Part shown: positions 1 through 64,000 of the stretch, one piece after another
How the letters are laid out: each line of letters opens with the position of its first letter
How positions within the stretch are numbered: the first letter of the stretch is position 1
NCBI GenBank assembly: GCA_023138835.1
Contig: JAGLOP010000001.1
Span: forward strand, 124,001 to 188,000
Length of the DNA: 64,000 nucleotides
Source: Arcobacteraceae bacterium
GTDB lineage: Bacteria; Campylobacterota; Campylobacteria; Campylobacterales; Arcobacteraceae
Reading direction: 5' to 3'
Notes under the pieces: model-generated
The model's database searches: none
Seen by the model: only the letters and a program-made list of their open reading frames with translations
What the model was told of the DNA's origin: nothing
Made by a program: the position numbers and the translations under genes

Positions 1-1088
1 AAATCAGGTTTATCAACTAAAACTTGCCTGTCAAATCTACCGGGTCGCAACAATGCAGGATCTAAAATTTCAGGTCTATTTGTAGCTGCTAATATAATTA
101 CAGGAGCTTCTCCATCACCTTTAAATCCATCCATCTCTGCTAATAGTTGATTTAAAGTTTGCTCTCTTTCATCATTTCCACCAATTCCACCGCTCGCTCG
201 GCTTTTACCAATAGCATCAATCTCATCAATAAAAATAATCGCAGGTGCTACTTTTTTAGCTTGTTCAAACAAATCTCGTACCCTGCTTGCCCCTACTCCA
301 ACAAACATCTCAATAAATGAAGAACCGGTCACACTTAAAAATTCAACATTTGCTTCACCTGCAACTGCTTTGGCTAATAAAGTTTTACCGGTACCTGGAG
401 GTCCTACAAGTAAAACACCTTTTGGTATTTGAGCACCCAAATTTATATATTTATCAGGAGATTTAAGAAATTCAACTATCTCAGCAACTTCCTCTTTAGC
501 TTCTTTATTTCCAGCCATATCTGCAAATGTTACATTTGGTTTTTCACTGTTTATCATCTTCTTAGCACCACCCATACCAAGAATTCCACCGGCACCGCCA
601 CCCATAGATTTTGACATTCTTTTAGCTAAAAACATCCAAATACCAAAGAAAATAGCTAAAGGCAATATCCAGCCAAATAACATATCTGCAAATAAATTTT
701 GTTCATTTACTCCACCATAAGCAATATCATTTGCTTCAAGCAAAGGGATTAATGTATCATCAGGAATTACCCTTAATGCTCTATAAGTTATTTGAGACCC
801 GTGTGTTGCTTTAGATGTTGCTTTTATACCGGTATCACCAATACCAACATACTCAATTTGTCCATTTTTAATTAATTGTTTTAAATCAGAATACGAGACT
901 TTTTTGTAACTGGTTTGTCCATAAGATGCCTGTCCGCCATTTGCATTCATATCATCTTGAGGAAAAAAACTTTTAAATGCCATAATGGTAACCAAAGAAA
1001 ATAGTACAAATACTATCATTGGATTATTTTCAAAAAAATTCTTATTCTTATTATCGTTATTGTTTTTATTATCGTTATTATTTCTCAT
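1..1088 (-). CDS. ftsH: ATP-dependent zinc metalloprotease FtsH (C-terminal part cut off by window start)
   Basis: Reverse-strand reading from ATG at 1088: [10 protein letters not shown]... then [18 protein letters not shown] (Walker A), [11 protein letters not shown] (Walker B), [20 protein letters not shown] (SRH); open through position 1. Confidence 0.95.
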
Positions 1089-1093
1089 ATTTT

Positions 1094-1927
1094 CTATTTG
1101 CTCCCATATTTTACTATTAAAGTAACCCATTCATTTTTTTGTATCTCTTCTATAAGTTCACAATCTTGGAACTTATTTAACACTTTATCTTTATACTTAT
1201 CCATTATCCCTGAAAGTATTATTATACCATTATTTTTAGTGACTTTTTTTAAATCTTTATTAATCATTATAAGTACATCTGCAACTATATTTGCTATTAC
1301 AACATCATAAGTTTTTATTGTGTCCTTACATGAACCTTCCCAAAAATTATCACAGCTAACACCATTAACTTCAAAGTTCTTAACAGCATCTTCAACTGCT
1401 ATAATATCTGTATCACAAATATCTACAACAGCTTCTAACTTTGCACTTGCAATTCCTAAAATACCACTTCCACAACCAACATCAATAACACTATCACCTT
1501 TTTGAACATATTTACTTATACTTTCTAAACAAGTACTTGTAGTTTCATGATGTCCGCTGCCAAATGTCAATGCAGGGTCTATTAAAATATTTTTTTTAGT
1601 ATCATTAGGCTCTGCCCAACTAGGATGAATATAAAAATCACCCACTTCAATAGCTTTTACAGAATCTTGATAAGCTTTAATCCAATCAATATTTTCTTTT
1701 TTTTCCAGTGTAGTTTTGCAACTAATCTCACTGTTGAATGCGCGAGTAAGCTCATTGGCAAACGCTATCATACCAGCTTCAATATCCACTAAATCATCTT
1801 CACTTCGAATAATTATAGTGCCATCAAGCTCTTCTATTGCTTCATCAACCAGACTAACAGCCAAATCCAAAAATAATTCATAGTACGATTCTGGTTGTAT
1901 TATAAGTTCATAATAAAATTTATTCAA
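1094..1927 (-). CDS. prmA: Ribosomal protein L11 methyltransferase
   Basis: [18 protein letters not shown] and [21 protein letters not shown]-binding motifs. Confidence 0.92.
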
Positions 1928-1992
1928 TTATCTTTACCTTTTATAAAATAAGGTAGATTGTATCTAAAGTTGGTGGGATATTTGCTGAAATA

Positions 1993-3000
1993 TTATTTAA
2001 GTAAAAAAACCACTTCATCATATTTATTTAAAAAATATGAGTGAACTATTTTGAAGCCTAATTTTTTAATATTAAACTGTTCTTTTTTCTTTTCTTTATG
2101 TGAAATAAATAACATTAACATATCAATATTTTCTTTCATATTTTCTATTAGATTATAACCACCCTCAATCATAATAAAGTTATTATTTTTAAGTTCTTCT
2201 AAATTATTAGTAATATTTACTTTTCTATTTGGTACATTAAAAAGCGGTATTGTTGTATCAAATTCTTTATTTTTAGAATAGATTAAAATATCTGAGCTTT
2301 TCGTTATTTTTGCAAATCGACTATCCAAAGTTGGTCTATCAATTCTTACTGTTTGACCACCAATCACCATTAATGACAATTTTGTCCTAATATTATGCAC
2401 CAAATCCAAACTATCTTGTGTAGTTATATAACCGCCTGTCACACTTCCATCTTCTCTCATAGCTAGTTTAAAAAAAGTGAAATTCTTCTGTTGCCATTTG
2501 ATAAATGGTAATAATAAATCATTAGCCTCTTCTTTACAAATATCAGTTATCACTTCAATATCTGCATTTTCAAGTCTTTGTTTTCCGCCGCTAGCTTCAT
2601 TATTTGGGTCAAGCATTCCAATTACAACTTTTTTAATATTTATATTTTCAAGTAACATTGCACAAGCGGGAGTACGACCAATATGATTACAGGGTTCCAA
2701 AGTTACATAAATTGTACAATCTTTGAAAAAGTTATTATGGTTTTGTATTAAAAAGTTATGGATATCTGATGAGCTTTCTAAATTTTTAATTTGTGAGTTT
2801 GGATAAGTTGTAAGATATGCAGATTTAAGTGCATTTACTTCTGCATGAGCCAGTCCTGCTTCTTTATGAGCTTCTACCGCTAATACTTCATCATCTTTTA
2901 CAACACAAGCACCAACAGCAGGATTTGGATAAGTTAAAAATTGATATTTCCAAGCTTCAGTAATGGCAAGCTTCATATAAAAGCTGTCATTTTGAAGCAT
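1993..3000 (-). CDS. ribD: Riboflavin biosynthesis deaminase/reductase RibD
   Basis: AHAEVNAL and TLEPCNHIGRTPACA zinc deaminase motifs, reductase-like C-terminus. Confidence 0.88.
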   Translation of the reverse strand: MLQNDSFYMKLAITEAWKYQFLTYPNPAVGACVVKDDEVLAVEAHKEAGLAHAEVNALKSAYLTTYPNSQIKNLESSSDIHNFLIQNHNNFFKDCTIYVTLEPCNHIGRTPACAMLLENINIKKVVIGMLDPNNEASGGKQRLENADIEVITDICKEEANDLLLPFIKWQQKNFTFFKLAMREDGSVTGGYITTQDSLDLVHNIRTKLSLMVIGGQTVRIDRPTLDSRFAKITKSSDILIYSKNKEFDTTIPLFNVPNRKVNITNNLEELKNNNFIMIEGGYNLIENMKENIDMLMLFISHKEKKKEQFNIKKLGFKIVHSYFLNKYDEVVFLLK

Positions 3001-3006
3001 ATTAAA

Positions 3007-3447
3007 TTATTTTTTCCATTTGAAAGTAGTAGAAGCAGATAATACATCATCAAACTTAACTGTTTGAGTATCTCCCTGCATATCTTTTATAGTTAAAGTA
3101 CCATCTTCGTCAGCTTGTACTAATTCACCCTTTACAATTTCCATAGAGTATTCTTTAATCTTTACATTTTCCCCGACTGAACCTATAAAATGGTTTAGAG
3201 TTTTTAATTTTCTCTCAATTCCCGGGCTGCTTACTTCAAGTTTATATTTGCCGTTCATTGGCTCATTTACATCTAAAAGCGGTGATACCATACGGCTTAC
3301 TTCGGCACATTTGTCAAGACTGATTCCATCCGGACTTGAGATATAAATTCTAAAAATATTATTATCATGTTCCCTAGCTGTTGTTGTATCATAAAGCCTC
3401 ACACCACAACCCTCAACAGCTATTTTAATTGATTCTTCTAATTCCAT
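3007..3447 (-). CDS. rimP: Ribosome maturation factor RimP
   Basis: SPGIERKLKTLNHF motif; position next to rbfA-infB. Confidence 0.88.
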   Translation of the reverse strand: MELEESIKIAVEGCGVRLYDTTTAREHDNNIFRIYISSPDGISLDKCAEVSRMVSPLLDVNEPMNGKYKLEVSSPGIERKLKTLNHFIGSVGENVKIKEYSMEIVKGELVQADEDGTLTIKDMQGDTQTVKFDDVLSASTTFKWKK

Positions 3448-3449
3448 AA

Positions 3450-3818
3450 TTAATCTTTCCCATCTTCTTTTTTAGAAGCAATCTGAGCAAACAGATCTTC
3501 CATTTTATTTCTTTTATCAAGCATATCATCTTTTTGGAATGTAAAATCTGGACATTTATACCACCCGGTTGCATTTAAACAATGACTTTTAATACGACCA
3601 CTTGCTTTTCTTAAAAGTTGTCTTATCTCTTTAAGTTCAGCATTATTATAATCGCTACCGTCAAAATAAACTCTAGCATCATATTTACCATTTTTACAAT
3701 CAACTTCAGTAATAGGCAAAGAGTTTATTCGGCTATCATTTAATTCACTCAAAGCCTCAGGGATCAACTCCATAAGCAAAGACTCTGTTCTCTGTAAATT
3801 TATACTTTTATCGTGCAT
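3450..3818 (-). CDS. rbfA: Ribosome-binding factor A
   Basis: Size and synteny rimP-rbfA-infB. Confidence 0.85.
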   Translation of the reverse strand: MHDKSINLQRTESLLMELIPEALSELNDSRINSLPITEVDCKNGKYDARVYFDGSDYNNAELKEIRQLLRKASGRIKSHCLNATGWYKCPDFTFQKDDMLDKRNKMEDLFAQIASKKEDGKD

Positions 3819-3871
3819 TTAATTCACCTTTCAACAATTGAGTAATACTTAGTTTTGTGAAAGATTGAATA

Positions 3872-6652
3872 TTAGTCAATTGTTTGTGCTTCTTTGTGTT
3901 CTATGAATGTCTCTATATAGTCATTAACTTGTAAGTCATTGAATTTTTCAAATATAATACCACATTCAAATCCGTTAGCAACTTCTTTAACATCATCTTT
4001 AAATCTTTTAAGTGATTTAATAGCACCTGTATAAATAACAACACCATCACGAATTACTCTAGCCATTCCACCACGTACAACTTTACCGTCTGTAACTTTA
4101 CATCCTGCAACAGTTCCTACTTTTGGAACAACAAATGTTTCAAGAATATTAGCCTGACCGGTATTTTCTTCAACTACAATCTCTTGCATCATACCAGATA
4201 ATGTATCTTTAATATCATCTATTAATTGATAAATAATAGAATAAGTTTTAATCTCAATTCCATCAGCTTTAGCTTTAGTTTTAACACTTCCTGTAGGTCT
4301 TACATTAAATCCTAAAATAATTGTATTTTCCCCAGCCGCTGCTAAACTTAAATCAGCTTCAGTAATTCCACCGACACCGGCACTTAAAACTTTTACTTTT
4401 ACTTCATCATTTTTAATAGCTTCTAAACTTCCTTTAATAGCTTCCAAAGAACCACCCGCATCAGCTTTAATAATTACCGGTAGTGCTTGAATTTTACCTT
4501 CAGCAATTAATCCGGCCATCTCATCAAGTGTAACTTTAGTAGAGTGACTTAATTCTTTAGCACGTGCATGTTCAGCTCTTGTAGTTGCAATCTCTTTAGC
4601 TTCATTGATACTGTTTTGAGCAACAAGTGAAACACCCGTAATAGGAACTTCACCAAGTCCTACTACTTGACCTGTATGACTAAGTCCAAGTTCTTTTACA
4701 GATTTACCTTGGTCGTTCATAATTGCTTTTACTTTACCAAATGTTGTATCAGCAACAATACTGTCACCAACTCTTAAAGTACCATTTTGAACAATAATTG
4801 TTGCAACCGGACCTCTACCTTTTTGTGTAGAAGATTCTAATACTGTTGCCTTACAAAGTGCAGTAGGATCTGCTTGTAATTCTAAAAGTTCAGCTGATAA
4901 ATTAATAGTTTCAAGTAAATCTTCAATACCCATTCCAGTTTGAGCAGAAACAGGAATAAATTCAATATCCCCACCCCAGTCAGCCGCCATCATATCATGC
5001 TCTGCCATTCCAGATTTAACCATATCAAGATTTGCAGCTTCTTTATCCATTTTATTAACAGCAACAATTATTGGAGCGCCACTCTCTTTAGCTGCCTTAA
5101 TAGACTCTATAGTTTGAGGTTTAACACCATCATCAGCAGCAACAACAATAATAATAATATCAGTAACCTTTGCACCTCTAACTCTCATAGCTTTAAATGC
5201 TTCATGCCCCGGAGTATCTACAAATGTAATGTCATGACCATTTTTATTAATAGTATACGCTGAGATATGTTGAGTAATACCGCCAGCTTCACCTGCCGCT
5301 ACTCTACTACTTCTGATTTTATCAAGAAGTGAAGTTTTACCATGGTCAACATGTCCCATAATAGTTACAACAGGAGGTCTTGAAACAAAATTAGTTGTAT
5401 CAATCTCTTCATCTTCATAAGCTTCTTCATAATTTACTTCTTCAAGTTCATCTTTAATAGTAATTTCAATTTCATACTCTTCACCTAAAATTTCAATCTC
5501 ATCATTTCCTAAGAAATCATTTTTAGTTACCATCATACCAAGCATAAATAGTTTACCTATAACATCACCAGCAGTTTTGCCGATTTTTTCAGCGAACTCA
5601 TGTACTCTACATTGTTCAGGAATAGTAACTTCTGTAATATCTTCAACGTCTAGAGGCTTCACATATTTCTTCTTCCTACCGCCTCTTTTAAGTCCACGAG
5701 GTCTATTACCAAATGCGCTAGGCCTATTTGGTCTGTTTTGATCTGTTTGTTTTTTTCTTGGAGGTTCTTGTAAGAATTTAGATGTTTCCATTAAGTTCAT
5801 ATCATGAAGCATAATCTCTTCACCTATTATAGAATCATCACTTGCTTTAAAATCACTGCTGGTATCAACATGTAAAACCTTTCCATGCTCATGCGATTTA
5901 GCTGGAATTCTTTTAGTTTGTTTTTTTGCTCTAGGAGTATATGATTCTTTTAATTCAGGAGTTTTACCAAATAATTCACTCATAGATTTCATTGATTGTT
6001 TTTTAGCATTCTCGTCATTTGTATTATAAGTTGGATGTGTAATTACAGGTTTTCTTTTCTTAACAATTGTTAAACCTCTTTTTTTCAATACAATTTTTTC
6101 ACCATTTACATTGCTGCCAACTAATGGCTTAGGAGCTTGAGGTTCCTCTTTTTGAACAACTTTTTCAACTTTAGGTTCCTCTTTAACTACAGGCTTAACA
6201 ATAGGAGTCTCTTCTTTAACTTCAACAGTTTTTACAACTTTTTCTACTTTAGATTTTACTTCAATTGCTTCTTTAGCTAAATCTTTTTTCGATGATACTT
6301 TTGTGATTCCTTTATTTACCGGTGCTTTTTTAACAACTGGTTTAGCAGGAGACTCTTCTTTTGGCTTTATAGCTTCTTTAACTTCTTGCTTTTTAGGAGT
6401 TTCTTCAACTTTCTCTTCTACTTTAACTTCAGCTTTTTCAACTATTTCTTGTTTTTTTACTGATTCTTTTTGCTTTAAAAGTTTACTCTTTCCAGTCATA
6501 ATATAGCTTGTTATCTCTTCAGCAACATCATCTGAAACAGAACTTTGAACAGATTTTAATTCTATCCCTAAGTCTGAAGCTTTACTTATAACTTCAGCAC
6601 TTGTTGCTCCTGATTCTTCTGCTATTTCATATACTCTTACTTTATCATCCAT
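3872..6652 (-). CDS. infB: Translation initiation factor IF-2
   Basis: VTIMGHVDHGKTSLLDKIR, VDTPGHEAF, NKMDK; long charged N-terminal region. Confidence 0.97.
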   Translation of the reverse strand: MDDKVRVYEIAEESGATSAEVISKASDLGIELKSVQSSVSDDVAEEITSYIMTGKSKLLKQKESVKKQEIVEKAEVKVEEKVEETPKKQEVKEAIKPKEESPAKPVVKKAPVNKGITKVSSKKDLAKEAIEVKSKVEKVVKTVEVKEETPIVKPVVKEEPKVEKVVQKEEPQAPKPLVGSNVNGEKIVLKKRGLTIVKKRKPVITHPTYNTNDENAKKQSMKSMSELFGKTPELKESYTPRAKKQTKRIPAKSHEHGKVLHVDTSSDFKASDDSIIGEEIMLHDMNLMETSKFLQEPPRKKQTDQNRPNRPSAFGNRPRGLKRGGRKKKYVKPLDVEDITEVTIPEQCRVHEFAEKIGKTAGDVIGKLFMLGMMVTKNDFLGNDEIEILGEEYEIEITIKDELEEVNYEEAYEDEEIDTTNFVSRPPVVTIMGHVDHGKTSLLDKIRSSRVAAGEAGGITQHISAYTINKNGHDITFVDTPGHEAFKAMRVRGAKVTDIIIIVVAADDGVKPQTIESIKAAKESGAPIIVAVNKMDKEAANLDMVKSGMAEHDMMAADWGGDIEFIPVSAQTGMGIEDLLETINLSAELLELQADPTALCKATVLESSTQKGRGPVATIIVQNGTLRVGDSIVADTTFGKVKAIMNDQGKSVKELGLSHTGQVVGLGEVPITGVSLVAQNSINEAKEIATTRAEHARAKELSHSTKVTLDEMAGLIAEGKIQALPVIIKADAGGSLEAIKGSLEAIKNDEVKVKVLSAGVGGITEADLSLAAAGENTIILGFNVRPTGSVKTKAKADGIEIKTYSIIYQLIDDIKDTLSGMMQEIVVEENTGQANILETFVVPKVGTVAGCKVTDGKVVRGGMARVIRDGVVIYTGAIKSLKRFKDDVKEVANGFECGIIFEKFNDLQVNDYIETFIEHKEAQTID

Positions 6653-6890
6653 TCTCTACTATCTCCTTAAGTTGTTCGAAATAATTATCTTTATTTCTAC
6701 ACTGTCTATACAGTGCCTTTTCGCATCTTTTTTGGTTTTTCAAACAATCATTGCATAAATAAAAACTTCTTCCACTGCCGCTAAAAGGCTTTAAGTTTTT
6801 ATCTATACACTGAAGTCTTACTAGTGTTGTTTGCTCAAATTTTTCTCTACAAGATATGCAAGTTCTTATAGGCTTTTTTAAATTAGTCAA
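6645..6890 (-). CDS. YlxR-like (DUF448) RNA-binding protein
   Basis: PIRTCISCREKF...GRSFYLCNDCL; overlaps the infB start. Confidence 0.85.
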   Translation of the reverse strand: MTNLKKPIRTCISCREKFEQTTLVRLQCIDKNLKPFSGSGRSFYLCNDCLKNQKRCEKALYRQCRNKDNYFEQLKEIVENG

Positions 6891-6910
6891 TCATTGTACC
6901 CAAAAAAAAC

Positions 6911-7792
6911 TTAATACTCTACTTGTACGCCATCGTTATCAAAATCACAGCTAAATATTTTAAAATGTCTAAAATTTTCTCGCAATTTTGATACTAAGTT
7001 TTTGGCATCTTGTTCATACACTAAACTAAAAAATGTAGATCCACTTCCTGAAAGTGTACTCATCAAAGCACCGTTTCGTAAAGCAATCTTTTGCACTGAA
7101 AAAAGCTCAGGCATCTGCTTCATTCTATAATATTGGTGTATTCTGTCTTTTGAAGCATCTCTTAACATATCCCAATTTTCACTCATAAAAGCTGCTGTTA
7201 TCAAAGAGCTGTGAGATATATTGAAAATTGTATCATCTTTATTATACTTATACGGTAAAGTTTTTCTTGAAAGATGTGTAGAAATTGGTCTATTTGGTAT
7301 TACTACAACAGCTTTTAAAGTTAACGGCAAGCTCTTCTTTATAAAATTAACTTCGTTGTCATTTACTGTCGCAACCGTAAAACCACCCATAACAGCAGGT
7401 GTTATATTATCGGGATGTGATTCAAATTGTAAAGCCAAATTAAGTAATTTTTGTTTAGCTAGTTCTATCCCTTCAATTGCATAAGCAGAAGCAATTGCAC
7501 TAATAATTACAGCACTGCTGCTTCCCAAACCTCTTGATAATGGCACTTCATTTTGGAATTCAAATCTAAACTGCTGTTTTTTACTACTGATATTTTTATG
7601 AAAATCATTAAATATTGTAATAAACATATTATTATCTTTTAGTTTTGGATTCTTCGAACCCTCACCCTTAAGTGATACACTATGAAACTTTGAAGGTACT
7701 ATTTTTACCTGATTTCGCAAATTTATTGCCAAACCCAAAGTATCAAATCCAGGTCCCAAATTTGCACTTGTCGCTGGTACACTAACTAACAT
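6911..7792 (-). CDS. thrB: Homoserine kinase (GHMP family)
   Basis: PATSANLGPGFDTLGLA, PLSRGLGSSSAVI, STLSGSGSTFF. Confidence 0.93.
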   Translation of the reverse strand: MLVSVPATSANLGPGFDTLGLAINLRNQVKIVPSKFHSVSLKGEGSKNPKLKDNNMFITIFNDFHKNISSKKQQFRFEFQNEVPLSRGLGSSSAVIISAIASAYAIEGIELAKQKLLNLALQFESHPDNITPAVMGGFTVATVNDNEVNFIKKSLPLTLKAVVVIPNRPISTHLSRKTLPYKYNKDDTIFNISHSSLITAAFMSENWDMLRDASKDRIHQYYRMKQMPELFSVQKIALRNGALMSTLSGSGSTFFSLVYEQDAKNLVSKLRENFRHFKIFSCDFDNDGVQVEY

Positions 7793-7809
7793 ATCTACTC
7801 CTACTTTTT

Positions 7810-8265
7810 CTAATTAACTGCCGGAAGATTATAGTTTGGCAAACTATCTTCACTAAATATTTTTATATCTAAAACTTGTGGTAATTTAAAATCTTCCAAT
7901 TTTTTATCTTTTAAAAAATTAATCTCTATTTTACCATCTTTACTTTTAAAAAAATACTTTTTGGCAAGAGCTTTAATAGGACTGTTATTATTAAAATAAA
8001 ATCCGTCACAAGCCTTAAATGAAATATCATTTATAATACTCAAAGTTTTTAAAAACATATATGCAACTTTAATAGCCATAAAACTACCTGGACCATTAAC
8101 ATATAAAATTTCATCAATATTGTATTCTTTTAATACTTTATCAAAAATCATAGGCAAAACATCACTGGTCTTTCCCTCTTTTGAAATAGTTTCTATTAAT
8201 TTATTATTCTCATAAATTCCTACCAAAATAGGATTTGAAATCGAAATCACTAATACATTAATCAC
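7810..8265 (-). CDS. tsaB: Short TsaB-like protein (tRNA t6A pathway)
   Basis: VNGPGSFMAIKVAY resembles the TsaB GPGSFTGLR motif; only 151 aa. Confidence 0.55.
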   Translation of the reverse strand: MINVLVISISNPILVGIYENNKLIETISKEGKTSDVLPMIFDKVLKEYNIDEILYVNGPGSFMAIKVAYMFLKTLSIINDISFKACDGFYFNNNSPIKALAKKYFFKSKDGKIEINFLKDKKLEDFKLPQVLDIKIFSEDSLPNYNLPAVN

Positions 8266-8282
8266 TAATTTCTGCTCTCTCG

Positions 8283-9179
8283 TTAAGCTTTGGCATAAGC
8301 TAACTGCATCGCTTTAGCTTCTTCACGAGCTAATTCTAAATCCACAATTTCATAATTTGCAGGATCTTCCAAAAGCTTTTTTGTAAGTAAATGATTTAAA
8401 TGATGACTACCGGCATGTGCTCTATACTCACCAATCATCGTATATCCTAAAAGTGACATATCTCCAATTGCATCTAAAATTTTATGTCTTACAAATTCAT
8501 TATCGTATCTTAACCCCTCTGGATTGATTATTTTCTGTTCATCTAAAACTATAGCATTATCTAAACTTCCACCTTGAGCTAAACCGATACTTTGAAGATA
8601 TTGAACTTCATGTAAAAAACCAAAGGTTCTCGCTCGGCTTATATTTTCTTTATACTCTTCGATAGAATAATCAAACTTATAATGTTGTCCTGCAATGGCA
8701 GGATGGTCAAAAAGAATTGAAAAATCATAAATTATATGATTTGAGGGTTTTAACTTTACATATTTACCCTCAACTTTTATTTCTACTTCTTGTTTAATTA
8801 AAATAGCCTTCTTGGTTTCTTCTAACTGCTTAATACCAACCTCATCAATTAACATACAAAAACCACTGCTGCTACCATCTAATATAGGTACTTCATCATT
8901 ATCAAGTACCACACGAAGATTATCAATACCATAAGCATAAACAGCAGATAAAAGATGTTCGATTGTGGATATTACAACATCATCTTTACCAATTACCGTT
9001 GCCATTTTAGTATCTATTACATATTCCGGTGATAAAGGTATGGTTACCCCTTCGTCACTTCTATAAAATATAATACCGCTATTGGCTTCCAAAGGTTCCA
9101 AAGTCATTTTCACAGGTACTCCCTTATGAAGTCCCACTCCGACAATCTCAACACTTTTGGCTATTGTTCTTTGTTTCAT
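8283..9179 (-). CDS. lpxC: UDP-3-O-acyl-N-acetylglucosamine deacetylase
   Basis: STIEHLLSAVYAYGIDN, ILDGSS, HKILDAIGD motifs. Confidence 0.96.
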   Translation of the reverse strand: MKQRTIAKSVEIVGVGLHKGVPVKMTLEPLEANSGIIFYRSDEGVTIPLSPEYVIDTKMATVIGKDDVVISTIEHLLSAVYAYGIDNLRVVLDNDEVPILDGSSSGFCMLIDEVGIKQLEETKKAILIKQEVEIKVEGKYVKLKPSNHIIYDFSILFDHPAIAGQHYKFDYSIEEYKENISRARTFGFLHEVQYLQSIGLAQGGSLDNAIVLDEQKIINPEGLRYDNEFVRHKILDAIGDMSLLGYTMIGEYRAHAGSHHLNHLLTKKLLEDPANYEIVDLELAREEAKAMQLAYAKA

Positions 9180-9189
9180 TAATCAGTCT

Positions 9190-10575
9190 TTACTTACTAT
9201 CGATTGCTTTTTTAGCGTTAGTTATCGTTTTCGTAATATTGTTTTTAATCCAATTCTTATCCATCCACTCCAATGGATTAACTTCAATACCTTGCACTAA
9301 TATACCAAAATGCAAATGGTCACCCATCACAGCACCAGTAGAACCTGTATTTGCTATTTTTTGCTTTGATTTCACCATTTGTCCCATTTCTACATGTGAA
9401 CTACTAGTATGTGCATATAATGAAAATAATCCCATTTGATGATCAATGACAATTGTATTTCCATAAATTCCCAAATACTCATTAAAGATAACTTTACCGT
9501 CATTTGACAGTTTAATAGGAGCGCTTCTTACACTTGCCCAATCCATACCCAAATGCCAAGCTTCATCAATCTTTTCACCTTCATAAAAGTAAGACCTTCT
9601 CTCTGCAAATCCGGCAGCAGTTTTTGAACCTCTTAATCTTTTAAATCGCTTAATATCAAAATTATCAATTTTTGATCTGTCCATATGTTTTACAGCAAGT
9701 GTTCGCAAGGTATTTACATTTTTTTCTCTTAAAATTTTATTTTGTTCTATAAATCTTTTTGGCAACTCTATAGGTATTAATTCTCCGCTTTGCTCTAGTA
9801 CGGTAGTACTGACACTTTCTATAAAATTTGAATTGATTTTAATAATATCTTTTTTTACTTTTAAAGCTTGAATATAAAAAGGGATTTTTGTGATTGTTTT
9901 ATTCCCTGCTTTATCGATAGCTATAAGATTAATTCTTTTAAATTTATCAATATTTACATCCCATGCGATTAAAGATACAAAATAACTATCTTTATAAAAC
10001 GGTACTAAATCAAATTTCGTTTTATCGTTAAAAGAGATATAAGCATCTTGTAAATTTTCATCTTCAACTTTTACAATAACAATTCCACTGCCTCCCCGCC
10101 TGATATATCTTGAGTTCTCAATTATTTGAGCAGTTGGCTTTTTAATATCAAGATTGATTCGTACTTTTTTAGTTGCCATATTACCATTTAAATAATTCCA
10201 TTTGCTATTATCAACAACTTCTATATCTAACGATACATCATTGCCTTTATAAAACATATCAAACTTTGGAGGTTCTATTTCTAATGTTATATCTGTTTCC
10301 TTGCCGGTTAAAACTTCATTGTTTAAATCAATACTTTTTTGACCGTCATTATATACAATTTTATAATATTTAATACCGCTAGCATCACTTAACTGTATTT
10401 CTAATTTACTTTTTAAATTCCAATAAATTTCATCTTCAATTACTATATTTGGTTCAGTTTGTTCAAATTGTGGAGAAACCATCACAAAACCAACAGCACC
10501 AAAAAGTAATATAAAAATCAAACCTACAATATATTTCATAAAACTATTTTTTTTAGTTATATAATCATTTCTCAT
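9190..10575 (-). CDS. M23-family metallopeptidase, membrane anchored
   Basis: HLGMDWASV, LYAHTSSS, GDHLHFGI; N-terminal TM. Confidence 0.9.
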   Translation of the reverse strand: MRNDYITKKNSFMKYIVGLIFILLFGAVGFVMVSPQFEQTEPNIVIEDEIYWNLKSKLEIQLSDASGIKYYKIVYNDGQKSIDLNNEVLTGKETDITLEIEPPKFDMFYKGNDVSLDIEVVDNSKWNYLNGNMATKKVRINLDIKKPTAQIIENSRYIRRGGSGIVIVKVEDENLQDAYISFNDKTKFDLVPFYKDSYFVSLIAWDVNIDKFKRINLIAIDKAGNKTITKIPFYIQALKVKKDIIKINSNFIESVSTTVLEQSGELIPIELPKRFIEQNKILREKNVNTLRTLAVKHMDRSKIDNFDIKRFKRLRGSKTAAGFAERRSYFYEGEKIDEAWHLGMDWASVRSAPIKLSNDGKVIFNEYLGIYGNTIVIDHQMGLFSLYAHTSSSHVEMGQMVKSKQKIANTGSTGAVMGDHLHFGILVQGIEVNPLEWMDKNWIKNNITKTITNAKKAIDSK

Positions 10576-10577
10576 CT

Positions 10578-11522
10578 TTAAATATTATCCTTAATATAAT
10601 TTAATACCATATCTTTTGCCTCAAATACATCACTAGTTTTACAAGTACAACCGGCAGCCATCTTATGACCGCCTCCGTCAAAATAAGCAGCTATAGAAGT
10701 CACATCTACATCATTTTTACTTCGTATGGACACTCTGGTGCTTCCATTACTTACTCTAAAAAATATTGCAATATCTACAATTGCAATATTTAAAACCATA
10801 TTTACAACATCTTCACACTCTCTATAATCAGCTCCTGTTTCTTCCAGCCAATCAGTCTTTACATAAATAGTCGCTACCTTCCCTTCAAAATGAAGTTCTA
10901 AACTTTCCAAAATCTTAGGCAGCAACCTATATTTCGCCAAACTGTCTCTTCTTGTTAGCTTAGTTGCGATATCACTCGGGCTTAAACCTAAACTTACCAA
11001 TTCATTAGAAACTTTAAAAGTACTCTCATCACATCTTGGTGTACTGAATTTTAAACTGTCATCATAAATGCCGGTATAAAGGCACTCAGCTGTTTGTTTT
11101 GATATATTTAATTTATTATGTTTAAAAAACTGATATAAAACCTCTGCAGAACTAGCTTTATTTTCATCAATTATATTGATTATACCAAAATTATCATTAG
11201 ACTTATGATGGTCATAATTTATCACCTTTATATCATCGCTAAACTCAACACCGACTCTACTTTTGTTTGCACAGTCAACATAAATAATTAAATCAAAAAA
11301 CTTTGGTATTTGATCAGTTATTTTATCAAATTTACTTAAAAAATTTAAATTTTGAGGTAAGCGTTTCATCTTATTAAAGACTTTATGTTTTATTTTATTT
11401 TCATAAAAATAATTTGATAAGGCTAAGGCACACGATATAGTATCTGCATCAGGATTTATGTGAGTTACCACTAAAATATAGTGAGCATCTTCTATTAACT
11501 TTAAGGCTTGTTTGTAAATCAT
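10578..11522 (-). CDS. DHH/DHHA1 phosphoesterase (NrnA-like)
   Basis: THINPDADTI, VDCAN, YDHHKSN, FDGGGHKMAAG. Confidence 0.88.
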   Translation of the reverse strand: MIYKQALKLIEDAHYILVVTHINPDADTISCALALSNYFYENKIKHKVFNKMKRLPQNLNFLSKFDKITDQIPKFFDLIIYVDCANKSRVGVEFSDDIKVINYDHHKSNDNFGIINIIDENKASSAEVLYQFFKHNKLNISKQTAECLYTGIYDDSLKFSTPRCDESTFKVSNELVSLGLSPSDIATKLTRRDSLAKYRLLPKILESLELHFEGKVATIYVKTDWLEETGADYRECEDVVNMVLNIAIVDIAIFFRVSNGSTRVSIRSKNDVDVTSIAAYFDGGGHKMAAGCTCKTSDVFEAKDMVLNYIKDNI

Positions 11523-11529
11523 ATTAAAA

Positions 11530-12450
11530 TTAATTAAAACTATTTGAAATTACAAGAACTAAAACAGTCATTAAAACTATCCCTGCACTTTTATTGTAAA
11601 GTTTATTAGCAGTTATAAATACTAACATTATTGATACTATTAAAGCCGCTGCTATATCAAAAAAGTAAGCACTGAAATCTACATTAAGTGGATTGATTAT
11701 TGAACTAAGTCCCAGTACCATAGTGAAGTTTGCTACATTACTTCCTATGATTGCACCTATTGCCATATCTGCATTATTTGCCCGTGCTGCTTTTATAGCA
11801 ACTGTTAATTCAGGTAAGCTTGTACCAAATGCCACTAAAAACAATCCGATCATCCATTCACTAACGCCAAAATCTCTTGCAATATTTCCAGCACTGTCTA
11901 TAGCAAAGTCTGCACCGCCAACAACAAAAACAAAGCCAACCAAAAGTAATGCAAGTGTTTTTGCCCAACCAAATTTTTCTTTTACCAAATCTTCATCCAG
12001 CTCTTCCATCTGATTACTTTGAATTAAAAATAGTAAATATGCAGCCATTAAGCCTAAAAATAAAAATCCATCAAGCATACTTAATTTTCCATCAAGTCCC
12101 ATTAAAATAAATATAAAAATAGGGAACAATGACCAAGCAGAATCCTTTGCAAACAGATCTCGTTTTGGATTAATATTTTTAGCTATTAAAAATGTAACTC
12201 CTAGTACGAGTGAGATATTAAAAATAGTACTACCAATTACATTTGCAACTGCAATGTCTCCACTCCCTTGCATCGATGCACTCATACTTACAGCCATTTC
12301 CGGTAAACTTGTACCCAACGCTATTAAAGTAGCACCAATTATAAATGGTGAAATATTAAAATGAAGTGCTATTTTTTCACTCTCTTCTATAATATAATCA
12401 GCGCCGTAAATCAATGCTCCCATTGAAACTATAAATATTAAAATATCCAT
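11530..12450 (-). CDS. Calcium/sodium antiporter, CaCA family
   Basis: Two repeats, GATLIALGTSLPEMAVS and GLFLVAFGTSLPELTVA. Confidence 0.9.
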   Translation of the reverse strand: MDILIFIVSMGALIYGADYIIEESEKIALHFNISPFIIGATLIALGTSLPEMAVSMSASMQGSGDIAVANVIGSTIFNISLVLGVTFLIAKNINPKRDLFAKDSAWSLFPIFIFILMGLDGKLSMLDGFLFLGLMAAYLLFLIQSNQMEELDEDLVKEKFGWAKTLALLLVGFVFVVGGADFAIDSAGNIARDFGVSEWMIGLFLVAFGTSLPELTVAIKAARANNADMAIGAIIGSNVANFTMVLGLSSIINPLNVDFSAYFFDIAAALIVSIMLVFITANKLYNKSAGIVLMTVLVLVISNSFN

Positions 12451-12458
12451 TTTTTTAA

Positions 12459-12920
12459 CTATTCCTTACTTGTTCTTACTATGAGGCTATTTGGTAAATT
12501 AAATTGTTTTATTAATTCTTCCTCTTTTTGCCTATGCTCACCGTTGTCAATTTCATGGTCATATCCACTTAAGTGTAATAGTCCATGAATAAATAGAAGT
12601 GCTAACTCATCATCAAAACTATGCTTTAATTCTTTTGATTTTTCTTCCACAAAATCAACTGAGATTATGATACTTCCAAGCGGCGAAAATGGCATATCTT
12701 CTAGAGGAAAGCTTAAAACATCAGTTGGTTTATTTTTTTGTCTGTATTGATAATTTAATTCTTGTATATAGTCATTATGACAAATTATCAATTCAATATC
12801 TTTTTGTGTAATACAACTTGCAATCTTTTTTAAAAACTCAATATTAACTACATATTTTGTTTGGTTATCTAAACTAAATTCCATTTTGCTCTCTCTATTA
12901 AATATCTGATTTTTAGCCAT
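12459..12920 (-). CDS. ybeY: Endoribonuclease YbeY (start may be the internal Met near 12884)
   Basis: IHGLLHLSGYDHE and PTDVLSFPLED. Confidence 0.92.
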   Translation of the reverse strand: MAKNQIFNRESKMEFSLDNQTKYVVNIEFLKKIASCITQKDIELIICHNDYIQELNYQYRQKNKPTDVLSFPLEDMPFSPLGSIIISVDFVEEKSKELKHSFDDELALLFIHGLLHLSGYDHEIDNGEHRQKEEELIKQFNLPNSLIVRTSKE

Positions 12921-12946
12921 TTTATCTAATTATCTATTAGATACCA

Positions 12947-14296
12947 TTAAAACAATTCTAACATCTTTGGTACTTCATCTACTTCAAAAGATTTAATATT
13001 TATTTTTGCCTTAGGTTTTTGTGAAATTATCGCTTTTTTAATACCTTGAGAGGAAGCCTCTTTTAATCTGGTTTCCATACCATGAACATCTTTTATCTCT
13101 CCTGTTAAACTAACTTCACCTATAAAAACTGATTCTTTAGAGATGGGTCGATTTCTAAAACTGCTGATAATAGCTGCAATTACAGCTAAATCACAAGAAC
13201 TCTCTTTTACTTTCATTCCGCCGCTGATATTTATAAAAACATCATATTGATTAAGTGGTAAATCAAGTTTCTTTTCAAGTAAAGCTAAAAGCATATTTAA
13301 TCTGTTTGTATCAAAGCCTGTTGCACTTCTTTTTGGATTTGGATGATTACTGTCACAGACGAGTGCTTGAACTTCTAAAATCAATGCACGGCTTCCTTCA
13401 ATTGCAACCGTTAAACAGCTTCCACTTTGAGAATTTGTATTCGTAAAAAACTTTCTATTTATATCTTTTGCACTTTCTAATCCATTTTGTGTCATTTCAA
13501 AAATTCCAATTTCTCTGGTTGAGCCGAAACGATTTTTAAATCCCCTTAACATTCTAAGCTCTTTACTGTTTTCGCCCTCAAAATATAATACTGTATCAAC
13601 CATATGCTCCAACACTCTAGGACCTGCAATACTTCCATCTTTTGTAATATGTCCAATTATAAACATCGCAATATCTGATTCTTTTGCTTTTCTCATAAGT
13701 TGAAAAGTTATCTCTCTTACTTGTGAAACACTTCCCGGAGCAGAAGTGAGATTATCAGAATATATTGTTTGTATTGAATCAATTATAGCTATCTCATAAT
13801 CTTGTCGTAAAAGTTCATCATTTATGGCTTCCAATGATATTTCTGATAATAAAAACAGGTCATCTTCATTTGCATCGAGACGATTTGCTCTCATTTTTAT
13901 CTGACCTGCTGATTCTTCTCCTGATACATATAAAACTTTTTTACCTGATTTTGCCAAATTTCCGGCTATTTTTAAAAGTAAAGTAGATTTACCAACCCCT
14001 GGACTTCCTCCAATTAAAGTCAAGCTTCCAGGAACCACACCACCTCCTAGAACTAAATCAAATTCATCATTTGAAGTTGAAAATCTGATTATATTGTCTT
14101 GTTCAACTTGTGTAATAGGTGTAGCTTTGCTAGCTTGTGTTGATACTTTTGAAATATTTTTCAGTGTTTCTTGTTGATTGGTTGTAAGCTCCACAAAACT
14201 ATCCCATCCACCGCAACTAGGACACTTACCCAGCCATTTTTGTTGCTGATCTCCACAATGCTGACATTCAAATATTATAGATTTTTTTTTAGCCAT
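12947..14296 (-). CDS. radA: DNA repair protein RadA
   Basis: N-terminal zinc finger CQHCGDQQQKWLGKCPSC; GGSPGVGKSTLLLKIA; KNRFG. Confidence 0.96.
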   Translation of the reverse strand: MAKKKSIIFECQHCGDQQQKWLGKCPSCGGWDSFVELTTNQQETLKNISKVSTQASKATPITQVEQDNIIRFSTSNDEFDLVLGGGVVPGSLTLIGGSPGVGKSTLLLKIAGNLAKSGKKVLYVSGEESAGQIKMRANRLDANEDDLFLLSEISLEAINDELLRQDYEIAIIDSIQTIYSDNLTSAPGSVSQVREITFQLMRKAKESDIAMFIIGHITKDGSIAGPRVLEHMVDTVLYFEGENSKELRMLRGFKNRFGSTREIGIFEMTQNGLESAKDINRKFFTNTNSQSGSCLTVAIEGSRALILEVQALVCDSNHPNPKRSATGFDTNRLNMLLALLEKKLDLPLNQYDVFINISGGMKVKESSCDLAVIAAIISSFRNRPISKESVFIGEVSLTGEIKDVHGMETRLKEASSQGIKKAIISQKPKAKINIKSFEVDEVPKMLELF

Positions 14297-14352
14297 TTTA
14301 GTACCTTAAATTAGTATTTAAAGTATAATAGCAAGTTTTTTTAAGACAAGTT

Positions 14353-14379
14353 AAAAGTATGTCAAATTGACATACTTTT
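14353..14379 (-). terminator. Rho-independent terminator-like hairpin after nadC
   Basis: AAAAGTATGTCAA-a-TTGACATACTTTT inverted repeat next to the T/A runs between nadC stop and radA start; exact functional orientation uncertain. Confidence 0.45.
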
Positions 14380-14386
14380 TTATTTT

Positions 14387-15211
14387 TTAATCGAATTTCA
14401 TTGAGAAGTCTAACCACACAGCTTGATGAATAATAGAACCGCTGCTAATAGCATCAACACCGCTTGTAAGATAATTTTGTATATTTTCTTCTGTTATATT
14501 TCCACTAGCTTCCAGCATCACATGAGAGTGATGTTCATCTCTATATTGAGATACTTGATGGATTTGTTCCGGTGTCATATTATCACACATGATGATATCT
14601 CCGCCAGCTTCCATAGCTTCAACACTTTGTTCAAAAGTTTCACATTCAATTTCTATTTTTGTAACCCAAGATATTCTTTTTCGTGCTATTTTAACAAACT
14701 CTTTTAAGTTGGAAATTGTTTTTAAATGAGTATCTTTCAACATCAAACAATCATCAAGTCCAAGTCTATGGTTTATAGCCCCGCCTACTCTACTCGCATA
14801 TTTCTCAAAATTTCTAAGCTGTGGTCTTGTTTTTCTAGTATCAAGTAAAACTACCTCGCTTCCTTCAAGAAGAGTTGAATATCTACAAGCACTTGTTGCT
14901 ATTCCTGAGGCATGTTGTAAAATATTTAAAAATGTCCTCTCACTACTTAATAAAATAGAAGCTTTACCTTCAAGTTCAGCTATCACATCACCTTTTCGTA
15001 CCTTTTCACCATCTTTTATCAAAAACTTACAATCAAATTTTTCAGCACGAGCAAGAACTCTTGCATATTTAACACCGGCTAAAACACCATCATCTTTAGC
15101 AACAACACGAGCTGTAAATCTCCCTTTTGGAGCTATATCAAAAAACAGATCGCCTCTACCGTTATCTTCATCAATTGCATTTTTTACAAATTTTCTTATA
15201 CTTATTCCCAT
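14387..15211 (-). CDS. nadC: Nicotinate-nucleotide pyrophosphorylase
   Basis: LLDTRKTRPQLR, HRLGLDDCLMLKDTH; adjacent to nadA. Confidence 0.95.
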   Translation of the reverse strand: MGISIRKFVKNAIDEDNGRGDLFFDIAPKGRFTARVVAKDDGVLAGVKYARVLARAEKFDCKFLIKDGEKVRKGDVIAELEGKASILLSSERTFLNILQHASGIATSACRYSTLLEGSEVVLLDTRKTRPQLRNFEKYASRVGGAINHRLGLDDCLMLKDTHLKTISNLKEFVKIARKRISWVTKIEIECETFEQSVEAMEAGGDIIMCDNMTPEQIHQVSQYRDEHHSHVMLEASGNITEENIQNYLTSGVDAISSGSIIHQAVWLDFSMKFD

Positions 15212-15214
15212 CTT

Positions 15215-16207
15215 TTAAACCTCAAACATTCGCTCTAGTGCTATTTTTGCATATTTTGCTACATCTTCACTTACTATAATTTCATTATCATATGTACCCT
15301 TTTGGATAGATATTAATGTATTGTATAAATCTTCTAAAGAAGTTTCATTCATAGTAGGACATTCTGGTTTTGTCTGACTTAATATATAAGTATTCTTATC
15401 TCTTAATCTATTTACCATATTATACTCAGTACCTACAACAACTTTTTGTTCTGGGTCCAATTCTTGCGTGATATATTTGATTAATTGAGAAGTTGAACCT
15501 ACAAAATCAGCTTTTTGTACAACTTTTACATCACACTCTGGATGAACTGCAACTATAATATCTGGATATTTTTCTCTATAAAAGTCAATATCTTCAGGTG
15601 TAAAAAGTTGATGAACTGAACAAAATCCATTATAGCAGATAATATCAGATGCTTTTACATCTTCAATATCATCAAGTCCAATAACAGCTGATTTAAGTTC
15701 CATTTGATTTGCAAAGTTTTGCCCTAAACATCTATCAGGTACAAAAAATATTTTTTTGCCGCTTTTCAAACCTTTTTTAATAATCGCAAAAGCATTTGAA
15801 CTTGTACAAACATATCCACCCATTTTTCCAACTGCTGCTTTTACTGCCGCACTTGAATTTATATATGTGATTGGCAGAATATCATCATTTGAAATACCGG
15901 CTTCATTTAATATTTTTAAATTTGTATCAAAATATTCAACATCAATCATTCTAGCCATAGCACAACATGCAATTCTTGGCATTAATACTCTTTTAGAAGG
16001 TGATAATACTTTTACACTTTCCCCCATAAATCCAACACCACAAAATATAATATTTTTTGTTGGTGCATTCATAGCTCTTTTTGCTAACTCTAAACTATCA
16101 CCTGTAATATCACCCATCTCAAACACTTCATCTTTTTGATAAAAGTGAGCAACGATTGTTACATCCAGTTCTTTTTTAAGTCTTAAAATTTCTTTTTTAA
16201 AATTCAC
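15215..16207 (-). CDS. nadA: Quinolinate synthase A
   Basis: VAHFYQKDEV, FVPDRCLGQNFA, HPECD, conserved cysteines. Confidence 0.95.
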   Translation of the reverse strand: MNFKKEILRLKKELDVTIVAHFYQKDEVFEMGDITGDSLELAKRAMNAPTKNIIFCGVGFMGESVKVLSPSKRVLMPRIACCAMARMIDVEYFDTNLKILNEAGISNDDILPITYINSSAAVKAAVGKMGGYVCTSSNAFAIIKKGLKSGKKIFFVPDRCLGQNFANQMELKSAVIGLDDIEDVKASDIICYNGFCSVHQLFTPEDIDFYREKYPDIIVAVHPECDVKVVQKADFVGSTSQLIKYITQELDPEQKVVVGTEYNMVNRLRDKNTYILSQTKPECPTMNETSLEDLYNTLISIQKGTYDNEIIVSEDVAKYAKIALERMFEV

Positions 16208-16292
16208 TTCTTTTGACCTTCTATTTTTTTGAAATATAAATATAACTAATTTTTGGTTATAATCACTTAAATTAAATAACTAAAGGTGTCAA

Positions 16293-16916
16293 ATGGACTT
16301 TTTTTTAAACACAAATATACAATTTTATATATTAGCATACCTAGTTGGGTCTATTCCCTTTGGATTAATACTTGCCAAAAAATTTGCAGGAGTTAACGTA
16401 CAAGAACAGGGAAGCAAAAGTATAGGCGCTACAAATGTTTTAAGAGTTGTTAAACAAACCAATCCCAAATTGGCAAAAAAACTTGGCATTGCAACTGTTT
16501 TATTAGATGCATTAAAAGGTGCAGTTGTAATTTTAATTGCTATGATGATGGGGTTTAGCATTGAAACTTTATGGGCAATTGCAGTTTTAAGTGTACTTGG
16601 ACATTGTTATAGTGTGTATTTAAACTTTGAGGGTGGCAAGGGAGTTGCAACAGCACTTGGTGTATTCTTAGTTCTAATTCCTATTCCTACTTTAATTGGT
16701 GCTGCTATCTGGGGATTTTGTGCAAAGGTACTAAAAATATCTTCAATTTCTTCGCTTCTTGGACTTATTGGAGTTGTAATTGCAACTATAATTTTACAAA
16801 ATGGTCTGGGTATCGGGTCAAATGCTCCTATGTACATAATTACTTTTATAATTTTCTATAAACATATCCCAAATATTGTAAGACTTGTAAAAGGTGAAGA
16901 GGGTAAAGTAGCTTAA
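16293..16916 (+). CDS. plsY: Glycerol-3-phosphate acyltransferase PlsY
   Basis: YLVGSIPFGLILAK, GSKSIGATNVLR, FEGGKGVATALG. Confidence 0.94.
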   Translation: MDFFLNTNIQFYILAYLVGSIPFGLILAKKFAGVNVQEQGSKSIGATNVLRVVKQTNPKLAKKLGIATVLLDALKGAVVILIAMMMGFSIETLWAIAVLSVLGHCYSVYLNFEGGKGVATALGVFLVLIPIPTLIGAAIWGFCAKVLKISSISSLLGLIGVVIATIILQNGLGIGSNAPMYIITFIIFYKHIPNIVRLVKGEEGKVA

Positions 16917-16917
16917 A

Positions 16918-17238
16918 TTGTTAAAAATCAATATAGAAGATTTAACCTTTAATTGTATCATAGGTATTTTACCAAATGAGCGGGAAGAAGAACAAAAAGT
17001 TGTAATAAATATCTCTTTTGAATATTTTTATAAAGGTGATGGTTCTAGTTTTATCGACTATAGCGAAGTGGCAACATTAACACAAGATATAATGATAGAT
17101 AAACAATTTCGACTCATAGAAGATGCAATTATTTTTATACGAAAAGAATTAAAATTAAAATTAAAAATTAAAAATTTAAAATTAAAAATCAGTAAGCCTG
17201 ATATTTTATCTAATTGCGTGGTTAGTGTAGAAGAATAA
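16918..17238 (+). CDS. Dihydroneopterin aldolase-like protein (TTG start)
   Basis: IEDLTFNCIIGILPNEREEEQKVVIN resembles the FolB N-terminus. Confidence 0.7.
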   Translation: MLKINIEDLTFNCIIGILPNEREEEQKVVINISFEYFYKGDGSSFIDYSEVATLTQDIMIDKQFRLIEDAIIFIRKELKLKLKIKNLKLKISKPDILSNCVVSVEE

Positions 17239-17242
17239 ACAG

Positions 17243-17995
17243 ATGATAAACTTTAAATATCTCTTTTTAACTTTATTTATTTTATTTCTACAAGGTTGTA
17301 ATCAAGAAAGTATTAATCTAAAAAAACTTGTTACTACCAATAATGCTATTCAAATAGAAAATAACCATAAAGAGATATCTGCTTTATTAATTGAGTATAA
17401 AGAAAAGTTAGATAAAAGAAATCCAAAATCATTTGATAAAGTTTGGCAAAAAGCGATTATTAAAAATATTCAATATCAACGAAATAATGTTTCATTATAT
17501 GGTTTCAAAGATAATTATAAAAAATATTTAAAATATGCTTTTGATACTAAAACAAATATCAAAAACAGAAATGATTTTCTTATTTTAGGACTGTATAAAC
17601 TACTATATTTGAGCTATACTATAAATGATGAAAAATATACTGCACTTTCATATAAAATAAAAACTTTAAAAGAATTTAGTGATATTTTACAAATAATAAA
17701 ATGGCAAATAAATTATAAAAAAGATTTAAATAAAAATTATCTATTTTTAACATGGCAGAATAATTGGCAGGTAGAACTTTTAGGAAAAACAGATATAAAA
17801 AATCCAGATTATAATTTAATTAAAAATTTAACATATATAAAGAATAATAAAGAAAGTGTATTTGATGCTTCAAATATGTCATTTGAAACTATTTTAGGCA
17901 AAGTATTATATATCAATAATAACAGTATCAAAAGGCTCGGAGGGGAACCTAATGAACTGACTATTGAATTTTTAAAGTTTTTTGTATTCTTATAA
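17243..17995 (+). CDS. Hypothetical lipoprotein
   Basis: Lipobox-like FILFLQGCNQ; no recognised domain. Confidence 0.6.
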   Translation: MINFKYLFLTLFILFLQGCNQESINLKKLVTTNNAIQIENNHKEISALLIEYKEKLDKRNPKSFDKVWQKAIIKNIQYQRNNVSLYGFKDNYKKYLKYAFDTKTNIKNRNDFLILGLYKLLYLSYTINDEKYTALSYKIKTLKEFSDILQIIKWQINYKKDLNKNYLFLTWQNNWQVELLGKTDIKNPDYNLIKNLTYIKNNKESVFDASNMSFETILGKVLYINNNSIKRLGGEPNELTIEFLKFFVFL

Positions 17996-18007
17996 TTTTA
18001 TTTGGTA

Positions 18008-19075
18008 TTAATTTTTAGCGATACAATTTAAATCATTATAAGCTGTTTTAACTCGATTTGCTAAAGTCACCTGCCCTGCTCTTAACCATTTTCTTGGATC
18101 ATAATAACCTTTATTTGGTTTATCTTCACCTTGGGGATTTCCAATTTGCCCTTGCAGATAATCATGATTTTTACTAACGAATTCTCTTACACCGTCCCAA
18201 AATGCCCATTGAGTATCTGTATCAATATTCATTTTTATCACACCATACGATATAGCCTCTGCAATCTCTTCTTTCGTACTTCCGCTGCCGCCATGAAATA
18301 CAAAATCAACCGGCTTGTCATCAGTGTTATATTTCTCTTGAATAAATTTTTGTGAATTATCTAAAATCTTTGGAGTTAATACAACATTTCCAGGCTTATA
18401 CACACCATGAACATTTCCAAAACTGGCAGCTATTGTAAAGTTCGGGCTAACCTCTTTTAATCTTTCATAAGCTGTTGCCACTTCTTCAGGTTGAGTATAA
18501 AGCAAAGCGTTGTCTATTTGAGTATTATCAACACCATCTTCTTCTCCGCCCGTGATACCCAACTCTATTTCAATCATCATATCAACTTTTGACATCACTT
18601 CAAAATATTTCACACAAGTAGTAAGATTATCTTCTAAACTCTCTTCACTTAAATCTAACATATGAGAACTAAATAACGGTCGTCCCGTATGTTCATAATG
18701 TTTAATACCAGCTTCTAGTAAAGCATCTATCCATGGAAGAAGTTTTCTAGCAGCATGATCTGTATGAAGCACTACAGGAACTCCATAAGCCACTGCCATT
18801 GTATGAATATGCATAGCACCGCTCACCGCACCTAAAATAGAAGCATTGGAAGCGGGACAACCTTTTCCTGCATAAAATTGAGCGCCACCATTACTAAATT
18901 GTAAAATAATAGGTGAACCAATTTGGGCTGCTGCCTCTAAAACACCATTTATAGACTCTGTATTTACTATATTAACTGCAGGAATTGCAAAATTATTTTC
19001 CTTTGCAAAGCCAAATAACTTTTTAGTTTCACTTCCTGTTAAAACACCCGGCTTTACAATATCCAACGCACCCAT
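18008..19075 (-). CDS. fbaA: Class II fructose-bisphosphate aldolase
   Basis: VLHTDHAARKLLPW, FHGGSGSTKEEI, MNIDTDTQWAFWDG. Confidence 0.94.
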   Translation of the reverse strand: MGALDIVKPGVLTGSETKKLFGFAKENNFAIPAVNIVNTESINGVLEAAAQIGSPIILQFSNGGAQFYAGKGCPASNASILGAVSGAMHIHTMAVAYGVPVVLHTDHAARKLLPWIDALLEAGIKHYEHTGRPLFSSHMLDLSEESLEDNLTTCVKYFEVMSKVDMMIEIELGITGGEEDGVDNTQIDNALLYTQPEEVATAYERLKEVSPNFTIAASFGNVHGVYKPGNVVLTPKILDNSQKFIQEKYNTDDKPVDFVFHGGSGSTKEEIAEAISYGVIKMNIDTDTQWAFWDGVREFVSKNHDYLQGQIGNPQGEDKPNKGYYDPRKWLRAGQVTLANRVKTAYNDLNCIAKN

Positions 19076-19085
19076 ACTTACTTCC

Positions 19086-19901
19086 TTATTTATATACTAT
19101 TTTAGCTTTTTTCTTTAAACCATCTACTATAGATTGAATTTCTGCTATAAATTTTTCTCTTCCTAGTTTTTGACTGATTTGAAGTTGAGCATTCTCAAAT
19201 GTAGCAGTTGTTGCTTTCTTTTTATCTTCTAAATAAATGATGTGATAACCAAACTGTGTTTTTACAGGAGTTAAAGAAGCTGTTCCTACTTTTAACTCAC
19301 TCGCTGCTTTACTAAATTCAGGTACCATTTTTTCTAAAGGAAACCAACCCAAATCTCCACCGTTTGCACCTGACGGTCCTGTTGATTTTTCTTTTGCAAG
19401 GCTGATAAATTTTGATTTAAGATTTTTACTGCTTTTTAACACTTTAATTAAATCTTTTGCTGTTTTTTCATCTGCCACTAAAATATGTCTGGCTTTTAAT
19501 TGTTCACCTACTTTAAAAAGTTTTTTATTTTTGTCATAAAAACTTTTTAATTCTTTTTGAGATATTTTAATTTCTTTACTTAATTGCTGCATCCAAACCT
19601 GTAATGCTAAATCCTGCTTCAAACTTTCCAAAGTTTCTTTATACATTTTATCATTTACAACATCTGTTTTCATTGCCTTTTGAGATAAAAGCTTTTGTTC
19701 TATAATTCTATCTAAAATGTTTTTTTGTGTATCTTTTGGAAGAGAATCAAATTTAACTTTTGGGTCTTTCAATGCTATAGCAATACTTTGACTTGTAATC
19801 TTATCCCCATTCACTGTTGCATATACCTTATTTTCAACTGCCACTGCACTATTAGCTACTGCTAAACTAAGTACCATACTTAATATTGTTTTTTTAATCA
19901 T
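19086..19901 (-). CDS. Periplasmic parvulin-type peptidyl-prolyl isomerase
   Basis: Signal peptide; LKARHILVADEKTA...GGDLGWFPLEKMVPEF...TQFGYHIIYLED. Confidence 0.9.
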   Translation of the reverse strand: MIKKTILSMVLSLAVANSAVAVENKVYATVNGDKITSQSIAIALKDPKVKFDSLPKDTQKNILDRIIEQKLLSQKAMKTDVVNDKMYKETLESLKQDLALQVWMQQLSKEIKISQKELKSFYDKNKKLFKVGEQLKARHILVADEKTAKDLIKVLKSSKNLKSKFISLAKEKSTGPSGANGGDLGWFPLEKMVPEFSKAASELKVGTASLTPVKTQFGYHIIYLEDKKKATTATFENAQLQISQKLGREKFIAEIQSIVDGLKKKAKIVYK

Positions 19902-19934
19902 TTTTTTTCCTCTTAAAATTTTAGGTATTATATC

Positions 19935-19980
19935 AAAACGAGTTTATGAGTTTCCTGAAAACGAGTTTATGAGTTTCCTG
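19935..19980. repeat. Two exact tandem copies of a 23-bp unit
   Basis: (AAAACGAGTTTATGAGTTTCCTG)x2, intergenic between the PPIase gene and the hsrA-like gene. Confidence 0.95.
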
Positions 19981-20130
19981 AAAAAATATATAGATATTTC
20001 TTTGGTAAAAATATGAATTTCGAAATTTAGCTTAAAAACTCTTTAAATTTCTCTATTTTTATGATATAATCCCGCTTCAGAAAACTAAAAGTTAACTTAA
20101 CTTTAAGGTTAAAAGAGAGGAAAATAAAAT

Positions 20131-20817
20131 ATGAGAATATTAATAGTAGAAGATGAAAGTACTTTAAACAGAACTCTTCAAGAGGGTTTACAAGATTGTG
20201 GATATCAAGTAGATATTGCAGAAAATTTTAAAGATGCTGAATATTTTATAGATATCAGAAATTATGATTTAGTTTTAACAGATTGGATGTTACCGGATGG
20301 TGATGGACTAGAATTAACAAAAATAATTAAAAATAGAAGCGGTAGAACTTCAGTAGTTATTGTAAGTGCAAGAGATGACAAAGAGAGTGAAATTAAAGCT
20401 CTTGGATGTGGTGCTGATGATTATATTAAAAAACCGTTTGACTTTGATATTTTACTTGCAAGAATTGAATGTAGATTAAGATTCGGTGGAACAAATGTAA
20501 TTGAAATTGAAAACTTGACAATTAACCCAGATGAAGAAAAAATTATTTATGACGGAAATGAAATAGAACTTAAAGGTAAACCTTTTGAAGTTTTAACACA
20601 CCTTGCTCGTCATAGAGACCAAATTGTTTCAAAAGAACAATTACTTGATGCTATTTGGGAAGAACCGGAATTAGTAACACCAAATGTTATCGAAGTTGCG
20701 ATTAATCAAATTAGACAAAAAATGGATAAACCATTAAATATAGCAACTATTGAAACAATTAGAAGAAGAGGTTACAGATTTTGTTATCCTCCAAAAGAAG
20801 ATGCAACTACAGAATAA
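20131..20817 (+). CDS. OmpR-family response regulator, HsrA (HP1043)-like, with canonical receiver residues
   Basis: DNA-binding half VIEIENLTINPDEEKIIYDGNEIELKGKPFEVLTHLARHRDQIVSKEQLLDAIWEEPELVTPNVIEVAINQIRQKMDKPL matches the HsrA family; receiver has ED, D51, S/T and KP. Confidence 0.88.
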   Translation: MRILIVEDESTLNRTLQEGLQDCGYQVDIAENFKDAEYFIDIRNYDLVLTDWMLPDGDGLELTKIIKNRSGRTSVVIVSARDDKESEIKALGCGADDYIKKPFDFDILLARIECRLRFGGTNVIEIENLTINPDEEKIIYDGNEIELKGKPFEVLTHLARHRDQIVSKEQLLDAIWEEPELVTPNVIEVAINQIRQKMDKPLNIATIETIRRRGYRFCYPPKEDATTE

Positions 20818-20827
20818 GGTTTAATCT

Positions 20828-22120
20828 TTGAATACAAAAAGCATATATAAGCAGTTTTATCAAAAGCTTATATTTGCTACATCTGCTTTAGTAATTGTTT
20901 TATCATTTATCTTTTATGGTTTTACCAAAGCTACAATTTATGAAGATATCTCCAACGACTTACTAAAAGATGCCAGACTAATTTATAAACTTAGTACAAA
21001 TTATTCTCAAAATCAAGATATACCATTACAAGTTTTAACAACTAATGATGTAACAATAGATTTGGTTACCGTACAACATCTTGATCAAATGGCATATAGA
21101 AAATACCGCATAGAAAAAAATCACTTTATAGAATTGTTATATCCATTTGATAAAGATCAAGATATATTTATTAAAATTACAAAAAATATAAACAGCTCTC
21201 ACAAGATGTTGAATAAAATATTTAACAATGTGCTATTCTTAGGACTCGGCGGTTTGATTATGATTATTTTATATGCTTTTGCAGTATCAAAAACACTTCT
21301 TTCCCCTATTCTAAATATCACTAAAAAACTATCTAATATGGATGAGAATTCACTTACAAAAATAGATACAACAAAGCTCCCTATAGAGTTCAATCCTTTG
21401 GCAAATTCTATAAATACTCTTACTACTAGAATAGAAAATTATATAAAATATCAAAAAGAACTTTTTATAGGTACTGCTCATGAACTTAAAACTCCACTTG
21501 CAGTTATGAAATTAAAAAGTGAAGTTACACTTAGAAGAAAAAGAGAACCTGAAAAATATGAAGAGGTTTTAAAAGTTCATATTAAAGAAATAGATAAAAT
21601 GGATAAAATGATTAGTTCTATTTTAGATATGGGACGGCAAGAGGGTGCTCAATTTGAAAAGCCGATGGAAGTTGATATTATTGACTTTTTAACGGTTAAA
21701 ACTGACGATTATAAACTACTTGCAAATAAGAAATATGTAAATTTAATATTTGAGACAACTATAGATAAATTTATTACCATTATTCAACCTAATCTTTTAA
21801 ACCAGATTATTCAAAATTTTGTTCAAAATGCTATTAAATTTACACCGGAAAATAATAAGATTATCATTAGAGCTGTTAATGATAATCATTCAATAAAAAT
21901 TGAAGTTTTAGATGAAGGTATTGGAATTGATGAAAATATTGACCTGTTTGCACCATTTCAAAGACAGGGTAAAGAAAGTGGTGCCGGACTTGGTCTATTT
22001 TTAGCTCAAAGTGCCGCAGATACTTTAGGTGCAACAATTTCACTGCAAAATAGACAAGATGGAGTTAAAGGTACTATCGCAACTTTATATTTAGATAGTA
22101 ATCCAACTTGCCAAATTTAA
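20828..22120 (+). CDS. Sensor histidine kinase (TTG start)
   Basis: GTAHELKTPLAVMK H-box, NAIKFT, GAGLGLFLAQ; 8 nt spacing after the regulator. Confidence 0.92.
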   Translation: MNTKSIYKQFYQKLIFATSALVIVLSFIFYGFTKATIYEDISNDLLKDARLIYKLSTNYSQNQDIPLQVLTTNDVTIDLVTVQHLDQMAYRKYRIEKNHFIELLYPFDKDQDIFIKITKNINSSHKMLNKIFNNVLFLGLGGLIMIILYAFAVSKTLLSPILNITKKLSNMDENSLTKIDTTKLPIEFNPLANSINTLTTRIENYIKYQKELFIGTAHELKTPLAVMKLKSEVTLRRKREPEKYEEVLKVHIKEIDKMDKMISSILDMGRQEGAQFEKPMEVDIIDFLTVKTDDYKLLANKKYVNLIFETTIDKFITIIQPNLLNQIIQNFVQNAIKFTPENNKIIIRAVNDNHSIKIEVLDEGIGIDENIDLFAPFQRQGKESGAGLGLFLAQSAADTLGATISLQNRQDGVKGTIATLYLDSNPTCQI

Positions 22121-22545
22121 AATAGTTGGTTATGCTCTATTTTTGTACAATGGTTTTGAACCACTTTCATACCATGCTGTTGTGCTTTGGAAGCTGCGGC
22201 ATTATTTACAAGTCCTAACTGTGTCCATATACATTTAATACCATCTTTAGCGATTGCTTCATCAATTACACTGGCTATTACAGCAGGTTTTCTAAAAATA
22301 TCCACCATATCTACTTGATGAGGAATATCCGTTAAACTTCTATAAACTTTTTGACCTAATATCTCATTCTCTTTTGGATATACAGGATACACGGTAAATC
22401 CATGATCAATTAAATATTTTGCTACTTTATTACTAGCTTTCGTTTCATCAGGACTGCAGCCTATAAGTGCAATTGCCTTAGTCTGCTCAAAGATTGCTTT
22501 AATCTCTTCTTTATTTGAATTAACCAACGGAAATTCACATTCCAT
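22117..22545 (-). CDS. CoA-binding domain protein (YccU-like)
   Basis: IALIGCSPDETKASNKVAKYLIDHGFTVYPVYPKENEILGQKVYRSL. Confidence 0.85.
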   Translation of the reverse strand: MECEFPLVNSNKEEIKAIFEQTKAIALIGCSPDETKASNKVAKYLIDHGFTVYPVYPKENEILGQKVYRSLTDIPHQVDMVDIFRKPAVIASVIDEAIAKDGIKCIWTQLGLVNNAAASKAQQHGMKVVQNHCTKIEHNQLF

Positions 22546-22662
22546 ATTTACCCTTTTACTTTATTCCTAAATATTTTACAATAACCATCTTGTAAACTAC
22601 TTGAAGGATTTATTATATTTATTTAATAAGTAAGTATACTGTTCATTGATTTTAGATTTTTG

Positions 22663-23526
22663 TTACTCAATAGCAAAAGTTTTCATTTTATCTCGATAAG
22701 GATCTCTTTTGTAAACACCTAAAATTTTAACTTCATTTGCAAAAAATCTTAATTCTTCTAAAGCAAGCTGTAGATATTTTTCATCTGTATGACCATCTAT
22801 ATCGACATGAAATTGACTGGCATCCATACTTCCAGTCATTGAATAACTTTCTAATTTAATAAGATTTATTCCATTTGTTGCAAAACCACCCAAAGCCTTA
22901 TATAAAGCAGAAGGTATATTTCTTACACTAAAAACTAAAGAGGTAACATAAGATTTATTTTTTTCATATGCGGGGATAATACTTTCTTTTGAAAGAATTA
23001 AAAATCTTGTAGTATTACCGTGATAATCCCCAAAATCATCATCTAATATTTGTAAATCATAAAGCTTGGCAGCTAAACTAGACGCAACAGCAGCATGTTT
23101 TTTGTCATTAAGTTCTTTTAGCTCTTGAGCCGCACCTGCTGTATCAAACTTTGCAATCATTTCAAATTTGTGTTTATTTAGTTTTATATGACATTGTGCA
23201 AGAGCCTGTGGATGAGATGAAACACATTTTATATCTTCAAGATTTGCGCCTTTTAAAGCCAATAAACAATGATTAACAGCCTCAAAATGTTCATCTAAAA
23301 TATGTAATGACATTTTTGGAATCAACCTATATATCTCTTCCACTCTCCCCGCAGTTGAGTTTTCAATAGGTATCATCGCCAAATTGGCCTTTCCACTTTC
23401 AACTAAATGCATAGCATCTTGAAAAGTTTCACATGCAATTGCCAAAGAATCTGGAAATACATTTTTATATGCAAGATGTGAATAAGCACCTTGAATACCT
23501 TGATAAGCAATAATTTTATCTTTCAT
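22663..23526 (-). CDS. pheA: Prephenate dehydratase (no chorismate mutase domain in this ORF)
   Basis: YQGIQGAYSHLAY, IPIENSTAGRV, ESYSMTGSMDASQFHVDIDGH ACT region. Confidence 0.9.
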   Translation of the reverse strand: MKDKIIAYQGIQGAYSHLAYKNVFPDSLAIACETFQDAMHLVESGKANLAMIPIENSTAGRVEEIYRLIPKMSLHILDEHFEAVNHCLLALKGANLEDIKCVSSHPQALAQCHIKLNKHKFEMIAKFDTAGAAQELKELNDKKHAAVASSLAAKLYDLQILDDDFGDYHGNTTRFLILSKESIIPAYEKNKSYVTSLVFSVRNIPSALYKALGGFATNGINLIKLESYSMTGSMDASQFHVDIDGHTDEKYLQLALEELRFFANEVKILGVYKRDPYRDKMKTFAIE

Positions 23527-23560
23527 TTTTAAACCTATTTATATTTACAATTGATTTAAA

Positions 23561-24604
23561 TTATACTGTTTCCAGCTTATTTTCCACATACTGTTTAACA
23601 TCACTGTATTTTATCGTCTCTTTCCAATCGTCAAAAGCCATACCTGAAGCATTTGGATGACCTCCGCCATTTGCTAATTTTCCGGCAAGTTGGGCAACAT
23701 CAAGTTTTCCGTTTGCTCTCATACTTGCTTTTCCTCTGCGACTTACATCCATAAAAAAATCATAATCATCATTAGCATTTAAAAATGTATTTGCAGGGAT
23801 TGAGATACCGCCTAAAGTAAAAGTTAAAAGTCCTTTATACTCTTTATAATAAATTGTTAACTCATCTTTTTTATCATCTAACATTTTTACTAAATATCTT
23901 GAACTTAGATTGTCCATAGTATCATCGCTAAATTCTTGTTTTAAATAATCTTTTTTTAGATGATAAATCTGTTCATCTAATTTAATATTTCCATTTTCAC
24001 TATTTACATAATTTAATGACTTTGTTAATAAAGCCAATCTATAGTCTCTATTTTGATCTGCAAACAGAGTATTATTTATCTCTTGTGCACGAGCTATCAT
24101 AGTCATACAAACTTTTCCAAATTCAAAATATTGACTATCTTCCAGCCAAATATCAACAGCATTTATAGATTCTATCAATATATCAAAATCAGCTTCACAA
24201 AGCCCATCAAACTGCTCATAATTTTCTTTAAAATATTCATAAGTTATTTTTGTAGCACTACGCGTGGTATCTAAATAATACCAATCATACTTATTGGCAC
24301 TTTTAGCACCTGTACCGTGATGGTCTAGAAGTTGTAATTTTATATCAAAACCATTATCATTTAATCTGTTTATCTGCCTATTTAAATTCTTAGCCTCATC
24401 AGAATTTAAATTTAAATCAGTAATAATAAAAAGTATCTCTTTATCTTCAGATTTTTCTATTAATTCAATAATTATTTCTAAATTAGATTTAACCTCAAGT
24501 CCATAGTTTGCATTAAAAAATTGTCCGTTAGGAAATATTTTTTGCGAAATCAACTGACAACCATATCCGTCTAAATCAGTATGTGACAAATGAAAAAACT
24601 GCAT
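23561..24604 (-). CDS. DHH-family phosphoesterase
   Basis: SHTDLDGYGCQLIS, LLDHHGTG, ANGGGHPNASGMAF. Confidence 0.85.
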   Translation of the reverse strand: MQFFHLSHTDLDGYGCQLISQKIFPNGQFFNANYGLEVKSNLEIIIELIEKSEDKEILFIITDLNLNSDEAKNLNRQINRLNDNGFDIKLQLLDHHGTGAKSANKYDWYYLDTTRSATKITYEYFKENYEQFDGLCEADFDILIESINAVDIWLEDSQYFEFGKVCMTMIARAQEINNTLFADQNRDYRLALLTKSLNYVNSENGNIKLDEQIYHLKKDYLKQEFSDDTMDNLSSRYLVKMLDDKKDELTIYYKEYKGLLTFTLGGISIPANTFLNANDDYDFFMDVSRRGKASMRANGKLDVAQLAGKLANGGGHPNASGMAFDDWKETIKYSDVKQYVENKLETV

Positions 24605-25002
24605 TACATAATATCCTTAAGAGTTAAATCTTTTAAAAAGTCATTTATTTTAAATTGTAAATTAGTCAAAACAGGAAACAATGTACAACTTCCAGACACA
24701 CTGGCACTGCAAAGCTGTCCATCCGTAGAACATTCAAACACTGACGGTAGTCTGTCTTCTGAGATTGTAATAAGTTCTAATATCGTTAAATTACCAGGTT
24801 CCTTATTTAATAAAAAACCACCGTTTATACCTTTGTAAGATTGTAAAATATTATATTTTGCAAGTTTTTGTAATATTTTTGCTAAAAATGATTTTGATAT
24901 ATTTAGTTGAGCTGACAATGAATCGGCATTTTGCGGTGTATCACTTTTTGCAATTAATACCAATGCCAGCATTGCGTATTCACTTTTTTTTGTAAGAAGC
25001 AT
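24604..25002 (-). CDS. Rrf2-family transcriptional regulator
   Basis: Rrf2 N-terminal helix-turn-helix; ISKSFLAKILQKLAKYNILQSYKGINGGFLL and cysteine region. Confidence 0.88.
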   Translation of the reverse strand: MLLTKKSEYAMLALVLIAKSDTPQNADSLSAQLNISKSFLAKILQKLAKYNILQSYKGINGGFLLNKEPGNLTILELITISEDRLPSVFECSTDGQLCSASVSGSCTLFPVLTNLQFKINDFLKDLTLKDIM

Positions 25003-25089
25003 TCTTTCCCTCTATTTTAATTATATATTTTGATTTTATATTATATATTAAATGAGATTATAACAAGTTTGAGTATTAATTTTGATTTT

Positions 25090-25123
25090 TAAAAAAGTAG
25101 TTAGAAAATCTAACTACTTTTTT
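25090..25123. terminator. Rho-independent terminator for the RND efflux operon
   Basis: AAAAAAGTAGTTAGAaaaTCTAACTACTTTTTTA perfect inverted repeat. Confidence 0.8.
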
Positions 25124-25125
25124 AA

Positions 25126-26814
25126 TTAGATAGCTTTAGTATTATCCATCAATACAGGTATAAAAATAAGTGAAACAATTACAGCAGCTACTGTTCCAGA
25201 AATCAAAGCAACGCCTAATCCACCAAATACAGGGTCTGAAGCTAATAGGGCAGATCCAAGTATAATAGCAATAGCAGTAAGCATAATTGGTTTTGCTCTT
25301 GTGTTACTGGCAATTGCAATAGCTCTTCTTTTTTCTATTTGCTTATCTTTTATTAAACCTTTTGCAAAATCTATAAGCAACAATGAGTTTCTTGAACTAA
25401 TCCCCATAAGTGCAATAAATCCAATCAGTGAAGTTGCTGTTAGAAAGAATGTTTCAACTGTAACCATATCAGCAACCCAATGCCCAACAATCACTCCAAT
25501 AATAGATAAAAAGCTTCCACCTAAAATAATCCCGCTAATAGCAAATGATTTGTAATAAACAACAAGTAATAAAAAGATTAAAATAAGTGCAGCTATAAAA
25601 GCAGCTCCTAAATCTCTAAAAGTATCAAGTGTTACTTTCATCTCTCCATCCCATCTTAAAAGATAAGTTTCTCCGGTTATTTTATCTTTTAAATTCAAAT
25701 CAAACATATAAGTTGTGATACCGTCTATTTTACTAACTTCATATCTTTGTGAGAAATATTCCATCATCTCTTCTCTGGCTTTTAGTAAAGGATATACTTG
25801 ACTTACCATATCTGTTTCTGCCAACACATTTACCATTGTTTTTAGATCTTTATGAAAAATTGTAGGATTTGAATTTGTTTGTTTAATCTCAACAATTTCA
25901 GTTAAAGGTACCATCATACCTTTTTTATTCATCAAACTTAAAGAACTTAATTTACTTTGTAAAGTTTCTTTTGTACTGTCATCTAATGTTTGACTATCTT
26001 CGCTAAGTACTACAAAAATAGAAACTTGATCATTTAGATTTATAGTATTTTTAGTTGCAACTCCCATACCTTCAAATGCAAGATATAAAATCTTATTTAC
26101 TTGGTCAACACTTAATCCGCTACGGCTGATTTTATCTTTGATTGGAATTAGTTCATATTTTTTATAAACCTCATCACTCATAACATCAACATCAACCAAA
26201 CCATCTGTTTTGGCTAAAATTGAAGCAACTTCTTTACTTAAAGATATTACTTTTGCATTGTTTTTTCCATAAACTTCTACAACAACAGATGCCAAAGTGG
26301 GTGGCCCTGCTGGCATCTCTATCATTTTAATATTTGTTCCTGTTACCAATGGACTACATTTTTTTTGTAAAATTGGTCGTAATCTCTGTACCATATTAAA
26401 AGATTTTTCTTCTCTCGTATGTTTATCTGTAAGATTTACAACCATTTCAGCATATTGCTGTCCCATTTTCATACCACTGCCTTTTACAAGTCCGGCATAA
26501 TCAAGTGGAGCACCCTGCCCTAAAAAGTTTTCTATATTTACTACAGCTTCCTCTTTTTGTAAGATATTAGAAACACATGAACTTACCTCTTTTGTTTGTT
26601 CTATTGAACTGCCTGAGGGTGTATCTATATATACCGTAAATGTATTGGTACTTTTCCCCGGTAACATTTTTGCCAATACCAGTTTAGTAGGAAACATCAT
26701 AATAGAGCCTATTAGTGAAGCAAATACAATTAAAACTACAAGTATTTTTTTAGCAGGTGAATTTAAAATATTGAATATAAATGTTTCAAATTTTGCTGTA
26801 TGATTATGACTCAT
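25126..26814 (-). CDS. RND efflux permease, C-terminal half as a separate ORF
   Basis: TM7-like start then a second porter domain, GISSRNSLLLIDFAKG; own SD AAGGAT 7 nt before the ATG. Confidence 0.88.
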   Translation of the reverse strand: MSHNHTAKFETFIFNILNSPAKKILVVLIVFASLIGSIMMFPTKLVLAKMLPGKSTNTFTVYIDTPSGSSIEQTKEVSSCVSNILQKEEAVVNIENFLGQGAPLDYAGLVKGSGMKMGQQYAEMVVNLTDKHTREEKSFNMVQRLRPILQKKCSPLVTGTNIKMIEMPAGPPTLASVVVEVYGKNNAKVISLSKEVASILAKTDGLVDVDVMSDEVYKKYELIPIKDKISRSGLSVDQVNKILYLAFEGMGVATKNTINLNDQVSIFVVLSEDSQTLDDSTKETLQSKLSSLSLMNKKGMMVPLTEIVEIKQTNSNPTIFHKDLKTMVNVLAETDMVSQVYPLLKAREEMMEYFSQRYEVSKIDGITTYMFDLNLKDKITGETYLLRWDGEMKVTLDTFRDLGAAFIAALILIFLLLVVYYKSFAISGIILGGSFLSIIGVIVGHWVADMVTVETFFLTATSLIGFIALMGISSRNSLLLIDFAKGLIKDKQIEKRRAIAIASNTRAKPIMLTAIAIILGSALLASDPVFGGLGVALISGTVAAVIVSLIFIPVLMDNTKAI

Positions 26815-28390
26815 TTTTATGATCCTTAAATTTTAATAGTTTTTTACCTAAATATGGTGTGAAAATATAAGCTATAAATAAAGAAGCAATTAAAGCTATA
26901 GGTACATTATATGGTATAGGTTTCATAAATTCACCCATCATACCGCCAACAAATGCCATAGGAACCATAGTAAGTATAATAGCTAATGTTGCTATATTTG
27001 TAGGAGCTCCAATCTCATCTGTTGCTTTTATAAGCAGTTCATCCATATTTTTATGCTCACTATCATGGGAGTGCATATGTCTATGGATATTTTCGATCAC
27101 AATAATAGCAGCATCCACAAGCAGTCCAAGGGATAAAAGGAAAGCAAAGAGTGTAATTCTATTTATAGTTTGGTCACCCATATATGCTACAAATAATGTG
27201 ATAGCCAAAATTGCCGGTACGGTGAATGTTACGATTAAAGATTCTTTCCAACCTAAGAAAAATACCAACATAACAGCGATGATAACGATAGTGATAAGCA
27301 AGTGATGAACCAATTCATTTACTGCTTCATTTGCCCGCTCCCCATAGTTTCTAGTAATCGTATAACCTATACCGTTTTTAGCTAAAAAATCTTGATTTTT
27401 TTCTAAAACTTCTGATATATCATTTGATACAAAAACAGCATTAGTACCCCCTAATTTTGCTACAGATAAAGTTATCTGCTCATAGTTTGTGGTCTTATCA
27501 TTCTCTTTTAGAAGTATATTTGCACTTTGTTTATTTTGCACATCCAATCCAGCACTAACAGTTGCTACATTTTTAAGATATATTGGGCTTCCCATATATT
27601 GAGCTACTATTATATTGTTTACATCTTCAACACTTTCAATAGCATTTTTGATACCAAAAACTACAAGTTTATTGTCTATTGTTTTTGATTTTACATCCGG
27701 TAAATTAATAGCAATAGATTTAATACCCTCTACAATTTGCCCCAGTGAGAGATGATAACCTTTTAACTTTCCTAAATCAACTTCTACATTGTATTGCTCT
27801 TTTTTAGCACCTTTCATTGTAGTTTTTGAAACACTGTCAATAGTAGCAATCTCTTTTTTTAGATTTTGTATTATTTGTAAATATTTAGTATAAGGTACAT
27901 CTTTGTCTTTTTGATAAAAAGCAATATTAACAATTGGAATATCTATATCTATATCAAAAGGTTTAATAAGCGGCTGCATAACATTTTTTGGCATTCTATC
28001 CATATTTTGCATCACTTTATCATATAATTTTAGATTTGATATTTCACGATTTTGACCAATATAATACATCACATTTACAACAGCAACATTGTCCATACTC
28101 ATAGAATAAATATGTTCAACACCTTTTATCTCTCTCAGTTTTTGTTCAAGTGGTTCAACTATGATTTTTTCAACTTCTTTTGGAGTAAGACCCGGGGCTG
28201 GAACTATTATACTTCCCCCGCTAATAGCAATTTGAGGATCTTCTTCTCTTGGCATAATCTCCAAAGACATATAACCTAAAATAAGTAAAGATACTGCAAG
28301 AACTGCCGTTAATGGATTTTTTAGAAATGAACGGGCAAGTTTTCCTGCCCAATCCGTTACTTTAATGTTTGATAATTCTTTATCTTCCAT
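26804..28390 (-). CDS. RND efflux permease, N-terminal half as a separate ORF
   Basis: LARSFLKNPLTAVLAVSLLILGYMSLEIMPREEDPQI; LLVDAAIIVIENIHRH; ends after TM6. Confidence 0.9.
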   Translation of the reverse strand: MEDKELSNIKVTDWAGKLARSFLKNPLTAVLAVSLLILGYMSLEIMPREEDPQIAISGGSIIVPAPGLTPKEVEKIIVEPLEQKLREIKGVEHIYSMSMDNVAVVNVMYYIGQNREISNLKLYDKVMQNMDRMPKNVMQPLIKPFDIDIDIPIVNIAFYQKDKDVPYTKYLQIIQNLKKEIATIDSVSKTTMKGAKKEQYNVEVDLGKLKGYHLSLGQIVEGIKSIAINLPDVKSKTIDNKLVVFGIKNAIESVEDVNNIIVAQYMGSPIYLKNVATVSAGLDVQNKQSANILLKENDKTTNYEQITLSVAKLGGTNAVFVSNDISEVLEKNQDFLAKNGIGYTITRNYGERANEAVNELVHHLLITIVIIAVMLVFFLGWKESLIVTFTVPAILAITLFVAYMGDQTINRITLFAFLLSLGLLVDAAIIVIENIHRHMHSHDSEHKNMDELLIKATDEIGAPTNIATLAIILTMVPMAFVGGMMGEFMKPIPYNVPIALIASLFIAYIFTPYLGKKLLKFKDHKNES

Positions 28391-29145
28391 TATTTAACCT
28401 TTATATTAACTTTCGCATACATACCAGGATAAACCTGCGGAGTTGTTTTAAATCCAATTTTTATCATAAAAGTATGTGTCATAGGATTTGAACTAGGGAT
28501 TATAGATTCTATTGTACCAACAGTATTATAATTTAACGAAGGTATTACTACATCTACTTTATCTCCAACTTTTATTTTAAACAAATCACCTTCACTTATC
28601 TCAGCTTTTATTTTTAAGTTTGATAAATCAGATAATATAATAGCAGGCATACCTGGTATTGCCATCTCACCTACTTTAATGTTTTTTCTTATAACTACAC
28701 TGTCATTTGGTGCTTTGATTGTTAAGTATTGGTATTGGTTATCTACTTCTTTAACTCTAGCTTTACTGATAGTTACCATACTTTCAAGATTTTTAGTGCC
28801 AAGTTCTAGTTGCTCAACTTCAAACTTTGAAACCAAACCTTTTTCTAAAAGTCTTTTAAATCTTTCATAGTTTCTTTTCATAGTTAAATATTGGTTTTCA
28901 TACATCTGAACACCTAAAAGTGCCTGTTGTTTTTTACTGTCAATTTCAGTTGAATCAATAGAATATAAAAGCTGCCCTTTTTTTACTATATCACCCTCTG
29001 CTACATTTACACTTTTGATAAATCCCATAAATCTACTTGTAATATATTTTTCATTATCTGAAATTACTGTTGAACTTAACTCTATAGTTTGTGCAAATGA
29101 TATATTTACTATCATCAATAATGCTAATCCTATTTTTTTTATCAT
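28390..29145 (-). CDS. Efflux periplasmic adaptor (HlyD/AcrA type)
   Basis: GFIKSVNVAEGDIVKKGQLLYSID...YLTIKAPNDSVVIRKNIKVGEM. Confidence 0.9.
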   Translation of the reverse strand: MIKKIGLALLMIVNISFAQTIELSSTVISDNEKYITSRFMGFIKSVNVAEGDIVKKGQLLYSIDSTEIDSKKQQALLGVQMYENQYLTMKRNYERFKRLLEKGLVSKFEVEQLELGTKNLESMVTISKARVKEVDNQYQYLTIKAPNDSVVIRKNIKVGEMAIPGMPAIILSDLSNLKIKAEISEGDLFKIKVGDKVDVVIPSLNYNTVGTIESIIPSSNPMTHTFMIKIGFKTTPQVYPGMYAKVNIKVK

Positions 29146-29154
29146 AATATTTCC

Positions 29155-30519
29155 TTACTTTTCTTTTAGTGTTTGACCTAAAGAGATCTTTAGTGTAGCT
29201 GCTGCCAATGACTGCTCATAATTTGCCATAATCGTTTGGGCACTTGCTTTTTGCTGGTTTGCTTGCTGCATAAGTAAATTACTCATATTTATTAGATGAT
29301 TTTTATACATCTCTTCTGATTGAGTTAAAACTTCATTAGATAAATTTTGCGCTTTTTTCTTTTGAATCAACACTTTCTTTTTTGTTTGAAGAGTTAACAT
29401 ATTTTTTTCAACCTCAAGAGCAATACCATCTTTCATATATTCAAAATAATGTTGTGTTTTTTTATATGCTATTTTTGCTTTTTGCTTTTTGATTGAAGAT
29501 ATATCTGCATCAAATAATGTATAAGACAATCCAATTGCCCCTAAATAATAATCATGATTACCTTCAAAACTATTAAAACTGTTATCATTATTTCCAACTT
29601 CAATATGAGCACCTATCATAGGGTATAAATCAGCCCCGTCAAAATCTATTTTTGTTTTCATAGTATCTGTATTGTATTTCATCCATTTAAAATCTTCTCT
29701 GTTTTGATGTGCTTGATTTTGTAATGTCGGTAAAGCAGAAGAGCTGATCAAAATCTCTTCAAAACCATGAACATCAGTTATTGAACTATCGCTAGTTAAA
29801 AATTTCAAATATGAAAGAGCTAGTTCATATCTGTTTTGAGCTTCCAACATTTTAGTATCAACACCCATATCATAAACTTTTGCTTGTTTTACATCTATTG
29901 AAGTTACCAATCCTTCTTTAAATAATTCACTGGCAAAATTTACAAAAGAGTTGGTCGCTTCCTTTGCTTTTGTTGTAGCTTTGATAAATTCTTTTGATGC
30001 TACTGCTCCGTTATAAGCTTTTAAAACTTCTAATCCCAAAGCTTTTTCATCATAATTATATTTTGCTTTTTGCGCTAAAACCTGCAGTTTTGCCATTTTT
30101 TTGGCATTTTTTAATTTGTCTCCTGTATAAAGCGGTACTTTATATGTTAATTTTGTTTCAAAATTTGTTCTAGCTTCTGGGAAGTTTAAATCTTTTGGTT
30201 GTACAGATAAAATATTTGGATTTGTAGGGTCATTTTCACTAAATCCAAAATCTTTAAAGCTTGCTTCTCGTGCAGCTAACTTCATCCCAAATATATGCCC
30301 TGCATTATTTGTTCTTGATATATTTTCATTAAATACTAAATTACCATAATTGTAACCTTTTGCTTCGTTTAGATCTAATTGAGATTTTTTAATATCTAAT
30401 TTTTTCGCTTTTAACTCTTTATTGTTTTCTAAAGTTAAATTTAAAGCTTCTTGAAAACTTACAGTTTTAGCCAAAAGCAATGCTGGTACTGTAAGTAATA
30501 ATAGTTTTTTAGTCATCAT
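29155..30519 (-). CDS. TolC-family outer membrane efflux protein
   Basis: Signal peptide, FQEALNLTLENNKELKAKKLD; operon context. Confidence 0.9.
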   Translation of the reverse strand: MMTKKLLLLTVPALLLAKTVSFQEALNLTLENNKELKAKKLDIKKSQLDLNEAKGYNYGNLVFNENISRTNNAGHIFGMKLAAREASFKDFGFSENDPTNPNILSVQPKDLNFPEARTNFETKLTYKVPLYTGDKLKNAKKMAKLQVLAQKAKYNYDEKALGLEVLKAYNGAVASKEFIKATTKAKEATNSFVNFASELFKEGLVTSIDVKQAKVYDMGVDTKMLEAQNRYELALSYLKFLTSDSSITDVHGFEEILISSSALPTLQNQAHQNREDFKWMKYNTDTMKTKIDFDGADLYPMIGAHIEVGNNDNSFNSFEGNHDYYLGAIGLSYTLFDADISSIKKQKAKIAYKKTQHYFEYMKDGIALEVEKNMLTLQTKKKVLIQKKKAQNLSNEVLTQSEEMYKNHLINMSNLLMQQANQQKASAQTIMANYEQSLAAATLKISLGQTLKEK

Positions 30520-31121
30520 TTTTTATCATCTCCTATTTGTATTAATTTAAATAATGCATCTATATGTAATTGGAGTATATTTTCATCAAAATAATTCTGA
30601 ATATGAGAAAACATCAATACCCCTTCTGCCATAGCAAATAAACCATCTGCAAATTCTAAAACTTCAGGCTTTAGCTTTTTATCTTTTATACCTTGCAATA
30701 AAATATCTTTAAGCCAATTAGTATATTTATTTTTAATATCTTGTTGAAACTTTATCATCTCATCACTAGCTTCATCCAAAACTATAGCTATAAACTCTTT
30801 ATATATTTTTCTTCTTTTTATTGCTTCTGAATCTTTTGCAATACATAAACTAAAAAGAGCACTCACTTTTTCTTTAATAGATTGTGTATTATTAATATTA
30901 GTTAAAACTTCATCATCATAAGCTTTTTGAGCATACTCAATAATAGCAAATACAATATCTTCTTTACTCTCAAAATATTCATATATTGTACCCTTAGCTA
31001 CATGTGCATTTAAAGCTACTTCACTGACTGTCAGTTTATGAAATCCTTTTTCAACAAAAAGCTCAGTACTACTTAAAGCTATATCTTGTCTTTTTTGTAA
31101 CTTATCTACAATCTTTGGCAT
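30516..31121 (-). CDS. TetR-family regulator
   Basis: ALSSTELFVEKGFHKLTVSEVALNAHVAKGTIYEYFESKEDIVFAI. Confidence 0.93.
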   Translation of the reverse strand: MPKIVDKLQKRQDIALSSTELFVEKGFHKLTVSEVALNAHVAKGTIYEYFESKEDIVFAIIEYAQKAYDDEVLTNINNTQSIKEKVSALFSLCIAKDSEAIKRRKIYKEFIAIVLDEASDEMIKFQQDIKNKYTNWLKDILLQGIKDKKLKPEVLEFADGLFAMAEGVLMFSHIQNYFDENILQLHIDALFKLIQIGDDKK

Positions 31122-31161
31122 AAATTTGTCCTAACTTAATTTTAAAAATTTAATTTTTTCT

Positions 31162-31174
31162 TGACTATCAGTCA
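31162..31174. promoter_or_regulatory. Candidate TetR-family operator
   Basis: TGACT-ATC-AGTCA inverted repeat 40 bp upstream of the TetR gene, in the divergent intergenic region. Confidence 0.5.
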
Positions 31175-31351
31175 TTTTATGATAAAAATACTTAAAATAT
31201 ATTGAATATGACTATGGGTCAGTATTATCTTAAATATAAGATTAAATGATATTACATTAAGCAAGGATTAAATCTTATTGGATTAAACTTATTTGTGAAA
31301 GTTATTAGAATTAATTATAATTCGTAACAATAAAAATATTAAGGATTACTT

Positions 31352-32821
31352 ATGGCAAGACTAATTGTTTTAGGTGGTGGAGTTTCAGGACACACTGCGG
31401 CTACTTTTGCAGCTGAGTGGCTTGGAAATTCACATGAAGTAGTAGTTGTAACTCCAAATGCAAAATGGAATTGGATTCCATCAAATATTTGGGTTGGTGT
31501 CGGAGAGATGAATAAAGAGGATGTTACTTTTGATTTGGCTCCAGTTTATAAAAAAGCCGGCATTACGTACAAGCAGGCTAAAGCTGTATCTATTCATCCA
31601 AAGGGAAAAGAAGGTAGTGATAAAGAATTTGTAACAATTGAATTTACTGATAAAAATCATGATGGTCAAACAGAAGAATTAGAATATGATTATTTAATCA
31701 ATGCAACAGGACCAAAACTTAACTTTGGTGCAACTCCAGGTCTTGGTGTTGGTAGTAACTTAGGTGAGCATACTGTTTCAGTTTGTACTGCTGACCATGC
31801 GGTACATGCAAATCATGAATTTAAAAAATGTATTGAGAAAATGAAAAATGGCGAGCGACAAAAATTCTTGATTGGTACCGGTCATGGTATGTGTACTTGT
31901 CAAGGTGCTGCATTTGAGTATATCTTTAATATTGAACATGAATTAAGTAAATCTGGTGTTCGTAATATGGCTGATATTAAGTGGATATCTAACGAATCAT
32001 TCTTAGGTGACTTTGGTGTTGGTGGACTTCATATGAAAAGTATGGGATTTGCAGTTAGTTCTAAAATATTTGCAGAATCATTATTTACAGAGCGAGGAAT
32101 TCCATGGATAATCGGTGCTCATGTAAATAAAGTTGAAGAAGGTAAAGTACATTACGAACTTCTTGATGGTTCAATGGGTGAAGAAGAATTTGATTTTTCT
32201 ATGTTAATTCCTCCATTCGCAGGAGTTGGATTAAAAGCTTATGATAAAAACGGTTCTGATATTACAGATACTATTTTTGCTCCAAATGGATTTATGAAAG
32301 TAGATGCAAACTATGGTGCTGGTGCTTATGAAAATTGGAAAGCTTCTGATTGGCCAAAAACTTATCAAAATCCAACTTACTCAAATATGTTTGCTTGTGG
32401 AATTGCATTCGCTCCTCCTCATCCAATTTCTAAACCAATGAAATCACCAGCTGGAACTCCAATTGGACCAACTCCTCCTCGTACAGGTATGCCTTCAGGT
32501 ATTATCGGTAAAGCTGTTGCAAGAAGTATTTGTGATAGAATTTTAAAAGGCGAAGATTCTCCATTAAAAGAGGCTTCTATGGCTAATATGGGTGCTGCTT
32601 GTGTTGCATCTGCCGGTAAAGGTATCTTTAATGGAACAGCTGCTGCGATGACAATTTATCCTGTTGTTCCTGATTTTGAAAAATACCCGGGAACTGGTCG
32701 TGATACAGATTATACATTTGGTGAAATTGGACTTGCTGGTCACTGGATTAAACATATCCTTCATCACTTATTTATTTGGAAAGCTAAGTTAAAAACTGGC
32801 TGGACAATGATTCCAGAATAG
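31352..32821 (+). CDS. FAD-dependent oxidoreductase, sulfide:quinone oxidoreductase-like
   Basis: LIVLGGGVSGHTAATFAAEWL dinucleotide-binding motif; GTGHGMCTCQGAAFEY; C-terminal amphipathic region. Confidence 0.8.
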   Translation: MARLIVLGGGVSGHTAATFAAEWLGNSHEVVVVTPNAKWNWIPSNIWVGVGEMNKEDVTFDLAPVYKKAGITYKQAKAVSIHPKGKEGSDKEFVTIEFTDKNHDGQTEELEYDYLINATGPKLNFGATPGLGVGSNLGEHTVSVCTADHAVHANHEFKKCIEKMKNGERQKFLIGTGHGMCTCQGAAFEYIFNIEHELSKSGVRNMADIKWISNESFLGDFGVGGLHMKSMGFAVSSKIFAESLFTERGIPWIIGAHVNKVEEGKVHYELLDGSMGEEEFDFSMLIPPFAGVGLKAYDKNGSDITDTIFAPNGFMKVDANYGAGAYENWKASDWPKTYQNPTYSNMFACGIAFAPPHPISKPMKSPAGTPIGPTPPRTGMPSGIIGKAVARSICDRILKGEDSPLKEASMANMGAACVASAGKGIFNGTAAAMTIYPVVPDFEKYPGTGRDTDYTFGEIGLAGHWIKHILHHLFIWKAKLKTGWTMIPE

Positions 32822-32845
32822 AAAATAAATTATAAGGAAAATAAA

Positions 32846-33010
32846 ATGGCATTAGAAGAAGAAAAACATATTAAAGCGTATAGTCAAAACTTTACAACAA
32901 TGACACCAGGTTCATTTCAAAAGAAATTAAGAACTAATGTAATTTGGCAATTTATAAGATTTGTTATTATAAATTTAAAAATGTTAGTGGTAGTTAGTAA
33001 AAGTCACTAA
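32846..33010 (+). CDS. Small protein of 54 aa downstream of the SQR-like gene (absent from ORF track)
   Basis: MALEEEKHIKAYSQNFTTMTPGSFQKKLRTNVIWQFIRFVIINLKMLVVVSKSH*; RBS AAGGAAA just upstream; terminator follows. Confidence 0.75.
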   Translation: MALEEEKHIKAYSQNFTTMTPGSFQKKLRTNVIWQFIRFVIINLKMLVVVSKSH

Positions 33011-33020
33011 ACTTACATTG

Positions 33021-33049
33021 TTAAGACTCTAGTGTTTCTAGAGTCTTAA
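33021..33049 (+). terminator. Rho-independent terminator-like hairpin
   Basis: TTAAGACTCTAG-tgttt-CTAGAGTCTTAA, 12-bp perfect stem. Confidence 0.75.
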
Positions 33050-33095
33050 TCTTTCAAATAAAACTCTCATCCTCTTTTTTTAAAGGTAATATATA

Positions 33096-33932
33096 ATGGT
33101 TAAAGAAATAATTACATATCCTACACCGCCAAGTGTTGAATATGCAACAGATGTACGAATATTTAATGAAGATTTATTTTCTTTAATTGAAGATTTAAAA
33201 GATACTATAAATGATGCAATCCCGCAGGTACGAGGACAAAATAATTGTAAAGGGCTTGCTGCTTATCAAATAGGAAATTATTTTAATGTAGTAGTAATTA
33301 AAAAAGAGGATGGAAGTTTTTTAGAGCTAATCAATCCAAGAATAATTAATACAAATGGTAAAATAACAACAGAAGAAACAACAGCATATTTCCCAGGTCT
33401 TAGTGCAAAAGTAGAGAGATATGATAATATTAGTTTAGTTTATCAAGATAAAGATGCATCTGACCATTCTTTAAAGGCGAGTGGAGAGTTGTCAGTTTTA
33501 CTTCAAAGAAAAATCGATTATACATTTGGTGCTACTTTTTTAATGAAACTCTCAAAAGATGAAAAAGAACTCTTTGACAAAAAATTAGAATATGGTTCAA
33601 ATATATCAATTCCAGAGAGTTGCGCTATAGTTTCATATAAAGATTACATACTAAAATTTGCTAATATTTTAACGACTGTTATTGCTTTTTTGTTAGTGAT
33701 ATCATTTTTTATAAGTGAAAATGAAACCTTATCTACAATTTGGAATTACCAAAAGAATATATCCTATAGTATATTGATAGTTAGTATTATTTATTTCTTT
33801 TATGCCCAATATGAAGGTAAGCAGTACTCATCTTGTACAAGTTGTCAGATTGGAAATATTATAGGCAGCATCGCTATTTTATTGATTAAATTAACGTTGG
33901 TAATGCTATTATCATATTTTTTAGTGATTTAA
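33096..33932 (+). CDS. Membrane protein with degenerate peptide-deformylase-like domain
   Basis: CKGLAAYQIGNYFNVVVI, FPGLSAKVERYDNISLVYQD, LLQRKIDYTFGATF align with the three PDF motifs but lack catalytic residues; C-terminal TM helices. Confidence 0.75.
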   Translation: MVKEIITYPTPPSVEYATDVRIFNEDLFSLIEDLKDTINDAIPQVRGQNNCKGLAAYQIGNYFNVVVIKKEDGSFLELINPRIINTNGKITTEETTAYFPGLSAKVERYDNISLVYQDKDASDHSLKASGELSVLLQRKIDYTFGATFLMKLSKDEKELFDKKLEYGSNISIPESCAIVSYKDYILKFANILTTVIAFLLVISFFISENETLSTIWNYQKNISYSILIVSIIYFFYAQYEGKQYSSCTSCQIGNIIGSIAILLIKLTLVMLLSYFLVI

Positions 33933-34027
33933 GAAGTATTATTAAGCAAACTTAAATCAAAGTTTAATTATAATCCACATTCCAAACTGAAATATGTTTG
34001 AGACTATATACCAATCAGGAGGCTATT

Positions 34028-34300
34028 ATGGCTTTAGATCAGGACGTAAAACAAGCAATTATTGCTGAACATCAAAGAAGCGAAAAAGACACAGGTTCAA
34101 GCGAAGTACAAATCGCTGTATTAACAAAACAAATCAGTACATTAACTGAGCATTTAAAAGTAAATCATAAAGATCACTCTTCAAGATTAGGTCTTTTAAA
34201 AATGGTAGGTAAAAGAAAAAGACTTCTTAAATACCTTAAGAAAACAGATTATACTAAATTTGGTGAACTAGTTGCACAATTAGGAATCAGAGCTAAATAA
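34028..34300 (+). CDS. rpsO: 30S ribosomal protein S15 (start at internal ATG of the listed ORF)
   Basis: [47 protein letters not shown] aggagg upstream of 34028. Confidence 0.97.
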
Positions 34301-34317
34301 TTTTAGTTTTATCGATT

Positions 34318-34356
34318 AAAAAAGGTAGTAGATTTTAAATCTACTACCTTTTTTTA
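34318..34356. terminator. Bidirectional terminator between rpsO and a convergent ORF
   Basis: AAAAAAGGTAGTAGATtttaaATCTACTACCTTTTTT. Confidence 0.85.
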
Positions 34357-34375
34357 TGTCAATAATAATTTGACT

Positions 34376-34954
34376 TTAAACATATACCTCTATATGTTTA
34401 TAATTATCATATTTGCTCAATATATCCTTCAACGAATCCATTACTAGGTTATTTGTATTCACTTTTGAGTTAGCGCTGCCATCTTTGAATTGTGACATTA
34501 TATCTTTAACTTCATCCTTAGCCTCAGTGGTTAAATTTGAATATTTACTAGTATAATCCTCTACCGCTTCTGAAGCCGTTTTTTCACCATTATTTGTATC
34601 AGAATCAAGAATTCCTGATAAAAGTTCTTCAAAAAGACTTATCTCTTCACTATCATTTTTTCCCGGTAAAGGAGGCGGCATACCATGAACACCATGGTTA
34701 GAACTTAAATTCCTAATTTCATCAGCATCAAAACCAGATGTTTCAATAGTTTCTCTTAAATCTCGACTGGGTCGTATCCCCATATCTTTAAAACTGTCAC
34801 TAATCTCTTGAGCATCACTCTGACTAAGTGAACTTGCATCATATTTAGCTAATACACTTTCAATTGCACTTTTCTGTTCTGTTGATACTACATGCCTCGT
34901 GCTACCCGCCTGTGTGTAATTAACACCTACATTTGAACTAACTGAATTTATCAT
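34376..34954 (-). CDS. Hypothetical protein
   Basis: Intact 192-aa ORF, no domain recognised. Confidence 0.6.
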   Translation of the reverse strand: MINSVSSNVGVNYTQAGSTRHVVSTEQKSAIESVLAKYDASSLSQSDAQEISDSFKDMGIRPSRDLRETIETSGFDADEIRNLSSNHGVHGMPPPLPGKNDSEEISLFEELLSGILDSDTNNGEKTASEAVEDYTSKYSNLTTEAKDEVKDIMSQFKDGSANSKVNTNNLVMDSLKDILSKYDNYKHIEVYV

Positions 34955-35108
34955 TTTGACCTTAACCTTATACTAATATCACTTATACAATTAGTATAAC
35001 TAATATATTATTAAATTAAGATAATTACACTTATACAGAAGTATACATATATTATTTGTTTTTTAATGGTATTTTCTCTGGTTTCTAAATCCCTTATATA
35101 AAGGGCTA

Positions 35109-36311
35109 TTAAGATAATGGAAGTGTAATGATAAATTCTGCACCTGTATATTTTTGATTGTCATAATTATAACTTACATTATGAGCTTCAATCGTTCCAT
35201 TCATACCATTCACTATTAAATTATATGTCATATGAAGTCCAAGTCCTGTACCTTGTGACTGATGCTTTGTTGTAAAATATGGTTCAAATATTTTAGGTAA
35301 AATATCTTTTGGTATTCCACCTGCATTATCTTTAATTTTTATAACAACATTTTGTCCTCGTTCCTGCGAAGTTTCACTATTTTTTACACTACTTGATATG
35401 AACATCAATCTATTGTCTTCAAGATTTCCTATTAAAGCATCTTTTGCATTATTAAATATATTTATCATACATTGTGTAAGTTCATTTTCATAGCCATCTA
35501 CCTCTATATTTTCATCTATAGTAAGTATCATATTTATATGATTGCTTTTTATTGTTCCTTCAACCAAATGATAAAAACTATCTATTTCATGTGTTAATTT
35601 AAATATTGTCTTTAATCTATCACCTTTGATAAAATTTCTAAAATCATCTATTGTTTTTGATAAATATTGTGCATTCTTATTTATTGCTTCACAAGATTTA
35701 TCAAATTCTTTATCATTAAGGTGTCCATATTCTTTTTGAAGTTGCATACCTGTAGCCGCAGTTGATATGACTGATAACGGTTGTCTCCATTGATGAGCGA
35801 TATTACCTATCATCTCTCCCATTGAAACATGTGAAGCTTGAGTTTGTAATAATTGATATTGTTCTTCAAGTTTTATTTGAATCATTTTTAATTCCGTTAT
35901 ATCTCGACCAGAACCCACTGTTCCTATAATATTTCCATCTTTATCATAAAACGGGGCTTTATTAACTTCTAAGTATAATAATTTACCTTTAACATTTCCA
36001 TATTCTTCAAACTTCATTGGCATATTATTAGCAATTACTACATGGTCACTATTAGAACATACTTCTCCAAAAGTATGCCAGTCTGGCTTATCTTTATGTG
36101 CTTCCCTTTCTCTAAGAGCAAAAAAGATATCACCTTTTCCAATAGGTTCTTCTATATCTTTTGCCATAAGTAATCCATCACAAATGGCTTTGTTAGCATA
36201 GATATATTTACCTTCTAAATCTTTAATCCAAAGCATATCCGGTAAATTCTGCGTTAATAATTTTAATAATTGAGAGTCACACTCTTTAATATCTGAAATG
36301 TTAAATGGCAT
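35109..36311 (-). CDS. PAS-domain sensor histidine kinase (HQWRQPL type)
   Basis: PAS/PAC region GTVGSGRDITELK; GNIAHQWRQPLSVIS; GTGLGLHMTYNLI. Confidence 0.92.
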   Translation of the reverse strand: MPFNISDIKECDSQLLKLLTQNLPDMLWIKDLEGKYIYANKAICDGLLMAKDIEEPIGKGDIFFALREREAHKDKPDWHTFGEVCSNSDHVVIANNMPMKFEEYGNVKGKLLYLEVNKAPFYDKDGNIIGTVGSGRDITELKMIQIKLEEQYQLLQTQASHVSMGEMIGNIAHQWRQPLSVISTAATGMQLQKEYGHLNDKEFDKSCEAINKNAQYLSKTIDDFRNFIKGDRLKTIFKLTHEIDSFYHLVEGTIKSNHINMILTIDENIEVDGYENELTQCMINIFNNAKDALIGNLEDNRLMFISSSVKNSETSQERGQNVVIKIKDNAGGIPKDILPKIFEPYFTTKHQSQGTGLGLHMTYNLIVNGMNGTIEAHNVSYNYDNQKYTGAEFIITLPLS

Positions 36312-36442
36312 AATAATCCTACATATATTTTTTATAACTGTTTAGGCAGTCTATTTGCAAGTGTGGATTACGCTTTGCTTCATGACAGTCATCTTTGTTT
36401 TTATTTGTGTATTGTAGCATAAATATTTTATGATACATCTTA

Positions 36443-36862
36443 TCAACATGGGCTTAATGATTCTCTAATATAACTACTAATTAATACTTTAATTGTATCG
36501 TTATCTTTTTCTTTTATTGTAAAATGTGCTTCCATTGAAGAGATAGAAATATCACCACTTAATACTTTATCTTCTTCATTTACAAAAAGAGATATACCAG
36601 AACCACTAATTCCACCAATAGACAGCTTAAGTACATTGTTACTTAATTTTTTTAAATATCTAGAACCTCTTGAAAAGCCAATATAAATCTTTGCCTTAGG
36701 GATTTTATTTAAATAATTTTTATTACTCTCATTAGAACAAATTACTTTATATGTATAATCTTCAATAAGTTTTAAAATAGATTTATCTATTAACTTATGT
36801 TGTTCTATGGATCCAGAATTAGGATTTCCTTTTATATAAACAATATCACAACAACCACCCAT
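36443..36862 (-). CDS. Hypothetical protein
   Basis: Intact ORF; no recognised family. Confidence 0.55.
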   Translation of the reverse strand: MGGCCDIVYIKGNPNSGSIEQHKLIDKSILKLIEDYTYKVICSNESNKNYLNKIPKAKIYIGFSRGSRYLKKLSNNVLKLSIGGISGSGISLFVNEEDKVLSGDISISSMEAHFTIKEKDNDTIKVLISSYIRESLSPC

Positions 36863-36878
36863 AAACTACAAAACCAAT

Positions 36879-38123
36879 TTACATATACTTCTGCAATACA
36901 GCGGGGATATTAATACTACCATCAACATTTTGATGATTTTCTATAATAGCTACTAAAGTTCTACCAACAGCAAGTGATGAACCGTTTAGAGTATGAGCCA
37001 ACATATTCTTTTTTCCATCTTTATATCTGATTTTTGCTCGTCTAGCTTGAAATTCTTTTGTATTTGAAATTGAACTTATTTCTCTGTATTTTCCCTGACC
37101 TGGCAGCCAAACTTCTAAGTCAATAGTAGTTGCGGCACTAAATCCTAAATCACCTGTACAAAGTTGAACTTTTTTATGCGGTAATTTTAATGATGTCAAT
37201 AAATCACTTGCACAATCTACCATTTTTTCAAATACTTCTGCTGACTGCTCTTGTTTGGTAATAGCCACCATTTCAACTTTATCAAACTGATGTTGTCTGA
37301 TTATTCCTCTAGTATCTCTTCCTGCGCTTCCTGCTTCTTTTCTAAAACAAGGAGTGTAAGATGTAAGAAGCATTGGCAATTCTTTTTCATCTATAATTTC
37401 ATCATTAAATAAATTTGTAAGAGATACTTCTGCTGTGGGGATTAAATATAAATCTTCCCCCTCAATCTTAAACAGATCATCTTCAAATTTTGGAAGTTGA
37501 CCGGTACCTCTTAAAGCATTTGAATTTGCCATAAACGGAACATACCACTCTTCAAATCCTCGCTCTCTATTAAAGTCTAAAAAGTAGTTAATCAAAGCTC
37601 GCTCAAGTCTAGCCCCAATTCCTTTTAAAGCTGCAAATCTGCTTTTAGCAATCTTTACACCTCTTTCAAAATCAATTATTCCAGTACTCTCTCCTATATC
37701 CCAATGCTCTTTAGGTGTAAAATTAAATTCTCTAGGAGTTCCGATTTGCTCTACTACTACGTTGTCTTCTTCTCCGTCACCCAATGGAACTTCATCATCA
37801 GGCATATTTGGAATACCCATAGCAATGGCATTTAATTCTTCTTCTAAAACTCTTACCTCATCTTCATAGCTAGCCTTAGTTTTCTTTAAATCATCTATTT
37901 GAGATTTTAATACAGCTATATCTTTGCCCTCTTTTTTATAAGCACCAAATTGAGATGATAAAGCATTTTGTTCAGCTTGTAAACTTTCCATATCTTGCCG
38001 TTTTGCTTTTGCAGTTTCACTTTTATGTTTCAAATCATCTAAAATTGCGTCGTCAACACCTTTTCTTAAAAGTGCAGAAGAAACTGCATTAAAATCTTTT
38101 TGTAGTAATTTAATATCTATCAT
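36879..38123 (-). CDS. serS: Seryl-tRNA synthetase
   Basis: N-terminal coiled coil, [44 protein letters not shown]. Confidence 0.97.
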
Positions 38124-38735
38124 TTAGTTTTTATCCTTATTGTCTTCTAAAGTTTTTTTAATTATAGAAGTTATCTCTTCTTTTTTCACAAAATCTGCAC
38201 CCATACTAATAATAAACTGACTGGCTTGAGCAACTGTATATGATGTTTTTTTCACTTTAGTTTCATCAATTATGATTGTATATCCACTTGTCGGGTTTGG
38301 ACTGGTCGGTACAAATAAAACTAAAACCCCATCATGTTTATTTAAAACATAAGCAGGTACCCAAGTATCACTTTTTGGATATTCTACAAGTACTACTTCT
38401 TTTTTATTGTCCTTATTATCAGGGGTAAATAAAGCTGTTATTTTTTTTATCACAGAATAAATTGAACCCAATGCCGGAACTTTTGCCAGGGCTTTATCAA
38501 TAGTTGAAATCAAAAATGATTTACCTGCTTTTTCAATTGATGAACCAACTGCAGCTAATAAAGTAAGTGTAAAAATAAAAATACCAATAGTAAACAAACT
38601 ATCATTTGTATAAGATGACACAAAATCAAATAACTCTACACTATAAGACTGTACCCAAAATACAAGCTGGAGAACAATAAAAAGTGGTATTAATGCCAAT
38701 GTTCCAATAAATATATATCTAAATAATTGTTTCAT
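38124..38735 (-). CDS. DUF502-family membrane protein
   Basis: PALGSIYSVIKKI...VLVEYPKSDTWVPAYV...VPTSPNPTSGYTIII. Confidence 0.85.
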   Translation of the reverse strand: MKQLFRYIFIGTLALIPLFIVLQLVFWVQSYSVELFDFVSSYTNDSLFTIGIFIFTLTLLAAVGSSIEKAGKSFLISTIDKALAKVPALGSIYSVIKKITALFTPDNKDNKKEVVLVEYPKSDTWVPAYVLNKHDGVLVLFVPTSPNPTSGYTIIIDETKVKKTSYTVAQASQFIISMGADFVKKEEITSIIKKTLEDNKDKN

Positions 38736-38836
38736 AGTATCCTCATCATTTTTTCGCTATTATATCCAAAAGTAGTTGAAGACGGTTTTAGCTTGCTAAA
38801 AACTTTCTTTAGAAAAAAACTCTAAAGGTAATAAAA

Positions 38837-39814
38837 GTGCGAATTTTATCAGGAATACAACCATCAGGAACAATCCATATAGGTAACTATTTTGGTATGA
38901 TTAAAAAAATGATTGAGAGTCAAGATGATGGCCAAGGAAATAGAGAGTTGTTTGCATTTATAGCATCATATCATGCCCTAACTTCTGTAAAAGATAAAGA
39001 GTTTTTACAAAAAAATATTTTTGAAGCTGCTGTTAATTTTTTAGCTCTTGGAATGGATCCGGAAAAATCAACATTTTGGGTACAAAGTGATGTACCGGAA
39101 GTTTTAGAATTATATTGGATTTTATCAAATCATACACCTATGGGACTACTTGAACGAGCGCACAGTTATAAAGATAAAACAGCAAAAGGGATTAATGCAA
39201 ATCATGGACTTTTTTCCTATCCTGTTTTGATGGCTGCTGATATTTTACTTTTTGACTCTAATATCGTACCAGTTGGAAAAGACCAAATTCAACATGTAGA
39301 GATGACAAGAGATATAGCTGCTACATTCAATCATACTTACGGAGATATTTTAACTATTCCTGAACACAAAATAGATACTGTTGTTCAAAGTGTTCCCGGT
39401 ACTGACGGTGCAAAGATGAGCAAAAGTTATGGAAACACTATAGATATGTTTGGAACTAAAAAAGGTATCAAAAAGCAAGTGATGAAAATAGTAACTGACA
39501 GTAAAGAACTTGAAGATATAAAAGAGTGGGACAGTTGTAATGTTTATACTTTATGTCAACTTTTTATGAGCGATGATGAGTTGGTTGAACTTCAAAAAAG
39601 ATATGCAACACCGGGTGAAGGGTATGGGCACTTTAAACTTACTCTACTTGATAAAATAAATGAACATTTTAGCCCCTTTGCCCAACGAAGAGAGCATTAT
39701 CTAAACAATCCAGATGAAGTAAAAGAGATATTAGCACATGGGGCTTCAAAAGCTCGAAAAATAGCTCAAGAAAAATTAAAAATTATTAGAGATGCTGTGG
39801 GGTTAAATTATTAA
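38837..39814 (+). CDS. trpS: Tryptophanyl-tRNA synthetase (GTG start)
   Basis: SGIQPSGTIHIGNYFG, GTDGAKMSKSYGNTI. Confidence 0.97.
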   Translation: MRILSGIQPSGTIHIGNYFGMIKKMIESQDDGQGNRELFAFIASYHALTSVKDKEFLQKNIFEAAVNFLALGMDPEKSTFWVQSDVPEVLELYWILSNHTPMGLLERAHSYKDKTAKGINANHGLFSYPVLMAADILLFDSNIVPVGKDQIQHVEMTRDIAATFNHTYGDILTIPEHKIDTVVQSVPGTDGAKMSKSYGNTIDMFGTKKGIKKQVMKIVTDSKELEDIKEWDSCNVYTLCQLFMSDDELVELQKRYATPGEGYGHFKLTLLDKINEHFSPFAQRREHYLNNPDEVKEILAHGASKARKIAQEKLKIIRDAVGLNY

Positions 39815-40965
39815 GATATTGGAAGTTCAATAAAAAATTGGGCTCCGGTATATTCTTTTCCCTCATATTCATAAGTTTCATTTTCAACTGTTATTTTTCC
39901 CTGCATACCCGTAACAACTAAATTATATGTCATATGCAGACCTAGTCCAGTTCCTTGACTTTGATGTTTTGTCGTAAAATAAGGTTCAAATACTTTTTTA
40001 ATTACATCATCAGGTATACCGCTGCCGCTATCTTTTATTTTAATAATTACACTTTGTCCCCGCTTCTGCGAAGTTCCACCATCTTCACAAAAAGCAGAAA
40101 TAAAAATATATCTATTTTCTTCATCTATATTATCCAAGACATCTTTGGCATTGTTAAATATATTTATAAAGCATTGTGTAAGTTCATTGGCATAACCATT
40201 GATCTTAATATCATCTGATACATCTACAACCATATTGATATTATGTTTTTTTATAGAACCTTCAACTAAATGTAAAAAGCTGTCTATATCTTCTTTTAAA
40301 CTAAAAACTTCTTTTACTCTGTCACCTTTTATAAAATTTCTGAAATCATCAATTGTTTTAGATAAATATTGAGCATTTTTATCTATCATAGAACAAGTTT
40401 CTTCAAATACTTCATCAGTAAGCAATCCATACTCTTTTTGCATTTGCAATCCTGTTGCACCTGTAGATATTACTGATAACGGCTGTCTCCACTGATGAGC
40501 AATATTTCCTATCATCTCACCCATAGATACCATTTTAGATGATTCAAACAATACTCTGTCTTTGTTTCTATTATCCTCAACTAATTTTATAAGTTTTGTA
40601 TATAAAGCAATTCTATTTATAAACTGATTTTCATCTATTGGCTTAGTTAAATAATCAACCGCACCTAATTTAAAACCTTTTTTAATCCATTCGTCAGATT
40701 TAAAAGCAGCAGTTAAAAATATCACCGGGATATCTGAAGTTTCTTTATTTGATTTTAGAAGCTGTGCTACTTCAAAACCATCCATATCCGGCATTTGAAT
40801 ATCTAAGATGATTAAATCTATTTTTTCATTTAAAGCAAATTCTAAAGCTTCACTTCCGCTGTTTGCCTGTATAATATTATAATTCTCATCAATCGTCTCA
40901 AGCAAAGCTTCAAGTGCAATAAGATTAGCTTTAATATCATCAACTATTAAAATATTTATCTGCAT
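39811..40965 (-). CDS. Receiver-histidine kinase fusion (HQWRQPL type)
   Basis: ILIVDDIKANL...DLIILDIQMPDMDGFE receiver; GNIAHQWRQPLSVIS; GTGLGLHMTYNLV. Confidence 0.92.
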   Translation of the reverse strand: MQINILIVDDIKANLIALEALLETIDENYNIIQANSGSEALEFALNEKIDLIILDIQMPDMDGFEVAQLLKSNKETSDIPVIFLTAAFKSDEWIKKGFKLGAVDYLTKPIDENQFINRIALYTKLIKLVEDNRNKDRVLFESSKMVSMGEMIGNIAHQWRQPLSVISTGATGLQMQKEYGLLTDEVFEETCSMIDKNAQYLSKTIDDFRNFIKGDRVKEVFSLKEDIDSFLHLVEGSIKKHNINMVVDVSDDIKINGYANELTQCFINIFNNAKDVLDNIDEENRYIFISAFCEDGGTSQKRGQSVIIKIKDSGSGIPDDVIKKVFEPYFTTKHQSQGTGLGLHMTYNLVVTGMQGKITVENETYEYEGKEYTGAQFFIELPIS

Positions 40966-41774
40966 TGTTTATGATACACCTTACTTTTTGGAATATATAA
41001 TTTAAAATTATCGTCGAACCCTTTAGGTAAATATTCATTTTTACCTAAAATCAAAAAACCATTACACACTAACGAATCATTAAATAAGTTCACAACCCGT
41101 TGTTTTAATTTATCATCAAAATATATTACAACATTCTTACAAACTATTAGCTGAAATTCATTCATAACTCCGTCCGTTGCTAGGTTATGATTGAAAAACA
41201 ATATATGCTCTTTTAGATATTTTTTTACCTTTTTATATTTACCTTGTTTGATAAAATAATTATGAAACTCCTTAGTTCCGCCGCTCTTTTTATAATTTCG
41301 ACTACTTTGTTCAAAATCATTTATTTCAAACAATCCATCTTTTGCATGAGCTAACACACGATTATTAAAATCTGTAGCATATATTTGACATTTATCTAAA
41401 ATACCTGCTTCATCCAAAAGCATACTTAAAGAATATGGTGACTCGCCGCTGCTGCATCCGGCACACCATATTTTTATATGGGAAAATGAATTTAGGTAAG
41501 GTACTACTTTCTCTCTAAAGAGTTTTAATTGTTCAGGTTCTCTGAAAAATTCAGTTACATTAATACTAAAATAATCAAACATCTCATCAAAATTATTTTT
41601 ATTATTCAAAACTAATTTACAATACTCATCAAAATCATCAATATTTAACTTTATACAATGTACCTCAATCCTTCTTTTTAAACTAGAATGATTATAGTGA
41701 ATAAAATCATAACCATAAGTCTGATACACAACTTTTAAAAATTCACTTAACTCTTTTTCTTTTATACTTACCAA
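40956..41774 (-). CDS. CheR-type methyltransferase
   Basis: VTEFFREPEQLKLF, IWCAGCSSGESPYSLSMLL, ILFFNHNLATD, CKNVVIYFD. Confidence 0.93.
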   Translation of the reverse strand: MVSIKEKELSEFLKVVYQTYGYDFIHYNHSSLKRRIEVHCIKLNIDDFDEYCKLVLNNKNNFDEMFDYFSINVTEFFREPEQLKLFREKVVPYLNSFSHIKIWCAGCSSGESPYSLSMLLDEAGILDKCQIYATDFNNRVLAHAKDGLFEINDFEQSSRNYKKSGGTKEFHNYFIKQGKYKKVKKYLKEHILFFNHNLATDGVMNEFQLIVCKNVVIYFDDKLKQRVVNLFNDSLVCNGFLILGKNEYLPKGFDDNFKLYIPKSKVYHKQCR

Positions 41775-44700
41775 TTATTTATTAATCCACATAGCCATCA
41801 TAGCACTTAATTTTTCTAAATCAATAGGCTTGGTTAGATAATCATCAGCACCACTTTTAAATGCTTCTTGTCTGTCTTTTTCCATAGCTTTTGCAGTTAC
41901 TGCAATGACTGGCAGATGTTTGAGTTCATCATCTGCTCTTATTGCTTTTATTGCTTCATATCCATTCATCACAGGCATCATAATATCCATCAATACTATA
42001 TTAATATCCTTATTCTCTTTTAAAAAGTCCAATGCTTCCTGCCCATTTTTTGCATGGGATACTTTCATATCATGCTCTTGCAATGCAGAACTTAATACAA
42101 ATATATTTTTAATATCATCATCTACTATTAAAACTTTTTTATCTTTTAACACACTTATATCACTGCTTGAATAATCAACATCTTTTATATGTGCTTTAAA
42201 TCTTTCATTTACGGTTGAATAAGGTGTTGTTAAAAATCTTTCTATCTCATCTTTAAGTCTTTCATGAGAGTTTGGATTTTTTATAATTATCTCATCACTT
42301 ATATCATTTAAAAAATCTGCCTCATCATTAGTCAAATCTCTTCCGGTATAGATAAGTATAGCTGTGTCTTTTTGATTATCACGCAAGTTTTGACACACTT
42401 CGCTGCCGCTTCCATCCCCTAAACCCAAATCTACAATTGCTACATCAAAATAATTATTTTTACAAATATCTTTTGCTTCCTTTACGCCTCCGGCAGTTAC
42501 AATATCATAATCATTTTCTTCTTTAATATAATCTGTAATTGCTTTTAGGTGAAGCTCATCATCTTCAACTATTAAAATTGATTTTAAAGTTTTATCATTT
42601 AATTTTTCTATATTTGATATAGCATTGTTAATTTGTTCGCTTGATACCGGTTTTTGTAAATATCCATCTATTTTTATATCGGCAAAATTTTGCATATCCT
42701 TATCTTTCCCCGATATAACTTGAATATTTATATTTGCAGTTAAAGGATTTGACTTTAACTGCTTGATTACCTCAATACCACTTAGATCAGGAAGTCCGAT
42801 ATCTATAATTGCACCATCTATTTTATGCTCAATAGCAATTTTCAATCCATCTTTCCCATTATATGCTACAAATGTTTTTGCTCCGTGTTCTTCAACTGTG
42901 TCTTTTAAAATATTGGCAAAAATCTTATCATCTTCTATGATTAAAAATTGTTCTTTTTTTACACTTGGATTTTCTTTTTTATTGATAATCTCATCACTGC
43001 TTTTTATTTTTTTATGAACCCTTACATCTGAACCCTTAAACCCGTCTTTCAGATTTGGAAGAAGAATACTAAAAGTAGAACCTTCGCCATAAACTGAATG
43101 AAGTTCTATATTCCCCTGCATTAAATTAGACAACTCTTTACTGATAGAAAGACCAAGTCCTGTACCGCCAAATTGCCTGCTTATACTTCCGTCTGCTTGT
43201 GTAAACGCTTTAAAAATAAGTTCTTGTTTATCTTTTGGTATACCTAAACCTGTATCAGTCACAGATACTTTAATCGGTAACTTTTCATCATCATTTTTAT
43301 CAAACTGTAAAGTTACAGACCCCTCTTTTGTAAATTTAAAAGCATTAGATATAAGATTTCTTATGATTTGCCCTAATCTGTCTTTGTCATTATAAAAAAC
43401 CCCGCCAATATTATCAACAACTTTAAACTCCAATCCCTTATCTTTTGCCGTATGAGTGAATACTTCATTATAATGTTTTACCAAATCATCACTTTGTATC
43501 TCATCAACAATAAGTTCCATTTTCCCGGATTCTATTTTACTTAAATCTAAAATATCATTTATAAGTCTTAAAAGTTCATTTCCAGACTCATTTATCACAT
43601 TTGCTTTTTGTATATCTGACTCATTTAGATTATCTTTGTTGTTTTTTGCCAACAATGATGAAAGTAAAATAACAGAATTTAGCGGAGTTCTAAGTTCATG
43701 AGACATATTTGCTAAAAATTCACTTTTATATTCGTTTGAGGCTTCTAACTCATCAGCTCTTTTATCTATCTCTTGTTTTGCATTTTCTATCTCTACATTT
43801 TTAATTTTTAGATTTGATGTTTGTATCTCCAGCTGATGTGCCTGTTCTTCCATTTGTTCATTTGAAGCTCTCAACTCTTCGCTTTGAGCTTGCATCTCTT
43901 CATTTTGAGCCTGCATCTCTTCACTTTTAACCTGTAACTCTTCAAAAGCACTTTGAGACTCTTCAAGCAGAGTTTTTATCTGTACATTTTGTGCTGTTGT
44001 GTGTAAAGCTGTTGCAAATATATTTGCCGTTTTTAAAAGATAACTTTTATGAAGTTCAGTAAATCCGTCAAAACTCATCAATTCAGCAACCCCAAAAAGT
44101 TCCCCCTCATGGATAAGTGGAAAAGCAAATACCTCTTTTGGTTTAGATACGGTTGTACCGCTTTGCACTTCAAAATCACCATCTTTGATATTTTTTAATA
44201 AAATCGGTTCTTTCTCTAAAGCCACCTGCCCTACTACACCATCACCTAAACTAAATTTATTTGATAAATTATCTCTTGAAGTAAATGCAAAAGACGATAT
44301 AAGATTTAACTCATTTTTCTCTGTATCAAAAGTATAAATCACACCACTGCTAGCCCCAACATATCTTGAACACATTGAGATAGCTTTTTTAGATAAAGTT
44401 ACAGTATCATCAACACCGGTTAATTTATCACTAAACTCACCCAATCCTTCACTAAACCAAATCTCATCTTTACTTTTAATAGAATTTGTCATTAACATAT
44501 CGGTCATGGTTATAAGTGCATTTCCTAACTCGTCATTTTTCCCTTTAGATTCAATAGAGTTGCTAAAGTCTTCATTGGTAATAGCTTTTGCTTGATTTAA
44601 AATAGTTTTTAAATATTCTATCATTTGTAAATTCGCATACCCTAGTCTATCATCACTGCCTTGCGCTCTATATTTTACATCTATATTTCCTGATGCTATC

Positions 44701-46142
44701 GACTCTGCTAGATTTGTGATATTTTCAAGGTATTTTACCATTTGCACTAAAGCAAGTCCCAGTTCATCATAACTGCTTTTTGCAACTATTTGTACATCGT
44801 AGTTTCCGACTGATAAATTTTTGGCAAGATTTGATATCTCTTTTAATCTTTTTGTCATATCTGTAATAGCAAGTCCTAACCTGTCATTTTTACCAAGCAA
44901 TTGAATATCTTTTGTAAAATTACCGTTAGCCACCGCATTTGCCTGATTTATAGTAGTTTCAATCGCATCTACAAGTATCGTTGTTGCATTTACGATCTGC
45001 CCTATCTCATCATTTGCTTTATACTCTATATCCTCTTTTCTTATCTCCCCTTTTGATAAAGCAGTTAATTGATTTGTTACTTTAGTCAATGGAACGATTA
45101 TTCTATCAATATAAAATCTAATGATAAAAAAACTACCGACTAAAACAAATAATAAAATCAGACTAAATATAAGTTTAAAATCTTGTAGTTCAGATAAAGC
45201 AACATCACTGTCAATACTGGATATCGCATACCAATAATTTTTTGTTTCTCTGGTTTTGAGTGAGTGAACTTTATGAAATGAATAGATTTTGCCATTATGG
45301 GTAAAGGCACCACCGTCTTTACCTTTTAGTTTCTCTTTGATATTAAAATGCTCGTTATTAAAATTTACCCCATGTTTTAGCTGAGCATTCCATCTTTTGG
45401 ACTTGTCTTTATGGTATAGATAATCTCCGCTGACATCTACTAAGAAGTATGATACTCCATCTTTTTCATGCTCTTTGGTTATATTATCTAATATATCTAA
45501 AACAACATCGGCATAGATATTTGCCACAAAGATACCTATAAGTTCCCCATTGTTATCTATCATAGGTGTTGAGTATCTTACCACTGGAACATGCGGAGTT
45601 TCTATCATGCCATTTTCAACATTTAAGTTCATCTTTGAAACATAAAATTTACCTTTTGATAAATTTTTGGCAAGCTCTACATAATTTCTCCCTTTTTTAT
45701 TTTGCAACGATTTATCCGGTTGTAAAAAAGCTTTATGTATATTTCTATCATATCTTACTGATATTATCTCATCACCATCTAGATTCATAATTCTAGCTTT
45801 AAAATAGTTCTCTTTTTTCTCCATAAAATCTATCAAAGCACTAGAAAAAACCTGTTTCCACTCTTTTGTTTTTCTTTTTTCATTCAGCTTCTTCCATATC
45901 ATAAATCTTTTTAGAGCATGATACTCCGTAGCATATAATACATCTTTTGGTACTGTTGTGAGTATCCCCTCAATTTCTAAATTTATAGATATTGTTCGCT
46001 GCTTACTTAACTCATAAGCGGAATCTATATAAGCTTTAGAACTTGTTGTAAAGCCGTACCAACCAACCAAACTAATAGATATAACAATAACTGATATAAA
46101 TATATAAAATATTTTATCTTTTAAAGACAGGTTCAATTTCAT
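41775..46142 (-). CDS. Giant hybrid histidine kinase: extracellular sensor, five HAMP-like repeats, GAF, coiled coil, HisKA-HATPase, three receivers
   Basis: Repeated DEIG/DRLG/DELG HAMP blocks; EFLANMSHELRTPLNSV; GTGLGLSISKELS; three REC domains (DIGLPDLSG, DLGLGDGSG, DIMMPVMNG). Confidence 0.92.
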   Translation of the reverse strand: MKLNLSLKDKIFYIFISVIVISISLVGWYGFTTSSKAYIDSAYELSKQRTISINLEIEGILTTVPKDVLYATEYHALKRFMIWKKLNEKRKTKEWKQVFSSALIDFMEKKENYFKARIMNLDGDEIISVRYDRNIHKAFLQPDKSLQNKKGRNYVELAKNLSKGKFYVSKMNLNVENGMIETPHVPVVRYSTPMIDNNGELIGIFVANIYADVVLDILDNITKEHEKDGVSYFLVDVSGDYLYHKDKSKRWNAQLKHGVNFNNEHFNIKEKLKGKDGGAFTHNGKIYSFHKVHSLKTRETKNYWYAISSIDSDVALSELQDFKLIFSLILLFVLVGSFFIIRFYIDRIIVPLTKVTNQLTALSKGEIRKEDIEYKANDEIGQIVNATTILVDAIETTINQANAVANGNFTKDIQLLGKNDRLGLAITDMTKRLKEISNLAKNLSVGNYDVQIVAKSSYDELGLALVQMVKYLENITNLAESIASGNIDVKYRAQGSDDRLGYANLQMIEYLKTILNQAKAITNEDFSNSIESKGKNDELGNALITMTDMLMTNSIKSKDEIWFSEGLGEFSDKLTGVDDTVTLSKKAISMCSRYVGASSGVIYTFDTEKNELNLISSFAFTSRDNLSNKFSLGDGVVGQVALEKEPILLKNIKDGDFEVQSGTTVSKPKEVFAFPLIHEGELFGVAELMSFDGFTELHKSYLLKTANIFATALHTTAQNVQIKTLLEESQSAFEELQVKSEEMQAQNEEMQAQSEELRASNEQMEEQAHQLEIQTSNLKIKNVEIENAKQEIDKRADELEASNEYKSEFLANMSHELRTPLNSVILLSSLLAKNNKDNLNESDIQKANVINESGNELLRLINDILDLSKIESGKMELIVDEIQSDDLVKHYNEVFTHTAKDKGLEFKVVDNIGGVFYNDKDRLGQIIRNLISNAFKFTKEGSVTLQFDKNDDEKLPIKVSVTDTGLGIPKDKQELIFKAFTQADGSISRQFGGTGLGLSISKELSNLMQGNIELHSVYGEGSTFSILLPNLKDGFKGSDVRVHKKIKSSDEIINKKENPSVKKEQFLIIEDDKIFANILKDTVEEHGAKTFVAYNGKDGLKIAIEHKIDGAIIDIGLPDLSGIEVIKQLKSNPLTANINIQVISGKDKDMQNFADIKIDGYLQKPVSSEQINNAISNIEKLNDKTLKSILIVEDDELHLKAITDYIKEENDYDIVTAGGVKEAKDICKNNYFDVAIVDLGLGDGSGSEVCQNLRDNQKDTAILIYTGRDLTNDEADFLNDISDEIIIKNPNSHERLKDEIERFLTTPYSTVNERFKAHIKDVDYSSSDISVLKDKKVLIVDDDIKNIFVLSSALQEHDMKVSHAKNGQEALDFLKENKDINIVLMDIMMPVMNGYEAIKAIRADDELKHLPVIAVTAKAMEKDRQEAFKSGADDYLTKPIDLEKLSAMMAMWINK

Positions 46143-47059
46143 TATCTTCTCCCCTCTAAACTATTGATAAGTGATAACTTTCGCAAATTCCAATTCATAA
46201 GCTGGTCAACTTCAACAGGTGTTTTTGAGTTATATTTAGTAGCAGCAGGAGTGATATAATCATTTAACCCAATATATGCTTTTATAACTTGAAGTTCAGC
46301 TATAATCATACCTGATATAGCAAACACATCTGAGGGCGTAACTTTACTTTTTTTAAATCCACTGTAATCAACAAAATCTATCCCTGATTTTATCTGTAAT
46401 TGTTTTATCTTTAACAACATCTCCATACCTAAATTAAAAGTATCCATTGGTGTTGCTTTCATATCCTGTTTGGCAGGTATCGTTTCATCTTTTATATTTA
46501 AGTGTTGTAAAATAATAGTCAAATCATCATATACTCTCATATTTTCACCAAATACATAAGAGGATGTAAAGCCCATTTTATTCAGCTCATCTAAAGATTC
46601 AGATATATGACTTAAACCGTTAAATACATCTAAAGAAGATTTACCTTGAAATTTTTCTGGCATTTGTGTTGCACTTTTTATCCCAACCATATATTGAAAA
46701 ATTCTTAATTCTGTTAAAATCCTTTGTGTCATCTCGTAAGTTAAATCTGGATTTAGATTTAATACAGGGGTCATATTGACAGGCTCAATTGTAGGCAGAT
46801 TATTTTCATTTCTAAGTATATTTATCTTTATTAAAATCTCATAAGTTTTTTGCCAAGAGTTTCTAGGCTTTAGTTTTGTTTTTACTTTATGAGCCGCATC
46901 ACCCTCATCTTCATGATGATGCTCAGTTCCAAAATGTTTATGAAGATTATGCACTTCCTCTTGAATCAATCTTACTTGAGTATAAACTTCATTTGATGTT
47001 ATATTTTTAGCAAATACACTGCTAAAAAATAAAACTGTTATTATTAAAAATTTTATCAT
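46142..47059 (-). CDS. Hypothetical exported protein with about 24-aa helical repeats
   Basis: Signal peptide FLIITVLFFSSVFA; repeats such as TPSDVFAISGMIIAELQVIKAYIG. Confidence 0.7.
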   Translation of the reverse strand: MIKFLIITVLFFSSVFAKNITSNEVYTQVRLIQEEVHNLHKHFGTEHHHEDEGDAAHKVKTKLKPRNSWQKTYEILIKINILRNENNLPTIEPVNMTPVLNLNPDLTYEMTQRILTELRIFQYMVGIKSATQMPEKFQGKSSLDVFNGLSHISESLDELNKMGFTSSYVFGENMRVYDDLTIILQHLNIKDETIPAKQDMKATPMDTFNLGMEMLLKIKQLQIKSGIDFVDYSGFKKSKVTPSDVFAISGMIIAELQVIKAYIGLNDYITPAATKYNSKTPVEVDQLMNWNLRKLSLINSLEGRR

Positions 47060-47068
47060 TGTTGTCCC

Positions 47069-48337
47069 TTATTTTACGCAAACTTTATTTCGTCCACTGC
47101 TTTTAGCTTCATACAAAGCTTCATCTGATCGTATTAAAATATCATCAATAGTATCATTGTTTTTAAATTGTGTGACACCAATTGAGCAGGTAATTTTGTT
47201 AACCTCTTTAAAATGTGTTTTATCTATCAACACTCTTAAATGCTCAACAGCAATTTTAGCTTCATCTATTTTTGTTTCCGGCATCAAAAGTACAAACTCT
47301 TCCCCGCCCCATCTGGCAAATATATCTGTATCTCTTGTAGCTTCATCTATAGTTTTGGTAAATGTAATAAGCGTCTCATCTCCAATGACATGTCCATAAG
47401 TATCATTTACTTTTTTAAAAAAATCTATATCAAAAATAGCAAAACTAAGAGGTTTCTTATATCTTTTATAAAGATTATAATGCTCTGATATAAGCTCATT
47501 GAACTTACTTCTGTTAAATATATTTGTTAATGCATCATAAGTAGCTTTTGTTTCAAATTGTTTTGATCTTGTAGTAAGCTGTGTAATATCTGTTAAAGAT
47601 ACTATGAATTTATCTGTATTATCTATACCGCTTACATTTATTCTGAATGCTTTTGGTTCAAATATTTTAGTATCCATAATCAAAATATTGTATTCTATAT
47701 CATCATAACTTGAAGATAACTCATCACACCATTGTATATTATTATTTAAAACATGCAATGAAAAATAATTTTCATACTCCATAAAAAGATCTGATACGCA
47801 ATTATGCTTTTCATTAAATTCAGCTATACTTTCAACATTAAAAAAGTTAAAAAAACTCTTATTTGTAGTTACCAAACCATTATTATCTTGAATAAATATA
47901 ATACTATGCTGCGAATCTAAAACCGATTGATTAAAAATAATTTGTTCATTTAATTGTTTTTGTGATTCAACTAACTTTAAGTGAACATCTACTCTGGTAA
48001 AAAGTTCAAATTCATCATAAGGCTTAGATAAATAATCAACACCGTAATTAAAGGCATTTTGAATAGTTTCATTATCCCTTTTTGCCGTTAAAAATATTAT
48101 TGGTATATTCTTTGTTTTTTTGTTTTCTTTTATAAGCTGGGCAGTTTCAAAACCATCAAGCTGGGGCATCATCACATCAAGAAGTATTAAATCAATACTC
48201 TGATTTAATAAAATCCCAAGAGCTTCATGACCACTGGAAGCTGTAAAAATATTATACCTATCTCCATGAACTTCAAACAAAGATTCTAAAACCAAAAGAT
48301 TTGCTTGAGTGTCATCTACGCATAAAATATCATACAT
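47069..48337 (-). CDS. Receiver-GGDEF diguanylate cyclase
   Basis: ILCVDDTQANL...DLILLDVMMPQLDGFE; FARWGGEEFVLLMPET. Confidence 0.93.
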   Translation of the reverse strand: MYDILCVDDTQANLLVLESLFEVHGDRYNIFTASSGHEALGILLNQSIDLILLDVMMPQLDGFETAQLIKENKKTKNIPIIFLTAKRDNETIQNAFNYGVDYLSKPYDEFELFTRVDVHLKLVESQKQLNEQIIFNQSVLDSQHSIIFIQDNNGLVTTNKSFFNFFNVESIAEFNEKHNCVSDLFMEYENYFSLHVLNNNIQWCDELSSSYDDIEYNILIMDTKIFEPKAFRINVSGIDNTDKFIVSLTDITQLTTRSKQFETKATYDALTNIFNRSKFNELISEHYNLYKRYKKPLSFAIFDIDFFKKVNDTYGHVIGDETLITFTKTIDEATRDTDIFARWGGEEFVLLMPETKIDEAKIAVEHLRVLIDKTHFKEVNKITCSIGVTQFKNNDTIDDILIRSDEALYEAKSSGRNKVCVK

Positions 48338-48413
48338 CCAACACCTTTAATATTATTTAATGTTATTATTATACCATTTAGTCTCTTAATAGTTTTTATC
48401 TTTAGTAGCAGCA

Positions 48414-48445
48414 TTAATACTTTATTAACATTATTATTATAGACT
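48414..48445 (+). promoter_or_regulatory. Direct-repeat promoter motif, site 1 (upstream of ABC ATPase)
   Basis: TTAATACT(48414)...TTAACATT(48425), 11-bp period; -10-like TAGACT at 48440, 15 nt from start of second half-site. Confidence 0.55.
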
Positions 48446-48475
48446 TTTAAAAATAGTTAATAAAAAGGTTTGCAA

Positions 48476-49156
48476 ATGATAGAAGCTAAAAATCTAAAAA
48501 AAGTGTATAGAACCGGTGAATTAGATCTTGAAGTTATAAAAGATTTTTCACTCAAAATCGACAAAGGTGAATTTATATCATTAATCGGTCCAAGCGGTAG
48601 TGGTAAAAGTACAGTTCTAAATATGCTTGGCTGCCTTGACACTCCAACATCAGGAAGTTTAAATATAAATGGTGAAGAGATAACTACATTTGATAAAACC
48701 AAACTTGCAAATTTTCGAGGGGAGCATATAGGATTTATATTTCAAAGCTTTAATCTTATCCCTGTACTTTCAGTTTATGAAAATATTGAATATCCCCTTA
48801 TTATGATACAAAATCTACCGGAAGATGAAAGGAAACGAAGAGTTTTAAATCTACTTGAAGAGGTTGATATGATTGACCAAAAAGATAAGTTCCCAGATCA
48901 AATATCAGGTGGTCAACAGCAAAGAGTAGCAATTGCAAGAGCCTTGGTTACAAAACCGCAAATTGTATTTGCGGATGAACCAACTGCAAACCTTGACAGT
49001 AAAACTGCAAATGCCGTAATAGAGTTGATGAAAAAGATACAAAAAGAACACAATACAACATTTATATTTGCAACTCACGATGAAAAAATTGTTTCTAAAG
49101 TTAATAGATTGATCTCTATTGTTGATGGAAATATTGAAGAAGACAGGAGAGTATAA
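48476..49156 (+). CDS. ABC transporter ATP-binding protein (LolD/MacB-like)
   Basis: GPSGSGKSTVLNMLG, ISGGQQQRVAIARAL, VFADEPTANLD. Confidence 0.95.
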   Translation: MIEAKNLKKVYRTGELDLEVIKDFSLKIDKGEFISLIGPSGSGKSTVLNMLGCLDTPTSGSLNINGEEITTFDKTKLANFRGEHIGFIFQSFNLIPVLSVYENIEYPLIMIQNLPEDERKRRVLNLLEEVDMIDQKDKFPDQISGGQQQRVAIARALVTKPQIVFADEPTANLDSKTANAVIELMKKIQKEHNTTFIFATHDEKIVSKVNRLISIVDGNIEEDRRV

Positions 49157-49157
49157 A

Positions 49158-50402
49158 ATGAATAATATATTTAAAATCTCATATAGAAACTTAAAAAGAA
49201 ATAGCCGTCGTACAATGCTGACTGCTTCACTTATAACTTTAGGAGTTGTATTTGTTTTAGTTTATTCTGCACTTGCCGGAAGTTTCAAAGGGTATATGAT
49301 AGGTCAGATTACTGATAGTATGATGGGTCATATTCAAATTCATAAAAAAGGATTTGTAGCTTCTGTTGAAAATCTTCCTCTTGATAAAAATCTAAATCAA
49401 AAACAATTAGATAAAATAGATGAATTTATCAAAGATAATAAAATGGTAGACAGCTACTCATATAGAATAAAATTCGGGGCTATGTTTTCAAATTTTGTAA
49501 GTTCTACAAATATCAGATTAAATGCGATAATTCCTGAAAATGAATTTAAAACTTTACCTCAACTAAAAGACAGATTAAAAGATTTGATAAATAAACAAAC
49601 TATTTTAAAAAAAGGTGAGATTTTAGTACCTGAGTTACTTGCAAAGGGTATGAAAGTAAAAGCCGGCGATACAATAGTATTGGTTGCAAACAATAAAAGT
49701 GGTTCAGTAAACGGTATCAATTTAAAAGTTGCAGGAATCGTTGAACAAATCAGTGGTCCCGGAGGTCGAGATGGTTATATTCATATAGATGATGCCAAAA
49801 GAGTACTTCGAATAAAAGGGACTGAAGTCAGCGAAATAGTTGTAAGATTAAAAGATGTCTCAATGGTCTCACAAATGCAAAAAGAATTACAACCATTGAC
49901 AAGAATATTAAACAAGATGGATAAACCATCATTTGAAGTGCATCCTTGGACAAAATTAAGTCCATTTTATAATATTATCAAAATGCTGGATGTGATGAAT
50001 ATAGCAATTCAAATTATACTTATCTCTATAGTTTTAATCTCTATTTTAAATGTAATGATTATGAGTGTATATGAGAGAATAAAAGAGGTTGGTACAATTG
50101 CCGCTATGGGAACACCACCATCAACTATAGTAAAATTATTTTTAACAGAAGGTTTGATGCTTGGGGTTTTTGGAGCAATTTTAGGTGGGGTATTATCTTT
50201 AGTAATTGTAAAAATACTTTATATGATGGAGATAAGTTATGCCTTTGGAAAACAAAGTTCACTTATACTTCAACCGACTTTACAGTTAAATGAAGTGGCA
50301 GTAGTAGGTGTAATAGTCGTTATAATATCACTTATAGCATCAGTGAGTCCTGCGATTAAAGCTTCACGACTTGACCCGGTAGAGGCTTTAAGAGCAAATT
50401 AA
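49158..50402 (+). CDS. ABC transporter permease (MacB/FtsX fold); start at internal ATG of the listed ORF
   Basis: FKISYRNLKRNSRRTMLTASLITLGVVFV...SVYERIKEVGTIAAMGTPPSTIVKLFLTEG...SPAIKASRLDPVEALRAN. Confidence 0.92.
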   Translation: MNNIFKISYRNLKRNSRRTMLTASLITLGVVFVLVYSALAGSFKGYMIGQITDSMMGHIQIHKKGFVASVENLPLDKNLNQKQLDKIDEFIKDNKMVDSYSYRIKFGAMFSNFVSSTNIRLNAIIPENEFKTLPQLKDRLKDLINKQTILKKGEILVPELLAKGMKVKAGDTIVLVANNKSGSVNGINLKVAGIVEQISGPGGRDGYIHIDDAKRVLRIKGTEVSEIVVRLKDVSMVSQMQKELQPLTRILNKMDKPSFEVHPWTKLSPFYNIIKMLDVMNIAIQIILISIVLISILNVMIMSVYERIKEVGTIAAMGTPPSTIVKLFLTEGLMLGVFGAILGGVLSLVIVKILYMMEISYAFGKQSSLILQPTLQLNEVAVVGVIVVIISLIASVSPAIKASRLDPVEALRAN

Positions 50403-50472
50403 ATTGTAAATAGTTATTAATTTAATATTATCTTTGCTAGAATTAAATTAATTTTTATATGAGGAGTTACTT

Positions 50473-50865
50473 GTGAAAATATTAGTTATAGATAAGGAGA
50501 AAGAAAATCTTTTATCTATTAAAAAAACTTTTGAAGAAGAGAGAGGATTTCATGTCGACCTTTCTTATTCTTATGAAGAAACAACTTCATTTTTAAATAA
50601 TAATAAATATGAATTTATTATTATTGATTTTAATATACCTTCAGGCAATGAGATATTGGAAGCAATATTAAAAGACAATAAAAAACAAAAAATCATAACT
50701 CTAAGTGAAATAAACGGCGTCAGTGAAAAAAAAGGGTGTGATTACTGTATTGAAAATTTTAATAAACGAAGATTAGTAAAAAAATGTACTCCACAAGATA
50801 TATTAAATATTATTGATATATTTGATGATTTTACTTGTTATTTTAAAAATAAATTTGCAGAGTAA
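50473..50865 (+). CDS. Receiver-like single-domain protein, atypical
   Basis: ILVIDKEKENLLSIKKTFEEE...FIIIDFNIPSGNEILEAIL. Confidence 0.65.
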   Translation: MKILVIDKEKENLLSIKKTFEEERGFHVDLSYSYEETTSFLNNNKYEFIIIDFNIPSGNEILEAILKDNKKQKIITLSEINGVSEKKGCDYCIENFNKRRLVKKCTPQDILNIIDIFDDFTCYFKNKFAE

Positions 50866-50880
50866 AGTGTTGCCAACTTA

Positions 50881-50912
50881 TTAATAAATCATTAACAAAT
50901 ATTACATATACT
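50881..50912 (+). promoter_or_regulatory. Direct-repeat promoter motif, site 2 (upstream of DUF1104-like/LolA-like/OMP genes)
   Basis: TTAATAAATCA(50881)-TTAACAAATAT(50892); -10-like TATACT at 50907, 15 nt from start of second half-site. Confidence 0.55.
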
Positions 50913-50942
50913 TTTATAAGATAAAAAATCAAAGGATATATC

Positions 50943-51284
50943 ATGACAAAATTAATGGGAATAGTATTAATTGCAACATCACTGTTTGCAGTAGATTATA
51001 CAAATATGAGTGTAGATGAATTAGCAAACTTAAGAGGCAGTGTCCCAGCTGAAGACAGAGACGCATTTAGAAGTGCATTTCAAGAAAAAACCCAATATAT
51101 GTCACCGGAAGAAAGAATGGCTTATTCAAAAGGTCAAGGTCAGGGTAATGGACAAATGACACGGCAACGAAATCAAACAAAAACTCAACAAAGACTAAGA
51201 GACGGCAGTGGAAGCGGTGGACAATATCAAGGTTCAAGAAGCGGCGGGTCTCGTGGCGGTGGCGGCGGTGGAGGTAGAAGATAA
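50943..51284 (+). CDS. Small exported protein, DUF1104-like N-terminal half with Gly/Arg/Gln-rich C-terminus
   Basis: Signal peptide; DYTNMSVDELANLRGSVPAEDRDAFRSAFQEKTQYMSPEERMAYSKG then GSRSGGSRGGGGGGGRR. Confidence 0.65.
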   Translation: MTKLMGIVLIATSLFAVDYTNMSVDELANLRGSVPAEDRDAFRSAFQEKTQYMSPEERMAYSKGQGQGNGQMTRQRNQTKTQQRLRDGSGSGGQYQGSRSGGSRGGGGGGGRR

Positions 51285-51997
51285 TGTATAAATTATTTAC
51301 AACTATTCTTTTAGCAACATCATTATTTGCCAGTGACTTACTTCTTCAAGTAGATAAAAACCTACAACCAGGAAGCAGTGAAAGTTATAAGAAACTTATA
51401 AATATAGAACCAGATGGCAGTAAAAAAGAGTTTTTACTTTATCAAGCAAAAACCGGCTCTGATAAAATGGTATCCTCTTTTTTAAAGCCTGAGTCTGAAA
51501 AAGGGAGAAATACTTTAAGACTTGGTGATAATATGTGGCTTTATATGCCGGCAGTCGGGCGACCTATTAGAATCACATCTATGCAAAGTGTTGTAGGCGG
51601 CGTATTTAACAACAGTGATATTATGAGAGTTGATTTTAGCAGTGAATATACAGTTCTAAAACAAGAAGAGAAAGGTGATGAATATATTCTTAGCCTGAAA
51701 GCCAAAAATGACACAGTTGCTTATGATAAATTAATTATGAGCATAGATAAAAAAACAATTACACCTAAAGTTATAGAGTGTTACAGTTCAACTGATATGT
51801 TAATCAAAACACTTTTTTATAAAGATATTAAAGATTTTGGAAATGGAATTGTGCGACCTGCTGTAGTAGAAACTGTAAGTCCATTTTATAAAGATTACAA
51901 ATCAATTATGGTTTATGGAAAGATCACACCAAAAGAATTTGCACCAGAAGCATTTACAATTGATAATATAAATAAAGTAAATGATTTAAGAAGATAA
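51284..51997 (+). CDS. LolA-like outer-membrane lipoprotein-sorting family protein
   Basis: Signal peptide; MWLYMPAVGRPIRITSMQSVVGGVFNNSDIMRVDFSSEY. Confidence 0.8.
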   Translation: MYKLFTTILLATSLFASDLLLQVDKNLQPGSSESYKKLINIEPDGSKKEFLLYQAKTGSDKMVSSFLKPESEKGRNTLRLGDNMWLYMPAVGRPIRITSMQSVVGGVFNNSDIMRVDFSSEYTVLKQEEKGDEYILSLKAKNDTVAYDKLIMSIDKKTITPKVIECYSSTDMLIKTLFYKDIKDFGNGIVRPAVVETVSPFYKDYKSIMVYGKITPKEFAPEAFTIDNINKVNDLRR

Positions 51998-52000
51998 AAA

Positions 52001-53077
52001 ATGCGAATAATTGTAGCGTCACTCATTTTTAGCAGTTTAATTTTTGCTGATAACTATAGCTTCGATATGGATGAAATTGAAGTTAAAACTTATGAATATT
52101 CAGGGTATTTAAAAGCTGAACATAAACATCAACAAACAAAAAATAATGATACTTTAAACAGTACATACGGCGAAGCGCAATTAAGTTTTAAATACTTTAA
52201 AGATGACTACAGTTTAAATAGTGAATTTCAGGCAAATCACAATAATATAAATAATGAAGAAAAAAATATTTATACTGTAAATCAACTTTTTTTTAACTAT
52301 AAAGCATCATCAAATGACAGTTTTAATCTAGGTAAGAAATCTTTAAAATGGGGAAAAGGATATTTTTTTAACCCTATTGCCTTTTTAGATAGAAAAAAAG
52401 ATCCTAATAATCCTGAAGCTTCAAAAGAGGGATATCTATTTGCAAACTATAAATATAATAAAAGTTATGATGGAGATTTGAAGAATTTTAGTTTTGACAT
52501 AGTTTATATGCCAACTTCAAATAATACAAATGAAGACTACTATAATCAATCTTCTAACAATATAGCACTTAAAAGTTACTTTTTATATCTTGATACTGAC
52601 ATTGATATTATATATCTTTTTAACAATAAGTTAAAAGATAAAATAGGGATAGACTTTTCAAAAAATATCGAAACAAACTTTGAAATTCATGGAGAAATGG
52701 CAAAACAGTTAAATGGATATAAATCATACCTGTTTGGAATAAAATATCTAACTGCCGGTGATTTAACTATCACATCTGAATATTTTTATCAATCAGAACA
52801 ATTAAGTAAAACAAATCCTTTTTATGATAATAAATATTTTATAAATAAATTTTCACAAAAAGAGCCTTTTGAAATTGTATACTCGTCTGTTTATTATAAA
52901 AACAGTTTAAACTTAAGAGATAACTCTTTTCAAAATAGTTTAGGTATAACTTACAGTTTTAAAAACAATTTTGAGCTTGATATTTCATATAATAAAAATA
53001 AAGGAAATGCTACAAGTGAATTTGGCAGTAAACTTATAAGCGATACGATTTGGACAAAAGTCAGTTGGTATTTTTAG
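52001..53077 (+). CDS. Predicted outer-membrane beta-barrel protein
   Basis: Signal peptide; alternating strands; C-terminal ...TIWTKVSWYF ending in aromatic Phe. Confidence 0.7.
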   Translation: MRIIVASLIFSSLIFADNYSFDMDEIEVKTYEYSGYLKAEHKHQQTKNNDTLNSTYGEAQLSFKYFKDDYSLNSEFQANHNNINNEEKNIYTVNQLFFNYKASSNDSFNLGKKSLKWGKGYFFNPIAFLDRKKDPNNPEASKEGYLFANYKYNKSYDGDLKNFSFDIVYMPTSNNTNEDYYNQSSNNIALKSYFLYLDTDIDIIYLFNNKLKDKIGIDFSKNIETNFEIHGEMAKQLNGYKSYLFGIKYLTAGDLTITSEYFYQSEQLSKTNPFYDNKYFINKFSQKEPFEIVYSSVYYKNSLNLRDNSFQNSLGITYSFKNNFELDISYNKNKGNATSEFGSKLISDTIWTKVSWYF

Positions 53078-53079
53078 AT

Positions 53080-53490
53080 TTAGACTTTCGTAAGACACTT
53101 TTCACAAATGCCAGATAATGATATTGAACTTGCCTCAATTTGGAAATTTCTATGTTTTGATACTTCATTTAATAAAAAAGTTGTATCAATAACTTCATCT
53201 TCGATACTACCACATTTTTTACATATTAAATGAATATGTGGTAGTTTTGTTGTTTCATACATATTTTTTTGGTTTGCCACTTTTACTTCTGTGATAATAT
53301 CTTTTGAAACTAACTCATTTAAATTTCTATATAATGTTGCTTTTGAAAGTGTTGGACAACTACTAATAACTAAATTATAAAGCTTATCTATATCTATATG
53401 TTTTGCTTTTTCTAATTCTTCTAAAATTACCAATCTTTGATGTGTGGCTTTTAAATCTTTATGTTGCAAAATAGTCTTAAAGTCAGTCAT
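53080..53490 (-). CDS. Fur-family regulator (PerR-like)
   Basis: KATHQRLVILEEL, LSKATLYRNLNEL, HIHLICKKCGSIED, two CxxC. Confidence 0.88.
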   Translation of the reverse strand: MTDFKTILQHKDLKATHQRLVILEELEKAKHIDIDKLYNLVISSCPTLSKATLYRNLNELVSKDIITEVKVANQKNMYETTKLPHIHLICKKCGSIEDEVIDTTFLLNEVSKHRNFQIEASSISLSGICEKCLTKV

Positions 53491-53646
53491 TTAATTTGTC
53501 TCTTTGTATTATAATTTTTAATTATTATAGCAGAATTTATTATAATATAGTTTAAATATTAATTAAGAAGAAATACTAAATAGGATTTATTATTATTTAA
53601 GGTTAACTATTATAAACTTTTGTTAATCTAAAAATAAGGAGAGATT

Positions 53647-54678
53647 ATGAATAAAACAAATATTGTTTTAAGTGGTTTATTAGTTGCAAGTTTAAGTACA
53701 TTTGCTATGGGTGATGCTTTGGTTAAAAAAGCTAAAAATGCAGGTATGAAGCCAATACCATCAAGCCAATTAGAGTTATTAAAGCTTATTGAAGATCCTA
53801 AAAATCCAATAACTGATGCAAAAGTTACATTAGGTAAAAGATTATTCTTTGAACCAAGATTGTCAAAAAGTGGACTAATCTCATGTAATACTTGTCATAA
53901 CTTAGGTATGGGTGGAGTTGATGGAGTAGCAGCAGCTGTTGGTCATAAATGGACAGCAAATCCTGCACACTTAAATTCACCAACTGTTTATAATGCTGTG
54001 TTTAATTCATCGCAATTTTGGGATGGTAGAGATCCTCATTTAGAAGCTCAAGCTCAAGGTCCTATGCAAGCAGGTCCAGAGATGGCAGCACCTAAATCAC
54101 TTGTAGAGGGTCGTATAAATTCTATGCCAGCTTATGTTGCAGAATTTAAAGCAACATATGGTGATGATGTAAAAATCAGCTTTGAACTAATTACAGCTAC
54201 TATTGGACTGTTTGAGAGAACTCTTGTAACTTCATCAAGATTTGATCAATTCATGGAAGGTGATAGTAATGCTTTAAATAAGAAAGAAAAAACCGGTCTT
54301 AAAGTATTTATAGATAAAGGTTGTACATCTTGTCATAATGGTGTAGGTATCGGTGGAACAATGCAGCCATTCCAAGTTGCAAATAAATATAAATTTGCTA
54401 GCTTAGGTGGATTCCAAGGTGATAAAAATGGTATGGTAAAAACACCAACATTAAGAAATATTGAAGAGACTGCTCCATATTTCCATAATGGTGCTATTTG
54501 GTCATTAAGTGATGCAGTTAAAGAGATGGGTTCTACTCAACTTGGAATTAAAATTAGTGATAAAGAAGCTAAACAAATATCATGTTTCTTAAAATCATTA
54601 ACAGGTGATAAGGGAGATATTTCATATCCTCAACTTCCTGTAATCACAAATAAAACTCCAAAACCAGATATGAACTAA
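53647..54678 (+). CDS. Di-haem cytochrome c peroxidase, copy 1
   Basis: CNTCH and CTSCH haem motifs; GGVDG, KTPTLRNIEETAPYFHNG. Confidence 0.94.
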   Translation: MNKTNIVLSGLLVASLSTFAMGDALVKKAKNAGMKPIPSSQLELLKLIEDPKNPITDAKVTLGKRLFFEPRLSKSGLISCNTCHNLGMGGVDGVAAAVGHKWTANPAHLNSPTVYNAVFNSSQFWDGRDPHLEAQAQGPMQAGPEMAAPKSLVEGRINSMPAYVAEFKATYGDDVKISFELITATIGLFERTLVTSSRFDQFMEGDSNALNKKEKTGLKVFIDKGCTSCHNGVGIGGTMQPFQVANKYKFASLGGFQGDKNGMVKTPTLRNIEETAPYFHNGAIWSLSDAVKEMGSTQLGIKISDKEAKQISCFLKSLTGDKGDISYPQLPVITNKTPKPDMN

Positions 54679-54680
54679 TA

Positions 54681-54710
54681 TAAAAAGAAGAGATTTGTCT
54701 CTTCTTTTTA
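54681..54710 (+). terminator. Terminator-like hairpin between the two peroxidase genes
   Basis: TAAAAAGAAGAGA-tttg-TCTCTTCTTTTTA 13-bp stem. Confidence 0.75.
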
Positions 54711-54723
54711 AAGAAAGAAAATT

Positions 54724-55782
54724 ATGACACATTCGAAGAATTTGATTTATAAAACCTTACAATTAAATATCATTTTATTTTTATGTATAAGTATAAATAT
54801 ATTTGCTTCTAGCGATATTGAATTAATAAATAGAGCTAAAAAAGCAGATATGATGCCTATACCTCAGAGTAAATTAGAACTTTTAGAAATTATTGACGAT
54901 AAAGAAAATCCAATAACTAATGCAAAAGTTGAACTAGGTAAAAAACTATTTTTTGAACCAAGATTATCAAAAAGTGGATTAATTTCGTGTAACAGTTGTC
55001 ATCATTTAGGAATGGGTGGAGTTGATGGAATAAGTGTGGCTACGGGAGATAAATGGTCGGCAAATCCTTTGCATCTTAACTCTCCTACAGTATATAATGC
55101 AGTTTTTAATTTTGAACAATTTTGGGATGGGAGAAGTCCACATCTTGCTGACCAAGCACAAGGTCCTATTCAAGCTCCTTTTGAAATGGCTGCATCACAA
55201 GAACTTGTATTACAAAGAATAACTTCTATACCACAATATGTTAATGAATTTAAAAAAGCATATACAGCTGATATAAAAATAACTTTTAAACTTATTGCAG
55301 ATACTATTGCTATTTTTGAAAAAACTTTAATCACACCATCAAGATTTGATAAGTTTTTACATGGGGACACTAATGCACTAAATAAAGATGAGAAAGAGGG
55401 ATTATCAGTTTTTTTAGATTTAGGATGTGCAAGGTGTCATAAAGATATTGCTTTAGGTGGTTCTATGCAACCTTTTGATACAGGCAAAAGATATAAATAT
55501 AGAAATTTAGGTGCCTTTGCTGGAAATAATAATCATCTTGTAAAAACACCAACATTAAGAAATATTGAACAAACTGCTCCATATTTTCATAATGGTGCAA
55601 TTTGGGATCTAAAAGAAGCAGTTAAAGAGATGGGTAAAATTCAACTTGTATTAGGAATAAGTAATGAAGATGCTAAAAAAGTAGTGACATTTTTAAAATC
55701 ACTTACAGGAGAGAAGCCTAATATTATATATCCACAATTGCCTGTAAGTAGTAAAACAACACCTAGACCTTTAGCAGATTAA
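54724..55782 (+). CDS. Di-haem cytochrome c peroxidase, copy 2
   Basis: CNSCH and CARCH haem motifs; highly similar to the upstream ORF. Confidence 0.93.
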   Translation: MTHSKNLIYKTLQLNIILFLCISINIFASSDIELINRAKKADMMPIPQSKLELLEIIDDKENPITNAKVELGKKLFFEPRLSKSGLISCNSCHHLGMGGVDGISVATGDKWSANPLHLNSPTVYNAVFNFEQFWDGRSPHLADQAQGPIQAPFEMAASQELVLQRITSIPQYVNEFKKAYTADIKITFKLIADTIAIFEKTLITPSRFDKFLHGDTNALNKDEKEGLSVFLDLGCARCHKDIALGGSMQPFDTGKRYKYRNLGAFAGNNNHLVKTPTLRNIEQTAPYFHNGAIWDLKEAVKEMGKIQLVLGISNEDAKKVVTFLKSLTGEKPNIIYPQLPVSSKTTPRPLAD

Positions 55783-55799
55783 CTCAACTTAATATAATA

Positions 55800-55831
55800 T
55801 TAACATTATATTAATACTTCTATTTTATACT
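55800..55831 (+). promoter_or_regulatory. Direct-repeat promoter motif, site 3 (upstream of response regulator)
   Basis: TTAACATTATA-TTAATACT; -10-like TATACT at 55826, 15 nt from start of second half-site. Confidence 0.6.
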
Positions 55832-55903
55832 TTCATATAAAAGTGATTTGGAAGTAAGTCCTTTTGCGATACAATTTTATTAAAGATTATATGGTATTTT
55901 TAA

Positions 55904-56584
55904 ATGATGACTAAAAGGAATTGCGTGCCACATAAAAAAATTTTATTAGTTGAAGATGATTTAATATTAGGTGAAAGTTTACAAGAATTACTTGAAGATG
56001 AGAATTTTAAAGTAACTTGGGTAAAGGACGGCAATCAAGCTATAGATGAGACCTATGAAAATAAATTTGACCTCTTTTTATTTGATGTTGATATCCCTTT
56101 TATAAATGGTTTTGACTTGCTTGACCAATTACGGCAAAGTGGTGATGAAACTCCTTGTATATTTCTTACTGCTAAAGTAGATATAGATTCTTTATCCACC
56201 GGTTTTGATATGGGGGCAGATGATTACATCAAAAAGCCGTTTGATACTGATGAATTAATTATTCGTATAAATACACAGATTAGAAAATCGTTTAATTCAC
56301 ATAAAGAAACTATCACTTATGGTGATATTATTTATAATATATCTTCTCAAACTATTACAAAAAATGAAAAGACAATCCAGCTCTCCCCTGCCGAATTAAA
56401 ACTTTTTGAACTATTTATAAAAAATATAAATAAACCTATAACAAAAGAAGATATTTTATACCATATTCATAACGGAGAAGAGGGAAGCGAAGCAGCTCTT
56501 AGAGTTCAAATATCAAAACTTAAAAAACTAGGCTTAGAGATTGTAAACCAAAGAGCAATAGGATATAAACTTGAAAAATTATGA
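55904..56584 (+). CDS. OmpR-family response regulator
   Basis: ILLVEDDLILGESL, LFDVDIPFINGFDLL, GADDYIKKPFDTDEL; winged-helix C-terminus. Confidence 0.92.
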   Translation: MMTKRNCVPHKKILLVEDDLILGESLQELLEDENFKVTWVKDGNQAIDETYENKFDLFLFDVDIPFINGFDLLDQLRQSGDETPCIFLTAKVDIDSLSTGFDMGADDYIKKPFDTDELIIRINTQIRKSFNSHKETITYGDIIYNISSQTITKNEKTIQLSPAELKLFELFIKNINKPITKEDILYHIHNGEEGSEAALRVQISKLKKLGLEIVNQRAIGYKLEKL

Positions 56585-57608
56585 GAAAAAATCATTTATT
56601 CAAATATTTTTAGGTTATTTTATATCTGTAACTATTTTTATTTTATTGCTTGGATTTTTATATTTTAATCAACAAAAAACATTTTTAATGCAAAAAACAG
56701 CTATGAATATGCATCAATATTTAACAATAGTAAAACAATCAAATTTTTCTTATATACAAGATGGATTTAGTTATGAAGCTGTAAAAAATGCCAAAGTAAA
56801 AAAACAGTTACCGCAAAAAGAAGGAAATGTTTATTTTAAAGCATTTTCAAATCACTTTATAGTCAAGATAGATGCCTCGATTGTAGATAAGGAACTTCAA
56901 GAGATACAAAATTTTACTATACTGTTACAAGTACTTTTAATTTTGTTTTTTGCCATTATCAGTTTTGCACTTGCCAGAAAATCATTAAAACCTATGGTAG
57001 ATACTATTTCTCATCTTGATAGATTTGTCAGCGATTTAGTTCATGATTTAAATACACCTGTAACTTCTATTTTATTAAATACCAAAATGTTAAAAAAGAA
57101 TGCTTCAGATAAAGAATTAAAAAAAATAGACAGAATAGAAAACAGTGCCAAAAACATATCATCTTTATATGCTAATTTGGAAGTTTTATTAAATGAAAAT
57201 ACATTAATAAAAGAAAAATTTGATTTATCTGTTTTGATAACAAATATTATTGAAATATATCAATCTTTATATCCAAATATTAAGTTTGAGTTTCTCGGAG
57301 AACCTATAATAGTTATCTCAAATCAAAATGCTATGAAAAGAATTATTGATAACATTATTTCAAATGCCTGTAAATACAGTATTGATGACAATCCAACTAT
57401 TTTTATTGGTTTTAAAAATAATACCTTAACTATAAAAGACAATGGCAAAGGTATAAAATATCCAGAGAAAATTTTTGAAAGAAGTTATAAAGAAACTGAA
57501 AGTGGACACGGGATAGGTATGCATATAGTACATAGATTATGTGAACAGCTATCACATAAAATCAATATAAAATCTGAAAGTGGTACTATAATCACTATTC
57601 TATTTTAG
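56571..57608 (+). CDS. Sensor histidine kinase, partner of 55904..56584
   Basis: VHDLNTPVTSIL H-box, NAISNACKYS-type N-box (NIISNACKYS), GHGIGMHIVHRLCEQ; 14-nt overlap with the regulator. Confidence 0.9.
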   Translation: MKNYEKKSFIQIFLGYFISVTIFILLLGFLYFNQQKTFLMQKTAMNMHQYLTIVKQSNFSYIQDGFSYEAVKNAKVKKQLPQKEGNVYFKAFSNHFIVKIDASIVDKELQEIQNFTILLQVLLILFFAIISFALARKSLKPMVDTISHLDRFVSDLVHDLNTPVTSILLNTKMLKKNASDKELKKIDRIENSAKNISSLYANLEVLLNENTLIKEKFDLSVLITNIIEIYQSLYPNIKFEFLGEPIIVISNQNAMKRIIDNIISNACKYSIDDNPTIFIGFKNNTLTIKDNGKGIKYPEKIFERSYKETESGHGIGMHIVHRLCEQLSHKINIKSESGTIITILF

Positions 57609-57647
57609 AATATACCAAGAATTAGAAAAAAGGCAAGAGGTTCCTTA

Positions 57648-59105
57648 TTAGGACAATGGAAGTCTAATTGTAAATTCTGCTCCAATATAACTTTCATCAT
57701 TGTATTTATACTTTACATTATTAGCTTCAATAGTTCCACCCATACTGTCTACAATTAAGTTATATGTCATATGAAGACCTAGTCCGGTACCTTGAGATTT
57801 ATGTTTGGTTGTAAAATATGGTTCAAATATTTTTGGCATTACATCTTCAGGTATTCCACCGGCATTATCTTTTATTTTTATAATTGCATTGTTGTCTTGT
57901 AATAATGTATCTATAAATACCAATCTAGTCTCATCAATATTTAATAATGCATCTTTTGCATTATTAAATATATTTATCATACATTGATGAAGTTCATTTG
58001 GATATCCATTTATATTTATATTTTCTTTTATATTAAGAATTAATTCTATATTATTATTTTTTATTGAAGGGTTTACTAGATTTATAAAACTATCTATAGT
58101 ATCTTTTAAATTAAAGTTTATAAGTTTTTTATCACCTTTTATAAAGTTTTTAAAATCATCTATCGTTTTTGAAAGATATTGTGCATTCTCATTAATGATT
58201 TCACAAGTTTCAAGTAAATCTTTGTCATCAAGAACATCAAGTTCTTTTTTTAATTTAATGGCAGTAGAACCTGTAGATATAACTGATAATGGCTGTCTCC
58301 ACTGATGCGCAATATTTCCTATCATTTCCCCCATAGATGCCATTTTTTGAGCTTCAAATAGTTGTTTTTCTTTATAAATATTTTTTTCAACTTCTTCTTT
58401 TACTCTTATTTCAAGGTTTTCATTTAAATCTCGTATTTTTTTATGGTTTTGTTCAATTATTTTTGCAAGATATCCAAACTCATCTTTTTTATTATGATTA
58501 AATTCTAATTCTTCTTTTTCATCTAAATTTTTTAGTTTATTGATTATTTTATTAATTGGTTTTGTAATTATTACAGAGACTATATATGAAAAAACAATTG
58601 TAACCAGAAGAAAAATAAAAAACATTTTTAATATTTCACTTTCTTTAGATTTAATCATCTGTTCAAATATTTCATTATTGTTTTCAATTACAAGATACCC
58701 TACAACCTTTTTGGACAAAATAACAGGCAAAAAGTACAAAAGCGGGTTTTCGTTTTGTAAATTTAGAAGCTTTTCAAAATCTTTGTATTTTGTAAACATG
58801 ATTTTATCATTATCTCTTTGAGCGAATATATATCCATTCTTATTTAAAATATAGATATTTTTAAAATAAGGGTTGTCAAAAGAGTCTATAGTATATTTTA
58901 CATTTGTATAATTTAAGTTATATAAATCACTTTGTACATTTTTATTTAAAAGTTTTGCACTGCTTTGATTTAAATTTTGCAAATATGTATTTAGCTGTTT
59001 CTTTGACATATTAATATCATAAAGCATATGCATTGTAATCATTATAGTAAAGAAAACTACAATAACTACAAATATTTTAAACTTTATTGAATGAAAAAAA
59101 TTCAT
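57648..59105 (-). CDS. Membrane sensor histidine kinase (HQWRQPL type) with HAMP
   Basis: Two TMs, ITKPINKIINKLKNLD HAMP, GNIAHQWRQPLSVIS, GTGLGLHMTYNLI. Confidence 0.92.
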   Translation of the reverse strand: MNFFHSIKFKIFVVIVVFFTIMITMHMLYDINMSKKQLNTYLQNLNQSSAKLLNKNVQSDLYNLNYTNVKYTIDSFDNPYFKNIYILNKNGYIFAQRDNDKIMFTKYKDFEKLLNLQNENPLLYFLPVILSKKVVGYLVIENNNEIFEQMIKSKESEILKMFFIFLLVTIVFSYIVSVIITKPINKIINKLKNLDEKEELEFNHNKKDEFGYLAKIIEQNHKKIRDLNENLEIRVKEEVEKNIYKEKQLFEAQKMASMGEMIGNIAHQWRQPLSVISTGSTAIKLKKELDVLDDKDLLETCEIINENAQYLSKTIDDFKNFIKGDKKLINFNLKDTIDSFINLVNPSIKNNNIELILNIKENININGYPNELHQCMINIFNNAKDALLNIDETRLVFIDTLLQDNNAIIKIKDNAGGIPEDVMPKIFEPYFTTKHKSQGTGLGLHMTYNLIVDSMGGTIEANNVKYKYNDESYIGAEFTIRLPLS

Positions 59106-59936
59106 TTAGAGACCTTGTATAATCTTCATATCATCATTGGTTAAGGGTGAAAATTTTTTTGTTTTAGAAAACTTTTTCAAAGTCTCTTTTCCAACTCTGC
59201 TTTTATCCATATCATACAAAATATCTAAAATCTCTTTTTTCAATTTAGGATTAATTCTTTTTGAGAATGAAACCAGATGTCTAGGTATTAGTTTTGATGT
59301 ATATATAATTTTAAACATATTTTTATCAAATGATTCAAAAGTTTTATCATCTGTTGCTCCTGCATCTACTTTAGAGTAAAGTACCCAAGCAGCAGTATTC
59401 TTTTCACTTCTTGCATAATCATAGTTTACGCTTTCCTTTTCACCTTTTTTTGATACTTTTAAACCTTTTTTCTCAATTGCTTTTTTAGGGATAAAAAAAC
59501 TTGAAGTTGAAAATTCATCTTCAAATGCTATAGTTTTTCCTTTTAAATCTTCAATTGAATTTATGTTGCTATTTTTTTTAACAAAGATTACACTTCTATA
59601 TCCCTCTATCCCTTTTTTCCATCTTTTACATTCAATAGTTATATCACTCTTTTTTTGTACTAAAAGTGTAGGATAAACACTGTCAATAAAAATATCTAAC
59701 TTATTATCACTTATAAGTTTAATTACAGTATCTAGATTTTTTGCTATCTCTACATCAACTTTTATATTTTTTTGCTTTAGTTTTTCCTGCAGATAATCTG
59801 CTACTGCTTGAAATTTGTATATTTTTTCTTTAGGTTCTAAATCTATTGTTCCAATTGTAATTTTATCTTGAGCATAAATTGATAAACTTAAAAACGTAGT
59901 AAAGATAATCAATTTTATAATTCTTTTTGTTAACAT
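59106..59936 (-). CDS. PhnD-like periplasmic binding protein (start taken at Met 59936)
   Basis: Signal peptide; ITIGTIDLEPKEKIYKFQAVADYLQEKL, LKGKTIAFEDEFSTSSFFIPKKAI, SKVDAGATDDKTFESF. Confidence 0.85.
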   Translation of the reverse strand: MLTKRIIKLIIFTTFLSLSIYAQDKITIGTIDLEPKEKIYKFQAVADYLQEKLKQKNIKVDVEIAKNLDTVIKLISDNKLDIFIDSVYPTLLVQKKSDITIECKRWKKGIEGYRSVIFVKKNSNINSIEDLKGKTIAFEDEFSTSSFFIPKKAIEKKGLKVSKKGEKESVNYDYARSEKNTAAWVLYSKVDAGATDDKTFESFDKNMFKIIYTSKLIPRHLVSFSKRINPKLKKEILDILYDMDKSRVGKETLKKFSKTKKFSPLTNDDMKIIQGL

Positions 59937-60002
59937 AACTTCTCCCTGCTCTAGACTTACTATTGTAACATATTTTATATAAATGGCACAAAGCACTTAA
60001 TG

Positions 60003-60034
60003 TTAACATTCTATTAATACTTTTAAAGTAATAT
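60003..60034 (+). promoter_or_regulatory. Direct-repeat promoter motif, site 4 (upstream of MMPL/RND transporter)
   Basis: TTAACATTCTA-TTAATACT; -10-like TAATAT at 60029, 15 nt from start of second half-site. Confidence 0.6.
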
Positions 60035-60065
60035 TCTATTTATATTTACAAAAAGGTAACTCTAA

Positions 60066-62510
60066 ATGGCTTGGAAAAAAAAAGTTGAACACAAATTTGA
60101 ACATATTTCAGATTTTATATTTGATAATAGAATTAAGGTAATTGTAGCGGTTCTAGCTATCGTAATTGCGATGGCTTCGCAGATGAAATACTTAACAGTT
60201 GATACTTCAACGGAAGGGTTTTTACATAAAGAAGATCCTTTGAGAATTGAGTATGATAAATTCAGAAATCAGTTTGGACGGGATGAAAAAGTTTTAATCG
60301 CAATACAAAGCGAAAATATATTTACAATTAAATTTTTAACTAAATTAAATAAACTTCACAAAGAACTTGAAAATAATCTACCATATATAGAAGATGTAAA
60401 CTCACTTATAAATGCCAGAAACACCAGAGGTACTGTTGATAGTTTAATAGTTGATGATCTGTTTGAAGAGTTACCCTCTGATCAAAAAGCATTGGCTTTT
60501 AAAAAGAAATTGGCACAAAACAATCCACTGTTTAAAAACTTGATTATAGATGAAGCTGGAACTATTACAACGATTGTCATTGATACTCAAACATATACTT
60601 CTTTAGATAAGGATGGTAAACCGCTTCCGAAAGTTGAATCTGAAGATGATGAGTTTGATGATGAGGAGGTAGAATCTAATTTGGCTGATGACAAAGATAA
60701 AGAGTTTTTAACTGACTGGGAAAATGTACAAATTGTTAAAAAGACAAATGAGATAGTTGCCAAATATCAAGCAGATGATTTTAATATCTTGGTATCTGGA
60801 ACTGCTGTTATAAATGCTGAATTAAAAGCATCTATGACAAAAGATATGCAAAAATTTATTAAGATCGTTTTACTTGTAATCGCATTTTTTCTGGCACTTC
60901 TTTTTAGAAGAATAAGCGGTGTTGTTTTACCACTTATTACAGTTGCATTTACTATTGTATCTGCATTATCACTTATGGCAATGTTTGGTGCTCCGATTAC
61001 TGTCGTAACTCAAATTTTACCATCATTTTTACTTGCAGTTACTATTGGAGCCAGTATCCATCTACTTTCAATTTTCTTTAAACAATTCAATTTATCAAAA
61101 GATAAAAAAGCCTCTTTAAGATATGCGATGGGGCATAGTGGATTGGCTATTGTAATGACTTCACTTACTACTGCTGCGGGACTTTGGTCTTTTTCATTCT
61201 CTGAACTGGCTCCCGTGGCTGATTTGGGTAAATTTGCCAGTGCTGGAGTTTTAATCGGACTTTTATATACACTTGTACTTTTACCTGCGGTACTTTCTCT
61301 TATAAAATTAAAACCAAAAAATATACTTATAGAAAATGATGAAGAGGTACATACATTTATGGATAGGTTGCTGATTAAAATAGCCAACATCAGTGTTGCT
61401 TATCCAAAAAGAATTATAGCTATCACTACTGTTATTATTTTAGTTTCATTAGCAGTTGCTTCACAATTGAGATTTTCGCATAAGCCAATTATTTGGTTTG
61501 ATAAAGACCATCAAGTAAGAAAAGCTACAAGTATAGTAGATGATAAACTTAAAGGTTCAGTTACTTTAGAAATAATAGTAGATACAAAGCGCGAAAATGG
61601 ACTTTATGAGCCTGAAATTTTAAATTCTATTGATAATTTTTCAAAAGAAATTATGACTATAAAAAGTGATAAATATTTTATAGGGAAAACACTTAGTTTG
61701 GTTGATATCATTAAAGAGACAAATAAAGCTTTAAATGAAAATAACAAAGAAGCATATATTATTCCTCAAAACAAAAATCTAATAGCACAAGAGTTACTTT
61801 TATTTGAAAACTCTGGAAGTGATGATTTAGAAGATTTTGTTGACAGTGCATTTAGTAAAGCTAGAATTACAGTAAAATTACCATATATTGATGCTATGGA
61901 TTATGTGAATTTATTAAAAGAGATAAACACGCAGATAGATAAGCACTTTAAAGGAAAAGCAGAAGTAACTGTCACAGGAATTTCTAACTTACTTGCTCGT
62001 ATTATGGAAGCTGCCATTACCAGTAGTGCAGTAAGTTATGCAATAGCTTTAACGCTTATTACAATTATGATGTTAATACTAATTGGAAATATTAAAATAG
62101 GTTTGGTCTCAATGATACCAAATATCTCTCCAATACTTATGATGACAACAGTAATGGTAATATTTGATATGCCGCTTGATATGTTTACTATGCTAATAGG
62201 TGCTATTGCTATTGGTTTGGCCGTTGATGATACAGTACACTTTATGCACAACTTTAGAAGGTATGAGCTTTTATATAATGATATTGATAAAGCTGTAAGA
62301 CTTACACTTCTTACAACCGGTCGAGCGATGGTAGTTACTACTATAGTATTATCATTTGGATTCTTTGTATTTATGTTTGCCAGTATGTCAAATATATTTA
62401 ACTTTGGATTATTAACGGGTATTGCCATTATTATTGCTGTTTTAGCTGATTTCTTTTTAGTACCTGCTCTTATGAAAGTTATGATACATAATAGGAAAGA
62501 TATAAAATAA
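60066..62510 (+). CDS. MMPL-type RND superfamily exporter
   Basis: Two 6-TM halves; IGASIHLLSIFFKQF and IGLAVDDTVHFMHNFRRY. Confidence 0.92.
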   Translation: MAWKKKVEHKFEHISDFIFDNRIKVIVAVLAIVIAMASQMKYLTVDTSTEGFLHKEDPLRIEYDKFRNQFGRDEKVLIAIQSENIFTIKFLTKLNKLHKELENNLPYIEDVNSLINARNTRGTVDSLIVDDLFEELPSDQKALAFKKKLAQNNPLFKNLIIDEAGTITTIVIDTQTYTSLDKDGKPLPKVESEDDEFDDEEVESNLADDKDKEFLTDWENVQIVKKTNEIVAKYQADDFNILVSGTAVINAELKASMTKDMQKFIKIVLLVIAFFLALLFRRISGVVLPLITVAFTIVSALSLMAMFGAPITVVTQILPSFLLAVTIGASIHLLSIFFKQFNLSKDKKASLRYAMGHSGLAIVMTSLTTAAGLWSFSFSELAPVADLGKFASAGVLIGLLYTLVLLPAVLSLIKLKPKNILIENDEEVHTFMDRLLIKIANISVAYPKRIIAITTVIILVSLAVASQLRFSHKPIIWFDKDHQVRKATSIVDDKLKGSVTLEIIVDTKRENGLYEPEILNSIDNFSKEIMTIKSDKYFIGKTLSLVDIIKETNKALNENNKEAYIIPQNKNLIAQELLLFENSGSDDLEDFVDSAFSKARITVKLPYIDAMDYVNLLKEINTQIDKHFKGKAEVTVTGISNLLARIMEAAITSSAVSYAIALTLITIMMLILIGNIKIGLVSMIPNISPILMMTTVMVIFDMPLDMFTMLIGAIAIGLAVDDTVHFMHNFRRYELLYNDIDKAVRLTLLTTGRAMVVTTIVLSFGFFVFMFASMSNIFNFGLLTGIAIIIAVLADFFLVPALMKVMIHNRKDIK

Positions 62511-62516
62511 TATTAT

Positions 62517-62939
62517 ATGGATTATTTATATCTGTTTTTTAGTGCTTTAATCTCAGCAACTTTATTCCCTCTTGGGAGTGAAGCCCTGCTCCTTTATGAC
62601 TTAAGCTTAGAATTTAATATTTATTTATTGTTTCTTTTTGCTACCATTGGAAATACTTTAGGTTCTGTTATAAACTATTGGATTGGATTAAAAGGGGAAA
62701 TTTATCTCGTAGAAAAAAAAGTTTTAAACGAACAAAAGATTATAAAAGCACAAAAATATTTTAATAAATACGGTGGTTACAGCTTACTTTTCTCTTGGCT
62801 TCCCATCATAGGTGATCCTATCACTTTTATAGCAGGAATTGTCAAATATAATTTAAAGAAATTTTTACTTTTGGTTTTAATTGCCAAAGGTGGAAGATAT
62901 TTATTTTTAATTACAAGCTATTATCTTTATACTAATTGA
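62517..62939 (+). CDS. DedA-like membrane protein (YqaA type)
   Basis: ATIGNTLGSVINYWIG...YSLLFSWLPIIGDPITFIAGIVKYNLKKFL. Confidence 0.82.
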   Translation: MDYLYLFFSALISATLFPLGSEALLLYDLSLEFNIYLLFLFATIGNTLGSVINYWIGLKGEIYLVEKKVLNEQKIIKAQKYFNKYGGYSLLFSWLPIIGDPITFIAGIVKYNLKKFLLLVLIAKGGRYLFLITSYYLYTN

Positions 62940-62941
62940 TA

Positions 62942-62973
62942 TTAACATTACATTAATACTATTTATATAGTAT
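62942..62973 (+). promoter_or_regulatory. Direct-repeat promoter motif, site 5 (upstream of second LolA-like gene)
   Basis: TTAACATTACA-TTAATACT; -10-like TAGTAT at 62968, 15 nt from start of second half-site. Confidence 0.6.
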
Positions 62974-63004
62974 TTCACAATATAAATAAAAAGAGGAAAA
63001 TAAA

Positions 63005-63799
63005 ATGATAAAGAAAATACTATTAACACTAAGCCTGGGAGCTACTTTACTTTTAGCTGATACTGGACGAGAAATTATGCAAAAAGTACTTGATAGAGAT
63101 GATGGAGATAATGTTATTACAAATATGCAGATGCAGCTTATTGATAAAAATGGTCATAAAAGAATAAGAGATATGAAAACATTTTCAAAAGATAAAGGGG
63201 AAGATGAGTTAAAATTAATCTTCTTTCTAAGTCCAAGTGATGTTAAAAATACTGCTTTTTTAACTTATGATTATGCTGATGATGACAAAGATGATGATCA
63301 GTGGTTATATCTGCCGGCTTTAAATAAAACTAAAAGAATTCCTGCATCAGATAAAGACAGTAGTTTTATGGGAAGTGACTTTTCTTATTCTGATATGACT
63401 GAACCGGTTTTAAATGACTATACTTTTAAAATATTAAAAGAAAGTGTAGTGAAAAGAAAAAGTGGTAATGAAAAAGTTTGGCAAATTGAAGTTACTCCTA
63501 AAAATCAAGAGGTTATAGATGAAACTGGATATTTAAAAAGTATAGCTTATGTAAGACAAGATAATTATATGGTAACTCGTGCTAAATATTATCTTAAAAA
63601 AGCTGGTCGTGTTAAATATATGGATGTAAAAAAAGTTGAAAAGATTGACGGTATTGATGTAGCAACACAAACAACTATGACTACTAAAAAAGGGAAAAGA
63701 ACTATTCATAAAACTATTTTAATTCAAAGTGATGTCAAAATGAATCAAGACCTAAAAGAAGAGCTGTTTACCGTTAGAACTATTGAAAAAGGTTTATAA
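63005..63799 (+). CDS. LolA-like outer-membrane lipoprotein-sorting family protein
   Basis: Signal peptide; QWLYLPALNKTKRIPASDKDSSFMGSDFSYSDM. Confidence 0.85.
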   Translation: MIKKILLTLSLGATLLLADTGREIMQKVLDRDDGDNVITNMQMQLIDKNGHKRIRDMKTFSKDKGEDELKLIFFLSPSDVKNTAFLTYDYADDDKDDDQWLYLPALNKTKRIPASDKDSSFMGSDFSYSDMTEPVLNDYTFKILKESVVKRKSGNEKVWQIEVTPKNQEVIDETGYLKSIAYVRQDNYMVTRAKYYLKKAGRVKYMDVKKVEKIDGIDVATQTTMTTKKGKRTIHKTILIQSDVKMNQDLKEELFTVRTIEKGL

Positions 63800-63802
63800 A
63801 AA

Positions 63803-64000
63803 GTGTCAAATAACTTATTAAAGAGATCTGTTAAGTTAAGTATGATCGCTAGTTTAGTATTAAGCAGTGGTTTATATGCAAATGATGGTTTCGAGGAAGA
63901 AGATGAATTTGGTGATGAACCAATTGAGATAGTTCAAATTAAACAAGAAGAGCAAAAAGCATTTAGTATTTACGGTTCAGTATCTTTTTCAACCAGCTAT
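63803..64000 (+). CDS. N-terminal fragment of a predicted outer-membrane protein (GTG start; runs off the window)
   Basis: VSNNLLKRSVKLSMIASLVLSSGLYANDGFEEEDEFGDEPIEIVQIKQEEQKAFSIYGSVSFSTSY; RBS not clear. Confidence 0.6.
   Translation, partial: MSNNLLKRSVKLSMIASLVLSSGLYANDGFEEEDEFGDEPIEIVQIKQEEQKAFSIYGSVSFSTSY

Follow-up and report, generated by a model that had tools for sequence, protein, structure and literature searches.

A tandem repeat of an 8-nt half-site, with a period of 11 nt and a fixed distance to a -10-like hexamer, is very probably the operator of an autoregulated OmpR/PhoB-type response regulator (55904..56584, + strand; the 55904 regulator), which would activate its own gene together with envelope-export and cytochrome genes. 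Five such sites lie in the 64,000-nucleotide stretch of DNA analysed here, which we call the window. From the sequence comparisons we read them as the real, conserved operator of a so far unnamed OmpR-type system, whose regulon is in part clustered; it is new as a regulon and ordinary in kind. A literature search found no paper on this regulator–operator system. The earlier note on this DNA had proposed a candidate local regulon. The regulon stands, through its conservation with the 55904 regulator, and its being strictly local does not, with further sites on contigs C12, C22 and C3. The placement of tandem 11-bp half-sites over the -35 region under this regulator, predicted there, is strongly supported by conservation.

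All features of the window described here are on the + strand. Site 1 (48414..48445, TTAATACTTTATTAACATT-N7-TAGACT) falls in the putative promoter of an operon for a LolD-like ABC ATPase (48488..49156, start assigned by homology, the ORF being listed from a TTG at 48470) and a LolCE/MacB-FtsX-like ABC permease (49119..50402). A stand-alone receiver domain protein (50473..50865) follows. Site 2, the weak one (50881..50912, TTAATAAATCATTAACAAA-N7-TATACT), precedes a DUF1104-like small secreted protein (50943..51284, below the Pfam cut-off), the LolA-like protein LolA1 (51284..51997, PF17131) and OMP1 (52001..53077), a putative outer-membrane protein that had no match in a Pfam search and is kept in the operon. 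Two tandem MauG/CCP-type di-haem peroxidase genes (53647-55782) then separate OMP1 from the regulator; in the relative G047, OMP1 runs straight into the regulator without them. Site 3 (55800..55831, TTAACATTATATTAATACT-N7-TATACT) is in the promoter region of the response regulator itself, which is followed by its presumed cognate membrane histidine kinase (56571..57608). Site 4 (60003..60034, TTAACATTCTATTAATACT-N7-TAATAT) is upstream of an MMPL/HAE3-type RND exporter (60066..62510), whose operon includes a DedA/VTT-domain membrane protein (62517..62939); the two genes adjoin in G043 too. Site 5 (62942..62973, TTAACATTACATTAATACT-N7-TAGTAT) precedes LolA2 (63005..63799, PF17131) and, beyond the window, a DUF1302 outer-membrane protein.

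Each of the five repeat strings reported earlier was recovered on the + strand in its reported position. In 5/5 sites the period is 11 nt and the TANNNT hexamer starts exactly 15 nt downstream of the first base of the second half-site, and sites 3–5 are identical at 17/19 positions, all as claimed. Sites 1 and 2 had been called weaker, which is true of site 2, with its four core mismatches, and not of site 1, which is a perfect match. The consensus half-site is TTAAYAYT. When periods of 8 to 23 were scanned, the window contained four perfect pairs at period 11 and none at any other period. All four are intergenic, on the + strand and 38-86 nt before a start codon. They are direct rather than inverted repeats of 11-bp period at promoters, as an OmpR/PhoB-type tandem operator should be. 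An additional half-site, weaker than the other two, lies 11 nt further upstream in some cases: at 55789 (TTAATATA) ahead of site 3, at C12:188280 and on G047 contig 27. This arrangement is compatible with cooperative loading.

The earlier note had also proposed a genome-wide motif scan. In the 2.12-Mb genome there are five perfect tandem matches at period 11, four in the window and one at C12:188291, while 30 other spacings together gave 28 perfect pairs, or about 0.9 per spacing. The same five are the only perfect matches genome-wide to a composite 32-nt pattern that includes the -10, and all are in promoters. One-mismatch matches are frequent, and most of those inspected sit inside ORFs. Motif counts in genomes without a close regulator ortholog are not clearly lower. 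The scan thus returned an excess at period 11, and by themselves the match counts are only moderately above chance. We rejected motif counting as proof for its weakness, and conservation is therefore needed to decide.

A position matrix was built solely from sites of G047, G043 and G070, with the window sites left out. It places the five noted sites at ranks 1–5 in the window, in the order 5, 1, 3, 4, 2, although the sites in the relatives had been found with a pattern derived from this window, so that their selection is not fully independent. Even site 2 scores 17.1, against 9.3 for the sixth candidate. In 12 order-2 Markov windows the best scores were 8.4-15.8, except for one of 27.0, and several high scores never occurred together. 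A high-scoring match at L293:3513 was set aside as lying within coding sequence. That the repeats are chance products of AT-rich DNA picked out by eye could draw on the 29.8% G+C, the common and mostly intragenic loose matches, the modest spacing counts and the one Markov window with a high-scoring match. It is nevertheless very improbable given the top five ranks under a foreign matrix, the fixed -10 spacing, and conservation before orthologous genes whose flanks have diverged.

The window belongs to the Arcobacteraceae, the family of Poseidonibacter ostreae. A few genomes encode close orthologs of the 55904 regulator, namely G047 (81%), G070 (73%) and G043 (72%); the next stand at 59-62% identity in G096, G093, G054 and G098. 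The gene order is LolA1-OMP1-regulator-kinase in G047, regulator-kinase-MMPL in G070, and regulator-kinase, then MMPL-DedA, in G043. In relatives with a close ortholog, a site is found 58-88 nt upstream of the MMPL, LolA1/LolA2 and cytochrome orthologs. The LolA2 promoters of G070 and G043 have a perfect operator with unchanged -10 spacing, which also holds for the MMPL, LolA1, cytochrome and AcrB-type permease operators of the relatives. Across the three LolA2 promoters compared, what stays invariant is the operator with its -10, within diverged flanks. The MMPL promoters, with an operator that is perfect in G043 and has two mismatches in G070, repeat this pattern of a kept operator in drifted flanks less cleanly. 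The G047 LolA1 operon, orthologous to that behind site 2, has a one-mismatch operator, a better copy than site 2 itself. Instead of selection, the copying of a single promoter segment in the recent past, or a mobile element, might have produced sites that agree as closely as sites 3–5 do. We regard this as extremely unlikely, for the sequence outside the operator differs between the window sites, and orthologous promoters retain only the operator and the -10.

Outside the window, in the perfect site at C12:188291, missed in the earlier note, TAATAT begins exactly 15 nt from the first base of the second half-site; the gene that follows encodes a 244-aa periplasmic cytochrome c, and its G047 ortholog is preceded by a one-mismatch operator. 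On C22, the gene of an AcrB-type RND permease has a site conserved in two relatives, with one core mismatch in each of G000 (this genome), G043 and G047. On the best reading of these sequences, the C12 cytochrome and the C22 permease would belong to the regulon, making it partly clustered and not purely local. An operator also stands before small cytochrome c genes of G043 and G047; in G047 one of these genes is the first gene of a small cytochrome c-lolD-lolE contig, and the operator before it, upstream of lolD-lolE, is perfect. An EF-hand protein gene on C3 of G000 has a one-mismatch site upstream, and at locus L152 a site precedes a similar EF-hand gene just downstream of a regulator homolog. 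The C3 gene is probably also a target. The secreted EF-hand family has three copies in this genome (L262:3131-3790 and L293), one of them with the one-mismatch operator.

The 55904 regulator has the domains of the OmpR/PhoB family, with scores above cut-off for both Response_reg (98.4 bits) and Trans_reg_C (35.1 bits). Among 13 homologs, D61, T89 and K111 are invariant and D18/D19 nearly so, as expected of a phospho-acceptor and active site. The overlapping HisKA + HATPase_c gene keeps its place beside the regulator in those orthologous loci that were inspected, as befits a cognate kinase. The recognition helix ALRVQISKLKK is near-identical in all orthologs of at least 59% identity. A site is present before the regulator's own gene in 11/23 homologs of at least 43% identity, compared to 1/22 below 43% (Fisher P = 0.001). 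The former include genomes labelled Sulfurimonas, Sulfurovum and Helicobacteraceae (e.g., L152, L155, L164, L174-L176), and a few of the homologs' own-gene sites have one extra nt in the spacing. In Poseidonibacter ostreae, the closest cultured homolog found (62%), no site stands directly before the regulator, and there is one before another gene ~5.6 kb upstream of it. At L050 and L051 (G054, G098), the regulator-kinase pair is divergent from an efflux operon of the TolC-MFP-RND type, and tandem sites in the shared intergenic region face both ways. The own-gene, efflux-operon and EF-hand sites point to the 55904 regulator as the probable binder and to efflux or envelope functions.

A rival reading accepts the sites as real operators but assigns them to a second OmpR-type regulator encoded in this genome, one with TTAACA-like tandem repeats as its target. 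With 22 Trans_reg_C proteins in G000, other candidate binders exist. Many genomes of the family also contain a distinct related system before TonB/metal genes, copper-chaperone genes among them, with near-identical geometry, TTAACACT-N3-TTAACACT-N7-TANNNT (e.g., G032, G034). At L093-L104 (G032, G034, G042, G044, G046, G050), TTAACACTNNNTTAACACT-N7-TANNNT promoters precede TonB receptors, ExbB and PCuAC/SCO-type genes, names that were read from the protein sequences rather than from searches, and in two cases they stand beside another OmpR-type regulator. These promoters look like a separate unnamed metal/TonB regulon. It differs from the one described here in its C-rich half-site and its TonB/ExbB/PCuAC targets, and the adjacent regulator, ~41-42% identical to the 55904 regulator, has a different recognition helix. 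TTAACA-type tandem repeats are therefore not exclusive to the 55904 regulator; similar half-sites are common to related regulators.

The lolD promoters also bear on the choice of binder. The operator is perfect in G051 (L145:6893) and present as a 2-mismatch copy in G054, yet the 55904 regulator has no close ortholog in G051, an exception that fits binding by another protein. At L146, L147 and L148 (G039, G037, G038), the two-component system that comes after a lolD-lolE-LolA1-OMP1 module is another OmpR-type one, as if the regulator had been swapped between genera; the module-linked regulator is 27-32% identical to the 55904 regulator. In these three genomes, which have no close ortholog of it, no site was found before LolA1, nor before lolD in G037 and G039. 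MMPL and LolA2 paralogs in other genomes likewise have no site upstream, though, as different proteins, they make only a mild control. A different binder seems unlikely on several grounds: the distribution of the sites follows the 55904 clade, and its own promoter, over several genera and families; the regulator shares synteny with its targets; the LolA1 modules beside another two-component system lack the sites; and the TonB-linked regulators differ in their recognition helix.

With the 55904 regulator as the preferred binder, the kinase (56571-57608) would phosphorylate the response regulator (55904-56584), and two phosphorylated molecules would bind head to tail on the two TTAAYAYT half-sites, one helical turn apart. 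If the -10 hexamer occupies about -12 to -7, one half-site would fall at about -38 to -31 and the other at about -27 to -20, which covers the -35 region. The operator would then replace the -35 element, with the bound regulator recruiting RNA polymerase to a -10 at fixed distance. In the window, the targets would be the regulator's own operon, the LolD/LolCE-like ABC transporter, the LolA-like/OMP set, MMPL with DedA, and the second LolA-like/DUF1302 set; outside it, the periplasmic cytochrome c, the AcrB-type RND permease and probably the EF-hand protein.

That the regulator binds these sites directly, that it activates instead of repressing, and that its signal is of an envelope or efflux type are all inferences. 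Activation is favored because the spacing to the -10 is fixed, as contact with the polymerase would need. Campylobacterota promoters are often without a -35 element. If so, an activator is not strictly needed, and a regulator bound at about -38 to -20 could occlude the polymerase; that the 55904 regulator binds and represses in this way is a minority possibility that we take seriously. Repression would, however, tolerate sliding, whereas the spacing is fixed in nearly all copies, including those of distant homologs. The arrangement also matches that of PhoB (PMC4415409) and of PceP, for which activation from operators that overlap the -35 box has been proposed (PMC7755780).

The target set does not qualify as Lol lipoprotein export (LolCDE/LolA). 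The ATPase scores 238.8 bits with its best NCBIfam LolD model, against an equivalog cut-off of 307.75, the permease scores 109.8 against 362.45 for LolCE, and the LolA-like proteins match PF17131 and not LolA. A bolder reading, which we offer tentatively and consider rather improbable, is that one two-component system and one operator govern a dedicated second envelope-export route in Campylobacterota, in which the LolCDE-like ABC transporter, two LolA-like carriers, the MMPL exporter and two outer-membrane proteins would together carry a lipid or lipoprotein through the envelope while periplasmic cytochromes are induced alongside. In any case, an unnamed regulator clade of Campylobacterota gains an explicit predicted operator and target list, making its function testable. 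LolA-like, MMPL, LolCDE-like and outer-membrane genes, otherwise annotated separately and with functions unknown, are tied together in a way that suggests one task, and the operator should be usable for reading regulons from uncultured genomes.

Among known systems, DccRS and PhosRS have operators that are direct repeats of ~11-nt period, with half-sites (TTCAC for DccRS, GTTTC for PhosRS) that differ from TTAAYAYT. Both are OmpR-type systems of Campylobacter jejuni that activate small gene sets, as the system described here would, and the genes activated by DccRS encode periplasmic and membrane proteins (PMC9449129). The present system also resembles PhoB and the PHO box of E. coli and others, where two 11-nt direct-repeat units, each of 7 conserved and 4 less conserved nt, are bound head to tail (PMC4415409). 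The likeness lies in tandem 11-nt direct repeats and an OmpR/PhoB-family regulator, its binding being a prediction here; the half-site is TTAAYAYT rather than CTGTCAT. Nor is this the pho regulon, since the regulator scores 116.5 bits against a PhoB equivalog cut-off of 296.2, and none of the targets is a phosphate-uptake gene. PceP of Sulfurospirillum binds, by gel shift, a CTATA direct repeat with gaps of 6 (an 11-nt period) that overlaps the -35 box (PMC7755780). It differs in its half-sites (CTATW-N17-CTATW) and in serving organohalide respiration genes. The present system, with its predicted regulon, is like that of PceP in layout: both belong to Campylobacterota and have an OmpR-family regulator, direct repeats of 11-nt period at the -35 position, and few, clustered targets, the regulator's own operon being one.
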